Source: Bacillota bacterium
Lineage (GTDB): Bacteria; Bacillota; Dehalobacteriia; UBA4068
NCBI GenBank assembly: GCA_024679955.1
Contig: JAILCQ010000041.1
Coordinates: 1 to 64,000 of the forward strand
DNA length: 64,000 nt
Direction: 5' to 3'
Numbering within the stretch: position 1 is the first letter of the stretch; every line of letters starts with the position of its first letter. Below the pieces are notes generated by a model. It worked only from the letters and a program-made list of their open reading frames with translations, had not been told where the DNA came from and did not search any database. Below, piece after piece: positions 1 to 64,000 of this stretch. The translations under genes and the position numbers were made by a program.

Positions 1-996
1 GCCGGCGATACAGCCGCCCACATATTCCCCATCGTTTTGAAAATCGATGGCAAAGATGGGCTTGGTTTTGCGGTAGTTACGGATACGCCTATAGACCAGC
101 TCCCGCTGCCGCGGCGTAGGCAGCAGATCGGGACTGGCGTCAACGCCTACCGGCATATAGTGGAAGTACCAAACAAAATACGCCCCGTTTTCGATGAGCA
201 TGTCCCAGTAGTCCCCGGCGGTGACAGCGTCATAGTTGGCACTGGTATAACAGCAGGAAACGCCGTAGATCAGCTTGTTCTCATGCAGGATACGCATGGC
301 CTCCAGAGCCCGGGCATATGTGCCCCGGCCCCGTCGGGAATCCGTCGCTTCTTCAAATCCTTCCAGAGAAATGGCAGGGGCAAAGTTCTTCACCCGCAGC
401 ATTTCGCCGGCAAAGGCTTCGTCGATCAAAGTTCCGTTGGTAAAGGCTGTGAACATGCAGTCGTCATGCCGCTCGCAGAGCCGCAGGATATCCGCTTTCC
501 GCAGCAAGGGTTCGCCGCCGGAGAAGAGATAAAAGTAAATCCCCATTTCCTTGCCCTGGACGATGATGCTGTCCAATTCTTCAAAGCTCAGATTCAGCTT
601 TTTGCCGTAATCCGCCGCCCAACAGCCCTGGCAATGCAGGTTGCAGGCGGAGGTGGGGTCCATCAATATGGTCCAGGGGATATTGCAATCATACTTCTCC
701 CGAAGCTTTTCCTGGATCGGGCCGCTGACCAGATTGGCGTTGATGAAAAAATTGGCGGCCGCCGTTCTCATGACCCCCGGATCGATATCCCGGATAACGT
801 GCCGCACGAAGGGATAGAAGGGATGATCCGGGTTTTCGATGGCTTCCCGTATCGCTTGGCGCTGATCCGGAAACCGTCCGTCCGCGAACTTGTCTGCCCA
901 GTCCATCAACCGGGGAAGATTACGCTCCGGATCCTTGTAGAGGTGATCGAATGCTTTGGTCAGGCCGAATTTGGCGATGGTGGCAGATGCGTTCAT
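1..996 (-). CDS. Radical SAM domain protein, partial (runs off the left edge)
   Basis: Reverse-strand reading frame absent from the ORF track because it is open at the edge. Contains ..DPTSACNLHCQGCWAADYGK.. (CxxxCxxC radical SAM motif) and ..FYLFSGGEPLLRK... ATG at 996 preceded by an AAGGAGGTTT-type RBS. Confidence 0.88.
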   Translation of the reverse strand, partial: MNASATIAKFGLTKAFDHLYKDPERNLPRLMDWADKFADGRFPDQRQAIREAIENPDHPFYPFVRHVIRDIDPGVMRTAAANFFINANLVSGPIQEKLREKYDCNIPWTILMDPTSACNLHCQGCWAADYGKKLNLSFEELDSIIVQGKEMGIYFYLFSGGEPLLRKADILRLCERHDDCMFTAFTNGTLIDEAFAGEMLRVKNFAPAISLEGFEEATDSRRGRGTYARALEAMRILHENKLIYGVSCCYTSANYDAVTAGDYWDMLIENGAYFVWYFHYMPVGVDASPDLLPTPRQRELVYRRIRNYRKTKPIFAIDFQNDGEYVGGCIAG

Positions 997-1136
997 GGAA
1001 AAACCTCCTTTTTGGTTGTTGCTTCCAGCATAACGCATCCGCAGGGAAAACAAAACGGACAAAAAAAGCGCATTATACAAAACGGGACAATCGGTCCCTT
1101 TTGCACAAAAGCAACGCCGGGCAAATGAATAGGTAA

Positions 1137-1180
1137 AAGCAAAGCCTCTTTTGTCTATTGCGGCAAAAGAGGCTTTGCTT
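1137..1180 (-). terminator. Intrinsic terminator after tRNA-Thr
   Basis: 17-bp inverted repeat AAGCAAAGCCTCTTTTG/CAAAAGAGGCTTTGCTT followed by T's on the minus strand. Confidence 0.8.
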
Positions 1181-1181
1181 A

Positions 1182-1257
1182 TGGAGCTGGTGGCCGGACT
1201 CGAACCGGCGACCTGCTGATTACGAATCAGCTGCTCTACCAACTGAGCTACACCAGC
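1182..1257 (-). tRNA. tRNA-Thr (anticodon CGT)
   Basis: Cloverleaf GCTGGTG...TTCGTAA loop...GGTTCGAGTCC...CACCAGCTCCA with encoded CCA. Confidence 0.93.
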
Positions 1258-1403
1258 ATGGATTAAAAAAATCGTTGGAAAAAACAACGGCCAAAACAAT
1301 ATTATTTTAGCGCGTCCGGCCAAATAAGTCAATACTTTTCATGCAGGATTTAACCGATAAGCCGTCGAAAAACTTACTACATTTAGCGGATAAGGAGAAA
1401 GCT

Positions 1404-1901
1404 GTGATCATTCTAGGCTTGGATCCGGGAACGGCCATTACCGGCTACGGTTTGATCGAGGCGGTTGCCGGGAGCTATCGGTTGTTGAATTACGGTTGCA
1501 TTCGGACGGAACCGGGCCATTCCGACGCCGCTCGTTTGCTGAAATTGCATGAAGATCTGTGCTTTCTGCTGGATGCCGCCCGGCCGGAGCAGGTGGCGGT
1601 AGAAAAGCTTTTTTTCAACCGCAACACCACCACGGCGGTGCCGGTAGGCCAGGCCAGAGGGGTGCTGTTGCTGACCTGCGCGCAAAGAGATTTGCCCATC
1701 GGCGAATATACCCCTTTGGAAGTGAAACAAGCCTTAACGGGCTATGGGCGGGCCGATAAAAAACAGATCCAATATATGGTGGCCAAGCTGCTGCGTATGA
1801 AAGAGATCCCCAAGCCGGACGACGCCGCCGACGCTTTGGCCATCGCCATCACCCACGCCCATTATTATCGCAATGCGCATTTGTGGAAGGAAGGGCAATG
1901 A
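1404..1901 (+). CDS. ruvC: Crossover junction endodeoxyribonuclease RuvC
   Basis: MIILGLDPGTAITGYGLIE..., GTG start with AAGGAG RBS, followed by ruvA and ruvB. Confidence 0.95.
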   Translation: MIILGLDPGTAITGYGLIEAVAGSYRLLNYGCIRTEPGHSDAARLLKLHEDLCFLLDAARPEQVAVEKLFFNRNTTTAVPVGQARGVLLLTCAQRDLPIGEYTPLEVKQALTGYGRADKKQIQYMVAKLLRMKEIPKPDDAADALAIAITHAHYYRNAHLWKEGQ

Positions 1902-2497
1902 TCGCTTTTATCAAAGGACCGGTTTGGCAAATAGAAGAAGATGGTTTGATCGTCGCCTGCGGGGGCGTGGGCGTCAAAGTGTTCGTGCCCCTGAAGGCTT
2001 GCGACCCTTTGCCGCAAACCGGGGAGGAGATTTTCCTGCATACCCATTTGCAGGTGCGGGAAGACGCCTGGCAATTGTACGGCTTTACCGACAAGGAGCA
2101 GCTGCGATTGTTTCGTTTGCTGTTGAACGTTTCCGGGGTGGGGGCGAAAACCGCCCTGGCTTTGATCGACGGGGTGCCGCCGGCCCGTTTCGCGGCGGCG
2201 GTGGCCGCCCAGGATCACCGGCCGCTGACCGCAGTCAGCGGCGTGGGCAAAAAGACGGCGGAACGCCTGTTGCTGGAATTGAAAGATAAATATGCCGGCG
2301 TGGCCGGCGACGCGGCGGGAGATTTGCCGGCGGCGGAATCGCCGATCGATGGGGATCTGCTGGCCGCTTTGAAACAGTTGGGCTATTCGGCGGTGGAGGC
2401 CAGGGCCTTCGCTTTAAGCGCCATGTCCGCTTTGGGCGGCGACAGCACGCCCGAGCAATTGCTGCGCTATGCCTTAAAGGAAGCGTATAAGAACTGA
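1898..2497 (+). CDS. ruvA: Holliday junction branch migration protein RuvA
   Basis: MIAFIKGPVWQIEEDGLIV..., helix-hairpin-helix GVGAKTALALI / GVGKKTAERLLLELKDK; overlaps ruvC stop. Confidence 0.96.
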   Translation: MIAFIKGPVWQIEEDGLIVACGGVGVKVFVPLKACDPLPQTGEEIFLHTHLQVREDAWQLYGFTDKEQLRLFRLLLNVSGVGAKTALALIDGVPPARFAAAVAAQDHRPLTAVSGVGKKTAERLLLELKDKYAGVAGDAAGDLPAAESPIDGDLLAALKQLGYSAVEARAFALSAMSALGGDSTPEQLLRYALKEAYKN

Positions 2498-2509
2498 CAG
2501 AGGGGTTCT

Positions 2510-3541
2510 ATGGAACGGGAACGAATCATTGCCCCGGAATGGCTGCAGGGAGACGGCGAACATGAATCGGCGATCCGCCCTCGCAGCTTCAACGAATATG
2601 TGGGGCAAGACCAGGTCAAGGATAATATCGCCGTGTTTGTGCAAGCCGCTTTGGGCAGAGGCGAGGCTTTGGATCATACCTTGCTGTACGGCCCGCCCGG
2701 CTTGGGGAAAACCACGCTGGCAACGATCATCGCTAATGAATTGGGCGTGAACATCCGCATCACTTCCGGCCCCGCCATTGCCAGACCGGGGGATTTGGCG
2801 GCGATCATCACGGATTTGGAACCGCGGGATATTTTGTTTATCGACGAGATACATCGTTTGAACCGCACGGTGGAAGAAGTTTTATACCCGGCGATGGAAG
2901 ATTTTGCCATCGATATCGTTACCGGCAAAGGGCCGGGGGCCAAAAGCCTGCGCCTGCCGCTGCCCCCTTTCACCTTGATCGGCGCGACCACCAGGGCGGG
3001 AATGCTTTCCGCGCCTTTGCGGGATCGTTTTGGCGTGATTTGCCGCCTGGAGTATTACAATCAGGCGGATTTGGCGACGATCATCAACCGTTCCGCTCAG
3101 ATTTTGCAGGTCGCCATCGAGCCGGAAGGCACGGAGCAGATCAGCCGCCGGGCCAGGGGCACGCCCCGTATCGCCAACCGCCTGCTAAAACGGTTGCGGG
3201 ATTTTGCCGAGGTCAAAGGCAACGGCGTGATCACCGGCGAGATCGCGGATCAGGCTTTGCGTTTGTTGGGCGTAGATGAGCAGGGACTGGACGGCACGGA
3301 TCGCAAAGTGATGGAAGCGGTGCTGCTGAAATACAACGGCGGCCCGGTGGGGCTGGATAATATCGCCGCCAGCATTTCCGAAAGCGTCGACACCATTGAG
3401 GACGTTTGCGAACCCTATTTGATGCAGCTGGGCCTGCTGCAAAGAACCACCCGCGGCCGCATGGCTACCGCTGCCGCCTGGGAATACTTTAAACTGACGC
3501 CGCCTGGCGGCAATGGCAAAGATCAAGGCCGTTTGTTTTGA
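2510..3541 (+). CDS. ruvB: Holliday junction branch migration helicase RuvB
   Basis: AAA+ motifs [46 protein letters not shown]. Confidence 0.98.
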
Positions 3542-3620
3542 CTCGGATCGATGCGTATATATATAAATATAATAGGAAGAGAAATTATTATTATTTGCCA
3601 TATATCAAGCAGGTGAGAAT

Positions 3621-4166
3621 ATGAATATACTGCTTCACTGTTGCTGCGGCCCTTGCGCTTGCGGGGTGATCCCCCGGCTGCAGGAATTGGGCCATACATA
3701 CGGTTGTTTTTTTTACAACCCCAATATTCATCCTTACCAGGAACACAAAGCGCGGAAAAACAGCTTCATCACCCTGATGGAAGAATGGCGCATTCCTTAT
3801 TATCTCAACGACGCCTATCCCTTGGAACAGTGGTTGGCGGCGGTGGCGGACGCGCCCCAATCCCGCTGCCGCTATTGCTATGAAAACCGTTTGCAAGCCG
3901 CCGCCGCTTTGGCCAAGCGTTTGCAATACGACGCTTTTTCCACCACCCTGTTGGTCAGCCCCTATCAAAACCAGCAGCTGATCCGGGAAGTGGGCGAGGC
4001 GATGGGGGAAAAATTCGGCGTGCCATTTTTCTTTGAGGATTTCCGTCCCGGCTTCCGTCCGGGACAGGCTCTGGCCAGGGAACAACAGTTATATATGCAA
4101 AAGTATTGCGGTTGTATATACAGCGAAAAAGAAAGATATTGTAAGAAGAAAGAGGTTGCCCTATGA
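3621..4166 (+). CDS. queH: Epoxyqueuosine reductase QueH (DUF208 type)
   Basis: MNILLHCCCGPCACGVIPRLQELGH...SRCRYCYENRL...FSTTLLVSPYQN...QKYCGCIYSEKER. Confidence 0.92.
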   Translation: MNILLHCCCGPCACGVIPRLQELGHTYGCFFYNPNIHPYQEHKARKNSFITLMEEWRIPYYLNDAYPLEQWLAAVADAPQSRCRYCYENRLQAAAALAKRLQYDAFSTTLLVSPYQNQQLIREVGEAMGEKFGVPFFFEDFRPGFRPGQALAREQQLYMQKYCGCIYSEKERYCKKKEVAL

Positions 4167-5575
4167 ATCAAACAAGAGTATTGCCTGTCTTTTTTGCCTT
4201 GTTTTTCCTGTTGGCCTGCCTGTTTGTATGCAGTCCCAGGGCATTGTCCGCCAATATTCCGGAGATACGCGTGTTATTGTCCAGCAGTTCCGACCAGCAG
4301 ACCACCGTCAGCATCAGCGCCGGGTCGTATACGGCGCTGAATATACACGATGAGGCGTTGGGTTACTTTACCGCCGGAGACCAGGTATCTATCGCCTATA
4401 GCGGCGGCAAATATGATTTGCGGCGGAACGGGGAACTGGTCTGCGAAGGGGAATCCATGATCACCCTGTCGGCGGATAGCGACGGCAGCCTGTTTACTTT
4501 TAAAAATGTAAAATACCGGGGCGATTTCAAAGCCATCAGCAACGGGGTCACCTTTTATTCCACCAATGTTTTGGATATGGAAAGCTATTTGTACGGGGTA
4601 GTGGGTAAGGAGATCGGCTATAATCTTTCCCAGGAAGCCATGAAGGCCCAGGCCATCGCCTCCCGTTCCTACGCTATCGCCAATCTGAAGCCGGGCAATA
4701 TCTATTACGATGTGACCAACACCACTTCCAGCCAGGTATACGGCGGCTACAGCGCAGAAGGCCAAAGCGTGACCCAGGCGGTGGACGGCACCCATGGACA
4801 AGTGGTGTATTATAACGGCAAAACGGTAGACGCCGTTTTCCACAGCAATAGCGGCGGGCATACGGAAAACGTAGAAAACATTTGGGGCAGCTCCAGCGTG
4901 CCGCTGCAGGGCGTATCTTCCCCCTATGACAGTTATGCCGCCGAAGCCAGCAGCTACGGCGCTTCCACCTATGCCTGGACAGTGGAATATACGGCGGATA
5001 AATTGGTATCTTTGGCCAATACCTTCGGCAAGAAGGATATCGGCGACTTTGTGAGCATAGAGGCTTCCACCACCTACAATGGCTCGACCAGCGTCTCGGG
5101 GCGGGCTTTGACCGTGGTGATCACCGGCACCAAAGGCAGCGTGACCGCCATCCGCGATACGCAGATCCGCAGCCTGCTGCAAGTGAAAAGCTCTTTGATC
5201 GAAATCAGCGGCAGCCAGCAGAGCGGCGGCGGCAGCGGGGCCTGGATGAAAGACAGCAGCGGCAAACTCAGTCAGGCGCAGCCCGGCGGCGAGCTGTACG
5301 GCGTGCGCCGCAGCGGTACCGTTTCCCCGGTGAACGAAAACAACGACAGCTTTTTTGCCCTGGGTAAATCCGGCAAAAAAGAAATCCGCAAGGACGGTTC
5401 CGCGGTAGCCGGTGACGTCATTCGCATCAACGGCAAAGGCTACGGCCACGGGGTCGGCATGAGCCAATGGGGGGCCATCGGTATGGCCGTCAACGGCTAT
5501 TCTGTGGAAAAAATCATCATGCATTATTACGGCGCCGATGGGACCAACGGCGTGACCATCCATACTTTATATTAA
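4163..5575 (+). CDS. SpoIID/LytB domain protein
   Basis: [30 protein letters not shown]..., [42 protein letters not shown]. Confidence 0.93.
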
Positions 5576-5592
5576 ACGCCTGTAGGAGCAAC

Positions 5593-6618
5593 ATGAGAGT
5601 AGACGACTTTGATTATGACCTGCCCCAGGAATTGATCGCGCAGGACGCGGCCGAGCCCCGGGATTCCTCCCGGTTATTGGTAATGGACCGGCAAAGCGGA
5701 GCGATCACCCATAGCGTTTTTCATGATTTGGGAGAATTTTTGCGGCCGGGGGATCTATTGGTATTGAATGAAACCAAAGTGCTGCCGGCGCGGATTTACG
5801 CCCGTCGTTCCGGCGGCGGCGCGGTGGAATTGCTGCTGTTGAAAGCCACAGGTCTGAACACCTGGCAAACTTTGGTTCGCCCGGGCAATAAGGCTTTGCC
5901 GGGCCGGAAACTCTATTTTGATTTGCCGGAAGTCTGGGCGGAAATCATCGACACGGCGGAGGAAGGCACCCGCATCGTCGAATTCCATCATCCGGGCAAT
6001 TTTTTCGATCTGCTGGACCGTTTGGGCACTATGCCTTTGCCGCCGTATATCAAAAAACCGCTGATCGATCAAAGCCGCTATCAGCCGGTGTATGCCAAAG
6101 AAAAGGGAAGCGCCGCCGCGCCTACCGCAGGCTTGCATTTTACGCCGGAGCTGCTGCGCCGGCTGCCGGAAGAATACGGGGTAAATATTTGCAAGATCCT
6201 GCTGCATGTGGGCTTGGGCACCTTCCGGCCGGTGAAGACCGATACGGTGGAAAACCATCATATGCACAGCGAGTTCTATCGCCTCAGCCCGGAGGCGGCG
6301 GCGCAGATCAACGGCGTCCGTGAGGCGGGCGGACGGATCATCGCCGTTGGCACCACCTCGGTGCGCACCCTGGAAACCGTGGCCGACGAAATGGGACGGG
6401 TATATCCCGGCGAGGGCTGGACCGATATTTTTATCTATCCAGGCTATCGCTTTAAAATCATCGACGGCATGGTCACCAATTTCCATTTGCCCAAAAGCAC
6501 CCTGATCATGCTGGTTTCCGCTTTTGCCGGCAGGGAAAACGTGCGCAACGCCTATCAGGTGGCGGTGGAGGAGAAATACCGTTTTTTCTCTTTCGGCGAC
6601 GCCATGTTATTGTTATAA
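5593..6618 (+). CDS. queA: S-adenosylmethionine:tRNA ribosyltransferase-isomerase QueA
   Basis: [17 protein letters not shown]...[12 protein letters not shown]...[14 protein letters not shown]...[20 protein letters not shown]. Confidence 0.97.
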
Positions 6619-6632
6619 ATCGCGATGCTATA

Positions 6633-6716
6633 AAAAACCCCGAAACCCCAGAGAAAAGCGGCGGCCTGCATCTGCAGCCGCCGCGTAGCCGGTTTCAGGG
6701 GTTTATTTTTTTTTTC
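6633..6716. terminator. Terminator between convergent queA and alkD-like genes
   Basis: AAACCCCGAAACC...GGTTTCAGGGGTTT outer stem with an inner GCGGCGGCCTGCA/TGCAGCCGCCGC stem, followed by a T10 run (6706-6715). Confidence 0.8.
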
Positions 6717-7354
6717 AGTTGGCGCAGGGTCTGCTTTTGCTCTTCCCGGATGCGGTAGCTTTCCATGGCTTTTTGTATGGTTTTATTGTGCACCCAATCG
6801 TCCAGCCTGTTTTCCTGCAGGTATACGATGGCCGCGTCGTACTGTTTGGCCAAAGCGGTGGCAAAAAACCAGGCCTGCATCATCTGGATATAATATTCGC
6901 TTCGCTGCACGCCGGCGGCCAAAGCCAGATATTCTTCCCGAAAAGCGCCGTCCAGATAATGACGCATCAACATCCCCAAAGCAAAACGAACGGTGTAGAC
7001 ATGGGGGGAACGAAGCCAGATCTTGATCTGACCCAACAAGGGCACCAGGTTCTTTTGAAAGCATTTCGGCGAAAGAGAATCGCAGGTGGCCCAATTGTCC
7101 ACATAGGGCAAAAAGGCCTCCAGGTCCCGGAGGGCTTGGCGAAAGTCCTTTTGACGCTCCAATAAAAACGCATGCAAATTGTTTTCCTCATAGTAGCGAT
7201 GGGGCAAAAGCGCCAGGAAGGCTTGGCCTTGTTCCGTGCCCCACAGTTCTTTGGCCAATTGCCGCAATAGGGGCGTGCGAACGCCGATGACGGTTTCCGG
7301 ATTTATCGACGGCAGCAATTTGATTTGAAAATCCCTGTATTGGATATCCTGCAT
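6695..7354 (-). CDS. DNA alkylation repair protein (AlkD-like HEAT-repeat glycosylase)
   Basis: MQDIQYRDFQIKLLPSINPETVIGVRTPLLRQLAKEL...YVDNWATCDSLSPKCF...; N-terminal homology continues upstream (SDIRRRLWE) without an in-frame start. Confidence 0.8.
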   Translation of the reverse strand: MQDIQYRDFQIKLLPSINPETVIGVRTPLLRQLAKELWGTEQGQAFLALLPHRYYEENNLHAFLLERQKDFRQALRDLEAFLPYVDNWATCDSLSPKCFQKNLVPLLGQIKIWLRSPHVYTVRFALGMLMRHYLDGAFREEYLALAAGVQRSEYYIQMMQAWFFATALAKQYDAAIVYLQENRLDDWVHNKTIQKAMESYRIREEQKQTLRQLKKKINP

Positions 7355-7682
7355 TTCCCATAAACGCCGCCGGATATCGCTTCCGCTTCTTTCATATTTT
7401 CCGCCTCCCGAAAACCGCAAAGCTGCAGCGGCTTTTTCTATTCCAATTATAACGACGCCAAGCGACAGATGCAATCCTGTAAAAAAACGGAAGGGAAAAT
7501 GAGGATGCCGGTTTATGACAAATGCTAAAAACGGCAAAAGAAGAGAAAAAAGCAAAGAATAATAAAAAAACATAGAATATGATATTCCCTTTGGGATGAT
7601 GCAGGAAAACATAAATATAAGTCGAAGTTTAATAATTTGAAAAATACTATCCGCTGTGATAGTAGGGCAAAGGGGACAATGT

Positions 7683-8363
7683 ATGCTGATCCAAACTATC
7701 AGTTTAGGGAAGAAATATAAAAACGGTATCGTCGCTTTGTCTGATATCAATTTATCCATTGACTACGGAGAATTTATTTTTTTGACCGGAGAAAGCGGCG
7801 CCGGTAAAAGCACTTTGATCCGTTTATTGTTTCGGGAAGAATTGCCTTCTTCCGGACAGATTTTGATCTCCGGACGCAGCAGCATACGCTTATCCAAAAA
7901 GGATATCGTGCGTTTGCGCCGCAACACCGGCGTGGTATTTCAGGACTTTCGTTTGATGGAACGCAATACGGTTTTTGACAACGTGGCTTTTGCCCTGAAG
8001 GCGGTGGAACGGCCTTGGGATGAAATCAAAAAGCGGGTGCCACGGGTTTTGGAGCGGGTCGGTTTGGCCGGCCGCGAGCAGGAAAATGTGATGCACTTAT
8101 CCGGCGGCGAGCAGCAGCGGGTAGCGATCGCCAGGGCGATCATCAACAATCCCATTATTTTGTTCGCCGACGAGCCTACCGGCGATTTGGATCCTCGCAC
8201 TTCCATGGAATTGATGCAGTTGTTCAATGAGATCAACGAGCAGGGGACGACCCTGGTCATGGCCACCCACGACAAGACGATCGTGGACGCTTTCAATAAA
8301 AGAGTGCTGACTTTATCCGCCGGCCGGTTAATCAGCGATTCGGTTGGAGGTTGGCAACTATGA
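7683..8363 (+). CDS. ftsE: Cell division ATP-binding protein FtsE
   Basis: Walker A GESGAGKST, LSGGEQQRVAIARAI, Walker B ILFADEPTGDLDP; followed by ftsX. Confidence 0.96.
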   Translation: MLIQTISLGKKYKNGIVALSDINLSIDYGEFIFLTGESGAGKSTLIRLLFREELPSSGQILISGRSSIRLSKKDIVRLRRNTGVVFQDFRLMERNTVFDNVAFALKAVERPWDEIKKRVPRVLERVGLAGREQENVMHLSGGEQQRVAIARAIINNPIILFADEPTGDLDPRTSMELMQLFNEINEQGTTLVMATHDKTIVDAFNKRVLTLSAGRLISDSVGGWQL

Positions 8364-9427
8364 AATTAAGCAGTTTCCGTTATATCGTACCGCAAGCGTT
8401 CAAATCCATGCTGCATAATGGTTTGATGACGGTAGCGGCTATACTTACGATCACCATTTCTCTGTTTTTATGCACGGCTTTTTGGCTGTTGATCATCAAC
8501 ATCGACGCCAATGCCCGCCAGGTTGAGGAAGACGTTCGCGTATTGGCCTATCTGAAGGAAGATATCCCGGATGGGCAGGAAGAGGGCCAGGCGGAAGCAC
8601 AGCCGGAGGCGCAAGGGGAAGGTCAACCGGCGGCACTGCCGGAGGCGCAGTCTGCCGTCCAACCGGAAGCCCAGCCGGAGATTGAACCGGAAGCGCAAAC
8701 GGAAGGCCAAACAGAAGGCCAGGCGGAAGAGGAACAGGAAAAACAGCTGGAAGAAAAATATGCCGTGATCCGGGATGAGATCATGGCCATCCCCGGCGTG
8801 GCCAGCTGCGAATTTATCAGCAAAGAAGAAGGCATCAAAGATCTGGGCTCCCGCTTCGGCGGCGTGGACCTGAAGGAAACTCTGGGCGGGGCCAATCCTT
8901 TGCCGGATCTGTTTTCGATCATGGCGGAAACCACCGATGATGTGGCGGTGATCGCCGAGAAAGTTTCCGAAATAGAGGCCGTAGACGTGGTGCGCTATGG
9001 GGAAGGCACGGTAGAGAAATTATTTGCCCTCACCGACGCCATGCGCCGTGTGGGCGTGGCGGTGATGATATTGTTGGCATTGGCGGCTGTGGTGCTGATC
9101 GCCATGACCATACGTTTGGCCGTCGTGGCGCGGAAAAAGGAGATCATGGTCATGAAATGGGTCGGCGCAACCAACGCCTTTATCCGTCTGCCCTTTTTGC
9201 TGGAAGGCGTCTTCCTGGGGCTTTTAGGCGGCTTGCTGGCGTTGGTTTTGGTGCTGATCGCCTATGTCAACGCAGGAGACTATTTGGCTTCCACTATTTC
9301 TTTTGTATTGGTTTTGGATATCGGGCAGATTTGGCTGAAAACTGCGGGATTCACCCTGGCGGCCGGCTTGATCCTGGGGATTTTCGGCAGCCTGTTCCCC
9401 TTGGCCAACAGATTTATGGATGTATAG
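8360..9427 (+). CDS. ftsX: Permease-like cell division protein FtsX
   Basis: MKLSSFRYIVPQAFKSMLHNGLMTVAAILTITISLFL..., SKEEGIKDLGSRFGG, KKEIMVMKWVGATNAFIRLPFLLEG; start overlaps the ftsE stop. Confidence 0.94.
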   Translation: MKLSSFRYIVPQAFKSMLHNGLMTVAAILTITISLFLCTAFWLLIINIDANARQVEEDVRVLAYLKEDIPDGQEEGQAEAQPEAQGEGQPAALPEAQSAVQPEAQPEIEPEAQTEGQTEGQAEEEQEKQLEEKYAVIRDEIMAIPGVASCEFISKEEGIKDLGSRFGGVDLKETLGGANPLPDLFSIMAETTDDVAVIAEKVSEIEAVDVVRYGEGTVEKLFALTDAMRRVGVAVMILLALAAVVLIAMTIRLAVVARKKEIMVMKWVGATNAFIRLPFLLEGVFLGLLGGLLALVLVLIAYVNAGDYLASTISFVLVLDIGQIWLKTAGFTLAAGLILGIFGSLFPLANRFMDV

Positions 9428-9475
9428 CGCCGCCCGGTTTGCCGCTGCCGCTGTGCCAGCCGTAAAGGAGGATAT

Positions 9476-10651
9476 ATGCGAAAAAACCGTCGTTTCACAT
9501 TTGCTTTGCTTCCGGTGATGCTTTTGCTTGGCTTAAGCGCCGTATTGGCTTTCGGCGGCGTTACCGATGCGGCCGCAAGTCCTTTGGAGGATTACCGCCA
9601 ACAGCAAAAAGAGCTGCAAGAGCAGATGGACAGCATTCAATCCGACATCAAAGAACAAAACGCGCTGATCGGCAATTATCAAGACGAGATCGCCAGTCTG
9701 GACGCGCAGCTGGTTCTTGTGCAGCAGGAGATCAACGCCCTGCGGAACAGCATTGCCGAAACCAATGCCCAGATCGATGTTGCCAATCAGCAGATCGCCG
9801 ATGCAGAAGCCCGTTTGGCGGAAAGACAGGCCACCCTGGAAAGCCGCCTGGTAGACATTTATATGTACGGGGATATTTCCATTGTCGATGTGGTTTTTGA
9901 GGCGGCTACTTTTAATGATTTTGTCGTTTTGTACGATATGGTGGAACGGCTGATGGCCCAGGATGAACAGATCCTGGAAGATATCCGGCAACAAAAAGAG
10001 ATTATTGAAGAGAACCGGCAACTGCTTGTGGAAAGAAAGGCCGATCTGAACCAATTGATGCGGGAAGAACAAACCCAGGCCGCCTCTCTCCAATCTTTGC
10101 AGGATCAGAAATACGCGGCCATGGACGAGGCCAATATGACCGTAGAACAATTGAAAGCCGCCTATGACGAGGCGGATGCGGCCTCGGAACAGGTAGCGGC
10201 GGAAATCCGCAAATTGTTGGCCGCTTCTCCCAGCACCGTCAGCTTCGGCGGGGCCTTTATCTGGCCTTTGCCTTCCGCCTACGGGCCGAGTCATGTCACC
10301 TCGGAATACGGGACCCGTCTCCATCCGATTTTGCAGGTATATAAAACCCACGCCGGTATCGATATCGGCGCGCCCAACGGCACGCAGATTTATGCGGCGG
10401 CGGACGGCAAAGTGCTGTATGTGGGCTGGATCTCCGGTTACGGGCAAACGGTGATGATCGACCACGGCAACAGCGTGACCACATTATACGGGCATATGTC
10501 CGCTTACGGCGGTTTTTCCGCCGGACAAACGGTGTCGGCCGGCGACGTCATCGGCTACGTAGGCTCTACCGGACAAAGCACCGGCAATCACCTGCATTTT
10601 GAAGTGCGGGTAAACGGCAACCATACCAATCCTTGGAATTATTTGAATTAA
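9476..10651 (+). CDS. Murein hydrolase activator EnvC/CwlO-like M23 peptidase with coiled coil
   Basis: Signal peptide, long coiled coil, C-terminal M23 domain (THAGIDIGAPNGTQIYAAADGKV...NHLHFEVRVNG). Confidence 0.92.
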   Translation: MRKNRRFTFALLPVMLLLGLSAVLAFGGVTDAAASPLEDYRQQQKELQEQMDSIQSDIKEQNALIGNYQDEIASLDAQLVLVQQEINALRNSIAETNAQIDVANQQIADAEARLAERQATLESRLVDIYMYGDISIVDVVFEAATFNDFVVLYDMVERLMAQDEQILEDIRQQKEIIEENRQLLVERKADLNQLMREEQTQAASLQSLQDQKYAAMDEANMTVEQLKAAYDEADAASEQVAAEIRKLLAASPSTVSFGGAFIWPLPSAYGPSHVTSEYGTRLHPILQVYKTHAGIDIGAPNGTQIYAAADGKVLYVGWISGYGQTVMIDHGNSVTTLYGHMSAYGGFSAGQTVSAGDVIGYVGSTGQSTGNHLHFEVRVNGNHTNPWNYLN

Positions 10652-10669
10652 GCGGGATATATTGAAAAT

Positions 10670-11809
10670 ATGAAGCATCATACATACAAACTGGCGGCAG
10701 TTTTTTGGGCCGTGGCCGTTTACGCCCTTTCCGGCGGCATGCCAGCCTTGGCGGCGGAAGAAAGCCCGGCGGCCGTCGCCCCCAGGGATTTCGTTTCCGG
10801 CGTGGTGGAGGCTGTCTCTGCGGTGCGGCAGGAACTGCATGACGATTATTTTACCTATTTTACCGAAGAAGAATACCGCTTGATGTTGGACGATTATAAC
10901 GGTACCTTCGGCGGCATCGGCGTGGCCATGCTGTTGAATGAAAACAACCAGATCCAGATCTCTCAGGTATATGCGGATACGCCGGCAGCCAGGGCCGGGG
11001 TGCTGCCGGGGGATATCATTCTGGCCGTGGACGGCGAGAGCATAGACGGTATCGCCGAATCGAGTATAGCGGTTTTGAAGATCCGCGGCGACGAGGGTAC
11101 GGAAGTGACCTTGACCATACGCCGGGAGAATGGGGCCACCCTGGATTTGACCATGATACGGCAAATCATCGACTCGGTATCCGTGTACGGCGAGTCTCTG
11201 CCCCAGGCGCCGGGGATCGCTTATATTCAAATCAGCGATTTTTCGCAAAATACGGCCAGCGCCTTTTTGGAAACCTATAACCGTTTGGACACCGAACAAA
11301 AGATCAAAGGGCTGATTTTGGATTTGCGCAGCAATACCGGGGGCAGCTTTTATGCCGCTTTGCAAATCGCCGGGTATTTCATTCCCCAGAATCAGGTCGT
11401 GGTTACGGAAAAAGTAGGCGAGGAACAGCATGAATATCTGTCTTCCGCCGGCGATTTGATCGGTTTGCCGGTAGCTGTGCTGCAGAATGCCTTTACCGCC
11501 AGCGCTTCCGAAGTTTTGGCCGGCGCCTTGGCGGACTATTCCAATACGGTTTTGATCGGTACACGCAGTTTTGGCAAGGGCATTACCCAGGCTTTGGAGA
11601 TGCTGCCATCCGGTTGCGGATTGCGTTATACCCGCAGTCTCTATTTGACGCCGTCCGGCTTTTCTTTGCATGGCGTAGGTTTGGAGCCGGATATTCCGGT
11701 GGAGGATGGGGAGGATATTTCCGCTGCGGATTATTTTTCTTTAGACCCGGCCCGTAACCCGCATCTGGCGGCGGCCTTGGATTATTTTTCGCAAAGATTT
11801 TCCCAATAG
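10670..11809 (+). CDS. S41 family carboxy-terminal processing peptidase with PDZ domain
   Basis: GIGVAMLLNENNQIQISQVYADTPAARAGVLPGDIILAVDG, LDLRSNTGGSFYAALQIAGYF, NAFTASASEVLAGALADY. Confidence 0.93.
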   Translation: MKHHTYKLAAVFWAVAVYALSGGMPALAAEESPAAVAPRDFVSGVVEAVSAVRQELHDDYFTYFTEEEYRLMLDDYNGTFGGIGVAMLLNENNQIQISQVYADTPAARAGVLPGDIILAVDGESIDGIAESSIAVLKIRGDEGTEVTLTIRRENGATLDLTMIRQIIDSVSVYGESLPQAPGIAYIQISDFSQNTASAFLETYNRLDTEQKIKGLILDLRSNTGGSFYAALQIAGYFIPQNQVVVTEKVGEEQHEYLSSAGDLIGLPVAVLQNAFTASASEVLAGALADYSNTVLIGTRSFGKGITQALEMLPSGCGLRYTRSLYLTPSGFSLHGVGLEPDIPVEDGEDISAADYFSLDPARNPHLAAALDYFSQRFSQ

Positions 11810-11821
11810 GAGGATGTTTCC

Positions 11822-13018
11822 ATGACTAGAATAACCGGTACCTGTGCCAGAGGTTTGCGTCTGCCGGTGATCCGGCAAGGCGACGATTTGGTGCAAATGA
11901 CGGCGGACGCCGTAGCCGCCGTTACGGAACGGGAAGGGGTACGGCTGCACGATCGGGACGTACTGGCGGTCACCGAAGCGGTAGTCGCCAGGGTGCAGGG
12001 CAATTACGCCACCGTGGATCATATCGCCGAAGACGTACGCGCCAAATTCCCGCAAGGAGAAATCGGCGTGGTCTTTCCCATACTCAGCCGCAACCGTTTT
12101 GCCATCGTCTTGCGGGGCGTCGCCCGGGGCGTAAAAAAGATATATTTGCAGCTGAGTTATCCCAGAGACGAGGTGGGCAATGCCTTGATCTCCGAAGAAG
12201 ACGTGTATGCCGCCGGTTTGAATCCCTATCGGGACGCGCTGACGGAAGCCCGGTACCGGGAAATGTTCGGTTACCCCAAACACCGTTTTACCGGTGTGGA
12301 TTATGTGGCCTACTATCGCCAGCTGATCGAAGAGGAAGGCTGCGAATGCCAAATCCTACTGTCCAATGATCCGCAGGAGATCTTAAAATACACGCCTTAT
12401 GTTCTGGCGGCGGATATCCATAACCGCCGGCATACCCAAACGGTTCTGCGCGCCCAGGGGGCCGCTTTCGTCTGCGGTTTGGACGGATTGATGAACCGTT
12501 CCATCGACGGCTGCGGCTATAACGCCCAATACGGTTTGCTGGGCTCCAATAAAGCGGATGAGCATACCGTCAAACTGTTCCCCAGGGATTGCGACCGCTT
12601 TGTCGCCGATTTGCAGCAGGCCATATACCGGCGCTGCGGCGTCAAGCTGGAAACCATGATATACGGCGACGGGGCTTTTAAAGATCCGGTGGGAAAAATT
12701 TGGGAATTGGCGGATCCGGTGGTTTGTCCGGCCCATACCGACGGCCTTGCGGGCACGCCCAACGAGCTGAAGCTGAAATATTTGGCGGATAATGATTTTG
12801 CCGCCCTGCGCGGGGATTCCCTGACCCTGGCCATCAAAGACAGGATCAAACAAAAACAGGAAAATCTGTATGGCAATATGGCCTCCCAGGGTACCACGCC
12901 CCGGCAGATCACCGATTTGTTGGGCTCTTTATGCGATCTGGTCAGCGGCAGCGGCGACAAAGGCACGCCGGTGGTGCTGATACAGGGCTATTTCGACAAT
13001 TACGCCACCGAGGATTAG
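11822..13018 (+). CDS. Coenzyme F420-0:L-glutamate ligase-like (CofE family) protein
   Basis: ITGTCARGLRLPVIRQGDDLVQM...DRDVLAVTEAVVARVQGNY..., GCGYNAQYGLLGSNKA, YGDGAFKDPVGKIWELADPVV. Confidence 0.75.
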   Translation: MTRITGTCARGLRLPVIRQGDDLVQMTADAVAAVTEREGVRLHDRDVLAVTEAVVARVQGNYATVDHIAEDVRAKFPQGEIGVVFPILSRNRFAIVLRGVARGVKKIYLQLSYPRDEVGNALISEEDVYAAGLNPYRDALTEARYREMFGYPKHRFTGVDYVAYYRQLIEEEGCECQILLSNDPQEILKYTPYVLAADIHNRRHTQTVLRAQGAAFVCGLDGLMNRSIDGCGYNAQYGLLGSNKADEHTVKLFPRDCDRFVADLQQAIYRRCGVKLETMIYGDGAFKDPVGKIWELADPVVCPAHTDGLAGTPNELKLKYLADNDFAALRGDSLTLAIKDRIKQKQENLYGNMASQGTTPRQITDLLGSLCDLVSGSGDKGTPVVLIQGYFDNYATED

Positions 13019-13150
13019 CCTCGGGGGCGATGGGTTTTACGCCGGGCGTCTTAGGGGCGGCTTACGCCGCCCGGCAAATCTTCTTGCAATGCCCTTCGTT
13101 TTGTTCTATAATAAATCATAACAGCAAATGGAATACAGCAAATTGAATAT

Positions 13151-13293
13151 TGAAAACATCCATCGGGAAAGTGGAGCGAAACCACACAGTTGCCGCTACT
13201 GTATGCATGAGAAAACGTTTTCATTATGCCACTGAGTTATGCTTGGGAAGGGGAAGACGTGATGTGCGAGTCAGGATATCGGGGATGTTTTCA
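13151..13293 (+). promoter_or_regulatory. Cobalamin (AdoCbl) riboswitch
   Basis: P1 TGAAAACATCC/GGATGTTTTCA closes a region with GGGAA..GTGG..GAAACCAC, CCGCTACTGT, GCCACTG...GGGAAGG and AGTCAGGATA boxes; upstream of the B12 genes. Confidence 0.92.
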
Positions 13294-13365
13294 GCTTCGT
13301 TCTTTCGGTGAAAAAGAAACTGCTACATATTTGCTTGGCAAAAGTTATGCAAAGCGTTTTAGCCC

Positions 13366-13397
13366 CTCTCTTTCAGCAAACGAAAGAGAGTTTTTTT
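13366..13397 (+). terminator. Riboswitch-associated intrinsic terminator
   Basis: CTCTCTTTC-agcaaac-GAAAGAGAG followed by TTTTTTT, between riboswitch and cobU. Confidence 0.9.
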
Positions 13398-13497
13398 ATC
13401 GCTTTGTCCTATTTACGCCGCCCCGGCATAAAACGGCGGGGCCGTTTCCGCGCAGGCCTTTTCCCACCGATGCAGCGAAGACAGGAAAGGGTTGCGT

Positions 13498-14019
13498 ATG
13501 TTGATATTGATCAAAGGCGCCAATAGCAGCGGCAAAAGCCTGTATGCGGAAAAATTGGCTTCGCGTATCCGTCAAGGCGATTTATATTATGTGGCAACGA
13601 TGAACCCCTATGGCGAGGAGGGGCAGGCCAGGATCGCCAAACACCGGAAGCAGCGCCAGGGTCTGGGCTTTCGTACCGTGGAAAAGCTTTATGATATCGA
13701 TCAGATCGCCGTTACGCCGGACAGCCTGGTTTTGCTGGAGGATGTTTCCAATCTTTTGGCCAATATTCTTTTTCGTGAGCAGCCGGGGGATTGGCAAAAT
13801 GCCTTTGGGGAGATCATGGCCCTGTCGGAAAAATGCCGGCATTTCATTGTCGTGACGATTGACGAATTGAGCGAAGAAGGTTTTTCCGGCGAAACCAAGG
13901 GCTATATTCAGGATTTGAACCGATTGAACCGCCGCCTGCAGGATTGTGCGGCTATGGTGGTGCAGATGAAAAACGGCGAACCTTGTATCATAAAAGGAGA
14001 TAGGAATGAGATTTCTTGA
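13498..14019 (+). CDS. cobU: Adenosylcobinamide kinase/adenosylcobinamide-phosphate guanylyltransferase (CobU family)
   Basis: MLILIKGANSSGKSLYAEKLA (P-loop), RIAKHRKQRQGLGFRTVE (retains His), LLEDVSNLLANILF. Confidence 0.83.
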   Translation: MLILIKGANSSGKSLYAEKLASRIRQGDLYYVATMNPYGEEGQARIAKHRKQRQGLGFRTVEKLYDIDQIAVTPDSLVLLEDVSNLLANILFREQPGDWQNAFGEIMALSEKCRHFIVVTIDELSEEGFSGETKGYIQDLNRLNRRLQDCAAMVVQMKNGEPCIIKGDRNEIS

Positions 14020-14776
14020 ACCGTTTTGCATAGCCTTAACGACCTATTCCGTATTGCCTGCGCCGCAAGTGACCTGGAATGAACGGAATATGTGTATTTC
14101 CATATGTTATTTACCTTTGATCGGCGTTATCGCCGGCGCCGTGCAATGGTTGTGGTTTTGGCTGTGCCAGGCTTTGCAGGCCGGCCCGGTTTTATTCGCG
14201 GCGGTAGCCGCGGTATTGCCGGTGCTGATCACCGGCGGCATTCATATGGACGGATACCTGGATACGGTGGACGCCATATCCTCGCATCAAACCAAAGAGC
14301 GCAAGCTGGAGATCCTGAAAGACTCCCATTGCGGCGCTTTTGCCATCATCTATGCCGGCGTATATTTTTTGCTGCTTTTCGGCTTTTTTTCACAGATTTT
14401 CTCCTGGCGTCCGGCGGCCATTGTCGCCTGCGGCTATGTATTGAGCCGTTCCTTGGCGGTGATTTTGGCGGCGACCACGCCCAACGCCCGCAAAAACGGC
14501 ATGTTGGCCGCTTTTACCGGCGCCTTGGCCAAAAAAGTAGCTTTGCTGATTATGATCGTTCTCACTCTGGCGGTGACGGCGGGGATGGTCTGTATCTCCC
14601 TTTGGACAGGCCTTATTTGCGCCGCCGTGGCCGGTGTGTGGCTGCTCCTGTACCGCCGTCTGGCCATGGGCTTGTTCGGCGGCGCTACCGGCGACACCAC
14701 AGGGTTTTTTATTCAAGTTTGCGAATTGCTGCTTTGTATATCGGCTTCCCTGTGCAGTCTGGCCTTTCCCTGCTGA
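14006..14776 (+). CDS. cobS: Adenosylcobinamide-GDP ribazoletransferase (cobalamin synthase)
   Basis: TYSVLPAPQVTWNERNM, GGIHMDGYLDTVDAISSHQTKERKLEILKDSHCGAFA. Confidence 0.95.
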   Translation: MRFLEPFCIALTTYSVLPAPQVTWNERNMCISICYLPLIGVIAGAVQWLWFWLCQALQAGPVLFAAVAAVLPVLITGGIHMDGYLDTVDAISSHQTKERKLEILKDSHCGAFAIIYAGVYFLLLFGFFSQIFSWRPAAIVACGYVLSRSLAVILAATTPNARKNGMLAAFTGALAKKVALLIMIVLTLAVTAGMVCISLWTGLICAAVAGVWLLLYRRLAMGLFGGATGDTTGFFIQVCELLLCISASLCSLAFPC

Positions 14777-14823
14777 AAGCGTAGGGGAAAGCGGGAATGC
14801 GGCAAAGGGGAAAGGAGAATACT

Positions 14824-15402
14824 ATGGAGATCATTTTATTGCGCCACGGCGCTACCCAAGGCAATCTGGAAAAGCGTTATATCGGCCGCACCGACGAACC
14901 TTTGAGCATGGAAGGGGTTTTGCAGGCGCAGGCTTTGCTGAGCCAGCTGCCGTATCCCACCAGGATTTTTACCAGCCCCTATTTGCGCTGCCGGCAAACG
15001 GTAGAATTGGCTTTCGGCCGGCTGGATTATTATTGCGTTCAGGATCTGCGGGAATTCGATTTTGGCCGTTTTGAAGGTCATACCGCCGACGAGCTTGCCG
15101 GGGACGCGGAATACCGGCAATGGGTGGACGGGGATTGCCAGGGCCCTTGTCCGGGCGGCGACAACCAGGAGGCTTTCAGCCGCCGCTGCTGCGAGGCCTT
15201 TGCTTCCATCATCCAGCAATATGCCGATTGTCCCCGTATGGCTTTCGTTTTGCATGGCGGCAGTATTATGGCGATCATGGAACGCTTCGCCCGGCCGAAA
15301 CAAAGCTTTTACAGCTATCATTTGGGCAATTGCCAGTATTATATCTGCCGGGTCGAAACGGCAGACGGGCAAATATGCCTGACGCGGGAGGGAGAAGGGT
15401 AA
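14824..15402 (+). CDS. cobC: Histidine phosphatase family, alpha-ribazole phosphatase
   Basis: MEIILLRHGATQGNLEKRYIGRTDEPLS..., DFGRFEGHTADEL, FVLHGGSIMAIM; B12 operon context. Confidence 0.88.
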   Translation: MEIILLRHGATQGNLEKRYIGRTDEPLSMEGVLQAQALLSQLPYPTRIFTSPYLRCRQTVELAFGRLDYYCVQDLREFDFGRFEGHTADELAGDAEYRQWVDGDCQGPCPGGDNQEAFSRRCCEAFASIIQQYADCPRMAFVLHGGSIMAIMERFARPKQSFYSYHLGNCQYYICRVETADGQICLTREGEG

Positions 15403-16391
15403 TGCTGGGATACGCTTTGGCGGCGATCGTCATTGGTTTTGTCCTGGATTTGCTGCTGGGCGATCCACCCAATGCACCCCATGTGGTCCGTGCCATGGGC
15501 CGTATGATCGCCGCATTGGAAAAAAGCCTGCGTCCCCGCTTTCCCGCCAATCCCAAAGGGGAAGCGGCTGCCGGCAGAGCGCTGGCCGGGATCATGGCCG
15601 CCTTTTGGCTTTTGCTTCCCATTATCCTGCTGCATTTGCTGTATAGCCTGCATCCATGGCTGGGCATGGCGGCGGAAGCCTTGCTGTGCTGGCAGGTGCT
15701 GGCCATCAAAAGCCTGCGCCAAAGCAGCGAGAAGGTGTACCGGGATTTGCGGCAGGGCGATTTGCCCCAAGCCCGCCGGGATATATCCATGATCGTGGGG
15801 CGGGATACGGAAAACCTGCAGGCGGAAGGCGTGATCAAGGCCGCGGTGGAGACGGTGGCGGAAAATACCGCCGACGGGATCATCGCCCCCATGTTCTATT
15901 TGCTGCTGGGCGGCGCGCCTTTGGCCGTATTGTATAAAGCCGTCAATACCATGGATTCCATGTTGGGCTATAAAAACGAAAAGTATTTGTATTTCGGCCG
16001 GGCGGCAGCCAAATTGGACGATGCGGCCAATTTTTTGCCCTCCCGCCTGGCGGCGCTGCTGATGATCGCCGCGGCGGCTTTCAAAGGCTTGGACGCCTCT
16101 ATGGCGGCGAAGATTTGGCGGCGGGACCGTTTTAATCATGCCAGCCCCAACTCGGCGCAAACCGAGGCGGCGACCGCCGGCGCTTTGCATGTGCAATTGG
16201 CGGGCAATGCCTATTATTTCGGCCAGCTATATGAAAAGCCTACCATCGGCCCGGATCTGCGTCCCGTGGAGATCGAAGACATTCACCGCAGCCATGCTTT
16301 GATGGAAGGGGCATCCTGGTTTATGCTGCTGCTGACGGTTGCCGTAAGGCTATTGTTGACTATGGGATGGTGGTATTATGTTTCGCTATGA
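15402..16391 (+). CDS. cbiB: Adenosylcobinamide-phosphate synthase CbiB
   Basis: DLLLGDPPNAPHVVRAMGRMIAALEK, AVETVAENTADGIIAPMFY, KAVNTMDSMLGYKNEKYLYFG. Confidence 0.96.
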   Translation: MLGYALAAIVIGFVLDLLLGDPPNAPHVVRAMGRMIAALEKSLRPRFPANPKGEAAAGRALAGIMAAFWLLLPIILLHLLYSLHPWLGMAAEALLCWQVLAIKSLRQSSEKVYRDLRQGDLPQARRDISMIVGRDTENLQAEGVIKAAVETVAENTADGIIAPMFYLLLGGAPLAVLYKAVNTMDSMLGYKNEKYLYFGRAAAKLDDAANFLPSRLAALLMIAAAAFKGLDASMAAKIWRRDRFNHASPNSAQTEAATAGALHVQLAGNAYYFGQLYEKPTIGPDLRPVEIEDIHRSHALMEGASWFMLLLTVAVRLLLTMGWWYYVSL

Positions 16392-17424
16392 GCATGGCGG
16401 GAATATATACGGCCCGCAGGAAATTCGCCTGGATTATTCCGTGAATCTGAATCCCCTGGGTATGCCGGAGGCGGTGCGTAGGGCGATTGCGGAACATATT
16501 GACGAATACGCCCAATATCCCGACCCCTTTTGCCGCAAATTGACCCGGGCCTTGGCGGAGAAAGAAGAAACGCCCCAGGAGTGGCTTCTCTGCGGCAACG
16601 GCGCCGCCGATTTGATCATCCGTTTATGCTTCGCTTTGCAGTGTAAGCAGGCTTTGGTTTGCGCGCCGACTTTTTCCGAATACGCCAACGCGGTGCGCTT
16701 GGCCGGCGGCGCAGTGAAGGAATATCCGCTGCGGGAAGAAAAGGATTTCCGTTTGGACGAGGGGATACTCCGGTATTTGGACGGCGCTTTGGACACGGTC
16801 TTTTTGTGCAATCCCAACAATCCCAACGGCGCGCTGATCGACGGGGATCTGCTCCAGGCTATCGCCGCCAAATGCTTGCAAAATGATATATTCCTGATCG
16901 TAGACGAGTGCTTTTTGCCCTTTACCGGGGGATGCAGCGTCAAAGAATTGTTGCCCGGCAATCCGCGGCTGGTGATTTTGAACGCTTTTACCAAAATCTA
17001 TGCCATGGCGGGGCTGCGTCTGGGCTATATCGTAACGGCCAATGCCCAGATATTGGCAAAAACCGCCGCCTTTGGCCAAAGCTGGAGCGTTTCCGGGCCG
17101 GCCCAGGCCGCTGGATTGGCGGCCCTGCAGGTTCCGGACTGGCAAGAGCGCACCCGGCAAATCGTGGCAGAGGAAAAGGCTTTTATGGAGGAAGCGTTGA
17201 AGCAATTGCATATCCGCGTCTTCCCCAGCGACAGCAATTTTTTGTTGCTGCAGCATGAAAAACCGGTATATGATTTGCTGTTGTCCCGCGGGGTATTGAT
17301 CCGCGATTGCGGCAATTTTTCCGGTTTGACCCATGATTTTTTCCGTATCGGCTTGAAACGGCGGGAAGAGAATATGACTTTTTTAAGCCATTTGCAGGCC
17401 GTTTTGACGGCGTCCCGCCCGTAA
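16378..17424 (+). CDS. cobD: L-threonine-O-3-phosphate decarboxylase-type PLP aminotransferase (CobD)
   Basis: HGGNIYGPQEIRLDYSVNLNPLGMPEAVRRAI, CNPNNPNGALID, LNAFTKIYAMAGLRLGYIV. Confidence 0.9.
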   Translation: MFRYEHGGNIYGPQEIRLDYSVNLNPLGMPEAVRRAIAEHIDEYAQYPDPFCRKLTRALAEKEETPQEWLLCGNGAADLIIRLCFALQCKQALVCAPTFSEYANAVRLAGGAVKEYPLREEKDFRLDEGILRYLDGALDTVFLCNPNNPNGALIDGDLLQAIAAKCLQNDIFLIVDECFLPFTGGCSVKELLPGNPRLVILNAFTKIYAMAGLRLGYIVTANAQILAKTAAFGQSWSVSGPAQAAGLAALQVPDWQERTRQIVAEEKAFMEEALKQLHIRVFPSDSNFLLLQHEKPVYDLLLSRGVLIRDCGNFSGLTHDFFRIGLKRREENMTFLSHLQAVLTASRP

Positions 17425-17478
17425 ACGAGGGCGTTTGTACGAAGGGCTACGGCAACCTATAGCAAAGGCGGTACAAGC

Positions 17479-18468
17479 ATGAGTACGATATTGTGTATTG
17501 TCGACGGCATGACCGACGCCGGTTTTCGTTGGCAAAACTATCCGGCGTTATCGGCGATGCAGCGGGGCGGTTTTTTTCCCACCACGCCCCAGAATATGCC
17601 GGCGGAAAGCTTGACCTGTATTTTGACTTTGTTGGGGGTACAGGAAATACCCTTGTATTTGCGCGCCTATGTGGAAGCTCTGGGTCTGGGGCTGGAAACG
17701 AAGGAAGATGATTTGATACTCCGCGGCACTTGGCTGGATTTGGACGAGGCTGGGGATTGCCGGGGCATGGGACAAGCGCCGGATCGTTTATTCGACTATC
17801 CGGATATGCGTTATTACGGCTTGGGTTCCTATAAAAGCATTCTGTTTTTTGCCGGCGCGGCGGCCTACGCAGAGCGGCTGACCACCTATCCGCCCTATGA
17901 TTGTTTGGGCAAGCCGGTCCGGCAAATGATGCCCCGGGGCTATGCGCCTCTGGCCGAAGTTTGCGAAAAAACCCGCAGCCTCTATCCGGGGACGGCGATG
18001 ATCCCCTGGGGACAGGCCAAAGCCGTGGCTATGGCGGCCTGGCCGGGAAGGGCGGCCGTGGTTTGCGGCACGGAAATCATGCGCGGCATCGCCCGGCTGC
18101 TGTCTATGGATTTGATCGTACCGCCGGGGGCCACCGGCGATACCGATACCGATCTGGCCGGGAAATTGCAGGCCGCTTTATCGGCTGCTGTTCGATATCC
18201 TTTGACGGTTTTGCATGTCAACGGCGGCGACGAAGCCGGACACCGGCAGGATCGCAAGGCCAAAGAAGCGTTTTTGACAGAGGTTGACCGGCAGATCCTG
18301 AGGCCGCTGCTGAACAGTCCTCATACGCTTTATGTGGCCTCCGATCACTCCACCGATCCGCGCAGCGGCAAACACGGCGGCGAACCCCAGCCCTGGTTTT
18401 ATGCCGCCGGGACCGATCCCAAAAAGACGCCCATAGCCGCCGCTGGTTTATTGTCGATGCGGCCGTAG
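17479..18468 (+). CDS. Alkaline-phosphatase-superfamily, ApgM-like (archaeal-type iPGM) protein in the B12 operon
   Basis: IVDGMTD, HVNGGDEAGHRQDRKAKEAFLTEVDRQIL, ASDHSTDPRSGKHGGEPQPWFYAAG; 54 bp after cobD. Confidence 0.78.
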   Translation: MSTILCIVDGMTDAGFRWQNYPALSAMQRGGFFPTTPQNMPAESLTCILTLLGVQEIPLYLRAYVEALGLGLETKEDDLILRGTWLDLDEAGDCRGMGQAPDRLFDYPDMRYYGLGSYKSILFFAGAAAYAERLTTYPPYDCLGKPVRQMMPRGYAPLAEVCEKTRSLYPGTAMIPWGQAKAVAMAAWPGRAAVVCGTEIMRGIARLLSMDLIVPPGATGDTDTDLAGKLQAALSAAVRYPLTVLHVNGGDEAGHRQDRKAKEAFLTEVDRQILRPLLNSPHTLYVASDHSTDPRSGKHGGEPQPWFYAAGTDPKKTPIAAAGLLSMRP

Positions 18469-18534
18469 CTGGGCATAAACCTGGCGCGCAGCCTATTCTC
18501 AAGATATTCCATCAAAAAAGTGAAATATATCCAT

Positions 18535-18562
18535 AAAAAGGCGGGTATCCATCCGCCTTTTT
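18535..18562. terminator. Terminator after the B12 operon
   Basis: AAAAAGGCGG-GTATCCAT-CCGCCTTTTT. Confidence 0.85.
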
Positions 18563-18620
18563 GTCATCTTTTTCCGCTATTGGCATACAATGGCCATATA
18601 CCGGCAAAGAGGTGAAAAGA

Positions 18621-19088
18621 ATGGGCAAAAAATGGCAAGAGGTCGCCATAGATGAACAACAGGACGGAGCTTTTTCCATACCGTTCCCCGGCGGGGAAAG
18701 CGGCAAGTATACGGATGAACAGGGGCAGGCGTTGACGGATACGGGCTATCTTTGCGTGCAGACCCATACCGCCAGAAAAACCTATCCGGTGCAAAACGCT
18801 TTGGTCACGCTAAAGAGAAAATTCGCCGGCGGCGAGGAGCTGCTGCAGACCTATTATACAGACAGCTTCGGCCAAACGCCGTTGATATCCCTACCCACGT
18901 TGGATCGGGCACAGTCCATGAACCCGGCGAACCTGCAGCCCTATATGATCTATTCGGTCAGCGTCGTGCACCCGGATTATCAGGAAATGCGGAACGTCGA
19001 TGTAAACGTGTTCGGCGGCGTCGTTTCCCTGCAGCAGTTCGATATGTTGCCCAACGCCCTGCGGGAAGGCAATGTGGATATCGGTTAA
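18621..19088 (+). CDS. Hypothetical protein, possible carboxypeptidase-regulatory-like fold, paired with the PG-binding protein
   Basis: ATG with AAAGAGGTG RBS; TYPVQNALVTLKRKFAGGEELLQTYYTDSFGQTPLISLPT; 15 bp upstream of the next CDS. Confidence 0.6.
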   Translation: MGKKWQEVAIDEQQDGAFSIPFPGGESGKYTDEQGQALTDTGYLCVQTHTARKTYPVQNALVTLKRKFAGGEELLQTYYTDSFGQTPLISLPTLDRAQSMNPANLQPYMIYSVSVVHPDYQEMRNVDVNVFGGVVSLQQFDMLPNALREGNVDIG

Positions 19089-19103
19089 GGGGAGGCGAGA
19101 GTT

Positions 19104-20522
19104 ATGCCGGATTATGGCGCCGATTTGCCGGTGGTGCCGGCTTATATCACAGTGCATTTGGGCGCGCCAGACGATGCGGAGGCCCAGAATGTACAGGTCA
19201 GCTTTACGGATTATATCAAAAACGTCGCTTCCAATGAAATCTATCCCACCTGGCCGGAAAGCGCCCTGATCGCCAATATTTTGGCCCAGATCTCTTTGGC
19301 GTTGAATCGCGTTTATCTGGAATGGTATCCCAGCCAGGGCTATGATTTCGACATCACCAACACCACCCAGTACGATCAGGTATTTGTCTACGGCAGCAAC
19401 ATTTATGAAAATATCAGCCAAATCGTAGACGAGATATTCGATCAGTATTTGGTAAAAGGCGAAGCCATCGAGCCCTTTTTTGCTCAATTCTGCAATGGTA
19501 CCACCAGCACTTGCGACGGCCTGCAGCAATGGGGCACCGTATCCCTGGCGGAGCAGGGCTATACCCCCATCGAGATTTTGCGCTATTATTACGGGGACGA
19601 CATCCAAATCGTCAACGACGCGCCCATCGACGAAGTGCTGGAATCCTATCCCGGTATTCCTTTGCGTCGTGGCTTCATAGACAACGCCGTAAAGTCTTTG
19701 CAGGTTCGCCTGAACGCCATCCGCAGCAATTATCCGGCTATCCCGGAGATCCCTCAGGTAAACGGCGTTTTCGATGCGGAAACGGAGGAGGCGGTTTTGG
19801 CCTTTCAGAAGGCTTTCGATTTGCCCCAAACCGGCGAAGTGGATAAAAGCACCTGGTATAGGGTCGTTTACGTATACAATGCGGTGCTGCGCTTGGGTGA
19901 ATTGACGTCTTTGGGCATCTTTTATAAAGACGTGGAACGGGTCACCCCCGTCCAATTGATGGAAGGGGATTGGGGCACTCCCGTTACCGTGGTGCAATAC
20001 TATTTGGACGTGTTGGGATATTTCAACCAAAACATCCCATTGATCGATATCGACGGTTATTTCGGCCCGGATACGCTGTCGGCGGTAAAGGCCTTTCAGC
20101 GCAGCTATGACCTGCCCATTGACGGCACCGTCGACAGAATGGATTGGGTGGTCATGTTCACCCTGTATCAGGATTTGATCAACAATCTGCCGCCGGGATA
20201 TAGCGGTAAAAAAGCCGAAGCCTATCCCGGTTATGCCATCACCCTGCGGGCGGAAGGGGAGGCGGTGGATAAGCTGCAAAGCTATCTGCAGTTGATCGCC
20301 GCCTATCGGGAAGATTTGCCGCCGTTCGAAGCCACCGGTGTGTTTGATCAGCAGACTTTGGCTCTGATCAACGCCCTGCGCCGGGAATGGGGCATAGACG
20401 AAGTGGATTATGTGGGACACTTGACTTGGTACCGGATCGGCCAATTGTACGACAGCTACGTGGAAGCGGTGGAAGACTGGGAAGAGATCGAGGATTTGGA
20501 GGATTATCAGCCTTATGAATGA
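19104..20522 (+). CDS. SpoIID-like plus repeated peptidoglycan-binding (PG_binding_1) domain protein, no signal peptide
   Basis: NEIYPTWPESALIANILAQISLALNRVY..., CDGLQQWGTVSLAEQGYTPIEILRYYYG; repeats VNGVFDAETEEAVLAFQKAF, IDGYFGPDTLSAVKAFQRSY, ATGVFDQQTLALINALRREW. Confidence 0.85.
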   Translation: MPDYGADLPVVPAYITVHLGAPDDAEAQNVQVSFTDYIKNVASNEIYPTWPESALIANILAQISLALNRVYLEWYPSQGYDFDITNTTQYDQVFVYGSNIYENISQIVDEIFDQYLVKGEAIEPFFAQFCNGTTSTCDGLQQWGTVSLAEQGYTPIEILRYYYGDDIQIVNDAPIDEVLESYPGIPLRRGFIDNAVKSLQVRLNAIRSNYPAIPEIPQVNGVFDAETEEAVLAFQKAFDLPQTGEVDKSTWYRVVYVYNAVLRLGELTSLGIFYKDVERVTPVQLMEGDWGTPVTVVQYYLDVLGYFNQNIPLIDIDGYFGPDTLSAVKAFQRSYDLPIDGTVDRMDWVVMFTLYQDLINNLPPGYSGKKAEAYPGYAITLRAEGEAVDKLQSYLQLIAAYREDLPPFEATGVFDQQTLALINALRREWGIDEVDYVGHLTWYRIGQLYDSYVEAVEDWEEIEDLEDYQPYE

Positions 20523-20551
20523 GCCTGTATCCAGGCCAGGCTCCAAGGAAA

Positions 20552-20584
20552 GGGCGGCGAACCGAAAGGTTTGCCGCCCTTTAT
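20552..20584 (+). terminator. Terminator after PG-binding gene
   Basis: GGGCGGCGAACC-GAAA-GGTTTGCCGCCC then TTTA. Confidence 0.75.
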
Positions 20585-20639
20585 CGATGGCGAAAAGCTT
20601 GCGTTTGAATGGCTTTGTAGGATACGCATAGGGCAAAAG

Positions 20640-20669
20640 TTGACAATTGACTGAAAAAGAGAATATAAT
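20640..20669 (+). promoter_or_regulatory. Consensus sigma-A-type promoter for metG
   Basis: TTGACA (20640-20645), 18-bp spacer, TATAAT (20664-20669). Confidence 0.8.
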
Positions 20670-20706
20670 AAATTGTTATAGCAAAACAAAGACGGAGGCA
20701 TTGACT

Positions 20707-22656
20707 ATGAGTGATAAAAAAACCTTCTATATCACCACACCGATTTATTATCCCAGCGATAATTTGCATATTGGACATGCGTATACTACGGTAGCTGCCG
20801 ATACCATGGCCAGATATAAAAAGATGCGGGGTTATGAGACCTATTTCCTCACCGGCTCCGACGAACACGGACAAAAAATCCAGAGAAGGGCCCAAGCCGC
20901 CGGCAAAAGCCCCCAGGCATTCGTGGATGAGATCATTTGCAATTTTAAAGAACTGTGGCGGGTCTTACTGATCGAAAACGACGATTTTATCCGCACCACC
21001 GAAGACCGCCATCAAAAAATAGCCCAGGAGCTTTTCCAAAAGATTTACGATCAGGGGGATATTTATAAATCCGAATACGAGGGCTGGTATTGCACCTCCT
21101 GCGAAACGTTTTTTACCGAGATCCAGGTAGGGGAGGAACATGTATGCCCCGACTGCGGCAAACCGGTGGAAAAAATGAAAGAAGAAAGCTATTTCTTCAA
21201 AATGAGCAAATATGCCGGCCGCTGGCTGCAATTCATTGAAGAGAACCCCGGCTTTATCCGTCCGGAAAGCCGCCGGCATGAAATGATCAATTTTGTCAAA
21301 CAGGGATTGGACGATCTATGCGTATCCCGCACCACTTTCGATTGGGGCATCAAAGTGCCTTTTGATGAAAAACATGTGATCTACGTCTGGTTCGACGCTT
21401 TGATCAACTATATTTCCGCCCTGAAGGGCACCGGCGACGGCAGCTTGTACGATAAGTTCTGGCCGGCGGACGTGCATCTGGTGGGCAAGGACATCATTCG
21501 TTTCCATACCATCATCTGGCCGATCATGCTGATGGCCGCCGGTATCCCTATCCCCAAAACGGTTTTGGGCCATGGCTGGGTATTGATGGGCGACAGCAAA
21601 ATGAGCAAATCCGTGGGCAATGTCATCGACCCCTTGATCTTATGCGACAAATACGGGCCGGACGCCATCCGCTACTTCCTGATGCGGGAAATGGGCTACG
21701 GTTTGGACTGCAACTATTCGGAAGACGCTTTGGTTTTGCGGATCAATACGGATTTGGCCAACGATTACGGCAATCTGTTGTCCCGGACCACCGGCATGAT
21801 CAATAAATTCCAGGAGGGTGTGCTGCTGCCCCCCGGCGAAGCCACGGAATTTGACGCGGAATTGATCGCTCTGGCCCAGGAAACGCCAGGCCGTTTCGCC
21901 CAACTGATGGACAATATGGAATGGGCCAATGCTTTGGCGGAATTGTGGAAGCTGGTCAACAAAGCCAACAAATATATTGACGACGCCGCGCCCTGGGCTT
22001 TGAACAAAGCCGGTGAAAAGAGCAAATTGGCCACGGTTTTGTATAATATGTGCGAAGTGGTGCGCATGGTCACCGTGATGGTCTCTCCGGTCATGCCGGG
22101 CTTGCCCCAGCGGGTATGGCAACAATTGGGCATAGAAGACCAGCCGCAGCTGTATACCTGGGAAAGCCTGACCTGGGGACAACTGCCCAGCGGCGGCAAG
22201 ATACACCGGGGTGATCCTTTGTTCCCCAGGATCGATATGGCGGCAGCAGCCGAAGCAGCTCCCGCGGCCGAAAAAGAGGAAGCACCGAAACCGGCGGAAA
22301 CGGAAGAACCGATAGAACCGATAGAACCGGTGGGCCCGGTATGCACCATGGATGATTTCCAGCGCCTGGATTTACGGGTGGTAAAAGTTTTGGCCTGCGA
22401 AAAGGTGCCCAAGACGGACAAGCTCTTGAAGTTCACCCTGCAATTGGGCGAGGAAGAACGCACCGTTCTGTCCGGCATCGCCCAATATTACCGGCCGGAA
22501 GAGCTGGTGGGCAAAAACCTGGTTTTGATTGCCAATCTGCAGCCGGTAGTCATCCGCGGCATCGAATCCAAAGGCATGCTGCTTTCCGCTTGCGGCAAAA
22601 AATCCCTGCAATTGGTAGAAGTGGCCGATATGCCCAGCGGCGTAAAGGTGATGTAA
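20707..22656 (+). CDS. metG: Methionyl-tRNA synthetase with C-terminal tRNA-binding domain
   Basis: TTPIYYPSDNLHIGHAYTTVAAD, CPDCGKPVE zinc knuckle, MSKSVGNVID (KMSKS), C-terminal EMAP-like FQRLDLRVVKVLACEKVPKTDKLLK. Confidence 0.98.
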   Translation: MSDKKTFYITTPIYYPSDNLHIGHAYTTVAADTMARYKKMRGYETYFLTGSDEHGQKIQRRAQAAGKSPQAFVDEIICNFKELWRVLLIENDDFIRTTEDRHQKIAQELFQKIYDQGDIYKSEYEGWYCTSCETFFTEIQVGEEHVCPDCGKPVEKMKEESYFFKMSKYAGRWLQFIEENPGFIRPESRRHEMINFVKQGLDDLCVSRTTFDWGIKVPFDEKHVIYVWFDALINYISALKGTGDGSLYDKFWPADVHLVGKDIIRFHTIIWPIMLMAAGIPIPKTVLGHGWVLMGDSKMSKSVGNVIDPLILCDKYGPDAIRYFLMREMGYGLDCNYSEDALVLRINTDLANDYGNLLSRTTGMINKFQEGVLLPPGEATEFDAELIALAQETPGRFAQLMDNMEWANALAELWKLVNKANKYIDDAAPWALNKAGEKSKLATVLYNMCEVVRMVTVMVSPVMPGLPQRVWQQLGIEDQPQLYTWESLTWGQLPSGGKIHRGDPLFPRIDMAAAAEAAPAAEKEEAPKPAETEEPIEPIEPVGPVCTMDDFQRLDLRVVKVLACEKVPKTDKLLKFTLQLGEEERTVLSGIAQYYRPEELVGKNLVLIANLQPVVIRGIESKGMLLSACGKKSLQLVEVADMPSGVKVM

Positions 22657-22658
22657 CC

Positions 22659-23435
22659 ATGCTATTCGACAGCCATGCCCATTTGGACGACAAAAAAATA
22701 TATGCGGATCTGGAAGGGGTTTTGCAGCGGGCGGAAGAAGCCGGCGTAACCCGGATCGCCACCATCGGCTGCGATTGGCCAAGCTCTCTCATGAGCGTGC
22801 GCCTGGCGGAAAAATATCCGGGCCGGGTTTTCGCCACCGTCGGCATCCATCCCCAGGACGCGGAAACTTTAAACGAGCCCATACTGGAAAAGCTGTATCG
22901 ATTGGCCCAGGCCGAAGCGGCCTCCGCCGTGGGGGAGATCGGCCTGGATTACCATTATGACGGCCCGTCCCGGGAAATACAGCAAAAGGCGTTTCGCCGG
23001 CAAATCGATTTGGCCAAGCAATTGTCCCTGCCCATCGCCATTCACAACCGGGAATCCCACGAGGACATGATGCGCATCATCAAACAGGAAAAGGCAGGGG
23101 TGAACGGCGGGGTGCTGCACTGCTTTTCCGGCAGTTGGGAAATGGCCAAGTTTTGTCTGAATCAAGGCTTCATGATCTCTTTTGCCGGGCCGGTCACTTT
23201 TCACAATGCCAGGTCCGCGGTGGAGGTGGCGCAAAAGGCGCCTGCGGATATGATCCTGGTGGAGACGGACAGCCCCTATTTATCCCCCGAGCCCTTTCGC
23301 GGCAAAACCAATGAACCGGCCCGGGTAAAATATGTGGCGGAAAAGCTGGCGGAGCTGCGGGGCGTAGATTTTGAAACTTTGGCCTGGCAAACCACGGAGA
23401 ACGCTTTGCGGCTTTATCATATAGACGGAAAATGA
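22659..23435 (+). CDS. TatD family DNase (YabD-like)
   Basis: MLFDSHAHLDDKKI, VGEIGLDYHYDGPSREIQQKAFRRQI, VETDSPYLSPEPFRGKTNEP. Confidence 0.95.
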   Translation: MLFDSHAHLDDKKIYADLEGVLQRAEEAGVTRIATIGCDWPSSLMSVRLAEKYPGRVFATVGIHPQDAETLNEPILEKLYRLAQAEAASAVGEIGLDYHYDGPSREIQQKAFRRQIDLAKQLSLPIAIHNRESHEDMMRIIKQEKAGVNGGVLHCFSGSWEMAKFCLNQGFMISFAGPVTFHNARSAVEVAQKAPADMILVETDSPYLSPEPFRGKTNEPARVKYVAEKLAELRGVDFETLAWQTTENALRLYHIDGK

Positions 23436-23749
23436 CGCGGCGGAGCGTCCGGGCTATGCAATTTCTGCGGGAATGGTGAATCCGCTGTTGCCGGAAAGAT
23501 GTTATGCTGTTCGTTAGGTCGATGCGCCGGCAAAAACGGTTTTTCCCGCCATGAGAATCGCCTTTTATTCCGTTATACCGGTAATAGTACCCCAATCAGA
23601 CGTTTTTGCGGGAGGATCGCCGCAAAGATCGCCAAATCCTTTCGATCCTTGCCGGAGACGGGATTTGACAAAGAGGAATATTTATTATAAAATGATTATA
23701 TATCTTTTCTATAGCAAGTATATATATCGACCCGCATATTGGAGGACAG

Positions 23750-24919
23750 ATGGTTAGATCCAATCGTTTTATCAAAGAACAACTGGGCGAAGTCGGCGAA
23801 GCCACCATCATGGCTGCCGCGCAGCCGGACAGATTGCAATCGGATATCAAAACCGTGGACTTGACGAAGGAAAAAGAGCGGCGTAAGCCCTTTTCCGCCC
23901 CGATGATCGCCTGCGCCGGCGTATTGTTGTGCTGCGGCGTGGTTTTTTGCACCTGTTTTGGCTTGTGGGAAAACGGTGATTTCGATTTCGGCTCTTTGAC
24001 CACAAAAAATGTGACCCTGATCGTCAACGACGAATCCGTTGAACTGGCCACCAACGCCGTCTATATCGACGAATTGCTGGCGGATCAGGACATTCAGCTG
24101 CGGGAAGGCGATACCATCAATTTGGCCGCCAATAAACGGGTGGAAAACGGCGCCACCATACGCATCGTCAAACTGTTCGATATCTCCATCGCTGCCGACG
24201 GCAAAGCGTATACCTTGAAAAGCGCCCCGGTGACCGTAGCCGAAGCTTTGCAGGAAGCCGGCGTTTTCTTGGGCGTAAACGATGAGATCTCCGTGCCTAC
24301 GGATCAGTATTTGCGTGAGGACACACAGATCCAGATCGCCCGTATCACCAAGGAAGAAGTCGTCGAAGAAGAGGAGATCGAACCCACGGTGGTGCGTCAG
24401 GAAGACGCCAATATGGCCTCCGGCCGCACGGAAACCATACAGGTGGGAGAAAGCGGTATACGGCAAAACATCTATTCGGTCACCTATCGGGACGGCCAGG
24501 AATGCCAGCGGGAATTGATTGAAAGCAAGGTCACCCAGGAGCCGGGCACCACCATCGTGGCATACGGCACCAAGGTTTTGGCCAGCCGCAGCGAATCCCG
24601 GGGCGGCGGCGTCCAATGGTCGGAATCTGCCGGTGAGAAAAACTTCAGCTACAGCAAAAAGCTTACGGTGGAGGCCACCGCCTATACGGCTACCGGCAAC
24701 CGTACCGCTACCGGCACTTGGCCGAAAGTGGGCACCATCGCCGTGGATCCCAGATATATTCCTTTGGGCACCCGGGTGTATATCGACGGTTACGGCTACG
24801 CCACAGCGGAAGATACCGGCGGCGCCATCAAAGGGAATATTATCGATTTGTATATGAACTCTTATGACGAATGCATCCGCTGGGGCAGAAGAAGCACGAC
24901 CCTATACATTTTGGAATAA
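23750..24919 (+). CDS. YabE-like protein with DUF348/ubiquitin-like, G5 and 3D domains
   Basis: KNVTLIVNDESVELATNAVYIDELLADQ..., GQECQRELIESKVTQEPGTTIVAYGTK (G5), VEATAYTATGNRTATGTWPKVGTIAVDPRYIPLGTRVYI...AEDTGGAIKGNIIDLYM (3D). Confidence 0.92.
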   Translation: MVRSNRFIKEQLGEVGEATIMAAAQPDRLQSDIKTVDLTKEKERRKPFSAPMIACAGVLLCCGVVFCTCFGLWENGDFDFGSLTTKNVTLIVNDESVELATNAVYIDELLADQDIQLREGDTINLAANKRVENGATIRIVKLFDISIAADGKAYTLKSAPVTVAEALQEAGVFLGVNDEISVPTDQYLREDTQIQIARITKEEVVEEEEIEPTVVRQEDANMASGRTETIQVGESGIRQNIYSVTYRDGQECQRELIESKVTQEPGTTIVAYGTKVLASRSESRGGGVQWSESAGEKNFSYSKKLTVEATAYTATGNRTATGTWPKVGTIAVDPRYIPLGTRVYIDGYGYATAEDTGGAIKGNIIDLYMNSYDECIRWGRRSTTLYILE

Positions 24920-24951
24920 AAGACTTTTGATTTTGTAAAGGAAACCAAACC

Positions 24952-25824
24952 ATGAAAAAAGAAATCGCAACGCCCGGTTCTACCGGGCGTTTGTTAAAAC
25001 GACTGCAGAAAAAACCTGAAAAACGTTTGGGGCAGAATTTTTTGGTCGACCGTAAAACCGCACTGGATATCGCCGCCAGCCTGCCGGAAGACCGGGAGGA
25101 CGCCGCTCCGGTGATCATCGAGATCGGCGCCGGTTTGGGGGCTTTGAGCCAGTTGTTGGCAGCCCGGGCCGGCCGCCTGATCCTGCTGGAGATCGACCCG
25201 GCCCTGGCCTCCCATTTGCGGCAGATGTTTGCCGCCTGTCCCCAGGTGAGCGTGGTGCAGCAGGACGCCTTGCAGGCGGATTTCGACGCGCTGGCGGAGG
25301 GCGCGGCCTATCACGTTTTCGGCAACCTGCCTTATCATATCACCAGCGAATTGGCGGAACGCATGGCCGGCTTTCAGGGCTGGCAAAGCGTCACCTTTTT
25401 GCTGCAAAAGGAGGCCGCCGAAAGATTGCTGTCCGGGCCGGGGCGGCAAAACTGCCCTTTGGCTTTGCATTTGGCCTACTGCAGCCAGGGGCGCTGTTTG
25501 TTTGACGTGCCGCCGGCTGCTTTTCATCCCATGCCCCAGGTGGATTCGGCGGTGATACAATTGCGCCGCCGTCCGTCTCCGCCTACGGATTTGCCCTGGG
25601 AGAAAATAGAACCGCTGATCCGGGCCGCTTTCACCTTGCGCCGCAAATCTCTGCTGAACGCCTTGACTGCCTCTCCGATCGCCGGCGATAAACCCTATTG
25701 GCAGCAAATGCTGAACAATTGCGGTATCGATCCGCAGACCCGGGGAGAAGCCTTGTCCCTGGAGGACTTCAACCGTTTGGCTCTGGCCGTATACGCGTCG
25801 GAATTGGCGTCGGAATTGTCCTAG
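24952..25824 (+). CDS. rsmA: 16S rRNA dimethyladenosine transferase RsmA/KsgA
   Basis: KRLGQNFLVDRKTALDIAAS, VIIEIGAGLGALSQLL, VFGNLPYHITSEL. Confidence 0.96.
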   Translation: MKKEIATPGSTGRLLKRLQKKPEKRLGQNFLVDRKTALDIAASLPEDREDAAPVIIEIGAGLGALSQLLAARAGRLILLEIDPALASHLRQMFAACPQVSVVQQDALQADFDALAEGAAYHVFGNLPYHITSELAERMAGFQGWQSVTFLLQKEAAERLLSGPGRQNCPLALHLAYCSQGRCLFDVPPAAFHPMPQVDSAVIQLRRRPSPPTDLPWEKIEPLIRAAFTLRRKSLLNALTASPIAGDKPYWQQMLNNCGIDPQTRGEALSLEDFNRLALAVYASELASELS

Positions 25825-25838
25825 GAAGGAGAAAGGGC

Positions 25839-27032
25839 ATGGAGCATATCTATCCGCTGACGATCATCCTGCTGCTGGCCGTCATCCTGGTGCTTTTGCT
25901 CGCCAGGCGGGACGGAGAAAAGAGCGCCAAGCGCATGGAGGCGCTTTTGAAAGAGGAGATCGACGGCCTGCAGCAGCAGAATTATCAATTGCAGGCCGAT
26001 CATGCCGACCGGATATTGCGGCAGATGCTGATGCTGAATGAGGCCGGCAGCCAGCGCATGGAGATTTTGCGCCAAAATGTGGACGATCATTTGCAAACCA
26101 TGCGGCAAAGCAATGACAAAGCCCTGGCCGATATGCGCTTCATCGTGGATGAAAAGCTGCATACGGATTTGGAAAGACGCCTGGGACAGTCCTTTTCCTT
26201 GATCAACGAACGGTTGGAGCAGGTGTATAAAGGCTTAGGCGAAATGCAGAACCTGGCCGCCGGCGTCGGCGATCTGAAGAAGGTTTTGAGCAATGTCAAA
26301 ACCAGGGGCATTTGGGGAGAAGTCTCCTTGGGCAATTTGCTGGCGCAAATGCTCTCCCCCGGTCAATACGCGGTTAATGCCGCCGTAAATCCGGAACATG
26401 GGGAATTGCGGGTGGAATATGCGGTGATCCTGCCCGGCCGGGGAGAAACCCCCGTTTATTTACCGATAGACGCCAAATTTCCTTTGGCCGGTTATCAGGC
26501 TTTGCTCCAGGCGGAGGAAGCAGGGGATACCTCGTCTATCGCCGCTTGCCGCAAGGCCTTGTGCGTCCGGATCAAGGAATGCGCCAAAGACGTCAATCAA
26601 AAATATATCGCCCCGCCTTATACCACGGATTTCGCTTTGATCTATTTGCCGGTGGAAGGCCTGTATTCGGAACTGATCCGCCAGGCGGATCTGGTGGAAG
26701 CGCTGCAAAGGGAATACCGGGTCATGTTGGCCGGGCCCACCACCGTTTCCGCTTTGCTGAACAGCTTGCAGCTGGGCTTTCGCTCGATCGCGGTGGAACA
26801 GAGAGCGGAGGAGATCTGGCTTTTGTTGAACGAAGTCAAGCATGGTTTTGCCGATTTCGGTATCATTCTGGAAAAAATTCAGCGAAAACTGCAGGAAGCG
26901 GCCAACGGCGTGGATACTGCCGCCGCCAAAACCAGAGGTATTGAACGGCGTTTGAATAAAGTGAGCCAATTGTCCGCCCATGCCGGGGCTTTGGCGGATG
27001 AAAACGGCAATGACAATGAGGTGCGACAATAA
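25839..27032 (+). CDS. rmuC: DNA recombination protein RmuC
   Basis: N-terminal TM, coiled coil, GVGDLKKVLSNVKTRGIWGEVSLGNLLAQML, DAKFPLAGYQALL, LPVEGLYSELIRQADLVEALQREYRVMLAGPTTVSALLNSLQLGF. Confidence 0.94.
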   Translation: MEHIYPLTIILLLAVILVLLLARRDGEKSAKRMEALLKEEIDGLQQQNYQLQADHADRILRQMLMLNEAGSQRMEILRQNVDDHLQTMRQSNDKALADMRFIVDEKLHTDLERRLGQSFSLINERLEQVYKGLGEMQNLAAGVGDLKKVLSNVKTRGIWGEVSLGNLLAQMLSPGQYAVNAAVNPEHGELRVEYAVILPGRGETPVYLPIDAKFPLAGYQALLQAEEAGDTSSIAACRKALCVRIKECAKDVNQKYIAPPYTTDFALIYLPVEGLYSELIRQADLVEALQREYRVMLAGPTTVSALLNSLQLGFRSIAVEQRAEEIWLLLNEVKHGFADFGIILEKIQRKLQEAANGVDTAAAKTRGIERRLNKVSQLSAHAGALADENGNDNEVRQ

Positions 27033-27033
27033 C

Positions 27034-27801
27034 ATGAGTAGAATCAAATTGCTTTCCTGGAATGTAAACGGCGTACGGGCTGCCGTTAAAAAAGGCGCTT
27101 TGGCTTCTTTGCAGGAAATCGACGCGGATATCGTATCGATTCAGGAAATCAAAGCCAAGCCGGAACAGGTGCCCCAAGAGTTGATGGAATGGCCGGGTTA
27201 TCAACCGTATATTTTTTCCGCCCAGCGGCCCGGATACAGCGGGGTGGCCGTGTTCAGCCGCCTGCAGCCGCAGCGGGTGCAATACGGCTTCGGCGTGGAA
27301 AGATTCGACGCCGAGGGGCGGCTGATCCTTATGGATTTCCCCCAATTTCGTTTGTTCAGCTGCTATTTTCCCAATGGGGGCAATGGGCCGGAACGCTTGC
27401 AATATAAAATGGACTTTTATGAAGAGACCCTGGCCTTTGCCGCCCGCTCGGACAAGCCTTTGGTGGTGTGCGGCGACGTCAATACCGCCCACCAGGAGAT
27501 CGATTTGGCCCGCCCCAAGGAAAACAGCAAAAATACCGGCTTTTTGCCGGAAGAGCGGGATTGGATCGACCGTTTTCTGGCGGCCGGCTTTATAGACAGT
27601 TTCCGTATGTTCCACGAAGGGGAGACCGGCCAATACAGTTGGTGGGATATGAAAACCAGGGCCCGGGAGCGGAACGCCGGTTGGCGTATCGATTATTTTT
27701 TCGTAGCCGAAAGCCTGCGTCCCTATGTGAAAGACGCCTATATCCTGCCGCAGGTGCTGGGTTCGGATCATTGTCCGGTCATGCTGGAGCTGGAATTTTG
27801 A
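27034..27801 (+). CDS. xth: Exodeoxyribonuclease III
   Basis: MSRIKLLSWNVNGVRAAVKKG, SIQEIKAKPEQV, VVCGDVNTAHQEIDLARPKEN, RIDYFFVAESL, GSDHCPVMLEL. Confidence 0.96.
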   Translation: MSRIKLLSWNVNGVRAAVKKGALASLQEIDADIVSIQEIKAKPEQVPQELMEWPGYQPYIFSAQRPGYSGVAVFSRLQPQRVQYGFGVERFDAEGRLILMDFPQFRLFSCYFPNGGNGPERLQYKMDFYEETLAFAARSDKPLVVCGDVNTAHQEIDLARPKENSKNTGFLPEERDWIDRFLAAGFIDSFRMFHEGETGQYSWWDMKTRARERNAGWRIDYFFVAESLRPYVKDAYILPQVLGSDHCPVMLELEF

Positions 27802-27833
27802 ACCGGCGCTTCGGCGGCCGGATCTTTACCCAT

Positions 27834-27875
27834 AAAAAAAAGCTTTAACCGATTTCTGGCTGGTTAAAGCTTTTT
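27834..27875. terminator. Bidirectional terminator between xth and the metallophosphoesterase
   Basis: AAAAAAAGCTTTAACC...GGTTAAAGCTTTTT. Confidence 0.85.
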
Positions 27876-27921
27876 GCCTATATATTTGCCGGATCGCCTT
27901 TGCGCTGCCGCTTGCGGGCTG

Positions 27922-28743
27922 TTATTGCGTATTGCCGCCGCCGGACAGGGTGACGACGACGATTTCCGGCAGGTTGAAAATACGCCAGGGGAAGACGCTG
28001 TTGCCCAGGCCGCGGCTGACGATCAAAACCGTATCGCCGACGCGGTAGCATCCTCCGTCATATTGGGGAAAAAAGCCTTGACCGGGAGCGATCAGGCCGC
28101 CTACAAAAGGCAAACGGATCTGACCGCCGTGGGCATGGCCGGATAATACCAGATCCGCGCCGGCATAGCTGTCTATCCTTTCCGGGCGATGGGCCAAAAG
28201 CACGTTGCATAGATCGTTCTTTCGCAGTCTGGCGATGGCGTCTTGCGCCGCTTCAGCGTGAAAAGCCTGGTCGGGCACGCCCAGCAAATAAAATCTGCTT
28301 TCTCCTTTGCTGATTTCTGCGCCGCTGTTGAACAGGACGCGGACGCCAGATTCTTCCAGACTGCGGGCAAAATCCGCATAGTCCTTCCCGGTATTCGCCT
28401 CGTGGTTGCCAGGGGCGTAATATACGCCGGCGATTTGTGTGCAGGCCGCCGCAAAATCCAAGGCCACCTGGGGATCGCCATGCCGGCAATCCAACAAATC
28501 GCCGCCCAGCAAAATCAAATCCGGCTCCAGGGCTTTCAGCTTATCCAGCAGCCGGCCGTCAAAATCATCGCTGTGCAAATCGGACACAAATGCGATGGCA
28601 AAGCCGTCCAGGTCTTGGCCCAGCAGGGGATGGGAATAGGTATATTCGCTGACGGAGATGGTGCGGTTTTGCCAATGGAGGAATACCGCCGTCAGCATCA
28701 CGCACAGCAGGCATAGGAAGATCGGTATTTTTTTTGCTTTCAT
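27922..28743 (-). CDS. Metallophosphoesterase (YkuE/YaeI-like)
   Basis: N-terminal TM, AFVSDLHSDDFDGRLLDKL, LLGGDLLDCRHGD, YAPGNHEANTGKDY, LVLSGHAHGGQIRLP. Confidence 0.92.
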   Translation of the reverse strand: MKAKKIPIFLCLLCVMLTAVFLHWQNRTISVSEYTYSHPLLGQDLDGFAIAFVSDLHSDDFDGRLLDKLKALEPDLILLGGDLLDCRHGDPQVALDFAAACTQIAGVYYAPGNHEANTGKDYADFARSLEESGVRVLFNSGAEISKGESRFYLLGVPDQAFHAEAAQDAIARLRKNDLCNVLLAHRPERIDSYAGADLVLSGHAHGGQIRLPFVGGLIAPGQGFFPQYDGGCYRVGDTVLIVSRGLGNSVFPWRIFNLPEIVVVTLSGGGNTQ

Positions 28744-28877
28744 TTTTATAAAGGGGCGATTTTCGCAAGGCGTCGCGGAAAGTCGCTGAACAATGGATCA
28801 GAGAGACAAAAACAATTTTACCATAGCTGGACAATGCTTGCAAGCCGTCCGGACCTATGGATGTATTCGAGGCTATC

Positions 28878-29558
28878 ATGCAGTATGAGAACATAAAAAG
28901 GGCGGTTTTTCTCAGCCGCCCCAACCGTTTTATCGCCAATATCGAAATCGACGGCAGACCGTATCTCTGCCATGTGAAGAACACCGGCCGCTGCCGGGAA
29001 TTGCTGCTTCCCGGCGTGGACGTGGTGGTGCAAAAAGCCGGTTCTGCAGCGCGTAAGACGCCGTATGATCTGATCGGCGTATGGAAAGGGGAGCGGTTTA
29101 TCAATATCGACGCCGCCGCGCCCAATCAGGTGGTGGCGGAATGGCTGCCCGCAAGCGGTTTGTTGGCCGGCATATCCCATATCCGGCCGGAAACGGTCTA
29201 TGGCGACAGCCGTTTCGATTTCTACCTGGAATCCGCGGAGGGGCCGGCTTTTATCGAGGTAAAAGGCGTGACATTGGAAGAAAATGGCGTGGTGCGTTTT
29301 CCCGACGCGCCTACGGAGCGGGGCTGCAAGCATTTGCTGGGCCTGATCGACTGCGTCAAGCAGGGCTATGCCGCTTTTGTTATCTTCGTGGTGCAGATGG
29401 AAAACGTCCGCTATTTTGAAGCCAACGCCGCTACGGATCCGGCCTTTGCCGCGGCATTGGCCGCCGCCCATCGGGCGGGCGTCCGCGTTTTGGCCTATAG
29501 CTGCCAAGCCGGAGAATCTTCGCTGTTTTTGCATCGACCCATACCGGTAAAGCTATAG
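28878..29558 (+). CDS. sfsA: DNA/RNA nuclease (sugar fermentation stimulation protein) SfsA
   Basis: MQYENIKRAVFLSRPNRFIANIEIDGRPYLCHVKNTGRCRELLLPG, FIEVKGVTLEENGVVRFPDAPTERGCKHL. Confidence 0.95.
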   Translation: MQYENIKRAVFLSRPNRFIANIEIDGRPYLCHVKNTGRCRELLLPGVDVVVQKAGSAARKTPYDLIGVWKGERFINIDAAAPNQVVAEWLPASGLLAGISHIRPETVYGDSRFDFYLESAEGPAFIEVKGVTLEENGVVRFPDAPTERGCKHLLGLIDCVKQGYAAFVIFVVQMENVRYFEANAATDPAFAAALAAAHRAGVRVLAYSCQAGESSLFLHRPIPVKL

Positions 29559-29568
29559 CGAAAACGCC

Positions 29569-30324
29569 TTAACAAAAGTTGCCGAAAAAATCCAAGGCAA
29601 TAGAGACCAAACGATCCATTTGTCCCGGCGCGTCAAAGGTATGATTGGCGCCTTCGATTTCCACCAAGGGGGCGTCGATATGCCGGGCGAAGGAGCGGGC
29701 GTCCGCAATGGGGGCGATCTGATCCGCCGTGCCGTGTATCATCAGCATATCCGCCATATTTTTGCCAGCCTCGGCAAACAGATCGTGTTGAAGCAGATCG
29801 TCTATAAAGGCGTTGGTGATCTTCAGCGGCCGGGCATAGTCCTCGTCCAGGATGACAAAACCCTGTGCGCGCAAAAGCCGCGCCTGCTCCGGCGTTTGCT
29901 CGTCGATCATCAACTGGGCCATTTTCACCGCGGCGCAGCGCAGAACGGCTTTGCGATGGGGCCTTCCATGCTTCGACAGATGCAGCGCCAGCAGGTAAGC
30001 GCCGAAGCTGGAGCCCAGATAGGCCACGGGACTGTGAGGATACGCCCGGGAGAGATAGGATTCCACCGTATGCAGATCTTCCAGACAATTGGCCACCCGC
30101 AGTTTCGAGCCGTCCACGGGGCTGTCGCCATGGGCGGGAAGATCAAAGCTGATCCAGCCTTTGCCGCTTTTTTCCATTGCGGCGGCAAACAAACGAACGG
30201 TGGAACTGGCTTTGCTGCTGCCGAAGCCATGAATCATCAACAGTATGGGTTGTCCGTCTCCGGAAATTTGACAAGAATAGGGGATAGCATAGCCGTTGGA
30301 GCGTCGCAGATAGTGATCGGTCAT
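29569..30324 (-). CDS. Alpha/beta hydrolase
   Basis: ILLMIHGFGSSKAS, AYLGSSFGAYLLAL (GxSxG), MLMIHGTADQIAPI, EIEGANHTFD. Confidence 0.88.
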   Translation of the reverse strand: MTDHYLRRSNGYAIPYSCQISGDGQPILLMIHGFGSSKASSTVRLFAAAMEKSGKGWISFDLPAHGDSPVDGSKLRVANCLEDLHTVESYLSRAYPHSPVAYLGSSFGAYLLALHLSKHGRPHRKAVLRCAAVKMAQLMIDEQTPEQARLLRAQGFVILDEDYARPLKITNAFIDDLLQHDLFAEAGKNMADMLMIHGTADQIAPIADARSFARHIDAPLVEIEGANHTFDAPGQMDRLVSIALDFFGNFC

Positions 30325-30442
30325 ATGGATTGCGCCGGTTTTCCCCTTTGGGAGGAAACAGGGAAAAGCGCCGGCCTCCTTTCTGCAGGATATAATATCA
30401 TCATGGGATTTTGAGCAAATGCGCATGTTTGTGCTACAATGG

Positions 30443-30487
30443 CGTATAAAAAGTTCGTCGCAAGCATCATAACGCTTGCGACGAACT
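30443..30487 (-). terminator. Terminator after tRNA-Arg
   Basis: AGTTCGTCGCAAGC/GCTTGCGACGAACT 14-bp stem followed by TTTTTAT on the minus strand. Confidence 0.85.
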
Positions 30488-30563
30488 GGTGCGCCCAGCA
30501 GGACTCGAACCTGCGACCTTTTGGTTCGTAGCCAAACACTCTATCCAGCTGAGCTATGAGCGC
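30487..30563 (-). tRNA. tRNA-Arg (anticodon ACG)
   Basis: GCGCTCATAGCTCAGCTGGATAGAGTGTTTGGCTACGAACCAAA...TGGGCGCACCA. Confidence 0.93.
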
Positions 30564-30588
30564 ATTTGGCACAGCTTTATACTGTGCG

Positions 30589-30683
30589 TGGCGGAGAGCA
30601 AGGGATTCGAACCCTCGATACAGGTTTTGGCCCGTATACTCGCTTAGCAGGCGAGCGCCTTCGACCGACTCGGCCAACTCTCC
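30589..30683 (-). tRNA. tRNA-Ser (anticodon GCT)
   Basis: GGAGAGTTGGCCGAGTCGGTCGAAGGCGCTCGCCTGCTAAGCGAG... long variable arm ...GCTCTCCGCCA. Confidence 0.93.
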
Positions 30684-30712
30684 AGGCAAATTCTTTTTCA
30701 GGAAAGAAGTTT

Positions 30713-30802
30713 TGGCGGAGGAGGTGGGATTCGAACCCACGGAGCCCTCTCGGGCTCAACGGTTTTCAAGACCGTCACCTTAAACCGCTCGGACACCCCT
30801 CC
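30713..30802 (-). tRNA. tRNA-Ser (anticodon TGA)
   Basis: GGAGGGGTGTCCGAGCGGTTTAAGGTGACGGTCTTGAAAACCGT... long variable arm ...CTCCTCCGCCA. Confidence 0.93.
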
Positions 30803-31016
30803 TAAAAACGGAGTAAGCTGCATCAACTATAATACCATTCTTTCAGGGAAATGTCAATGCCCGGTAAAGGTTTTATATAAAAATTTTAATCCTCTCCGGT
30901 CTCCATCATTGCGCCGCCCAAGGAAAAGGGGCGGCGGTTGCGCGGAGATGCAAGAGGCCCGGCAGGGGCGCAAGGCCTCTGCCCGGGCGGTGCAAGCGTA
31001 TATACTTCTTTTCTTC

Positions 31017-31655
31017 TTATTCTTCCGTTTGCCGGCCGGCAAACCAGCTTTCCGCATAAGAGGCAAGCAGCGGCGCCAGCGTTTTCGGCAATACGCCGGT
31101 GGTATTGACGCAAAGATGGTAGCCTTCCTTGGCTCCCCATTTGACGGAAGAAAGCAAATCATGCTGCTTGGACCTGCCAGCATCCACTTGCTTGATCCTT
31201 TTTTGCATCTCATGGGCGGTAAGGGGCTTTTCCGCCGTTTTCTGTTCCATTTCCCGATCCATGCAGCGGCGCACCCGGGCGTCCATATCGGCATAGACGA
31301 ATAGATTAAAAGGATGCTCCTCTTCCAGAATCACGTCGGCGTTGCGGCCCACGATGATGCAATCCTGAAAAGAGGCCAATTCTTTAATGACCTGATGCTG
31401 CGCGATCAGCAAATCCGTCATGTTCCTTTGCATTGCCATCGAATAAGACAAGGTTTGGCCAAAAACGATAGGGAAGCTGGGCAATATACCGGTTTCCAAA
31501 ATATTCGCCACATAGTTTTCGTCCAATTGGCTTTTTTGCGCAATTGCCGTAATGATCTCCCTGTCATAATAAGCAAAATTGAGGATATCGGCCATTCTTT
31601 TACCGATTTCCCGGCCGCCGCTGCCAAACTGTCTACTGATGGTAATGATTCGCAT
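31017..31655 (-). CDS. Cytidylate kinase-like family protein
   Basis: MRIITISRQFGSGGREIGKRMADILNFAYYDREIITAIAQ..., CIIVGRNADVILE, ADMDARVRRCMDREMEQKTAEKPLTAHEMQKRIKQVDAGRSKQHDLLS. Confidence 0.88.
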   Translation of the reverse strand: MRIITISRQFGSGGREIGKRMADILNFAYYDREIITAIAQKSQLDENYVANILETGILPSFPIVFGQTLSYSMAMQRNMTDLLIAQHQVIKELASFQDCIIVGRNADVILEEEHPFNLFVYADMDARVRRCMDREMEQKTAEKPLTAHEMQKRIKQVDAGRSKQHDLLSSVKWGAKEGYHLCVNTTGVLPKTLAPLLASYAESWFAGRQTEE

Positions 31656-31857
31656 AATAAAACCTCCTCCAAGGATACCGTATCGTATACCGCATAGGCT
31701 TATATAATCTTTATATATTTTGTAGTGTAAGAAGAACAGCTATATTCGTAGTTTATCCGCTGAAGAATAGATTGTCAAGCGTTCGCCAAGCATACGGCCG
31801 GGAATGGATGTAGAAAAATTGCCGGCGGGAAATAAAGAAAAAAGGATCAAGTTTTTA

Positions 31858-31887
31858 TTGACATATGTCAATATTATCGTATATACT
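31858..31887 (+). promoter_or_regulatory. Candidate promoter with palindromic operator over the -35, upstream of the NifX-like gene
   Basis: Perfect palindrome TTGACATATGTCAA (31858-31871); TTGACA -35, 18-bp spacer, TATACT -10 (31882-31887). Confidence 0.6.
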
Positions 31888-31992
31888 AGAACACAGGAAG
31901 CGAATAAAGGAAAATCAAACGCATGATCGGAACGTATAACCGATATGCAAAAAGGGACCTGAAAGGCAAAAAGAAGGGTAGGGGGAATCCAT

Positions 31993-32385
31993 ATGCGTAT
32001 TGCGGTAACCTATGAAAACGGCCAGGTTTTTCAGCATTTTGGCCATAGCGAACAATTCAAAGTGTATGACATTGAGAAGGATAGCGTCGTCAATCAGAGC
32101 ATCCTGGACGCCAATGGCAGCGGTCACGGCGCATTGGCGGAGTTGCTCCATGATAATAAAGTGGACGTATTGATTTGCGGCGGTGTCGGCGGCGGCGCCA
32201 AAATGGCCCTGCAAGCGGCGGGGATCGCCCTGTATGCCGGGGTGAGCGGCGATGCGGATTCCGCGGTAAAAGCCCTGCTGGACGGGTCTTTGGATTTTGA
32301 TCCGCAGCACGAATGCGCCCATCATCAACACCATGACGGCGACTGCGGCGACCATGACTGCGGCGCTCATCATTGCCAATCCTAA
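31993..32385 (+). CDS. NifX/NifB-type dinitrogenase iron-molybdenum cofactor family protein with His/Cys-rich tail
   Basis: MRIAVTYENGQVFQHFGHSEQFKVYDIE..., VLICGGVGGGAKMALQAAGIALYAGVSGDADSAVKALLDG; tail ECAHHQHHDGDCGDHDCGAHHCQS. Confidence 0.9.
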   Translation: MRIAVTYENGQVFQHFGHSEQFKVYDIEKDSVVNQSILDANGSGHGALAELLHDNKVDVLICGGVGGGAKMALQAAGIALYAGVSGDADSAVKALLDGSLDFDPQHECAHHQHHDGDCGDHDCGAHHCQS

Positions 32386-32412
32386 TGTCCCATATAGATA
32401 TCACAATTTTTC

Positions 32413-32453
32413 AAAAGCCTTGCCGGACCGCCAACGATCCGCAAGGCTTTTTT
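32413..32453 (+). terminator. Terminator after the NifX-like gene
   Basis: AAAAGCCTTGC...GCAAGGCTTTTTT. Confidence 0.8.
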
Positions 32454-32923
32454 ATGTTATTAAAATCCATTGCTCCAATACCGTATGCGAATGCAGCGCC
32501 CAAATTTATTGGAAAGCCTATCCCATCGCTTGAATCAAGCCATGCGATCAAGACGTTTATATTTGCGACATTTTATATAGCGCTTATAGACGTCAAATCC
32601 AAGCCTATTGGGGAAGGTATATTGTGGGTTCCATCGGGGCCGGGATATGCCCGGTTTTTGAGGCGTCTTTTTTCCGTCTTTCTGGCCGTTTTTCGGATTA
32701 CCTTCTTTTTCAAATATTTAGTTTACATAATATATCTTATCGGAACTTATATATAAGGCCAGAAATGCGGCCTGCATGCAAACTTTCTATCTATCTATAT
32801 TATGGATCCCTCATAGGCATACGGCAAGATTCCCACACCCAGCGTTTGCATTTCCATAGTTCGGTTTGTTTCATTATGTTTATTCTATGAAAACGTCACA
32901 GCGCAACCGGTACCGGCCAGGCA

Positions 32924-33262
32924 TCAAAAACAGTCCGCTGGCATATACAGGACTTGTCCCGGATAAATATCCGAGCCCTTTAAACCGTTTATTTTCTTTA
33001 CTTCATATATGGCCTGCCGGATATCGCCCTGATATTGACAATTTTCCGCCACCAGCTGCCACAGGGAGTCGCCGGAACGTACCACGACCTCCGTCATGGG
33101 CGCAAAACCGTCCGTGGTTTGCGCTTCCGCTTTATCGTTGCCCCAAGGGCCGCACAACAACAGCGCCGTCAAAAATATCAGGGTCAAAAGCATATAGGAA
33201 AACGAAGATAGCCGGCGGTGATTTTTTCTCTTCGATTTTGTAGACGTCGTTTTGCGGTACAT
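32924..33262 (-). CDS. LysM-domain membrane protein, YneA-like (divergent from lexA)
   Basis: TM SYMLLTLIFLTALLLCG; LysM VVVRSGDSLWQLVAENCQ...IYEVKKINGLKGSDIYPGQVLYMP; GAGGAG RBS. Confidence 0.82.
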   Translation of the reverse strand: MYRKTTSTKSKRKNHRRLSSFSYMLLTLIFLTALLLCGPWGNDKAEAQTTDGFAPMTEVVVRSGDSLWQLVAENCQYQGDIRQAIYEVKKINGLKGSDIYPGQVLYMPADCF

Positions 33263-33281
33263 AACCACTCCTCCATTCTCG

Positions 33282-33295
33282 CGAACATTTGTTCT
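33282..33295. promoter_or_regulatory. LexA/DinR SOS box 1
   Basis: CGAACATTTGTTCT, matches Gram-positive CGAACRNRYGTTYC consensus closely. Confidence 0.85.
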
Positions 33296-33309
33296 ATAGA
33301 TATTGTAAT

Positions 33310-33323
33310 CGAATATATGTTCG
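33310..33323. promoter_or_regulatory. LexA/DinR SOS box 2
   Basis: CGAATATATGTTCG. Confidence 0.8.
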
Positions 33324-33337
33324 ATGTCAATAGTTAT

Positions 33338-33351
33338 AGAACAAATGTTTG
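33338..33351. promoter_or_regulatory. LexA/DinR SOS box 3
   Basis: AGAACAAATGTTTG. Confidence 0.8.
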
Positions 33352-33406
33352 CAAAAATTTCTTTCTTGTGGTATGATTATATAAAGAAAGCTCATGGAGG
33401 TTTGTT

Positions 33407-34036
33407 ATGACCGATTACTTGGACCTTAACCCCCGGCAAGCGCAAATCCTGGAATTCATCAAACAAAATATCAAGGCAAAGGGCTATCCCCCGTCCGTGC
33501 GGGAGATCGGCGAGGCCATCGGCCTGAGCTCCCCTTCTACCGTACAAGCGCATCTGAATACGCTGGAGAAAAAGGGCTATATCAGCCGCGGCAAATCCAA
33601 AAAACGGGCCATCGAGCTCAGCGGCGAAGCGGCCCCGGATATCCCGCCGGTACAAAAAGAAATGGTGGAGATCCCCATCGTCGGCCAAATCAGCGCCGGT
33701 TTGCCTCTTTTGGCCACGGAGAACATTGAGGACTACTTCCCTGCCCCGTTGGACTATATCCACAGCAACAAGGAGTTGTTTATCCTGCGGGTCCATGGGG
33801 AAAGCATGATCGAGGCCGGTATCTTCGACGGCGACCTGCTGATCGTGGAGAAGGCTTCCACGGCCATGAACGGCGAGATCGTGGTGGCAATGATCGAGGA
33901 CGAGGCCACGGTAAAGACCTTCTACCGGGAGGAAAACCGCATTCGTTTGCAGCCGGAAAACAGCTCTATGCAGCCTATTTACGCCATCGACGTAAAAATC
34001 ATCGGCAAGCCCATCGGTTTATACCGCCGCTTTTAG
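33407..34036 (+). CDS. lexA: Transcriptional repressor LexA
   Basis: LNPRQAQILEFIKQNIKAKGYPPSVREIGEAIGLSSPSTVQAHL, VGQISAGLPLLA (Ala-Gly replaced by SAG), RVHGESMIEAGIFDGDLLIVEK. Confidence 0.97.
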   Translation: MTDYLDLNPRQAQILEFIKQNIKAKGYPPSVREIGEAIGLSSPSTVQAHLNTLEKKGYISRGKSKKRAIELSGEAAPDIPPVQKEMVEIPIVGQISAGLPLLATENIEDYFPAPLDYIHSNKELFILRVHGESMIEAGIFDGDLLIVEKASTAMNGEIVVAMIEDEATVKTFYREENRIRLQPENSSMQPIYAIDVKIIGKPIGLYRRF

Positions 34037-34119
34037 AGGCTCTTATTTTATAAATACATACCCGTTCCTCCGTCAAAACCGTCTGCGCCGGATTTTCCCC
34101 GCCTTTTGCATACGCTGTA

Positions 34120-34148
34120 TTGACGCTGTTGCGATTTTGCAGTATAGT
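34120..34148 (+). promoter_or_regulatory. Strong sigma-A-like promoter for orphan structured RNA
   Basis: TTGACG (34120-34125), 17-bp spacer, TATAGT (34143-34148). Confidence 0.7.
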
Positions 34149-34154
34149 AGTCTT

Positions 34155-34303
34155 GACGTCAGACGTCTCTGATGAGGCACCGGTGGAAATACGGGTATTG
34201 CCGCGTCCATCACCGCCCAAGGAGGCGCCATTGAAAAGCCCGGGCATTGCTACAGTGTTCTGCTGATCGGCGGACCTGTCGGACGGCAATGTCCGGGCTT
34301 TTT
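34155..34303 (+). ncRNA. Orphan structured leader-like RNA ending in an intrinsic terminator; no downstream co-directional gene
   Basis: Promoter, potential stems (CGGTG/CACCG), TGAGGC...GGAAATAC...TGCCGCG...GGCGCCATTG...GCTACAGTG segments, terminator AAAAGCCCGGGCATTGC...GCAATGTCCGGGCTTTTT. Confidence 0.55.
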
Positions 34304-34334
34304 CATCGCCCAAAATTGTATTGTTTATATAGAA

Positions 34335-34369
34335 GAAAGGCGCAAGCGTTTCAGCGTTTGCGCCTTTTG
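34335..34369. terminator. Bidirectional terminator near the lgt 3' side
   Basis: AAAGGCGCAAGCG...CGTTTGCGCCTTTT. Confidence 0.75.
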
Positions 34370-34408
34370 CTGTGATTTTTCTGTTTCAACGCGGTTTTCC
34401 TACGCGGC

Positions 34409-35236
34409 TTACCGGCGTCCCTGGCCTTTAGAAGCGGATTTTTTCTGCGGCGGACGTTTTGCCTGTTTCCCGGCCTGTTTAAAATCGATCACCGGATTCT
34501 TCTTGATGCGGTCCAGGATCAAAACCCCGACCAGCACGCCCAGGGAGGATACCAGCATGGCCACCCGCAGCGGCCCCAGCATCAAGCTGTCGGTGCGCAG
34601 GGATTCAATAAAGAAACGGCCGCAGGAATACAAAATCAGATAGCAGGCAAAAATATGCCCATGGCGATGAGGTTGCCGTATCATCCACAGCAGGGCGAAA
34701 AACACCAGCAGATCCCAAATGGACTCATAGAGAAAGGTGGGATGATGATAGGCGCCGCCGGCATATACCTGCATGGGGATCCAGCTCCAGAAGGAATCCG
34801 CCGGGATTTCCCGGCCGTAGGCTTCCGTGTTAAAAAAGTTGCCCCAACGCCCCATGGCCTGCCCCAATACCAAAGAAGGCATAAAAATATCGGCCCATTG
34901 CAAAAACTTTAATTTGTGACGGCGGCAATAGAGGATCGCAACCAGGATGCCGGCGATGACGCCGCCGTGTATTGCCAAACCGCCATGCCAAATATACAGG
35001 GCGCTGATGGGGTCATCGGCGTACATATGCCAGCTGAAGATGACATAATACAGGCGGGCGCCAATAATAGCTGCCGGTATCAGCCACAGTAAAATGCCGT
35101 AGGTATGGTCGGTATCCAGTCCCTGTCTCTGCGTTTCCCGCAGCGCCAGAAAAATACCGATGGCAAAAGCCACGCTGATGATCAAGCCATACCAGCGAAT
35201 GTCCAATGGACCAATGGAAAAAGCAACGGGATCCAT
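34409..35236 (-). CDS. lgt: Prolipoprotein diacylglyceryl transferase
   Basis: MDPVAFSIGPLDIRWYGLIISVAFAIG, YIWHGGLAIHGGVIAG, GRWGNFFNTEAYG, HPTFLYESIWDL. Confidence 0.96.
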   Translation of the reverse strand: MDPVAFSIGPLDIRWYGLIISVAFAIGIFLALRETQRQGLDTDHTYGILLWLIPAAIIGARLYYVIFSWHMYADDPISALYIWHGGLAIHGGVIAGILVAILYCRRHKLKFLQWADIFMPSLVLGQAMGRWGNFFNTEAYGREIPADSFWSWIPMQVYAGGAYHHPTFLYESIWDLLVFFALLWMIRQPHRHGHIFACYLILYSCGRFFIESLRTDSLMLGPLRVAMLVSSLGVLVGVLILDRIKKNPVIDFKQAGKQAKRPPQKKSASKGQGRR

Positions 35237-35367
35237 ACGCCCCCTCCAATCTAAAAGGAATCCGAAAATAGAATTCTGTCCTTTTCCTGCTATTCCTGCT
35301 TTTCCTGCTCACAGGCATTTGCGAAAGCCGCCTACGTTGATAAGTGAAAAAACGGTTTCCATGCTCT

Positions 35368-37026
35368 TTATTCGATGATCGCGCCTTTATCGGCAGAAGA
35401 AACCATTCTGGCGTAGCGCTTCAGATAGCCCGTCAATCGACGCGGCGGCCGCGTAACGCCGGCGGCTTTTCTGGCGGAAATCTCCTTTTCATCCAGCAAA
35501 AGTTGGAGCCGATGGCTGGGGATGTCGATTTCGATCAAATCCCCGTCTCGCACATAGGCCAGCAGGCCGCCTGCCGCCGCTTCCGGGGAAATATGTCCGA
35601 CGCAAGCCCCTCTGGTGCAGCCGGAAAAACGCCCGTCGGTGATCAAAGCCACGTCCTTATCCAGGCCCATGCCGGCAATGGCGGAGGTGGGCGAAAGCAT
35701 TTCCCGCATGCCCGGGCCGCCGGCCGGCCCCTCGTAGCGAATGACCACCACGTCGCCGGGGCGGATGCCGCCGGCAAAAATCACCTGTATCGCCTCTTCT
35801 TCGCTGTCAAAAACCCTGGCTTTGCCTGTGTAACGCAGCATTTCCGGGGCGACGGCGCTCTGTTTCACCACAGCGCCGTCCGGGGCCAGATTGCCGGACA
35901 AAACGGCCAGCCCGCCGGTGGGCGAATAAGGGTCGTCGATGGGACGGATCACCGCCGGATCCGTTACCTTGGCCTTGGCAATGGCTTCGCCAAGGGTTTT
36001 GCCGCTTACCGTTTGCGTATCCGTATGCAGCAAACCGGCCTCGGCCAATTCATGCATGACGCCGTAAACGCCGCCGGCCCCATTCAGTTCCTCCATATGA
36101 TCATCGCCGGCCGGAGCCAAACGGCATAGATTCGGCGTTTTGCCGCTGATTTGGTTGATGATATGCAGATCCAGTTTCAAATCCGCCTCATGGGCAATGG
36201 CCATCAGATGAAGCACAGAATTGGTGGAGCAGCCCAGGGCCATGTCCACGGTCAAAGCATTTTCTATCGCCGCCTCGGTCACGATCTGCCGCGGCCGTAT
36301 ATCCTGCCGCAGCAATTCCATGACCTGCGCGCCGGCTTGTTTGGCCAGGCGCAGGCGGGCGGCGTAAACAGCCGGTATGGTGCCGTTGCCGGGCAGGGCC
36401 AGCCCCAAGGCTTCGCACAGGCAATTCATGGAATTGGCGGTAAACATGCCGGCGCAGGAACCCCAGCCCGGACAGGCCATATCCTCGCAGGCGGACAAAG
36501 CTTCCTCATCCATTTGGCCGGCTTTATAAGCGCCGACGCCTTCATAGGCGTAGTTGATATCTTTCTTGTGCCAGGCCAGCATGGGCCCGCCGGAAACAAA
36601 AATACAGGGCAAATTCAGCCGCAGGGCCGCCATCAGCATGCCCGGCACGATTTTATCGCAATTGGGTATGAATACCAGACCGTCAAAACAGTGGGCTTTC
36701 ACCATGCATTCTATGGTATCGGCGATCAATTCCCGGGAGGCCAGGGAATATTTCATGCCCTCATGCCCCATGGCCAAACCGTCGCAAATGGCGATGGTAT
36801 TGAACTCCATAGGCGTGCCGCCCCGGGAAAGCACGCCGTCTTTTGCCGCCCGGGCGATGGCGTTGAGATGTATGTGTCCTGGAACGATTTCGTTAAAGGA
36901 ATTGACAATACCGATCAAGGGACTAGCGATCTGCTCGCCGGTATACCCGTCTGCTTTCAACAGGGCCCGCTGGGGCGTTTTTTCCAGCCCCGATTTCATT
37001 TTATCGCTGTTCATATCATTGCACAT
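35368..37026 (-). CDS. ilvD: Dihydroxy-acid dehydratase
   Basis: [96 protein letters not shown]. Confidence 0.97.
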
Positions 37027-37045
37027 CCTTTAAACCCAATATGTT

Positions 37046-37555
37046 TTACAGATCCGTTACCGTCAAGGGGCTCTCTTTCCCCTGCACCATGGCGATACAG
37101 CCGGAGCGGCAGATTTCCAGGATGCCGATCCGGGCGGCCAGATGGATGAATTCGTCTATCATCTGGGTGCTGTCGGTGATTTCCACCGTAACGCAATCAT
37201 CCCAAAAATCCAGGATCTTGCCGCCGAAGGAATTGATCATTTCCGTGGCTTTTGCTTTCATTTCCGCCGGGATATGCATTTTGATCAGAAGATGCTCCCG
37301 GGAGATGGCGCTTTCTTCCGGCAATAAACAAACCTTTTTTACATCGTACAGTTTGCTGAGCTGTTTCAGCACTTGTTCTCGGGTATATTCGTCTCCCCGG
37401 GAGACGATGGTCATACGGGAATATTGCTGATTTTCCGTTTCGCCCACGGTTATGCTGTCAATATTGTAGCAGCGTTTGCCAAACAAGCCTGCCACCCGGT
37501 TCAGCACCCCGGCTTGGTTGTTGACGATCATGCCCACCGTAAATTTTTCTTCCAT
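37046..37555 (-). CDS. ilvN: Acetolactate synthase small subunit
   Basis: VGMIVNNQAGVLNRVAGLFGKRCYNIDSITVGETE..., QLSKLYDVKKV. Confidence 0.95.
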   Translation of the reverse strand: MEEKFTVGMIVNNQAGVLNRVAGLFGKRCYNIDSITVGETENQQYSRMTIVSRGDEYTREQVLKQLSKLYDVKKVCLLPEESAISREHLLIKMHIPAEMKAKATEMINSFGGKILDFWDDCVTVEITDSTQMIDEFIHLAARIGILEICRSGCIAMVQGKESPLTVTDL

Positions 37556-37577
37556 GCCTGATCTATGATTCTCCTTT

Positions 37578-39242
37578 CTATTTGAGGATGATATCTTTTA
37601 TGGAGCTGCCAGGGGGTATCATGGGTAAGGCTTCCCGATCCTGGCTGATTTTGCAATCGATGACCACCGGCGTGTTCCGCAAAAAAGCCTGATGCAAAGC
37701 TTCATCGAATTCCGGTAAACTGCTTACTGTATAGCCTTCCGCGCCATAGGCTCTGGCCACGCCGGCAAAATCGGTAGGCCGGTTGAGAAAGCTTTGCGAG
37801 AAACGCCTGGCATAAAACCGGCCTTGCAATTGATGCACCAGGCCCAGCATGCCGTTATCCATAATGACGACCAGCAAAGGGATTTTCTGGCATACCGCCG
37901 TGGCCAGCTCGATCAGATTCATGCCGAAGCTGCCGTCTCCGGTGAACAAAACCGTTCTGCGCCGGTGATGGGCCAAAGACGCGCCGATGGCCGCGCCCAG
38001 GCCAAAACCCATGGCCCCCAAACCGCCGGAAGTGATCAAGGTGCGGGGACGGGAAAAAGGATAGTATTGCATGACCCACATTTGATGCTGGCCCACGTCG
38101 GTGGCGACGATGGCGTCCCCATCGCAATAGCGGCGCACCAGGGATATGATATTCTGCGGATCGAAAGCTTGGGGCTTGGCTTGCCAGCTTTGCTGCTGCC
38201 GCCGGCATTCGCGGATGCGGGCCAGCCATTGGGGATTGTATTTTTCCTCCAGGCGGCTGGTCAAATGCCGCAGGATCTCTTTGATATCGCCGCATAAAGC
38301 GATGCGGGAATGGATGTTTTTATTGATTTCCGCCGGATCGATATCGATATGCACGATGGTACGGTTTTTGACAAATTCCCGCACATTGCCGGTGGCCCGG
38401 TCGGAAAAGCGGGCGCCCACGGCGATGATCAGATCCGCTTCGCTTTGCAGCAGATTGGCCGCGTATAAGCCATGCATGCCCGTCATGCCCAAATATAACG
38501 GATAGGTGGAAGGAACGCCGCTTAAGCCCATCATGCTCAAGCCGATGGGCGCCTGCAGTTTTTCCGCCAGCTGCAGCACCTCCGTCCCGGCCAGCGCCCG
38601 CACCACGCCGCCGCCGCAGTAAATATACGGGCATCGGCTGTTGCGGATGGCCGTCACCGCCGCCTGATAATCCGATTCCGACGGGTGTTCCGGCTCCGGC
38701 TGGGGGTCTCTCTCCTCGCTGGGCTGATACTCATAAAGCGCCTGCTGTATATCCTGGGGAAAATCGATCAAAACCGGGCCGTTCCGATCCGAGGTGGCGA
38801 TCCTAAAAGCTTCATGTACGATACCGGCCAAATCCTCTATCCTTTTGACGATAAAACTGTGTTTAACGATCTGCTGGGTAACGCCGATGATATCCACTTC
38901 CTGAAAGCTGTCTTTTCCCAGCATGGAGGTGGCTACATTGCCGGTGATGGCGATCAAGGGAGAGGAATCCATATAGGCGGCGGCGATGCCCGTGACCAAA
39001 TTGGTAGCCCCCGGCCCGGAAGTCGCCAATACCACGCCAGCCTTGCCGCAGGCTCTGGCATAGCCGTCGGCGGCATGCACCGCGCCCTGCTCATGGGCGG
39101 TCAAAACATGCTTGATGCGGTCCTGATGCTGCAGCAATTGATCGTATATATCGACAATGGTTCCGCCGGGATAACCGAATATCGTATCAACGCCGTGCCG
39201 GATCAGCTCTTCTATGAGAATTTGCGCGCCGGTGATTCGCAT
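37578..39242 (-). CDS. ilvB: Acetolactate synthase large subunit
   Basis: VDTIFGYPGGTIVDIYDQL, GPGATNLVTGIAAAYMDSSPLIAITGNV, TPP motif GDGSFGMNLIELATAVCQKIPLLVVIMDN. Confidence 0.97.
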   Translation of the reverse strand: MRITGAQILIEELIRHGVDTIFGYPGGTIVDIYDQLLQHQDRIKHVLTAHEQGAVHAADGYARACGKAGVVLATSGPGATNLVTGIAAAYMDSSPLIAITGNVATSMLGKDSFQEVDIIGVTQQIVKHSFIVKRIEDLAGIVHEAFRIATSDRNGPVLIDFPQDIQQALYEYQPSEERDPQPEPEHPSESDYQAAVTAIRNSRCPYIYCGGGVVRALAGTEVLQLAEKLQAPIGLSMMGLSGVPSTYPLYLGMTGMHGLYAANLLQSEADLIIAVGARFSDRATGNVREFVKNRTIVHIDIDPAEINKNIHSRIALCGDIKEILRHLTSRLEEKYNPQWLARIRECRRQQQSWQAKPQAFDPQNIISLVRRYCDGDAIVATDVGQHQMWVMQYYPFSRPRTLITSGGLGAMGFGLGAAIGASLAHHRRRTVLFTGDGSFGMNLIELATAVCQKIPLLVVIMDNGMLGLVHQLQGRFYARRFSQSFLNRPTDFAGVARAYGAEGYTVSSLPEFDEALHQAFLRNTPVVIDCKISQDREALPMIPPGSSIKDIILK

Positions 39243-39259
39243 GGTAGCCTCCTTATCGC

Positions 39260-39295
39260 AAAAAAAGCCCTTGCAGCGTTATGCTGCAAGGGCTT
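39260..39295 (-). terminator. ilv operon attenuator terminator
   Basis: AAGCCCTTGCAGC-ATAAC-GCTGCAAGGGCTTTTTTT on the minus strand, between leader peptide and ilvB. Confidence 0.9.
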
Positions 39296-39313
39296 CGCTT
39301 TGTTTGGTTTAAC

Positions 39314-39415
39314 TTAGCGGCACTCTTGTTCAGCACAACGCAAAACAGCGTTGTATACGACTACAACGCTAACGACTACCGCTACTACGTTTACGATGTG
39401 CGCCAAGCTGAACAT
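39314..39415 (-). CDS. ilv operon leader peptide (Val-rich attenuator), MFSLAHIVNVVAVVVSVVVVYNAVLRCAEQECR
   Basis: 33-codon ORF with 11 Val codons, AAAGGA-type RBS, between a consensus promoter and an intrinsic terminator upstream of ilvB; not in the supplied ORF track. Confidence 0.9.
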   Translation of the reverse strand: MFSLAHIVNVVAVVVSVVVVYNAVLRCAEQECR

Positions 39416-39445
39416 ATCGCCGCATCCTTTCTGCATCTATAGAGA

Positions 39446-39474
39446 ACTATAGCATTCTTCTCCCCTTTTGTCAA
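39446..39474 (-). promoter_or_regulatory. ilv operon promoter
   Basis: Minus strand TTGACA-17 bp-TATAGT. Confidence 0.85.
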
Positions 39475-39632
39475 TACGTTTCCCGGCAAAAGAGCCGGCG
39501 GAAGAAAAGACGCTTGATCATCACCTACGACCATTCTCTTTTGTACTGTCTCCATCCCCCTGTTGGTATGGCGTTATTTCTATAAGATATGATAAAGTAA
39601 TAGAAAAATGCGCAATAATCAGGAGGTCCATC

Positions 39633-40793
39633 ATGAAAAATATATGCTTAGCCGTATTCTTTATCCTGACATTATTCTTTAGCGCCTGCGTTAAGCAGAC
39701 TGTTGTCGATCCTTCGCCCAATGGGGATATTCCGACGAAAAGCGAAAACGCCTTGGATCAGGCTGCAGCGGAAACACAATTTGCTGCCGCAGAGGAGGCT
39801 TGCGCCTGGTTCAGCGGCTATGCCCAGCCGAAGTGCAACGGCGAACCGGCGACGCTTTTCGGTCAAACCTATGAGCAGGTGGCGGATGAACGCTTTGCCG
39901 ATCTGGCTGAGCTGAAAAGCTATCTTTCTTCTCTGTTTTGTGCTGACTTCACGCAAGAGTTGCTGGCGACGGAAGCGCGCCCGGGCGCGCCGGTATTCGT
40001 GGAGGACGAGGGCAAGCTGTATATGTGCGGCGGTTACACGGCGCAATTGCCTTATGATATCGGAGAACGGCAATTTTCTTTTGTTTCCGCCGAAAGCGCC
40101 GGCGACTATGCCCGGCTCACCCTGACCTATACTGCGCGCCTCTATGATCTGGGGCCTTTTTCTCTTAGCATGGATTATAACCTTGCCGCCGATGCCAACG
40201 GTAATTGGCGCTTCGACTATTTTGTATTACCTCTGCAATTGCTGGAAAACAGGGCGGAATTTTCCTGCCGTGTCGGCGACGGTTATCTGATGCTGGGTAT
40301 GCAACAAGGGGAGTTCCCCTGGGGTTACGACTTGACTGAGCTGGGAAGGACGGAATGGCAAATGGACGGCTTTCACAGCGGTCTGATCAACTGTGAACAA
40401 CTTCTCAGTTTATCCGTCTTTTTTGGCGACGGATCAATGATGCTTAGCGGCGTGCTGATTGCCGGTTCGGAACACCCCACCAGGCGCAACGCCGCGGTGG
40501 GCATGAGCGAGGAGCAGCTGCTGGAATGTTATCCCAGTGACTTATATGCCATGGAAACTTCTCATCCGACGAAAGTCGTTTCCTTCCATCCGCCGGATAA
40601 TGCGGTGGGGCAACTGATAGAAAACAAGAAAATGACATCCGCCCTCTCCCCAACCGCGGACGCGGCTTATGTTTATGCGCCGCTAGGCATAGGTCAGCAT
40701 ACCAGCTGTATTGTGTTCTGGTTGCGGCAAGGCAAAATCATGGCCATTTATATCGCCGATGGTATGGACGGCCGCCTTTACGGTCCGGTTTAA
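39633..40793 (+). CDS. Predicted lipoprotein of unknown function
   Basis: Lipobox signal MKNICLAVFFILTLFFSAC, AGGAGG RBS. Confidence 0.75.
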   Translation: MKNICLAVFFILTLFFSACVKQTVVDPSPNGDIPTKSENALDQAAAETQFAAAEEACAWFSGYAQPKCNGEPATLFGQTYEQVADERFADLAELKSYLSSLFCADFTQELLATEARPGAPVFVEDEGKLYMCGGYTAQLPYDIGERQFSFVSAESAGDYARLTLTYTARLYDLGPFSLSMDYNLAADANGNWRFDYFVLPLQLLENRAEFSCRVGDGYLMLGMQQGEFPWGYDLTELGRTEWQMDGFHSGLINCEQLLSLSVFFGDGSMMLSGVLIAGSEHPTRRNAAVGMSEEQLLECYPSDLYAMETSHPTKVVSFHPPDNAVGQLIENKKMTSALSPTADAAYVYAPLGIGQHTSCIVFWLRQGKIMAIYIADGMDGRLYGPV

Positions 40794-40895
40794 GCGCAGC
40801 GGTCTGGACTGGGCACATTTTTTATATATATTTTTTTATATGCTATGCAATAAAACGAATCCTCCATGCATTAATAAAATGAAAGGAGTGAGACG

Positions 40896-41456
40896 ATGTC
40901 GCCTTTTGCCGCAAAAACAGAATATAAGCGCGAGGAAGCGAGTACGGATCTGGACGCCTTGCTGAAAGATATTTCCGAAGGCAGCCAGGATGCGTTGGCG
41001 CAGTTGTACCGGTACACACGCTCGTCCGTATACAGTTTCGCCCTTTCTATTTTGAAAAATACCCATGATGCAGAGGATGTGCTCCATGACTGCTATGTAT
41101 CCGTTTGGCATGGCGCTGCCGGCTATCGCTCTCAAGGGAAACCCCTGGCCTGGATGATGACCATCACCAGGAATCTGTGCCTGCAGCGGATACGGGAACG
41201 CCGGAAAACAGCGGATATTCCTCAAGAGGAATGGACGCTTCACCTTCCTGATGACGGAAGACTCACCATGGAAGAAAAATGCGTCCTTTCAGCTTGTTTG
41301 GAAAAACTGTCTGCACAGGAACGGCAGATCGTGACGCTTTTCGCGGTATCCGGATTCAAGCATCGGGAGATTGCGACGCTCTTGGAGCTTCCTCTGTCCA
41401 CGGTTCTTTCAAAATACCACCGGGCCATAAAACGGCTGAAACAACATTTGCAATAG
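40896..41456 (+). CDS. ECF-type sigma-70 family RNA polymerase sigma factor
   Basis: Region 2 QLYRYTRSSVYSFALSILKNTHDAEDVLHDCYVSVW; region 4 LEKLSAQERQIVTLFAVSGFKHREIATLLELPLSTVLSKYHRAIKRLKQ. Confidence 0.92.
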   Translation: MSPFAAKTEYKREEASTDLDALLKDISEGSQDALAQLYRYTRSSVYSFALSILKNTHDAEDVLHDCYVSVWHGAAGYRSQGKPLAWMMTITRNLCLQRIRERRKTADIPQEEWTLHLPDDGRLTMEEKCVLSACLEKLSAQERQIVTLFAVSGFKHREIATLLELPLSTVLSKYHRAIKRLKQHLQ

Positions 41457-41468
41457 GAGGGAACAAAA

Positions 41469-42797
41469 ATGACCGAGCATGAGATCCATGAAAAGATCCG
41501 GCAAGCCTATGACCATGCAACGCCGGAGGTCTGGGACGCTGTTCTTTCCGACTGCAAAGCGCAGAAAGGACGTGTATTCGTGATGGCAACAACGAAAAAA
41601 AGAAAGACGTGGGTCAAACCGTTGGCCAGTATAGCAGCTTGCCTGTGTTTGGTCGTAGGCACGATCGTTGGTTCTCAGAATTATCAGGTGAATCATACGG
41701 TGGACGCCACCGTATCTTTGGACGTCAACCCCAGCATAGAAATCCAGGTCAATCAAAAAGAGAGAGTGCTTGCGGTCATTCCGCTGAATGAGGACGGGAA
41801 AATCATCGCTGGCGATATGGACTTTTCCGGAAGCGATTTGGATGTGGCGGTACATGCCATCATCGGCTCCATGCTGCAAAACGGCTACCTCAACGAGCTG
41901 ACCAACTCTATATTGATCAGCGTAGACAACAACGATCCTCTGCGCGGCGCGGCGCTGCAGGAACGGTTGACGGCCGAAGTAAACCGGCTGCTGCAAACGG
42001 ATACGTTCAGCGGGTCTGTTTTAAGCCAGACCGTTGACAGAAGCGATGATCTGCGGCAGTTGGCGGAAAACTACGGGATCACCATGGGCAAAGCCCAGTT
42101 GATCCAGGCAATCCTTGCCGGGAACGAACTCCATACGTTTGAGGATTTGGTTCCGTTGTCTATCCATGAACTCAACCTGCTGCTGAGTACGAAACCCGCT
42201 GCGGCAACCCAGGTGGAGGTGGTTGGCACGGCCAGCGATAAGGCGTATATCGGCGAGACGAAGGCCAAAGAGATCGCCATGGAAAAGGCAGGAATATCTG
42301 CCGGCGATCTGTCAGCATTCGAGATCGAGCTGGATACCGATAACGGTATCCTTGTATATGATTTGGAATTCACATCGGGCGGATACGAATATGATTGTGA
42401 AATCGATGCGCGTACCGGGACTGTAGTAAAATTTGAAAAGGAATATCATGGCGCTCCCGCCAATTCCACTTCCAATTCTAGTTCTAGTTCTATCTCCAAC
42501 TCCAGTTCCACTTCCACTTCTACTTCTAACGCTACGTCTGATTCCACTTCTTATCCTACGCAAAGCAACAATACATCGGGCCTAAACCAGATCACTGCGG
42601 AGAAGGCCAAGCAGATTGCCCTGAATCACGCCGGGGTGACGTCCGGCGATGTTTCCGGCTTCAAAAGCGAACTGGATACGGATGACGGCGTGCGCATCTA
42701 TGAACTGGAGTTTCGAGCCGGCGGATATGAGTACGACTATGAGATCAACGCAACTACCGGCGCGGTTTTGAAATCGAAAAAGGAAGTGGATGACTGA
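41469..42797 (+). CDS. RsgI-like anti-sigma protein with two PepSY-like domains and a Ser/Thr/Asn linker
   Basis: TM IAACLCLVVGTIVG; VDATVSLDVNPSIEIQVNQKERVLAVIPLNEDGK... (RsgI middle domain); repeated ..AKEIAMEKAGISAGDLSAFEIELDTDNG...YDLEFTSGGYEYDCEIDARTGTVV and ..AKQIALNHAGVTSGDVSGFKSELDTDDG...YELEFRAGGYEYDYEINATTGAVL. Confidence 0.85.
   Translation: MTEHEIHEKIRQAYDHATPEVWDAVLSDCKAQKGRVFVMATTKKRKTWVKPLASIAACLCLVVGTIVGSQNYQVNHTVDATVSLDVNPSIEIQVNQKERVLAVIPLNEDGKIIAGDMDFSGSDLDVAVHAIIGSMLQNGYLNELTNSILISVDNNDPLRGAALQERLTAEVNRLLQTDTFSGSVLSQTVDRSDDLRQLAENYGITMGKAQLIQAILAGNELHTFEDLVPLSIHELNLLLSTKPAAATQVEVVGTASDKAYIGETKAKEIAMEKAGISAGDLSAFEIELDTDNGILVYDLEFTSGGYEYDCEIDARTGTVVKFEKEYHGAPANSTSNSSSSSISNSSSTSTSTSNATSDSTSYPTQSNNTSGLNQITAEKAKQIALNHAGVTSGDVSGFKSELDTDDGVRIYELEFRAGGYEYDYEINATTGAVLKSKKEVDD
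42466..42555 (+). repeat. Low-complexity Ser/Thr/Asn-coding repeat (TCY-ACY/AAY units)
   Basis: tccacttccaattctagttctagttctatctccaactccagttccacttccacttctacttct... Confidence 0.8.
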
Positions 42798-42901
42798 ACC
42801 GTTTTTGAGGTTTTTTCTTTAATCTTTATGTATAATGAGCGGCGGGTGGAAAAACCCGCCGCTTAGCTTGCGTGATGTATATTTCAGCTTCTCAAATACG
42901 T

Positions 42902-43744
42902 TCATTTCTTCTCGAACTCCGGTCTCCAGGCCGCGAACTGGACGAGTTGTTCATCCGTGCGGTGATAGTAGCGCACGCCCTTGTCCAGCTTTTCAATCTC
43001 CGCCATCTCTGCGTCGGTGAGCGTAAAGTCCAGGATATCCAGGTTGTCCCGGATGTGGTCCACGTTGCGGCTGCCGGGAATGACTGCGAAGCCCATCTGC
43101 GTATGCCAGCGGAGGATGACCTGCGCCGGGGTCTTTCCATACTTCCTGCCCAGCTCCGCGAACACGGGCTCATTGATCAGCGTCTTGTCGCCGTGGCCCA
43201 GCGGATACCAGCTCATGAGCTTGATGCTGTACTTGTCCAGGGTCTTGCGAAGCTCTGGCTGCGTGAAATAAGGATGCGCCTCTACCTGAATGAACTGGGG
43301 GGCGATCTCCCATTTGGTCTCCAGCTCTTCGATGTACTTGCCTTCAAAGTTGGAGATACCGATGGCTTTCGCCTTGCCTTCTCTGTACGCCTTTTCCAGC
43401 TGCCGGTAGCCGGCCAGCCAGTTGCCTGCGGGCTGATGGATGTAAAGAAGATCCATATAGTCCACGCCCAAGCGTTCCAACGTCTCATCCACGGCGTTGA
43501 GATTCTCATACTCGCTGGGCCAGAGCTTGGTGGAGAGGAAGATATCTTCCCGCTTTATGCCGCTGTCCCTCATGCCGCGGCCCACCGCCCGTTCGTTGAC
43601 ATAGGCGTTGGCGGTATCCACCAGGGAATAACCCATCTTCAGCGCCTCCCGGACGCTGTTCTCCGCTTCCGCTGGGGAAAGCATATAAGTGCCGATGCCG
43701 ATGACAGGGCATTTGATTCCGTTGTTCAGTACGATATATTCCAT
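42902..43744 (-). CDS. Aldo/keto reductase
   Basis: NNGIKCPVIGIGTYMLSPAEAENSVREALKMGYSLVDTANAYVNERAVGRG, MDLLYIHQPAGNW, KAIGISNFEGKYIEEL. Confidence 0.94.
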   Translation of the reverse strand: MEYIVLNNGIKCPVIGIGTYMLSPAEAENSVREALKMGYSLVDTANAYVNERAVGRGMRDSGIKREDIFLSTKLWPSEYENLNAVDETLERLGVDYMDLLYIHQPAGNWLAGYRQLEKAYREGKAKAIGISNFEGKYIEELETKWEIAPQFIQVEAHPYFTQPELRKTLDKYSIKLMSWYPLGHGDKTLINEPVFAELGRKYGKTPAQVILRWHTQMGFAVIPGSRNVDHIRDNLDILDFTLTDAEMAEIEKLDKGVRYYHRTDEQLVQFAAWRPEFEKK

Positions 43745-43763
43745 GATGATCTCCTTTCTGATT

Positions 43764-44303
43764 TTACAGAAGTCCGTTGACAGAAAGCCACTTCAGTACA
43801 CTTGCTTTGGAATTTCCGGCCTGACTTCCGGTGATGGAAAGTCCGGCCTTGACCGTCGCGCCGGGGCAGGTCTTTTTGATGTCCCGCTCGCTGCCGCCCA
43901 TGCCGCTGCCCTCGTTGGTGCACAGTGGCAGGATCGTCTTGCCTGAGAAATCGAACGCTTCCAGGAAGCTGAACACCGCCATGGGCATGGTACCCCAGTA
44001 GTTGGGATAGGCCAAAATGATGGTGTCATACTCTTCGATAGACTCCGGCATAGAGACAAGTTCCGGTCTTGCTTTGGCCCGCAGATCCTTCTTCGCTTCT
44101 TCGATGCAGGTCATATAGACCGGCGAATAGGGATCCTTCATCTCGATCTTGAAGCTGTCAGCGCCGGTCATATCCTTTATGATGCCGCAGACGATCTCGG
44201 TGTTGCCCACCTTTACATAGCGCGTTGCGCCGCCGAAATAATTCTCATCCGCTCTTGAAAAGAATGCGATCAGTGTTTTGCCTGTGCCCTTTGAGGTAGC
44301 CAT
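43764..44303 (-). CDS. Flavodoxin
   Basis: KTLIAFFSRADENYFGGATRYVKVGNTEIVCGIIKDMTGADSFKIE, IILAYPNYWGTMPMAVFSFLEAFDFSGKTILPLCTNEGSGMG. Confidence 0.92.
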   Translation of the reverse strand: MATSKGTGKTLIAFFSRADENYFGGATRYVKVGNTEIVCGIIKDMTGADSFKIEMKDPYSPVYMTCIEEAKKDLRAKARPELVSMPESIEEYDTIILAYPNYWGTMPMAVFSFLEAFDFSGKTILPLCTNEGSGMGGSERDIKKTCPGATVKAGLSITGSQAGNSKASVLKWLSVNGLL

Positions 44304-44439
44304 GGTTCCTTCCTCCTGTTATTCTGATTCGGTTGGGTTGTTATTTCTTTATCTGGTTTTATTTTACCAAGGGCATATTGTAAAGTCCAATCTAAACATG
44401 CTATAATTGATTTAAATTTTAAATAATAAGGGGCAAACC

Positions 44440-45327
44440 ATGAACACGAAACAGATCGATTACTGCATTGAGCTTGCCCGGACGCTGAATTTCAGCCGGG
44501 CAGCCGAGAACCTTTTCGTCAGCCAGCCTACCTTTTCCTATCAGATCAGGCTGTTGGAAGAGGAAATCGGCTTCGCTGTCTTTGAGCGAAGCGGCAAGGG
44601 CTCTGCGCTGACGCCTGCTGGAGCACAGTTTGTTTCCTTCCTGACCGGTATGCGGGAGGATCTGAAACGCGCCATCGAACAGGGGCAAAACTTCAGTGCC
44701 AAGTATCAGGACAGCATCTCCATAGGCATGATGGTCTGGCAGGCCGTTTACTTCCTTCCGGAGGCCATACGGTTGTTTGCGGAATCCGAGCCGAACGTGC
44801 AGATCACCCCGATCTTTCGGTATGAGAACAGCATGGAGGCATTCCTTCGGAATGAAGTGGATATGGTCTTTGCTCTGAAGGAACAGACGAGCCAGGTGCC
44901 CGGCATCCAGGTTCACGACTTTTTTGAGAGCCGGATCTACCTGATCGCGAACCGGGATGATCCCCTGGCCGGGAAAAACCGGATCTGCGAAGAAGATCTC
45001 TATGGCCGGACACTGATGGTGGGCGGAGGCTCCCCCCAAGCGCTGCGAGCGGTTCAGCACAGGCTGATCAGCTCCGGAAAGATACATTACTTCAACAGCG
45101 CCGACCATGATACGACGAGAATCAATGTGGCCGCCGGACGGGGCGTCTGTCTGGCGCCGGGGTTCTTGAACGATCACAGCGGGCAGTTCGCCTGGATCCC
45201 CTTTGACTGCAAGGAGAGCTTCTCCTGTGTCCTTTGTACCCACAAGGATGACAATCGTTCATCGCTCAAATCATTTCTCGACATGCTGAAGAGCTTGTAT
45301 CAGGATGCAGTTGCATTTCCCCTGTAA
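44440..45327 (+). CDS. LysR family transcriptional regulator
   Basis: MNTKQIDYCIELARTLNFSRAAENLFVSQPTFSYQIRLLEEEIGFAVFERSGKGSALTPAG; divergent from flavodoxin. Confidence 0.94.
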   Translation: MNTKQIDYCIELARTLNFSRAAENLFVSQPTFSYQIRLLEEEIGFAVFERSGKGSALTPAGAQFVSFLTGMREDLKRAIEQGQNFSAKYQDSISIGMMVWQAVYFLPEAIRLFAESEPNVQITPIFRYENSMEAFLRNEVDMVFALKEQTSQVPGIQVHDFFESRIYLIANRDDPLAGKNRICEEDLYGRTLMVGGGSPQALRAVQHRLISSGKIHYFNSADHDTTRINVAAGRGVCLAPGFLNDHSGQFAWIPFDCKESFSCVLCTHKDDNRSSLKSFLDMLKSLYQDAVAFPL

Positions 45328-45352
45328 GAATGATTGACCGTATTTACCTCTC

Positions 45353-45676
45353 TCATTTTCGTATGAATGAATCATCCGTTTGCACATCATCGCTGATAAA
45401 GCGTTCTACCTTCATATGAAGATCATACTTGTCTCTTAGTGATGCGATCGTCGCCATCATGGGAGACGCATGATGGATGTCGATAGCTTTCTGATCCCGC
45501 CAGCTGTCGATCAGTAGTACGGTCTCCGGATCGCTCATCGGAATAAAGTATTCGTATCGGAGATTGCCGTCCTCGGCACGGATCGCATCGGCCGTACCGG
45601 AGAGTTCCATTTCATCGGCAAACCGCCGGGCAGCTCCGTTTTTACCTTTGTAGTATAGATTTACTGTTATACTCAT
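45353..45676 (-). CDS. Putative quinol monooxygenase (ABM/YgiN family)
   Basis: ARRFADEMELSGTADAIRAEDGNLRYEYFIPMSDPETVLLIDSWRDQKAIDIHHASPMMATIASLRDKYDLHMKVERF. Confidence 0.9.
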   Translation of the reverse strand: MSITVNLYYKGKNGAARRFADEMELSGTADAIRAEDGNLRYEYFIPMSDPETVLLIDSWRDQKAIDIHHASPMMATIASLRDKYDLHMKVERFISDDVQTDDSFIRK

Positions 45677-45942
45677 CTGTTTTACTCACTTTCATAAAGT
45701 ACAATTCGTATGCTACCGGAAGCAAATGGAATAACTGTCATTTTAATCTGCAAAGATACTTTTGCAAACAAAAATCTTGGCTTTTTTCCGCAGTGAACCG
45801 GGAAAAACGACCTCCTGATCGACCTCCGCAGGCCCGAAAACGCAGTCAGCACAAGGATTTTCCCGATTCGCTTTATCCGGAAAACACGTTTTTCTCTCTT
45901 ATTCATGGTTCCGGTCGCAGAAAAGCCTTCCTCGAAAAAGAC

Positions 45943-45990
45943 AAAAAAAATCCCGAAAAACCAGATAAATCCAGGCTTTCGGGATTTTCG
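45943..45990 (-). terminator. Terminator after tRNA-Leu(CAA)
   Basis: ATCCCGAAAGCC...TTTTTCGGGATTTTTTTT on the minus strand. Confidence 0.75.
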
Positions 45991-45992
45991 GA

Positions 45993-46076
45993 TGGTGCCG
46001 GTGGCCGGACTTGAACCGGCACGTCCGAAGACACTTGATTTTGAGTCAAGCACGTCTGCCATTCCATCACACCGGC
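45993..46076 (-). tRNA. tRNA-Leu (anticodon CAA)
   Basis: GCCGGTGTGATGGAATGGCAGACGTGCTTGACTCAAAATCAAG...CACCGGCACCA. Confidence 0.93.
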
Positions 46077-46259
46077 ATTTCGTCGTACAAGAGATATTAT
46101 ACAAAAACCGGCGATAAAAATCAATAGCCCCGTATAAAAAATTTTCGCCAAAGAAAGAAATAACGGATGCTTGTCCCTTGGATAATTTTTGAACAGCAAA
46201 TAAAAATTCATCTTGCAAGATATAAAAACTTATGTTAAAATAATCGTTGTGCAGTATGC

Positions 46260-46344
46260 GCGGTAGTGCTGGAATAGGCAGACAGGTACGTTTGAGGGGC
46301 GTATGTCGAAAGGCGTATGGGTTCAAGTCCCATCTACCGCACCA
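46260..46344 (+). tRNA. tRNA-Leu (anticodon GAG)
   Basis: GCGGTAGTGCTGGAATAGGCAGACAGGTACGTTTGAGGGGCGTA...CTACCGCACCA. Confidence 0.93.
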
Positions 46345-46383
46345 CGCCGTCGCGGACTTTGCAGGTTCGCGACGGCGTTTTCT
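46345..46383 (+). terminator. Terminator after tRNA-Leu(GAG)
   Basis: CGCCGTCGCG...CGCGACGGCGTTTT. Confidence 0.85.
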
Positions 46384-46543
46384 GTTATCCATGCAAAAAT
46401 CAATGCAAACGCCGTATCTCCCATTCCCGCCGTTGCTCCTCTTCTCTGCAAAAGATCGCGGGCCGTCTCGCCGGGCCAGTTGCAAGCCCCTCCCGACGGC
46501 GCTTTCTTTTATCGACACCCGCTCGTTTTCCGGCAGCATGCAT

Positions 46544-46597
46544 CAAAGAAAGCCGCCTTTTCCCTATCATGCCACATGGGAAGACGGCTTTTTCTTT
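46544..46597 (-). terminator. Terminator after the liv operon
   Basis: AGCCGTCTTCCC...GGGAAAAGGCGGCTTTCTTT on the minus strand. Confidence 0.65.
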
Positions 46598-46629
46598 TTC
46601 ATAAGGCTATATATCTATAACGTCGTCCG

Positions 46630-47883
46630 CTAATTTTCGCTTTGGAAGGTTTGCTCCGAAACCGACGGCGCGGCGGGCTCCGCCAATTGCCGCAGCTTAC
46701 GGTTGAACAGAGCGCAATAATTCCGTACCCGTTTGGGGATCAGCCCGGCGGGCCGGACGATCAAAACCGTTACCAAAACCAAGGCGTAAATCAACTGGGC
46801 ATAATCGGCGAATTCCCGCAGCTTTTCCGTTAACACGGTAAGCAAAAACGCGCCGACCACCACGCCGATGGGATTATCCATACCGCCCAAAATCACCATA
46901 CAAATAAAAATCAACGAACGGGCGAAGGTATAATCGGAAGGCCCTACAAAGCTGGTCAAACCGGCGTTCAAAGCCCCGCCGATACCGCAAAAAATGGAAC
47001 CGATAATAAAAGCGAACAATTTGCGGCGATTGCAGTTGATCCCCAAACAATTGGCAGCCACCTCGTCTTGGGCGATGGTGTTCAGAGAAAGGCCGTAATG
47101 GGAAACCCCCACCCGCATGGCGATATAGATAAAGAAAATCAAAATCAGCAAACAGAAGAAAAACAAAGGCACATGGGGCGCCAGTTTTATGCCAAACAGC
47201 GTATAGCTTTTATAAAAAGCAAAATCGCCGATGGATAAAGATTTGACGCCGGTGATCCCGTTGGGGCCGCCAAAATAAGGGATATTTTTGATCAACTGGG
47301 TAAACACCAGCTGCAAGGCCATGGTGACCAAAGACAGGTAATAACCCTTGGTGCGCAGGGTCGGCAAACCGATCAGCAGCCCGGCTGTGCAGCTGAAAAA
47401 AATGGCGGCCAAAATCCCGATCCAACCGGAAAGTCCCATATTCACGGTAACCACCGCCATGGAATACGCGCCGATGCCCATGAAGGCGGCGGGGGCAAAG
47501 TTCACCATATCTGCAGAACCCATCTGAAAATTCAGCCCCAGGCACACCATGGAATAAATACAGGCCATGACCGCAATATGCGCGATATATTGAGAAGATT
47601 TGGGCGCAAACAGCAGCGGCATAGCCATGGCGCAGAGAAACGCGACGGTAAAGGCAAGCTTTTTATGGCGGATAAACAAATCGTAAACCCAGGCGATGAT
47701 CCGGTATTTATCCGCCGCCAGCAAACCGACGATCACCAGGAGAATAAAAGCCAAACTGACAAAGGCCGGCGCACGCAGAATGGCATAAGCCAGCGCGAAG
47801 ATGAACACATTGATCAGCACCACCGCAAGCCGTTGCGAAGCGTCGCTTTTTAGTTTGAGAGAAAAACCGGTTTTGTCCGTCAT
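46630..47883 (-). CDS. livM: Branched-chain amino acid ABC transporter permease LivM
   Basis: Multi-TM; GIGAYSMAVVTVNMGLSGWIGILAAIFFSCTAGLLIGLPTLRTKGYYLSLVTMALQ; ILGGMDNPIGVVVGAFLLTVLTEKL. Confidence 0.93.
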   Translation of the reverse strand: MTDKTGFSLKLKSDASQRLAVVLINVFIFALAYAILRAPAFVSLAFILLVIVGLLAADKYRIIAWVYDLFIRHKKLAFTVAFLCAMAMPLLFAPKSSQYIAHIAVMACIYSMVCLGLNFQMGSADMVNFAPAAFMGIGAYSMAVVTVNMGLSGWIGILAAIFFSCTAGLLIGLPTLRTKGYYLSLVTMALQLVFTQLIKNIPYFGGPNGITGVKSLSIGDFAFYKSYTLFGIKLAPHVPLFFFCLLILIFFIYIAMRVGVSHYGLSLNTIAQDEVAANCLGINCNRRKLFAFIIGSIFCGIGGALNAGLTSFVGPSDYTFARSLIFICMVILGGMDNPIGVVVGAFLLTVLTEKLREFADYAQLIYALVLVTVLIVRPAGLIPKRVRNYCALFNRKLRQLAEPAAPSVSEQTFQSEN

Positions 47884-47898
47884 CGCAGTCCCCTCCTC

Positions 47899-48870
47899 TC
47901 AAACTTTTTCCACCGTCTTTTCGCCGATAATGCCTTCCGGCTTAAAGACAATAAAGATCACGACCACCACAAAAGCAAGAATACTGGCGTAAGCGGAACC
48001 GTTGGGCACATAGCCGGACACCATCACTTCCACAAAAGCCAATAGCATACCGCCTAAAACCGCGCCCCAGGTGTTGCGCAAACCGCCGACCACTGCGGCG
48101 GAAAAGCCTTTGATGCCAAACATGGAACCGTTATCAAAACTCATTATGGTTTGATAACTGCCTACCAAAAAACCGCTGATGGCCAAAACCACGCCGCCGA
48201 TCACAAAGGTGATGACAATGCTGCGGGATACGTTGATCCCCGTCATCAGCGATAATTCTTTATTTTGCGAAATAGCCTGCATGGCCAGACCCGTCTTCGT
48301 TTTATTCAAAAAGAGAAATAACAATAGCAGGATCACAACCGTCACCAGGACGATAATGATATTGCGGGCGGCGGTGGAACCGCCCAAGGACAACAAAGAG
48401 GGAAAGCTTTGGGGATTGCGGCCGCTTACCACATGAACGGCGTTTTCACCCGCCACCATGTCGGCCACCCCGTTGGTCACCGGCATGAACATCAGGCCGA
48501 TCACCTCCCGGATCACCGTACCTAAAGCAATGGTAGATAACAAAGGCATCAAGGCGGATGATTTTTCAAAGGGCTTGATGGAAAAACGATGGGTCAACAG
48601 CCCTAAAACGGCGCAAAACAAAATGCCGATCAACAGCAGCAGCAAAATGACCAACAGCAGAGGCCAAGTCCCGGTTACGCCCAGACCGTTCAGTATCGTA
48701 TACGAGGCCAATATAGAAAAGGCGCCGAATATGGCTATATCGCCGCAGCAGAATACCACCACGTCCATCACGCCGAAAAACAGCGAAAAACCAATGGCCA
48801 CCAATGTATAGGTGCAGCCCAGCAAAACCGCGCTCCCAATCAAATCCAGCAAATAGCCCATAGGAACCAT
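47899..48870 (-). CDS. livH: Branched-chain amino acid ABC transporter permease LivH
   Basis: YLLDLIGSAVLLGCTYTLVAIGFSLFFGVMDVV; FDNGSMFGIKGFSAAVVGGLRNTWGAVLGGMLLAFVEVMV. Confidence 0.93.
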   Translation of the reverse strand: MVPMGYLLDLIGSAVLLGCTYTLVAIGFSLFFGVMDVVVFCCGDIAIFGAFSILASYTILNGLGVTGTWPLLLVILLLLLIGILFCAVLGLLTHRFSIKPFEKSSALMPLLSTIALGTVIREVIGLMFMPVTNGVADMVAGENAVHVVSGRNPQSFPSLLSLGGSTAARNIIIVLVTVVILLLLFLFLNKTKTGLAMQAISQNKELSLMTGINVSRSIVITFVIGGVVLAISGFLVGSYQTIMSFDNGSMFGIKGFSAAVVGGLRNTWGAVLGGMLLAFVEVMVSGYVPNGSAYASILAFVVVVIFIVFKPEGIIGEKTVEKV

Positions 48871-48902
48871 TCAACTCCTTTCAAAAAAGGATGCGTTGTC
48901 AA

Positions 48903-48930
48903 ACAGGGAGACGCTTTCGCGTCTCCCTGT
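48903..48930. other. Intercistronic hairpin between livK and livH (no U-tract)
   Basis: 12-bp ACAGGGAGACGC-TTTC-GCGTCTCCCTGT. Confidence 0.8.
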
Positions 48931-48944
48931 GCTGTGCCATACGT

Positions 48945-50165
48945 TTATTGCCCGCCGAAACTACGAGTGCCGTCGGCATATTCGGAATTCAGATAATTGA
49001 TCCATTTGCCGTCTTGCACAACGTTCAAATATGTAGCCACATTTGTGGTTTGACCGATTTCATCAAAGGTCGTGGTGCCGAAAATACCGGTGGTTTCGCT
49101 GTCTTTGATGGCGTCCACCATCGCTTCGGCCGTAGGCGCGTCGCCGCAGGCGGATAAAGCGTTGAGCAGGATCAAAGCCGCTTCATATGCGTACGGCGTG
49201 TAAGCGCCGATGGGTTCGGAATAACCGGCCAAATTATAGGCTTCCGTAAAAGCCCGCCCGGCGTCGGTGCTGTCCAGGTCCACGCCGGGACTGACCACCA
49301 AAGCCCCCTCCGCCGCTTCCGCGCCGATTTTCAGAAAGTCGGGGGTTTTCATACCCGAGATACCGGCGAAGAGGATATCGGTGACGCCGGCTTGATAAAG
49401 CTGCAATTTCAGCAAGGAGGCGATTTCCACCGTAGAACCGCAATAGACGGCTTTGGCGCCGCTGTTTTTGATTTTGGCCACCACAGCGGAAAAATCAGTG
49501 GCGTCTTCCTGCACGACTTCGGAACCTAGGGGCGTCAAACCCCGTTTGCTCAATTCCTGGGTGAATACTTCCAGGTTGCCTTGGCCGTAATCGCCGGCGT
49601 CGGAAACGATGAACCAGTCCGTATATCCCAAATCATCCAGCACCACCGCTGCGGAAGCGGAGTTCTCCTGGCTGGCGGTAGGCGCGGAACGGGTAATATA
49701 GGGATAATTGCCGGCGTTGGTCAAATCATCGCGGATCGCGCCCCAGATCAACAGGGGTATCTCTGCTTCCTTGAACACCGCGCTGGCTGCGGCGGCGGGA
49801 CCGGAATTCCAAAAGCCGCTGGCCGCGACTACCGCCGGATCGGCCACCACCTGGTTGGCGCCGGCCACGGCCACCGAATCGGTGCCCTGGTCGTCGATGA
49901 CGATCGTCTCGATGGTATACGGATATTCGCCGGAAGCATTGGCCGCGGCGATGGCCATCAGGAACGCATTGCGGGCGGCCGTGCCTTCCGCCGAATCGCC
50001 GCCGGTAATGGGAGCAAAAAAGCCGAGCTTGACAACACTGGCGGTACTGCCGCCGCCGTCGCCGCTTTCTCCGCCATCCCCGCTTTGAGGACCGCAGCCG
50101 GTAAACAATAAAGCTACTGCCAGTAGGACGATCAGCGTCGCCCAAAACCATTTCGCATTTTTCAT
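48945..50165 (-). CDS. livK: Branched-chain amino acid ABC transporter substrate-binding lipoprotein LivK-like
   Basis: Lipobox LLFTGCGPQ; VVKLGFFAPITGGDSAEGTAARNAFLMAIAAANASG, periplasmic-binding type 1 fold. Confidence 0.92.
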   Translation of the reverse strand: MKNAKWFWATLIVLLAVALLFTGCGPQSGDGGESGDGGGSTASVVKLGFFAPITGGDSAEGTAARNAFLMAIAAANASGEYPYTIETIVIDDQGTDSVAVAGANQVVADPAVVAASGFWNSGPAAAASAVFKEAEIPLLIWGAIRDDLTNAGNYPYITRSAPTASQENSASAAVVLDDLGYTDWFIVSDAGDYGQGNLEVFTQELSKRGLTPLGSEVVQEDATDFSAVVAKIKNSGAKAVYCGSTVEIASLLKLQLYQAGVTDILFAGISGMKTPDFLKIGAEAAEGALVVSPGVDLDSTDAGRAFTEAYNLAGYSEPIGAYTPYAYEAALILLNALSACGDAPTAEAMVDAIKDSETTGIFGTTTFDEIGQTTNVATYLNVVQDGKWINYLNSEYADGTRSFGGQ

Positions 50166-50269
50166 CGCTCATTCTCCTCCTTTTCTTTTCTTCTCTTTTC
50201 TTTGCCAATTGTCTTTTGGACAAGAAACGCTTGCATACAGCATCGCAGCATCTAGCGTAACAGCCTCTG

Positions 50270-50977
50270 CTACATAACCGGATTTTCTACAAATTCGCTT
50301 TTTTGCAGCACATCGCTGGCGCCGGAAAAAACGATGGCGCCTTTTTGGATCACGTATCCGCGGGAAGAAACGGCCAAAGCTTTGGCTGCGTTTTGTTCCA
50401 CCAGCAAAATCGTCATTTTATCTTTTTTTAAGCGTTGAATGATATCGAACACTTCCTCCACCATGATCGGCGCCAGTCCCAAAGACGGCTCGTCTAAAAT
50501 CAGCAATTTGGGCTTGTTGATCACCGCCCGGGCAATCGCCAACATGGTGCGTTCGCCGCCGGACAAAGTGCCGGCCTTTTGCTGCAAACGATCCTTTAAA
50601 ACCGGGAAAGAAGTATAGATCTCTTCCAGCCTGTCTTGCAAAATCTTGGCGTCATTGACATAGAAAGCGCCCATTTTTAAATTGGTTTCCACCGTCATTT
50701 TGGGAAAAGTACCCACCGCCGCCCCGGATAACGAGACGCCTTCCGCCACCCGTTTGTGGGTCGGCCAGCTGTCGATGCAAACGCCGCCCAGCTTCATCGT
50801 GCCCTGGTCGGCTTTTACCATATTGAGGATGGCTTTCACCAAAGTGGTTTTTCCGGAGCCGTTGGCTCCCAAAACACAGCTGACCTCTCCTTCGGCTATA
50901 TCCAAATTCACATCCCTCAACATGGGGATGCGGCCATAACTGGTATGCAGATTGCGGACTTCCAACATCGTGCTCAT
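50270..50977 (-). CDS. livF: Branched-chain amino acid ABC transporter ATP-binding protein LivF
   Basis: VLGANGSGKTTLVKAI, LSGGERTMLAIARAVINKPKLLILDEPSLGLAPIMVEEVFDII. Confidence 0.93.
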   Translation of the reverse strand: MSTMLEVRNLHTSYGRIPMLRDVNLDIAEGEVSCVLGANGSGKTTLVKAILNMVKADQGTMKLGGVCIDSWPTHKRVAEGVSLSGAAVGTFPKMTVETNLKMGAFYVNDAKILQDRLEEIYTSFPVLKDRLQQKAGTLSGGERTMLAIARAVINKPKLLILDEPSLGLAPIMVEEVFDIIQRLKKDKMTILLVEQNAAKALAVSSRGYVIQKGAIVFSGASDVLQKSEFVENPVM

Positions 50978-51750
50978 ACGGCGGCACCTCCCAAGTAGGC
51001 ATGGATCACGTCCGGATCTTTGACCACTTCATTGTACAAACCTTCCGCGATTTTCATACCGGCGTTGAACACCACGATCCTCTGAGGGACCGATTCCATC
51101 ACTTTCATATCATGCTCAATAATGATGATGCAGATATCCTGTATTTTTTCCTTGATCTTGCGGATATCTTCCATCATCGACATGGTTTCTTCATCGTTCA
51201 AACCGGCTGTGGGTTCATCCAGCAGCAACAGGGCGGGATGTCCCACCAAAGCGCGGCTGATCTCGATTCGCCGGCGATCGATATGCGGGATATTCTTGGT
51301 CAATTCATAACGGCGGTCGATCAGCTTGGGATTAAAATAACTGATCATATCCATGCATTCCTGCACGCCCTGATAGATTTCATCATTGGTTTTTTTCGGC
51401 CGCAGGATCACGTCCAGAAAACCGGCTTTTTGCTTGGTGGACAAACCGATCAAAATATTATCGACCACGGATAAGTCCCAGCATAACCGGCTGGCTTGAT
51501 AGGTTCGGGACATGCCTTTTTTAAAGATTTCATACGGCTTCAGACCGGTAATGTTCTCGCCCCGGAAATGCACCGTGCCCTTGCTGGCGGGATAAATACC
51601 GCTGATGATATTGAGGAAGGTGGTTTTTCCGGAGCCGTTGGGGCCGATCAAACCGACCACTTCCTTTGGATCAATGGTAAAATCAACGTCTTTGACAGCC
51701 CAAAGTCCGCCGAAATGGATAGACAGATCTTTCGTTTCCAACAAAGCCAT
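50974..51750 (-). CDS. livG: Branched-chain amino acid ABC transporter ATP-binding protein LivG
   Basis: MALLETKDLSIHFGGLWAVKDVDFTIDPKEVVGLIGPNGSGKTTFLNIISG, ALLLLDEPTAGLNDEE; GGGAGG RBS. Confidence 0.93.
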   Translation of the reverse strand: MALLETKDLSIHFGGLWAVKDVDFTIDPKEVVGLIGPNGSGKTTFLNIISGIYPASKGTVHFRGENITGLKPYEIFKKGMSRTYQASRLCWDLSVVDNILIGLSTKQKAGFLDVILRPKKTNDEIYQGVQECMDMISYFNPKLIDRRYELTKNIPHIDRRRIEISRALVGHPALLLLDEPTAGLNDEETMSMMEDIRKIKEKIQDICIIIIEHDMKVMESVPQRIVVFNAGMKIAEGLYNEVVKDPDVIHAYLGGAAV

Positions 51751-51981
51751 TCCTATTTTCCCTCCCCGCAGGCAAACCGCAAATACGCGAACAAGCAAAA
51801 AATAGAATGAAAAAACGCCGCTTCCGAATTTCAGATTCAATATTATTTTACTCTGTCATTACTAATCGTTTACCCACCAACCAATTTATTCGTTATCCGG
51901 TCTGATTCTGATTTGTTACAGAATATGTAGAAAGATGAAAATCATGAGAAAAACAGTAAAATAAACGCCTTCCATGATCCG

Positions 51982-54900
51982 CTATTCTTCCGTTTCAATA
52001 AGAATGCCCTCTATATCGCCGCCGTTATGGTTTTCCGTCTGCCAGGAAAAGGGAGCGTCCTTTGGCAAACGGTACAAAAACGGCTTGCCGTTTGCCATAT
52101 ATTCATATTTGTTTTCATTGATTTGCAAATCCGTGGCGGCGGCGCGCGCATACAGGTTTTCCAAAGCGGTGATCGCCAGGATGGTTTGGGCCAGGCTGCC
52201 CTCCGGTTGCGACAAAGCCTGCTCCCGGTACCGGCATAATGCCGCGGACTCTTCCGCGCCGCCCCAGTACAACGAAAGCAATGCCAACAACCAGTTTTCT
52301 TCATCGCTGAAAGCGCCGGCCTGCTGTTCACACCAGGCGTCTACACCGGCGGCAAATCTTTCCGTAAAACAGTTTTTGGCGTTTTGCTCGCCGCCGGATA
52401 AGCACAAGCCCCACAGCAAATAAAAGCATTCGCTGTCCGTCAAGTCCGGGCTTTCCAATAGCCTGTAGATTTCCGGTACCACGCCCGCCCGCAAGGCCGC
52501 CAAACCTGTCAAGGCCAGGACCTGGGATTTTCGATCGTCGGGCTTTATCATGATCCCGCGAAAATACGCTTTCAACAGGGAGGCGTCAACCGTTTGCGGA
52601 TGGGAGGCCGCCACCAGTAAGGAAAGGGTCAGATCCGCCTCCTCATTGGTGCCGGGGGCAATGCCGCCGCTATCCGTCTGCCGGCTCTCCCCTTCCCAAC
52701 CGGGGAAAGCGAAAAACGGTTCCTCATTGTTTTCCGCCGCAAAGGAAGAGAGATAAGCCCGGGCGGCGGCGGCGCTGAACAGCTTGTCGCTGGCGGCGGT
52801 TTCCTCCGCGGGTTGAAGGGCTTCCTCCAACAAATAGCGCCAGTAGGCCGCTCTTACGCCGCTATCCGCCAGCAGCAAAGCCTCCCCCGCCGTCTCTTGC
52901 GCCGCTTCGCCGGCATACACCTGCCGCCAGGTATAGGCCGCCGCCGTATCCGCCTGGGGTTCAGCCCCAGCGTCCGCGCCGCTTACGGCAAAAGGCAAAC
53001 ACAGCGTGGCGCAATAGGCCTCGCCGTCTATGCCTACGGTTTCCACAAGCAAATAATATTCCCCCGTTTGCTGGGGCGACAGCGTTACCGATACTCTTCC
53101 CTGACGATCAGCGGTCAGCAAAGCAAAATATTCCGTCTCGCCCCGGAAATCCCTTGCCGTATCCGCTCCGGCCTGCGGCGAGGAGAAAACTTGCCGTTTG
53201 CCGTTGGTGGAAGCGGCAAAAGAAACATTGCGCCGCAATAAATCCCCGTAAATCCAATCCTGCACATGGGCTGTAGGCGGCGTTTCGCTTTTGATCAGCG
53301 ATACCGCCACATGATAGCCGGGAGCGGCGGTAAGATGGACCGTGCTTTCTTCTCCCAGGCGCTGGGGCAAATCCCCCTCCATATTCAGGTTTGCCCGCCG
53401 GTCGTCGTCATTCAATAGCAAAGAGCAGGGCGGGGTGATCAGATATTCGCCGTTGCGATAGGCCACGCCCCATAAAAAATAGTTGCGCCGGTTTTCCGGT
53501 TCAAACAGACCCAGGTGCCGCGGCTGCTTTTCCACCGCGTAGCCGACAATGCCGCCTTCGTCGCGGATAAACAAATAGCTGCCGGCATCATCGATATCAA
53601 AAGCCATACGATAGGATTCGCCTAAGCGCAGCTGGCTGTCGCCCATACTGATGGTGGGCCCGCTGAAGGCCTGGGTAGGCTCCGTATTCTGCGCAGGCGC
53701 GGCTTCGCCGATACGGAAATCGGCGTCCACCAGGTTTTTGCCGCTTTGACTGATTTCCAGGCGGTAGCGGCCCTGCCGCAAATAGGGTAATTGCCATTCC
53801 CCCTGGAAAAAATATCCGTCCAAAGGGGCGTATATGCGGTATAAGGGCGCGGTCTCCCCTTCCCGGTACAAATATACGGAAACCCGTTCGTAGGCCAGAG
53901 CCGAGCCGTCCACCGGCTGCACCAGTCCCCAAAAACGCAGCGTATCTCCGTTTTGATATACATCCTTATCCAAATACAAATAGCGCCACAAAAACGGCTT
54001 GTTCTCTTCTTCCGGGCTGTAGCCGAAATCCTGCACCACCAGGGTGCTGCCATCGTGAGTCAGCAAATATACTTCATCCTGGGGAAAGCGATCCAGCAAA
54101 ATCGCGCCGCCGCTATCCGCGGTATAGGTTTGTTCCTGGCGATGGGCCACGACCCTGGCATTGGCGGCAGGTTCACCGCTAAGGGAATGATGGGCCCAGA
54201 TGAGCAGTTTGTTTCCGCCGGCAGCGGAAAAGGCGGAAAGATCGTTGACCTGAAACAGCTGCAGGCATTGCTGATCCTGATATTTGGCGCAAAGCGCATA
54301 ATAGCCGCCGGCCTGCGGGGAAATCTGCAGAAGCCAGCTATTGTCCTCCGCCCTTTGCAGCGGTTTTGTCCCGGCTTCCAACAGTTTCGCCTCCCGGCCC
54401 AGCAGTTCCGGGGAGGAAGCTTGTCCCAGGCCCCATTGGGGATATATCCATTGCAGGCGGCATAAACAAGCGGCAAAGCTCTCCGCATCCGGCAAAGCAT
54501 ACAGAGAAAAGGGCATTTCCGGCGTTTCCTGGCCTTCGCCGGGATCGCCATCGGAAAAATGCAGGGCAAAGGACGGCGCTTCCGCCGCCGTGAACACAGA
54601 AGCGCCGCGCATACGCCAGACCGTCCGGGCCGGTCCTTCCGGATCTGGCTCTGTTTCAAAAGCAAAGCTTACCGGCTCCGCCAGCTGCAACTCCCCATCC
54701 TCCAGGGGCAGCGCGGAAAGGGAAACATGATAAACGGTAAGCCCCTGCCAACCGTTATCCGGCTGAAAATACAAGGTTTGCCCCTGCTGGGAAAAAACGC
54801 CGGAGACAGCCGGATCGATCGTCACATACGCCTTCAGACGGCTGGCGTCCACCGGCAGCGTGCGGTTCAAAGTCAGCTCCATAGCGGCATGAAGCGGCGT

Positions 54901-55320
54901 CTGGGTTTGCTGATCCGCCGGCCGGTGTTCCGATACGGCCAGAGGCTCGCTGGTCTGCGCCGCCCAGGAAACCGGTTTGCCGGTGGTATTCAAGGTAAAA
55001 ACGTATACCGTTCCTTCGTTCAAAGGCTGGGCCGGCACCAGCAATACTTCCGATGCGGTTTTGCCCTGATGTACGCCCAGCTCGATTTCTGGTTCCACCT
55101 GCAGATAGCGGCCAACCGAAGCGGAAGAAACGTTTTCCGGAAAGGTCAGGGAAAAAGAAGAGGTCACGTCAACGCCTAGGGGCGTATCGATGCTGGGACG
55201 GAGAACCGCTTCCTTCGCCACCGCTTCGTCAATATCCTGAACCCAGCCCAAAAGCAGATATATGATGGAAAAAGCGGCGATCAAAATGACCGCGATAAAT
55301 CCCCATGTCAATTTGGACAT
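51982..55320 (-). CDS. Membrane-anchored alpha-2-macroglobulin-like (MG2/Ig-like) protein without a canonical CxEQ thioester
   Basis: N-terminal TM MSKLTWGFIAVILIAAFSIIYLLLGWVQ; macroglobulin-like segments (YLDKDVYQNGDTLRFWGLVQPVDGSALAYERVSVYLYREGE..., AAPGYHVAVSLIKSE); helical C-terminus. Confidence 0.7.
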   Translation of the reverse strand: MSKLTWGFIAVILIAAFSIIYLLLGWVQDIDEAVAKEAVLRPSIDTPLGVDVTSSFSLTFPENVSSASVGRYLQVEPEIELGVHQGKTASEVLLVPAQPLNEGTVYVFTLNTTGKPVSWAAQTSEPLAVSEHRPADQQTQTPLHAAMELTLNRTLPVDASRLKAYVTIDPAVSGVFSQQGQTLYFQPDNGWQGLTVYHVSLSALPLEDGELQLAEPVSFAFETEPDPEGPARTVWRMRGASVFTAAEAPSFALHFSDGDPGEGQETPEMPFSLYALPDAESFAACLCRLQWIYPQWGLGQASSPELLGREAKLLEAGTKPLQRAEDNSWLLQISPQAGGYYALCAKYQDQQCLQLFQVNDLSAFSAAGGNKLLIWAHHSLSGEPAANARVVAHRQEQTYTADSGGAILLDRFPQDEVYLLTHDGSTLVVQDFGYSPEEENKPFLWRYLYLDKDVYQNGDTLRFWGLVQPVDGSALAYERVSVYLYREGETAPLYRIYAPLDGYFFQGEWQLPYLRQGRYRLEISQSGKNLVDADFRIGEAAPAQNTEPTQAFSGPTISMGDSQLRLGESYRMAFDIDDAGSYLFIRDEGGIVGYAVEKQPRHLGLFEPENRRNYFLWGVAYRNGEYLITPPCSLLLNDDDRRANLNMEGDLPQRLGEESTVHLTAAPGYHVAVSLIKSETPPTAHVQDWIYGDLLRRNVSFAASTNGKRQVFSSPQAGADTARDFRGETEYFALLTADRQGRVSVTLSPQQTGEYYLLVETVGIDGEAYCATLCLPFAVSGADAGAEPQADTAAAYTWRQVYAGEAAQETAGEALLLADSGVRAAYWRYLLEEALQPAEETAASDKLFSAAAARAYLSSFAAENNEEPFFAFPGWEGESRQTDSGGIAPGTNEEADLTLSLLVAASHPQTVDASLLKAYFRGIMIKPDDRKSQVLALTGLAALRAGVVPEIYRLLESPDLTDSECFYLLWGLCLSGGEQNAKNCFTERFAAGVDAWCEQQAGAFSDEENWLLALLSLYWGGAEESAALCRYREQALSQPEGSLAQTILAITALENLYARAAATDLQINENKYEYMANGKPFLYRLPKDAPFSWQTENHNGGDIEGILIETEE

Positions 55321-55450
55321 TTTCCCGCGTCCTCCCTTTCGTTTTCTCGGCACGGCAAATAAACATGATTCATTATACACCACTTCCCTGCGCTTTTCAA
55401 ATCGCCCTGTTCGTCATGGGCTGTTCCCGGCTGCAGGCAGCGGCAAAAAC

Positions 55451-55490
55451 GCAAAAACCGCCGGTCAAGAGTTATTGTTCTCGACCGGCG
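55451..55490 (-). terminator. Terminator downstream of the PrsA-like gene
   Basis: CGCCGGTCGAG...CTCTTGACCGGCGGTTTTTGC on the minus strand. Confidence 0.75.
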
Positions 55491-55551
55491 ATCGTCTTTT
55501 CCCACGCTTGCTTCAAAATCCTCTACGGCAAACGCTTTATGCTGTGAGCTG

Positions 55552-56679
55552 CTATTTGGCAGCCTCTTCTTCAGCAGCCTCCTCACCTTCGGCGGCGTCA
55601 TCCGTATTGGCGGCGTCATCCGTATTGGCGCCGTCTTCGGTAGCGGCGTCATCTTCGGTAGCGGCGTCATCGCCGTTCTCCTCATCCGTATCGGCGGGGA
55701 GCTCATAGTAACGGAATTTGCCCAGCATTTCCACATCCGCTTCATTGTTCATGTTTTCCAGCAATTCGCTGATTTTGGCGGTGATTTCTTCATTGCTCAC
55801 GGATTTCATGCTGTTTTTCACCACTTCCGCCGAAGCTTCATAGCCGCTGCGGATATCGTCGATTTTGATGATGTGATAACCGGCGGAGGATTTCACCGGC
55901 TTCAGGGTATAATCGCCCACTTCATCCAGGTCGAAAGCCGCTTCGGTATATTCTTCGTAGAAGGAGGTGCCGCTTTCTACGTCCACGCCTTCGGCGTTGA
56001 TGTAATTATCCAAAGCGCCGCCATTTTCCGCACTGCCGTCCGTGGAATACTCTTTGGCCAGCTCGGCAAAATCCGCGCCGTCCTTCAATTGCTTGATCAG
56101 ATCCATGGCCAGATCATAGGCTTCATCCATGGCTTTTTCATCTTCGGGATCCGCGCCGATGAGGATATGAGAGGTTTTGCGGCTGTCCCATTTGGCGGGG
56201 TCTTCGTTATAGAGCGCTTCGGCCGCTTCGTCGGTGACTTCGATCGCGTCCATCAATTCCTTTTGCACAGCATTGTACAGATCCACATACATGCTGTTGA
56301 TCATCATGGAGCGATACGCGCCGTAAGACAAGATATCCTTGAGGTAATTGTCTTCCCAGGTGATACCGTAAGTATTGGTGGCCAGTTGCCGGATCAATTC
56401 GCCGCTTTTTACCACTTCCCAGCTATAGGATTCCATATCCCCCAGGGTGGAAGAAGCGCTTTCTTCATCCAACAGATCCACGCCCATATAGGTCTTGAAA
56501 TAATCGTAGTAGTTGTTATAGTTATCCAGGAAATTGGAAGAGAAATAGTAGTCCAATTCCTCCTGATAAACCGGTTCGCCGTTGATCTTGGCAAAGACTT
56601 TGCCGGTACCGTCATTGGCCGAGCAACCGGCGCCTAGCAGCAATAAAGCGATCAATAAAACAACAAATACTTTTTTCAA
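55552..56679 (-). CDS. PrsA/SurA-like peptidylprolyl isomerase lipoprotein (parvulin) with acidic low-complexity tail
   Basis: Lipobox LLLLGAGCSAND; KTSHILIGADPEDEKAMDEAYDLAMDLIKQLKDGADFAELAKEYSTDGSAENGGALDN...YHIIKIDDI. Confidence 0.92.
   Translation of the reverse strand: MKKVFVVLLIALLLLGAGCSANDGTGKVFAKINGEPVYQEELDYYFSSNFLDNYNNYYDYFKTYMGVDLLDEESASSTLGDMESYSWEVVKSGELIRQLATNTYGITWEDNYLKDILSYGAYRSMMINSMYVDLYNAVQKELMDAIEVTDEAAEALYNEDPAKWDSRKTSHILIGADPEDEKAMDEAYDLAMDLIKQLKDGADFAELAKEYSTDGSAENGGALDNYINAEGVDVESGTSFYEEYTEAAFDLDEVGDYTLKPVKSSAGYHIIKIDDIRSGYEASAEVVKNSMKSVSNEEITAKISELLENMNNEADVEMLGKFRYYELPADTDEENGDDAATEDDAATEDGANTDDAANTDDAAEGEEAAEEEAAK
55591..55677 (-). repeat. Imperfect 18-nt tandem repeats encoding the Asp/Ala/Glu tail
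   Basis: ggcggcgtcatccgtatt x2 and ttcggtagcggcgtcatc x2 in tandem. Confidence 0.75.
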
Positions 56680-56802
56680 AAGATATCATCCTTTCTATAG
56701 CAACATATTTATTGCAATTCAGGCGGCCTCAATCAAGCGCCACCACAATATAATAACACAATGCACAAGAAATAGTAAACTGAAATTTTAATGAAAATTA
56801 TT

Positions 56803-59800
56803 CTATTTTCGCGCAGAGACCAAACGGGCCAGTTCCTGCAAAACGGCCAAAGCCAATTCCGCCCGGGGCAAGGGTTGGTCGATCCCGGCGGTTTTGATCC
56901 ACAAGGCAAAACCCTTTTTCTCGGAAAAAGACAGACGCCTGGGCCACTTGTCCAGCAACGCCAATAAATCTTCGCCGTTCAAAGGATGATTGTCTGCAAA
57001 TTTGATTTCTATGCCGGTGTCCTTTTGCATAATGGATACGATGGAAAGCAATCGGGCCGGCGCCTTGATTTTGCCCAGCAATAGCAGATTTTTCAATTGA
57101 TCGGGCAAGGCTCCGTACCGGTCCGCCAGTTGGCCGGCCAATTTATCCACTTCCGCCACCTCTTGCGCGGCGGCGATTTTTTTATAGATCTCCACTTTCA
57201 AATCGTCGGCGGCGATATAATCATCCGGGATATAAGCGTCCAGCTGCAATTCCAGCATGGTGGCGATGGATTGGGGTTCTTCGGGCGCGCCTTCCGCTTT
57301 GGCCACCTCTTCCTGCAATAATTTGCAATACATATCAAAGCCCAAAGCCAAAATATGGCCGTGCTGTTCCGCGCCCAGCAAATTACCGGCCCCCCGCAAT
57401 TCCAAATCCCGCATGGCGATTTTAAAGCCCGCGCCCAATTCAGTAAAATCCCGAATGGCGATCAGCCTTTTTTTGGCGGTATCGGATATCTTTTTGTCTT
57501 TGCGATAGGTAAAATAGGCGAAAGCCTGCCGGGAAGAACGGCCCACCCGGCCCCGCAGCTGATACAGCTGGGATAAGCCGTACATATCCGCCTGATCCAC
57601 GATCAGCGTATTGACATTGGCGATATCCAGGCCGTTTTCGATGATGGTGGTGCAAAGCAGGATATCCGCTTCCCCCTGATCGAAGCGGAACATCACTTCC
57701 GCCAATTCCCTTTCGTTCATTTGCCCATGGGCTACAGCGATGCGGGCCTGGGGCAACTGAACCTGCAGCTCCGCCGCCACGTCGTATATGCTGGCCACCC
57801 GGTTGTGCACATAATACACCTGGCCGCCTCTGGCCAATTCCCGGGCGATGGCGTCCCGGATCAGCTTTTGATGATATTCCACTACATAGGTTTGCACCGG
57901 CCGCCTGTCCTGAGGCGGCGTATTGATGATGCTCATATCCCGCAAGCCCACCAAAGACATATGCAAAGTGCGGGGTATGGGCGTCGCCGATAAAGTCAGC
58001 ACGTCGATGCTGGCCTTCCACTCTTTGATCCTTTCTTTATGGGCCACGCCGAAACGCTGTTCCTCATCGACGATCAACAAGCCCAAATCTTTAAAGGTCA
58101 CGTCCTTGGACAGCAAGCGATGGGTGCCTACCACGATATCGATGGCGCCGGCGGCCAAGCCTTCCAGGATGCGCTTCTGCTCCTTGGCAGAATAAAAACG
58201 GGAAAGCCCGGCGATTTTTATGGGGTAGCCGGCGAAACGTTCCTCTATGGTGCGCAAATGCTGCTGCGTCAATACGGTGCTGGGGGTCAAAAACGCCACC
58301 TGTTTGCCGTCCATCACCCCTTTGAATGCCGCCCGCAGGGCCACTTCGGTTTTGCCGTAACCCACATCGCCGCAGAGCAAACGGTCCATGATTTTCCGGC
58401 TTTCCATATCCGCCTTGATTTCCGCCAGGGACTGGAGCTGATCCGGGGTTTCCTCAAAGGGAAAAGCGTCTTCAAATTCCTGCTGCCAGGGGGTATCGGG
58501 CGAAAAAGCGTAGCCCTCCCCTCTCTCTCTTTGGGCGTATAAAGTCAACAGCTCTTGCGCCATATCCCGCACGGATTTTCTGGCCCTGGCCTTGGCTTTT
58601 TGCCAATGATCGCCGCCCAAACGGTAGATTTTCGGCTGCACGCCGTCGTTGCCGATATATTTTTGGATCAGATCCAATTGATCCACCGGCACATACAGTT
58701 TGTCCTGACCGGCATAGCGTATCAGCAAATAATCCCTGGCCACATGGCCGACGCTCAAACGTTCCACACCCACATATTGGCCGATGCCCTGATGGGCGTG
58801 GACCACGTAATCGCCGGGGCGCAGATCCAAAAAATTGCCGATTTTTTCCCCTTCTTTATACCGCCGACGGGGTCTGGTCTTCCCCTCCCGGGCGAACAGG
58901 TCTTTTTCGGTCACCAGGGCCAAAGCCAGATCGCTGCTTTCAAAGCCTTTGGTAAAAGCGGCGTCCAGCAAAGTCACCGGCGGCAAATCGTATTCCCGCA
59001 GCAATTCCTCTTCCCTTTTGCGGCGGATATCCGAGGTGGCGCTGATAAAAACCTGCCAGCCGCTGCCGCGGAAGCGCCGCATATCTCCGGCAAACAGCTG
59101 CGGCGAGGCGGCGTAAAGCGGTATGTCCCGGCTGGATATTTCCCGGCGGCATACCGCCTCCGGGCCGGTTTCATGAGGCGGCAGCTGGCCGATCCGGAGC
59201 AGCGGCCCTTGGTGCAGCCTGTCCGATAGCCCGGAAAAAGAAAGATAATTGTCAAAGAAGGAAGGCAAAAGCCGGCCTTCCTGCAGCATATCGCTGTACC
59301 GTTCATGCCTTTCTTTATCCTGCTGCACCGCTTCCTCCAGGATCTGATCCGCCTCGTCCAAAACCACCGGGCCCCGGCCCATATAATCCAGCAGGCAAGC
59401 GGGCCGGCCGTAAAAATAAGGGGTAAGCATTTCCAGAGAATTATCCCAAACGTCTTCCTGCAGAAACTCCCGCAGTTGTCCGCAGAACTCCGTAAAGCGC
59501 ATTTTTTCCTCTCCATGGTAGGAGGAAATGTTTTTCTGATATTCCGCCTCCAGCATTTGCAGGGCCCGGTCTTTGACCTGGCCGTTGATGGGGGTTTCCC
59601 GCCCCGGCGTCAGCAGTATCTCACCCAGATCCTGCTTGGACAACTGATCCGCCGGGTCGAAGGTCCGCAGGGATTCCAGTTCGTCGTCAAAAAACTCCAG
59701 TCGCACCGGATCGGCGGCGGTAAAGGGGAAAATATCCATCACGCTGCCGCGACGGCTGAAAGCGCCGGGGATCTCCGTAAGCGTTTGCCGTTCATAGCCC

Positions 59801-60297
59801 ATTTGTATCAAGGTCTCGGCCAAGGCGTCCATGGGTCGAACGTCTCCTGCACGCAAACGCAAATGCGCGCCGGAAAAGACTTGCGGCGGCGCTATATTGC
59901 GGCACAGGGAATTGACGCTGGCCACGGCCAGCAGGGTCTCTCCTTGGCACAAGCGGGAGAGCGCCCGGATGCGGGCGGCGGACAGTTCTATATTGCGGCC
60001 GAACACCTGAAAAGGCAATAACTCCATAGCGGGAAAGAACATGCAGGCGTCCCCCAAATAGGGGCGTATATTTTCCGCCAATCTGGCCCCTTCCTCTTCT
60101 CCGGGGGTGATCAGCAGCATGGGCTGCCGCAGATCCAAAAACAAAGCGGCCAACCAGGCAGCTTTCAAACCTTCGGCAGCGCCGCTGAATTCCGCGCAGC
60201 GCCGCTGCCGCAGCGCCTGCAGCAAATCGCCGTAGCTGTCGCTGCCCCGGCAAATGTCCAGTATCGCCCCGGTATCCAGTTTTACAGTTTCGGACAT
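56803..60297 (-). CDS. mfd: Transcription-repair coupling factor Mfd
   Basis: 1164 aa; LRPGDYVVHAHQGIGQYVGVERL, RLLCGDVGYGKTEVALRAAFKGV, LLIVDEEQRFGVAHKERIK, LSATPIPRTLHMSLVGLRDMSII, RGRVGRSSRQAFAYF. Confidence 0.98.
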   Translation of the reverse strand: MSETVKLDTGAILDICRGSDSYGDLLQALRQRRCAEFSGAAEGLKAAWLAALFLDLRQPMLLITPGEEEGARLAENIRPYLGDACMFFPAMELLPFQVFGRNIELSAARIRALSRLCQGETLLAVASVNSLCRNIAPPQVFSGAHLRLRAGDVRPMDALAETLIQMGYERQTLTEIPGAFSRRGSVMDIFPFTAADPVRLEFFDDELESLRTFDPADQLSKQDLGEILLTPGRETPINGQVKDRALQMLEAEYQKNISSYHGEEKMRFTEFCGQLREFLQEDVWDNSLEMLTPYFYGRPACLLDYMGRGPVVLDEADQILEEAVQQDKERHERYSDMLQEGRLLPSFFDNYLSFSGLSDRLHQGPLLRIGQLPPHETGPEAVCRREISSRDIPLYAASPQLFAGDMRRFRGSGWQVFISATSDIRRKREEELLREYDLPPVTLLDAAFTKGFESSDLALALVTEKDLFAREGKTRPRRRYKEGEKIGNFLDLRPGDYVVHAHQGIGQYVGVERLSVGHVARDYLLIRYAGQDKLYVPVDQLDLIQKYIGNDGVQPKIYRLGGDHWQKAKARARKSVRDMAQELLTLYAQRERGEGYAFSPDTPWQQEFEDAFPFEETPDQLQSLAEIKADMESRKIMDRLLCGDVGYGKTEVALRAAFKGVMDGKQVAFLTPSTVLTQQHLRTIEERFAGYPIKIAGLSRFYSAKEQKRILEGLAAGAIDIVVGTHRLLSKDVTFKDLGLLIVDEEQRFGVAHKERIKEWKASIDVLTLSATPIPRTLHMSLVGLRDMSIINTPPQDRRPVQTYVVEYHQKLIRDAIARELARGGQVYYVHNRVASIYDVAAELQVQLPQARIAVAHGQMNERELAEVMFRFDQGEADILLCTTIIENGLDIANVNTLIVDQADMYGLSQLYQLRGRVGRSSRQAFAYFTYRKDKKISDTAKKRLIAIRDFTELGAGFKIAMRDLELRGAGNLLGAEQHGHILALGFDMYCKLLQEEVAKAEGAPEEPQSIATMLELQLDAYIPDDYIAADDLKVEIYKKIAAAQEVAEVDKLAGQLADRYGALPDQLKNLLLLGKIKAPARLLSIVSIMQKDTGIEIKFADNHPLNGEDLLALLDKWPRRLSFSEKKGFALWIKTAGIDQPLPRAELALAVLQELARLVSARK

Positions 60298-60308
60298 AGA
60301 TTCTCCAT

Positions 60309-60896
60309 TTATTCTTCTTCGATCGCAGGTACGGCCAAGTCCATACCATTATATTGATTCATAGCCGCGCCTATGCCGTTTTCCAGCCAGTATAGGGAGG
60401 CCTCCGCCGCCGTGGCAAAGGTTTTGGCAAAATACGGCGCTTCCCCGGCGCTGAACCGGGATAAAACATAATCCGCCGTAGAAAAAGGGGCCTTGCCCAC
60501 GCCGATTTTGATGCGGTTGATTTCTGTAGAAGCAAATTGGCCGATAATGGACTTCCAGCCGTTATGGCCGCCGTCCCTGCCGCCGCGTTTCAACCGCATG
60601 GCTGCCGGGGGCAAATCCAAATCGTCGCTGATGATCAGTATATCCGCCAACTCTATATGGTAATAAGAAGCCAAGGCATACAAAGGAACGCCGCTGGCAT
60701 TCATATAGGATTGGGGCTTGGCCAGCAAAACTTTTTCGCCATGCCAAAAAGCGGCTGTCGTCAGATTATTATGCTCTTTTTTATGAAAATCTACCGACAG
60801 TTTGCCGGCGATTTGATCCAATGTCAAAAAGCCGCAATTGTGCCGGGTGCCGGCATAGCGCAAGCCGGGATTTCCCAAACCGGCGATCAATTTCAT
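60309..60896 (-). CDS. pth: Peptidyl-tRNA hydrolase
   Basis: MKLIAGLGNPGLRYAGTRHNCGFLTLDQIAGKL, LLAKPQSYMNASGVPLYAL, LKRGGRDGGHNGWKSII. Confidence 0.97.
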   Translation of the reverse strand: MKLIAGLGNPGLRYAGTRHNCGFLTLDQIAGKLSVDFHKKEHNNLTTAAFWHGEKVLLAKPQSYMNASGVPLYALASYYHIELADILIISDDLDLPPAAMRLKRGGRDGGHNGWKSIIGQFASTEINRIKIGVGKAPFSTADYVLSRFSAGEAPYFAKTFATAAEASLYWLENGIGAAMNQYNGMDLAVPAIEEE

Positions 60897-61002
60897 TTCT
60901 ATTCTTCCTTTGCTTAAAAAAATTACCGGCCCATAAAATACGGGCATAAACAGATAAATTATAAAATATATATTGATAAAAATCAATTCCGAGGTGAAAC
61001 CA

Positions 61003-61836
61003 ATGCAGGAATTACCGGAAATCAACAGCAAAAAACTATTAGGCATGCCGGTGTACAGCATACAGGAAGGGTTGCATCTGGGGCAAATCAAATCTCTGAT
61101 CCTGGATGCCAAAGAACAATGCGTAGCGGCGCTGCTCATAGAAAGAAAACGCTTTAACCGGGAGGAAAGGGTGCTGCCCTTCCCGGCGGTTGACGGCGTC
61201 GGCGAAGACGCAGTGACCATAGAAAAAGCCGCTCTGCTGGAGCGGAAAGGCGTCAACAGCCAATATATGAAAGCTTTGAAGCATCCGCTTTACCTGATCG
61301 GCGCCAAGGCCTTTACCATCGGCGGCAAAACCCTGGGCAAAGTGGAAGAATACCGTCTGCGGCGGCAGGACGGCCTGCTCTCCGCCTTGATCCTCCACGT
61401 GCCCGGTCTGTTCAAGGAAAGCATCCTGGTAGAAAGGCAGGATATCATCACCATAGCCCCGCATACGGTGATGCTGCGAGACAGCGCCGTGGCCAATGCG
61501 GTAGCCGTGGTCAACCCTTTGTTCAGCGGCATGGAAAACGCCGCCGGATTGGTAAAAGACAAAGCCGCCAACCTGAAAAATTCCACGCTGGAAACGACGA
61601 AAAAGCTTTCCGCCAATTGGGAAGACCGCATCAACAAAAGAAAAATCCAGGGTGACAGTCCGGTCGATGAAGAGGAAGATAAAAAGATAGAGGCGGAAGC
61701 AAAAGAAAGCGGCTTGCCCCATGGACCAACACCACAGGCGCATACCGCAGCAGACATATGCACACCCGGCCACTCCGTTTTGGATCAGGCCTTGCCGGAA
61801 AGCGATGGCCAACCCCGGGAGCAGCGCGGCGAATAA
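61003..61836 (+). CDS. PRC-barrel domain protein (two PRC-barrel-like segments)
   Basis: INSKKLLGMPVYSIQEGLHLGQIKSLILDAKEQCVAALLIE..., FTIGGKTLGKVEEYRLRRQDGLLSALIL. Confidence 0.85.
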   Translation: MQELPEINSKKLLGMPVYSIQEGLHLGQIKSLILDAKEQCVAALLIERKRFNREERVLPFPAVDGVGEDAVTIEKAALLERKGVNSQYMKALKHPLYLIGAKAFTIGGKTLGKVEEYRLRRQDGLLSALILHVPGLFKESILVERQDIITIAPHTVMLRDSAVANAVAVVNPLFSGMENAAGLVKDKAANLKNSTLETTKKLSANWEDRINKRKIQGDSPVDEEEDKKIEAEAKESGLPHGPTPQAHTAADICTPGHSVLDQALPESDGQPREQRGE

Positions 61837-61874
61837 AGGCGCAGTCGCGAAGAAGCATGCGAAAACCGCATCGT

Positions 61875-62216
61875 TTATTTGATGCGTTGGGGAATGCCGC
61901 AAATCAATCGCACCACTTCCACGGCCTCCTGGGCCAAACAGTTGCAGACATGTCCCACCAAACGGCGTTTGGCGGTTTCTTCCGCATCCATGGGGATCAG
62001 GCCGGAACCGACTTCCCGGCAAATCACCACTTCCTTGCGGGACAAGCGGGCCACCAATTCCTGGCAGGCGCCGTTCTCCGCCCAAATCCAATTCTGGGCG
62101 TCGTTGATGACCGGCCGTTCATCCAAAACGCCCGGCGCGATATCCGCGTCCTCATAGCCCAGGGATTTGACATAATCCAGCTTACCGGCCCCCAAAGGCC
62201 CCACCACCAAAATCAT
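61875..62216 (-). CDS. CobU-like P-loop protein, degenerate Walker A
   Basis: MILVVGPLGAGKLDYVKSLG; EVVICREVGSGLIPMDAEETAKRRLVGHVCNCLAQEAVEVVRLICGIPQRIK (CobU C-terminal-like); ATGA overlap with the upstream gene. Confidence 0.7.
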   Translation of the reverse strand: MILVVGPLGAGKLDYVKSLGYEDADIAPGVLDERPVINDAQNWIWAENGACQELVARLSRKEVVICREVGSGLIPMDAEETAKRRLVGHVCNCLAQEAVEVVRLICGIPQRIK

Positions 62217-62740
62217 GCCTTCACCTCGTTTCCCTTGCGCAAACAGGGTATGCCGCATACCAGCTCCCAAACCTGGTCAAAAGCTTGGGCCAGGCGGCGA
62301 TTCAACCGGGTCAAGGCCTGTATATAGGCCATGGTATCTTCGTCATAGGCCACGCCGTCGCCGCCGATCTCATTGGTCACCACCAGCAGATCGCCGCAGG
62401 TGGCGGCCAGCCGCAGCAGGCTTTCTTCGATACGATCCGCCGCCTGCACATCGGCATTTCGCCCGCCGAACATTTCATTGGCCAACAAATTGCATAAGCA
62501 TTCCAAAACCAGGCTGGCCCCGGGTTCTATGGCCAAAAGACCGGCGCAATGATAGGTTTCTATTGTGGTTATGCCCATCCCCTGCCGTTCCCGGCGGTTT
62601 CTGGCCACCGCTGCCCATTCCGCGGCGTCCGCCGGTTTCATGCAGGCGGCGTAATAGCGGGGGCCCGGCAACCCTCTCAGGCATTGCAGCGCATAGGTGC
62701 TTTTGCCGCTGCCCGCGCCGCCGGTGATCAATATGTTCAT
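62213..62740 (-). CDS. CobU-like (adenosylcobinamide kinase family) protein lacking the guanylylation His
   Basis: MNILITGGAGSGKSTYALQCL (P-loop), AVARNRRERQGMGITTIE, LVLECLCNLLANEMFGG, LLVVTNEIGGDGVAYDEDTMAYIQALTRLNRRLAQAFDQVWELVCGIPCLRKG. Confidence 0.78.
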   Translation of the reverse strand: MNILITGGAGSGKSTYALQCLRGLPGPRYYAACMKPADAAEWAAVARNRRERQGMGITTIETYHCAGLLAIEPGASLVLECLCNLLANEMFGGRNADVQAADRIEESLLRLAATCGDLLVVTNEIGGDGVAYDEDTMAYIQALTRLNRRLAQAFDQVWELVCGIPCLRKGNEVKA

Positions 62741-62752
62741 CGCTTCACCAAC

Positions 62753-63514
62753 TTATTCACGCCACTGGCACAGCAAATCGTTCATCCATTGATATACGTC
62801 CATACCGTAAACATCCTGCAGATGCCGGCGGCTCAACACCTGCGCCGTCTCTCCCTTAGCCACGCATTTCCCCAGATGGATCAGCACGGCGTCGCTGCCG
62901 TAGGCTTTGACCAGGTTCAGATCGTGAACCACGGACAAAACGGCCTTCCCCGGTTGGCGCGCCCAATCCCGGATCAAACCGAACACCTGCTTTTGATAGA
63001 CCAGATCCAGATGATTGGTGGGCTCGTCCAAAATCAGCAAACGGGGGTTTTGGGCAAAAACCTGGGCCAGGAACACCCGCTGCAATTCGCCGCCGGAAAG
63101 GGTGGTGACGGTTTGGCGGCGCATGGGTTTGACGCCGGTCATTTCCAAAGCTTCTTCCACCATGCGCCGGTCTTCCGCGTCGTCGCCGGCGGAGAACAAG
63201 CCCGCCCCATAAGCGTAGCGTCCCAAGCGAACCACGTCTTCCACACGAAAAGCGTAACTGACATAATGCTGTTGGCTGAGAACGCCGATATTTTTGGCCA
63301 AATGCACCGGTTTCCAGGCGGCGATATCCTGCCCCTCAAAAAAGACCTGTCCCTGATAGGGCACGCTTTGGGAAATGGCGGAAACAATTGTCGATTTTCC
63401 CGCTCCGTTGGGTCCCACCAACATCATCCACTGGTTTTCCTCTACGGAAAAGCTTACGTTATCCACGATGGTTATATCGCCATAGCGAACCAGTAAATTT
63501 TTCACTTCAAGCAT
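62753..63514 (-). CDS. Iron-siderophore/cobalamin-type ABC transporter ATP-binding protein (FepC/BtuD-like)
   Basis: MLEVKNLLVRYGDITIVDNVSFSVEENQWMMLVGPNGAGKSTIVSAISQ, LSGGELQRVFLAQVFAQNPRLLILDEPTNHLDL. Confidence 0.9.
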   Translation of the reverse strand: MLEVKNLLVRYGDITIVDNVSFSVEENQWMMLVGPNGAGKSTIVSAISQSVPYQGQVFFEGQDIAAWKPVHLAKNIGVLSQQHYVSYAFRVEDVVRLGRYAYGAGLFSAGDDAEDRRMVEEALEMTGVKPMRRQTVTTLSGGELQRVFLAQVFAQNPRLLILDEPTNHLDLVYQKQVFGLIRDWARQPGKAVLSVVHDLNLVKAYGSDAVLIHLGKCVAKGETAQVLSRRHLQDVYGMDVYQWMNDLLCQWRE

Positions 63515-63516
63515 AG

Positions 63517-64000
63517 TTACGATTTACCTTTCCGCGATAGATTGAAGATGTAAACGAAAGCGATCGCTCCCACAAAGGAAGTCACCACGCCGATGGACAA
63601 TTCCAGCGGATTCAGCAGTGTGCGGGCCAATAAATCCGCCAAAAGCAGAAAAATCGCCCCGCCGAACAGGGAGGCCGGCAAAAGGCGGCGATGATTCGGC
63701 CCCACCAGCATTCTGGCCATATGGGGCACCACCAGTCCGACGAAGGCGATGGTGCCGCCGATGGACACGCAAACGCCGATCAGGATGGATACCGCGATCA
63801 TGATCACCAGTTTTACCTGGCGCACGTTTACCCCTACATGCCGGGCATTGTCTTCGCCGATGGCAAAGGCGTTCAGCTCCCTGGTGTAATGCAGCAGGAT
63901 CGCCCCGCCCACCAGCAGGGCGCAGCACAAGACCAGCACGTCCTGATAATTGCTGCCGGACAGGCTGCCCATGGTCCAGAACATGATGGTTTTCACTTTT
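63517..64000 (-). CDS. FecCD/BtuC-type ABC transporter permease, C-terminal part (runs off the right edge)
   Basis: MFWTMGSLSGSNYQDVLVL..LNAFAIGEDNARHVGVNVRQVKL...GTIAFVGLVVPHMARMLVGPNHRRLLPASLFGGAIFLLLADLLART. Confidence 0.92.
   Translation of the reverse strand, partial: KVKTIMFWTMGSLSGSNYQDVLVLCCALLVGGAILLHYTRELNAFAIGEDNARHVGVNVRQVKLVIMIAVSILIGVCVSIGGTIAFVGLVVPHMARMLVGPNHRRLLPASLFGGAIFLLLADLLARTLLNPLELSIGVVTSFVGAIAFVYIFNLSRKGKS

Follow-up and report, generated by a model that had tools for sequence, protein, structure and literature searches.

An ApgM-like protein of the CbiU family encoded behind cobD in a Bacillota B12 operon: a candidate source of L-threonine-O-3-phosphate

Introduction

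What does the last gene of a B12 operon contribute when its product resembles a phosphoglycerate mutase and the gene stands directly behind cobD? In the established pathway, L-threonine-O-3-phosphate comes from PduX or BluE and is the substrate of CobD, a decarboxylase whose product CbiB then attaches (PMC6249242, PMC7242693). Many B12 producers are without an assigned source of phosphothreonine (PMC6461909, PMC8305020); a large B12 survey left out pduX because most verified producers lacked its annotation (PMC6461909), and EC 2.7.1.177 is a listed pathway gap in haloarchaea (PMC8305020). A first, sequence-only reading of the DNA considered here, a 64,000-nt stretch of a Bacillota genome (the window), had singled out such a gene as a candidate for the supply of threonine phosphate.

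The idea of a threonine kinase of this type is not new. It was published in 2015 by Rupakula et al., who proposed Dehre_1608 of Dehalobacter restrictus, named cbiU, as an L-threonine kinase because of its resemblance to TIGR02535 and because no pduX was found (PMC4285132). Our literature search revealed no test of cbiU later than this proposal and no assay of any member of the clade described below. New here are the delimitation of a clade that is monophyletic, linked to cobD and spread over several Bacillota families, and that has a short form in the window's lineage, the residue-level criteria that set this clade apart from ApgM and TIGR02535, the genome-wide exclusion of housekeeping roles, and the counter-observation of B12 producers that do not carry a clade gene.

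The operon and its last gene

The gene order cobU-cobS-cobC-cbiB-cobD is supported by Pfam and NCBIfam, and the 329-aa ORF is the last gene of the operon (Table 1). The cobalamin riboswitch at the head of the operon, the gap of 54 nt between cobD and the ORF and the terminator behind it agree with what had been read from the sequence alone. The window cobC and cobD have TIGR03162 (ribazole_cobC, 97.9 bits, under the cut-off of 162.9) and TIGR01140 (273 bits, slightly under the cut-off of 290.55), respectively, as their best NCBIfam matches. The promoter-like sequence in front of the riboswitch is only suggestive, because such matches are no commoner in this region than in shuffled sequences. 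A Shine-Dalgarno-like AAAGGCGG is located just 5' of the ATG of the ORF, within the gap that follows cobD, and B12 would be expected to control the expression of the ORF through the riboswitch at the 5' end of the operon.

Table 1. Coordinates of the operon features in the window
Feature	Position	Strand	Evidence or remark
Sigma-70-like promoter, TTGCAA-17-TATAAT	13084..13112	+	Consensus match 10/12, directly 5' of riboswitch
Cobalamin riboswitch aptamer, RF00174	13123..13299	+	Rfam 53.1 bits vs gathering 31.5, full model 1-189
Hairpin then TTTTTTT, probable riboswitch-controlled terminator	13366..13390	+	
cobU-type cobinamide kinase/guanylyltransferase	13492..14019	+	PF02283 2.7e-23; ATG at 13498 is the likely start
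cobS	14006..14776	+	PF02654 3.7e-46
cobC-type histidine phosphatase (alpha-ribazole phosphatase)	14797..15402	+	PF00300 6.8e-35
cbiB (adenosylcobinamide-phosphate synthase)	15399..16391	+	PF03186 1.1e-105; TIGR00380 above cut-off
cobD, single-domain threonine-phosphate decarboxylase	16378..17424	+	348 aa; TIGR01140 best match
CbiU-family ORF, candidate L-threonine-O-3-phosphate-forming enzyme	17479..18468	+	ATG start, 329 aa, ApgM-like short phosphotransferase
Operon terminator	18533..18564	+	Strong 14-pair hairpin, then T-rich tail

An ortholog from the same genus shares 71% amino acid identity with the ORF product; dN is 0.21 against a dS of about 1.5 and the differences fall mostly at third codon positions, so the ORF is a real gene under selection. 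In the same comparison at the nucleotide level, purifying selection on the ORF was somewhat weaker than that on cobD and cbiB.

Directly 5' of the riboswitch, positions 11822-13018 encode a protein with a CofE-like F420 ligase domain (PF01996 5e-53, far under the TIGR01916 cut-off), and this synteny is kept in a genome of the same genus. Two conserved genes 3' of the operon (18615-20522) are syntenic in genome G011; one encodes a protein of 157 aa without an assignment, the other a protein of 472 aa whose repeats resemble peptidoglycan-binding modules. Three clustered tRNA genes lie on the minus strand at 30490-30802.

Protein family and catalytic residues

The assignment of the ORF product to the ApgM-like proteins of the alkaline phosphatase superfamily, made in the sequence-only reading, was borne out by two Pfam domains over their gathering thresholds, Metalloenzyme (1.2e-12) and PhosphMutase (6.1e-8). 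The best NCBIfam match, TIGR00306 (apgM), has a cut-off of 320 bits and gave only 125.7; TIGR02535 (proposed homoserine kinase), whose cut-off is 446.3 bits, gave 105.5. Neither family name therefore fits the ORF; Dehre_1608 scores 224.9 bits with TIGR02535. The GHMP kinase domain PF00288 was not found in the ORF by Pfam or NCBIfam, nor was the histidine phosphatase domain PF00300 by Pfam, the cobC of the operon being a separate gene. Among solved structures, archaeal phosphoglycerate mutases (PDB 2zkt, 3kd8, 3idd) come closest; an AlphaFold2 model built from a two-sequence input had a pLDDT of 31.

The metal-ligand-like motifs IVDGMTD, HVNGGDEAGH and SDHSTD, pointed out in the sequence-only reading, are all present in the ORF. 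All 17 clade members share D9, D251, H255, D289, H290 and H299, and at position 44 they have Ser (15 members) or Thr (two). From the alignment with ApgM proteins and from what is known of the superfamily, we take the six invariant residues to form an iPGM-type two-metal centre and Ser44 to be the phosphorylated nucleophile. The two proteins with Thr at this presumed nucleophile position are encoded at L066:7698-8645 and L071:4666-5739. Clade-specific residues cluster in HINGxDEAxHRxD and SGKH, which lie beside the metal ligands in the sequence, and none of the 17 members carries the DRRAGR motif that is seen in 2zkt and in PRK04024-type mutases.

These data bear on the most obvious reading of the protein, a glycolytic phosphoglycerate mutase. 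The window protein shares its sequence family and catalytic residues with ApgM (TIGR00306, PRK04024), which also provides its best NCBIfam match and best solved structure. Nevertheless, its score is low, DRRAGR and about 80 residues are missing, the gene belongs to a riboswitch-led B12 operon, and the window genome has a 526-aa GpmI, a true iPGM, of its own. On account of GpmI, the missing motif and the low score we reject the mutase role, which we consider scarcely credible.

A clade linked to cobD

The analysis of gene neighbourhoods recommended by the sequence-only reading showed that cob genes accompany the relatives of the ORF, most of which stand immediately behind cobD. Four close orthologs from the same taxonomic order (39-71% identity) all belong to cob operons that also contain cbiB and cobD, and a search of genome contigs for related loci gave one close relative only. 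A profile search of a 398-genome sample of the phylum separated eight genomes, at 426-483 bits, from all other homologs, at 183 bits or less; further members came from a search of the class around genome G211. The resulting set of 17 members from several Bacillota families lies entirely inside B12 operons. In 16 of them the same operon has cobD upstream at a distance of three genes or fewer, mostly as the immediate neighbour and in some cases with an overlap; the remaining member (G136) adjoins cbiC in a cbi operon. By comparison, none of 22 background homologs of 400-430 aa with readable flanks stood beside cobD, and two stood beside Hom. Given the contrast between 16/17 clade members and 0/22 background loci, we reject chance adjacency to cobD.

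In a tree of 27 rows the clade, with Dehre_1608 included, had a support of 100/100, and in a tree of 49 sequences its SH-aLRT value was 100. A long branch of 2.1-2.3 changes per column set all B12-linked proteins apart from the ApgM-type phosphoglycerate mutases. The exact places of the G260 and G136 proteins are unsure because both are long branches. The clade is thus a small, sharply separated family of metal-dependent phosphate-transfer enzymes linked to B12 operons, and its short form (306-344 aa) occurs in the window's lineage. Outside this clade, genome G346 carries a full-length 402-aa ApgM/TIGR02535-like gene (L189:7967-9175) with cbiP and cbiA as tightly packed neighbours on either side, which may represent an independent recruitment into B12 synthesis.

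G211 carries its clade member near 1.619 Mb, in the same operon as cobD, and this protein is very probably Dehre_1608 itself. Like the window protein, Dehre_1608 belongs to the monophyletic clade and is encoded directly 3' of cobD in a riboswitch-led cob operon of a genome without pduX. The two proteins are only about 31% identical and differ in length (373 vs 329 aa), the N-terminal region and a central loop being shorter in the window protein, which comes from another lineage, an uncultured Peptococcaceae relative.

TIGR02535 is the sister family of the clade in the tree, and this raises the question of an alternative homoserine kinase. Proteins of this family, for example BT2402, share with the window protein the ApgM-type alkaline phosphatase superfamily, the same nucleophile and metal-ligand-like residues, and a presumed phosphorylation of an amino acid side-chain hydroxyl, but are about 400-430 aa long, carry a PGSD-type motif and are not linked to cobD (PMC7311316). 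TIGR02535 is genetically linked to threonine synthesis, homoserine phosphorylation being an analogous reaction; BT2402 is important for the growth of Bacteroides thetaiotaomicron without threonine, but complementation of an E. coli thrB mutant with it failed (PMC7311316). The window protein matches TIGR02535 far under the cut-off, the clade shows no linkage to threonine genes, and a GHMP-type ThrB is present in nearly all other clade genomes checked. Because ThrB adjoins Hom in the window genome, we reject a homoserine kinase role and regard it as very improbable.

The neighbours of the clade genes bear also on an alternative phosphatase of the nucleotide loop, which would act on alpha-ribazole-5'-phosphate or cobalamin-5'-phosphate and do the job of CobC. 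The alkaline phosphatase superfamily includes many phosphatases, and the gene does belong to a late B12 operon. On the other hand, the clade gene follows cobD, not cobS or cobC, and does so also in G389, where cobU, cobS and cobC are not found within 18 kb. A cobC-type phosphatase shares the operon in eight clade genomes (G000, G011, G005, G033, G211, G235, G282 and G260), and because of this the phosphatase role, already judged less needed at the first reading, is improbable.

Search for other possible sources of phosphothreonine

The window genome assembly is 95.7% complete. It carries DeoB in addition to GpmI, and only two GHMP kinases, IspE and the ThrB next to Hom; no third or PduX-like GHMP kinase was found in this 95.7% complete assembly in a search run without a PduX positive control. 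Another contig encodes cbiA, cbiC, cbiD, cbiF, cbiG, cbiH, a cbiE-containing fusion, cbiP and cobA, a complete-looking cbi operon that indicates de novo corrin synthesis. With its own GpmI, a ThrB beside Hom and this cbi operon, and with no PduX found, the genome has its housekeeping roles already filled, and both checks proposed earlier, for a glycolytic affiliation and for a pduX elsewhere in the genome, did not refute the proposal.

The situation is similar in other genomes. D. restrictus has ThrB and IspE as its only GHMP kinases. The extra GHMP kinases examined in other clade genomes (with a 1021-aa frame in G389 left out) are galactokinase-like, heptose-kinase-like or beta-RFAP-synthase-like, so no competing PduX-type enzyme was found in the clade genomes.

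The expectation that every cbiB-positive relative carries either a CbiU-type gene or PduX failed. No clade member is present in at least 13 genomes that belong to the same class and have CbiB, and nearly all of these have only one or two GHMP kinases; two cbiB-positive genomes, G006 and G026, were left aside, as their contigs end beside cobD or cbiP. As most cbiB-positive relatives in the class without the clade gene show no extra GHMP kinase, a dedicated kinase may be dispensable or another kinase may exist. Within the class the co-occurrence of the clade gene with cbiB is borderline (5/23 vs 0/20, Fisher p = 0.05). Among the individual loci, L097, L099-L106 and L108-L112 belong to cbiB relatives (cobD being visible in many) without a CbiU-type gene, and an extra GHMP kinase occurs in few of them.

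Discussion

A role of the window protein somewhere in B12 synthesis is nearly certain. The observed clade, operon and conserved residues, together with the absence of GHMP alternatives, suggest that this CbiU-family member probably supplies L-threonine-O-3-phosphate to CobD via phospho-Ser44. The clade gene sits where a supplier of phosphothreonine would be expected and its phosphotransfer centre is intact. Thus the proposal of the sequence-only reading gained support from the cob-gene co-occurrence and from the lack of a PduX-like GHMP kinase in the genome searched, and we infer the threonine kinase activity itself from the same features. The alkaline phosphatase superfamily is not known to include small-molecule kinases, and this counts against the kinase reading, as do the failed thrB complementation with BT2402 and the CbiB-positive genomes without a clade gene. 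In its favour are the genetic link of the sister family TIGR02535 to threonine synthesis (PMC7311316) and the independent proposal for Dehre_1608 (PMC4285132).

In the mechanism that we propose, D9, D251, H255, D289, H290 and H299 would hold a pair of metal ions that activate Ser44, which would accept a phosphoryl group from a donor that could be PEP, phosphoglycerate or a similar metabolite, or ATP; a PEP-like donor was suggested for TIGR02535 by the TIGRFam curators. The phosphoryl group would then pass to the hydroxyl of L-threonine, giving L-threonine-O-3-phosphate, which the neighbouring CobD would convert to (R)-1-amino-2-propanol O-2-phosphate, to be joined by CbiB to adenosylcobyric acid. 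The same product would be formed by the L-threonine kinases PduX and BluE (PMC6249242, PMC7242693), GHMP kinases to which no sequence relationship was found, and by the bifunctional CobD MM2060, as cited in PMC6461909; the CobD of the window has no extra domain.

A conserved phosphotransfer centre in a protein encoded next to cobD would suit any substrate of this branch. The protein could act on phosphothreonine or aminopropanol phosphate in some other manner, for instance as a phosphatase or a recycling enzyme keeping the substrate or product of CobD in balance, or as an aminopropanol kinase; this is unlikely but the most plausible of the alternatives. The pathway needs a source of phosphothreonine and no GHMP-type source was found elsewhere, and a phosphatase beside cobD would drain an intermediate. 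A B12-operon protein of another kind, with a function in regulation, metal handling or an unrecognised step, is conceivable in that the seven catalytic residues leave the substrate unfixed, but it is made quite improbable by the tight linkage to cobD and by a phosphotransfer centre that is strongly conserved throughout.

If L-threonine is indeed the acceptor, the clade may well constitute, and we incline cautiously to this wider view, a further and structurally unrelated type of L-threonine kinase, an alkaline-phosphatase-superfamily enzyme with a phosphoserine intermediate and perhaps a non-ATP donor, recruited beside cobD. It would then account for the phosphothreonine step in the Bacillota that carry it, among them the dechlorinating Dehalobacter, and it would mean that mutase-type enzymes can be recruited as amino acid kinases. 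The clade would thereby offer few and clearly delimited proteins on which to carry out a decisive assay.
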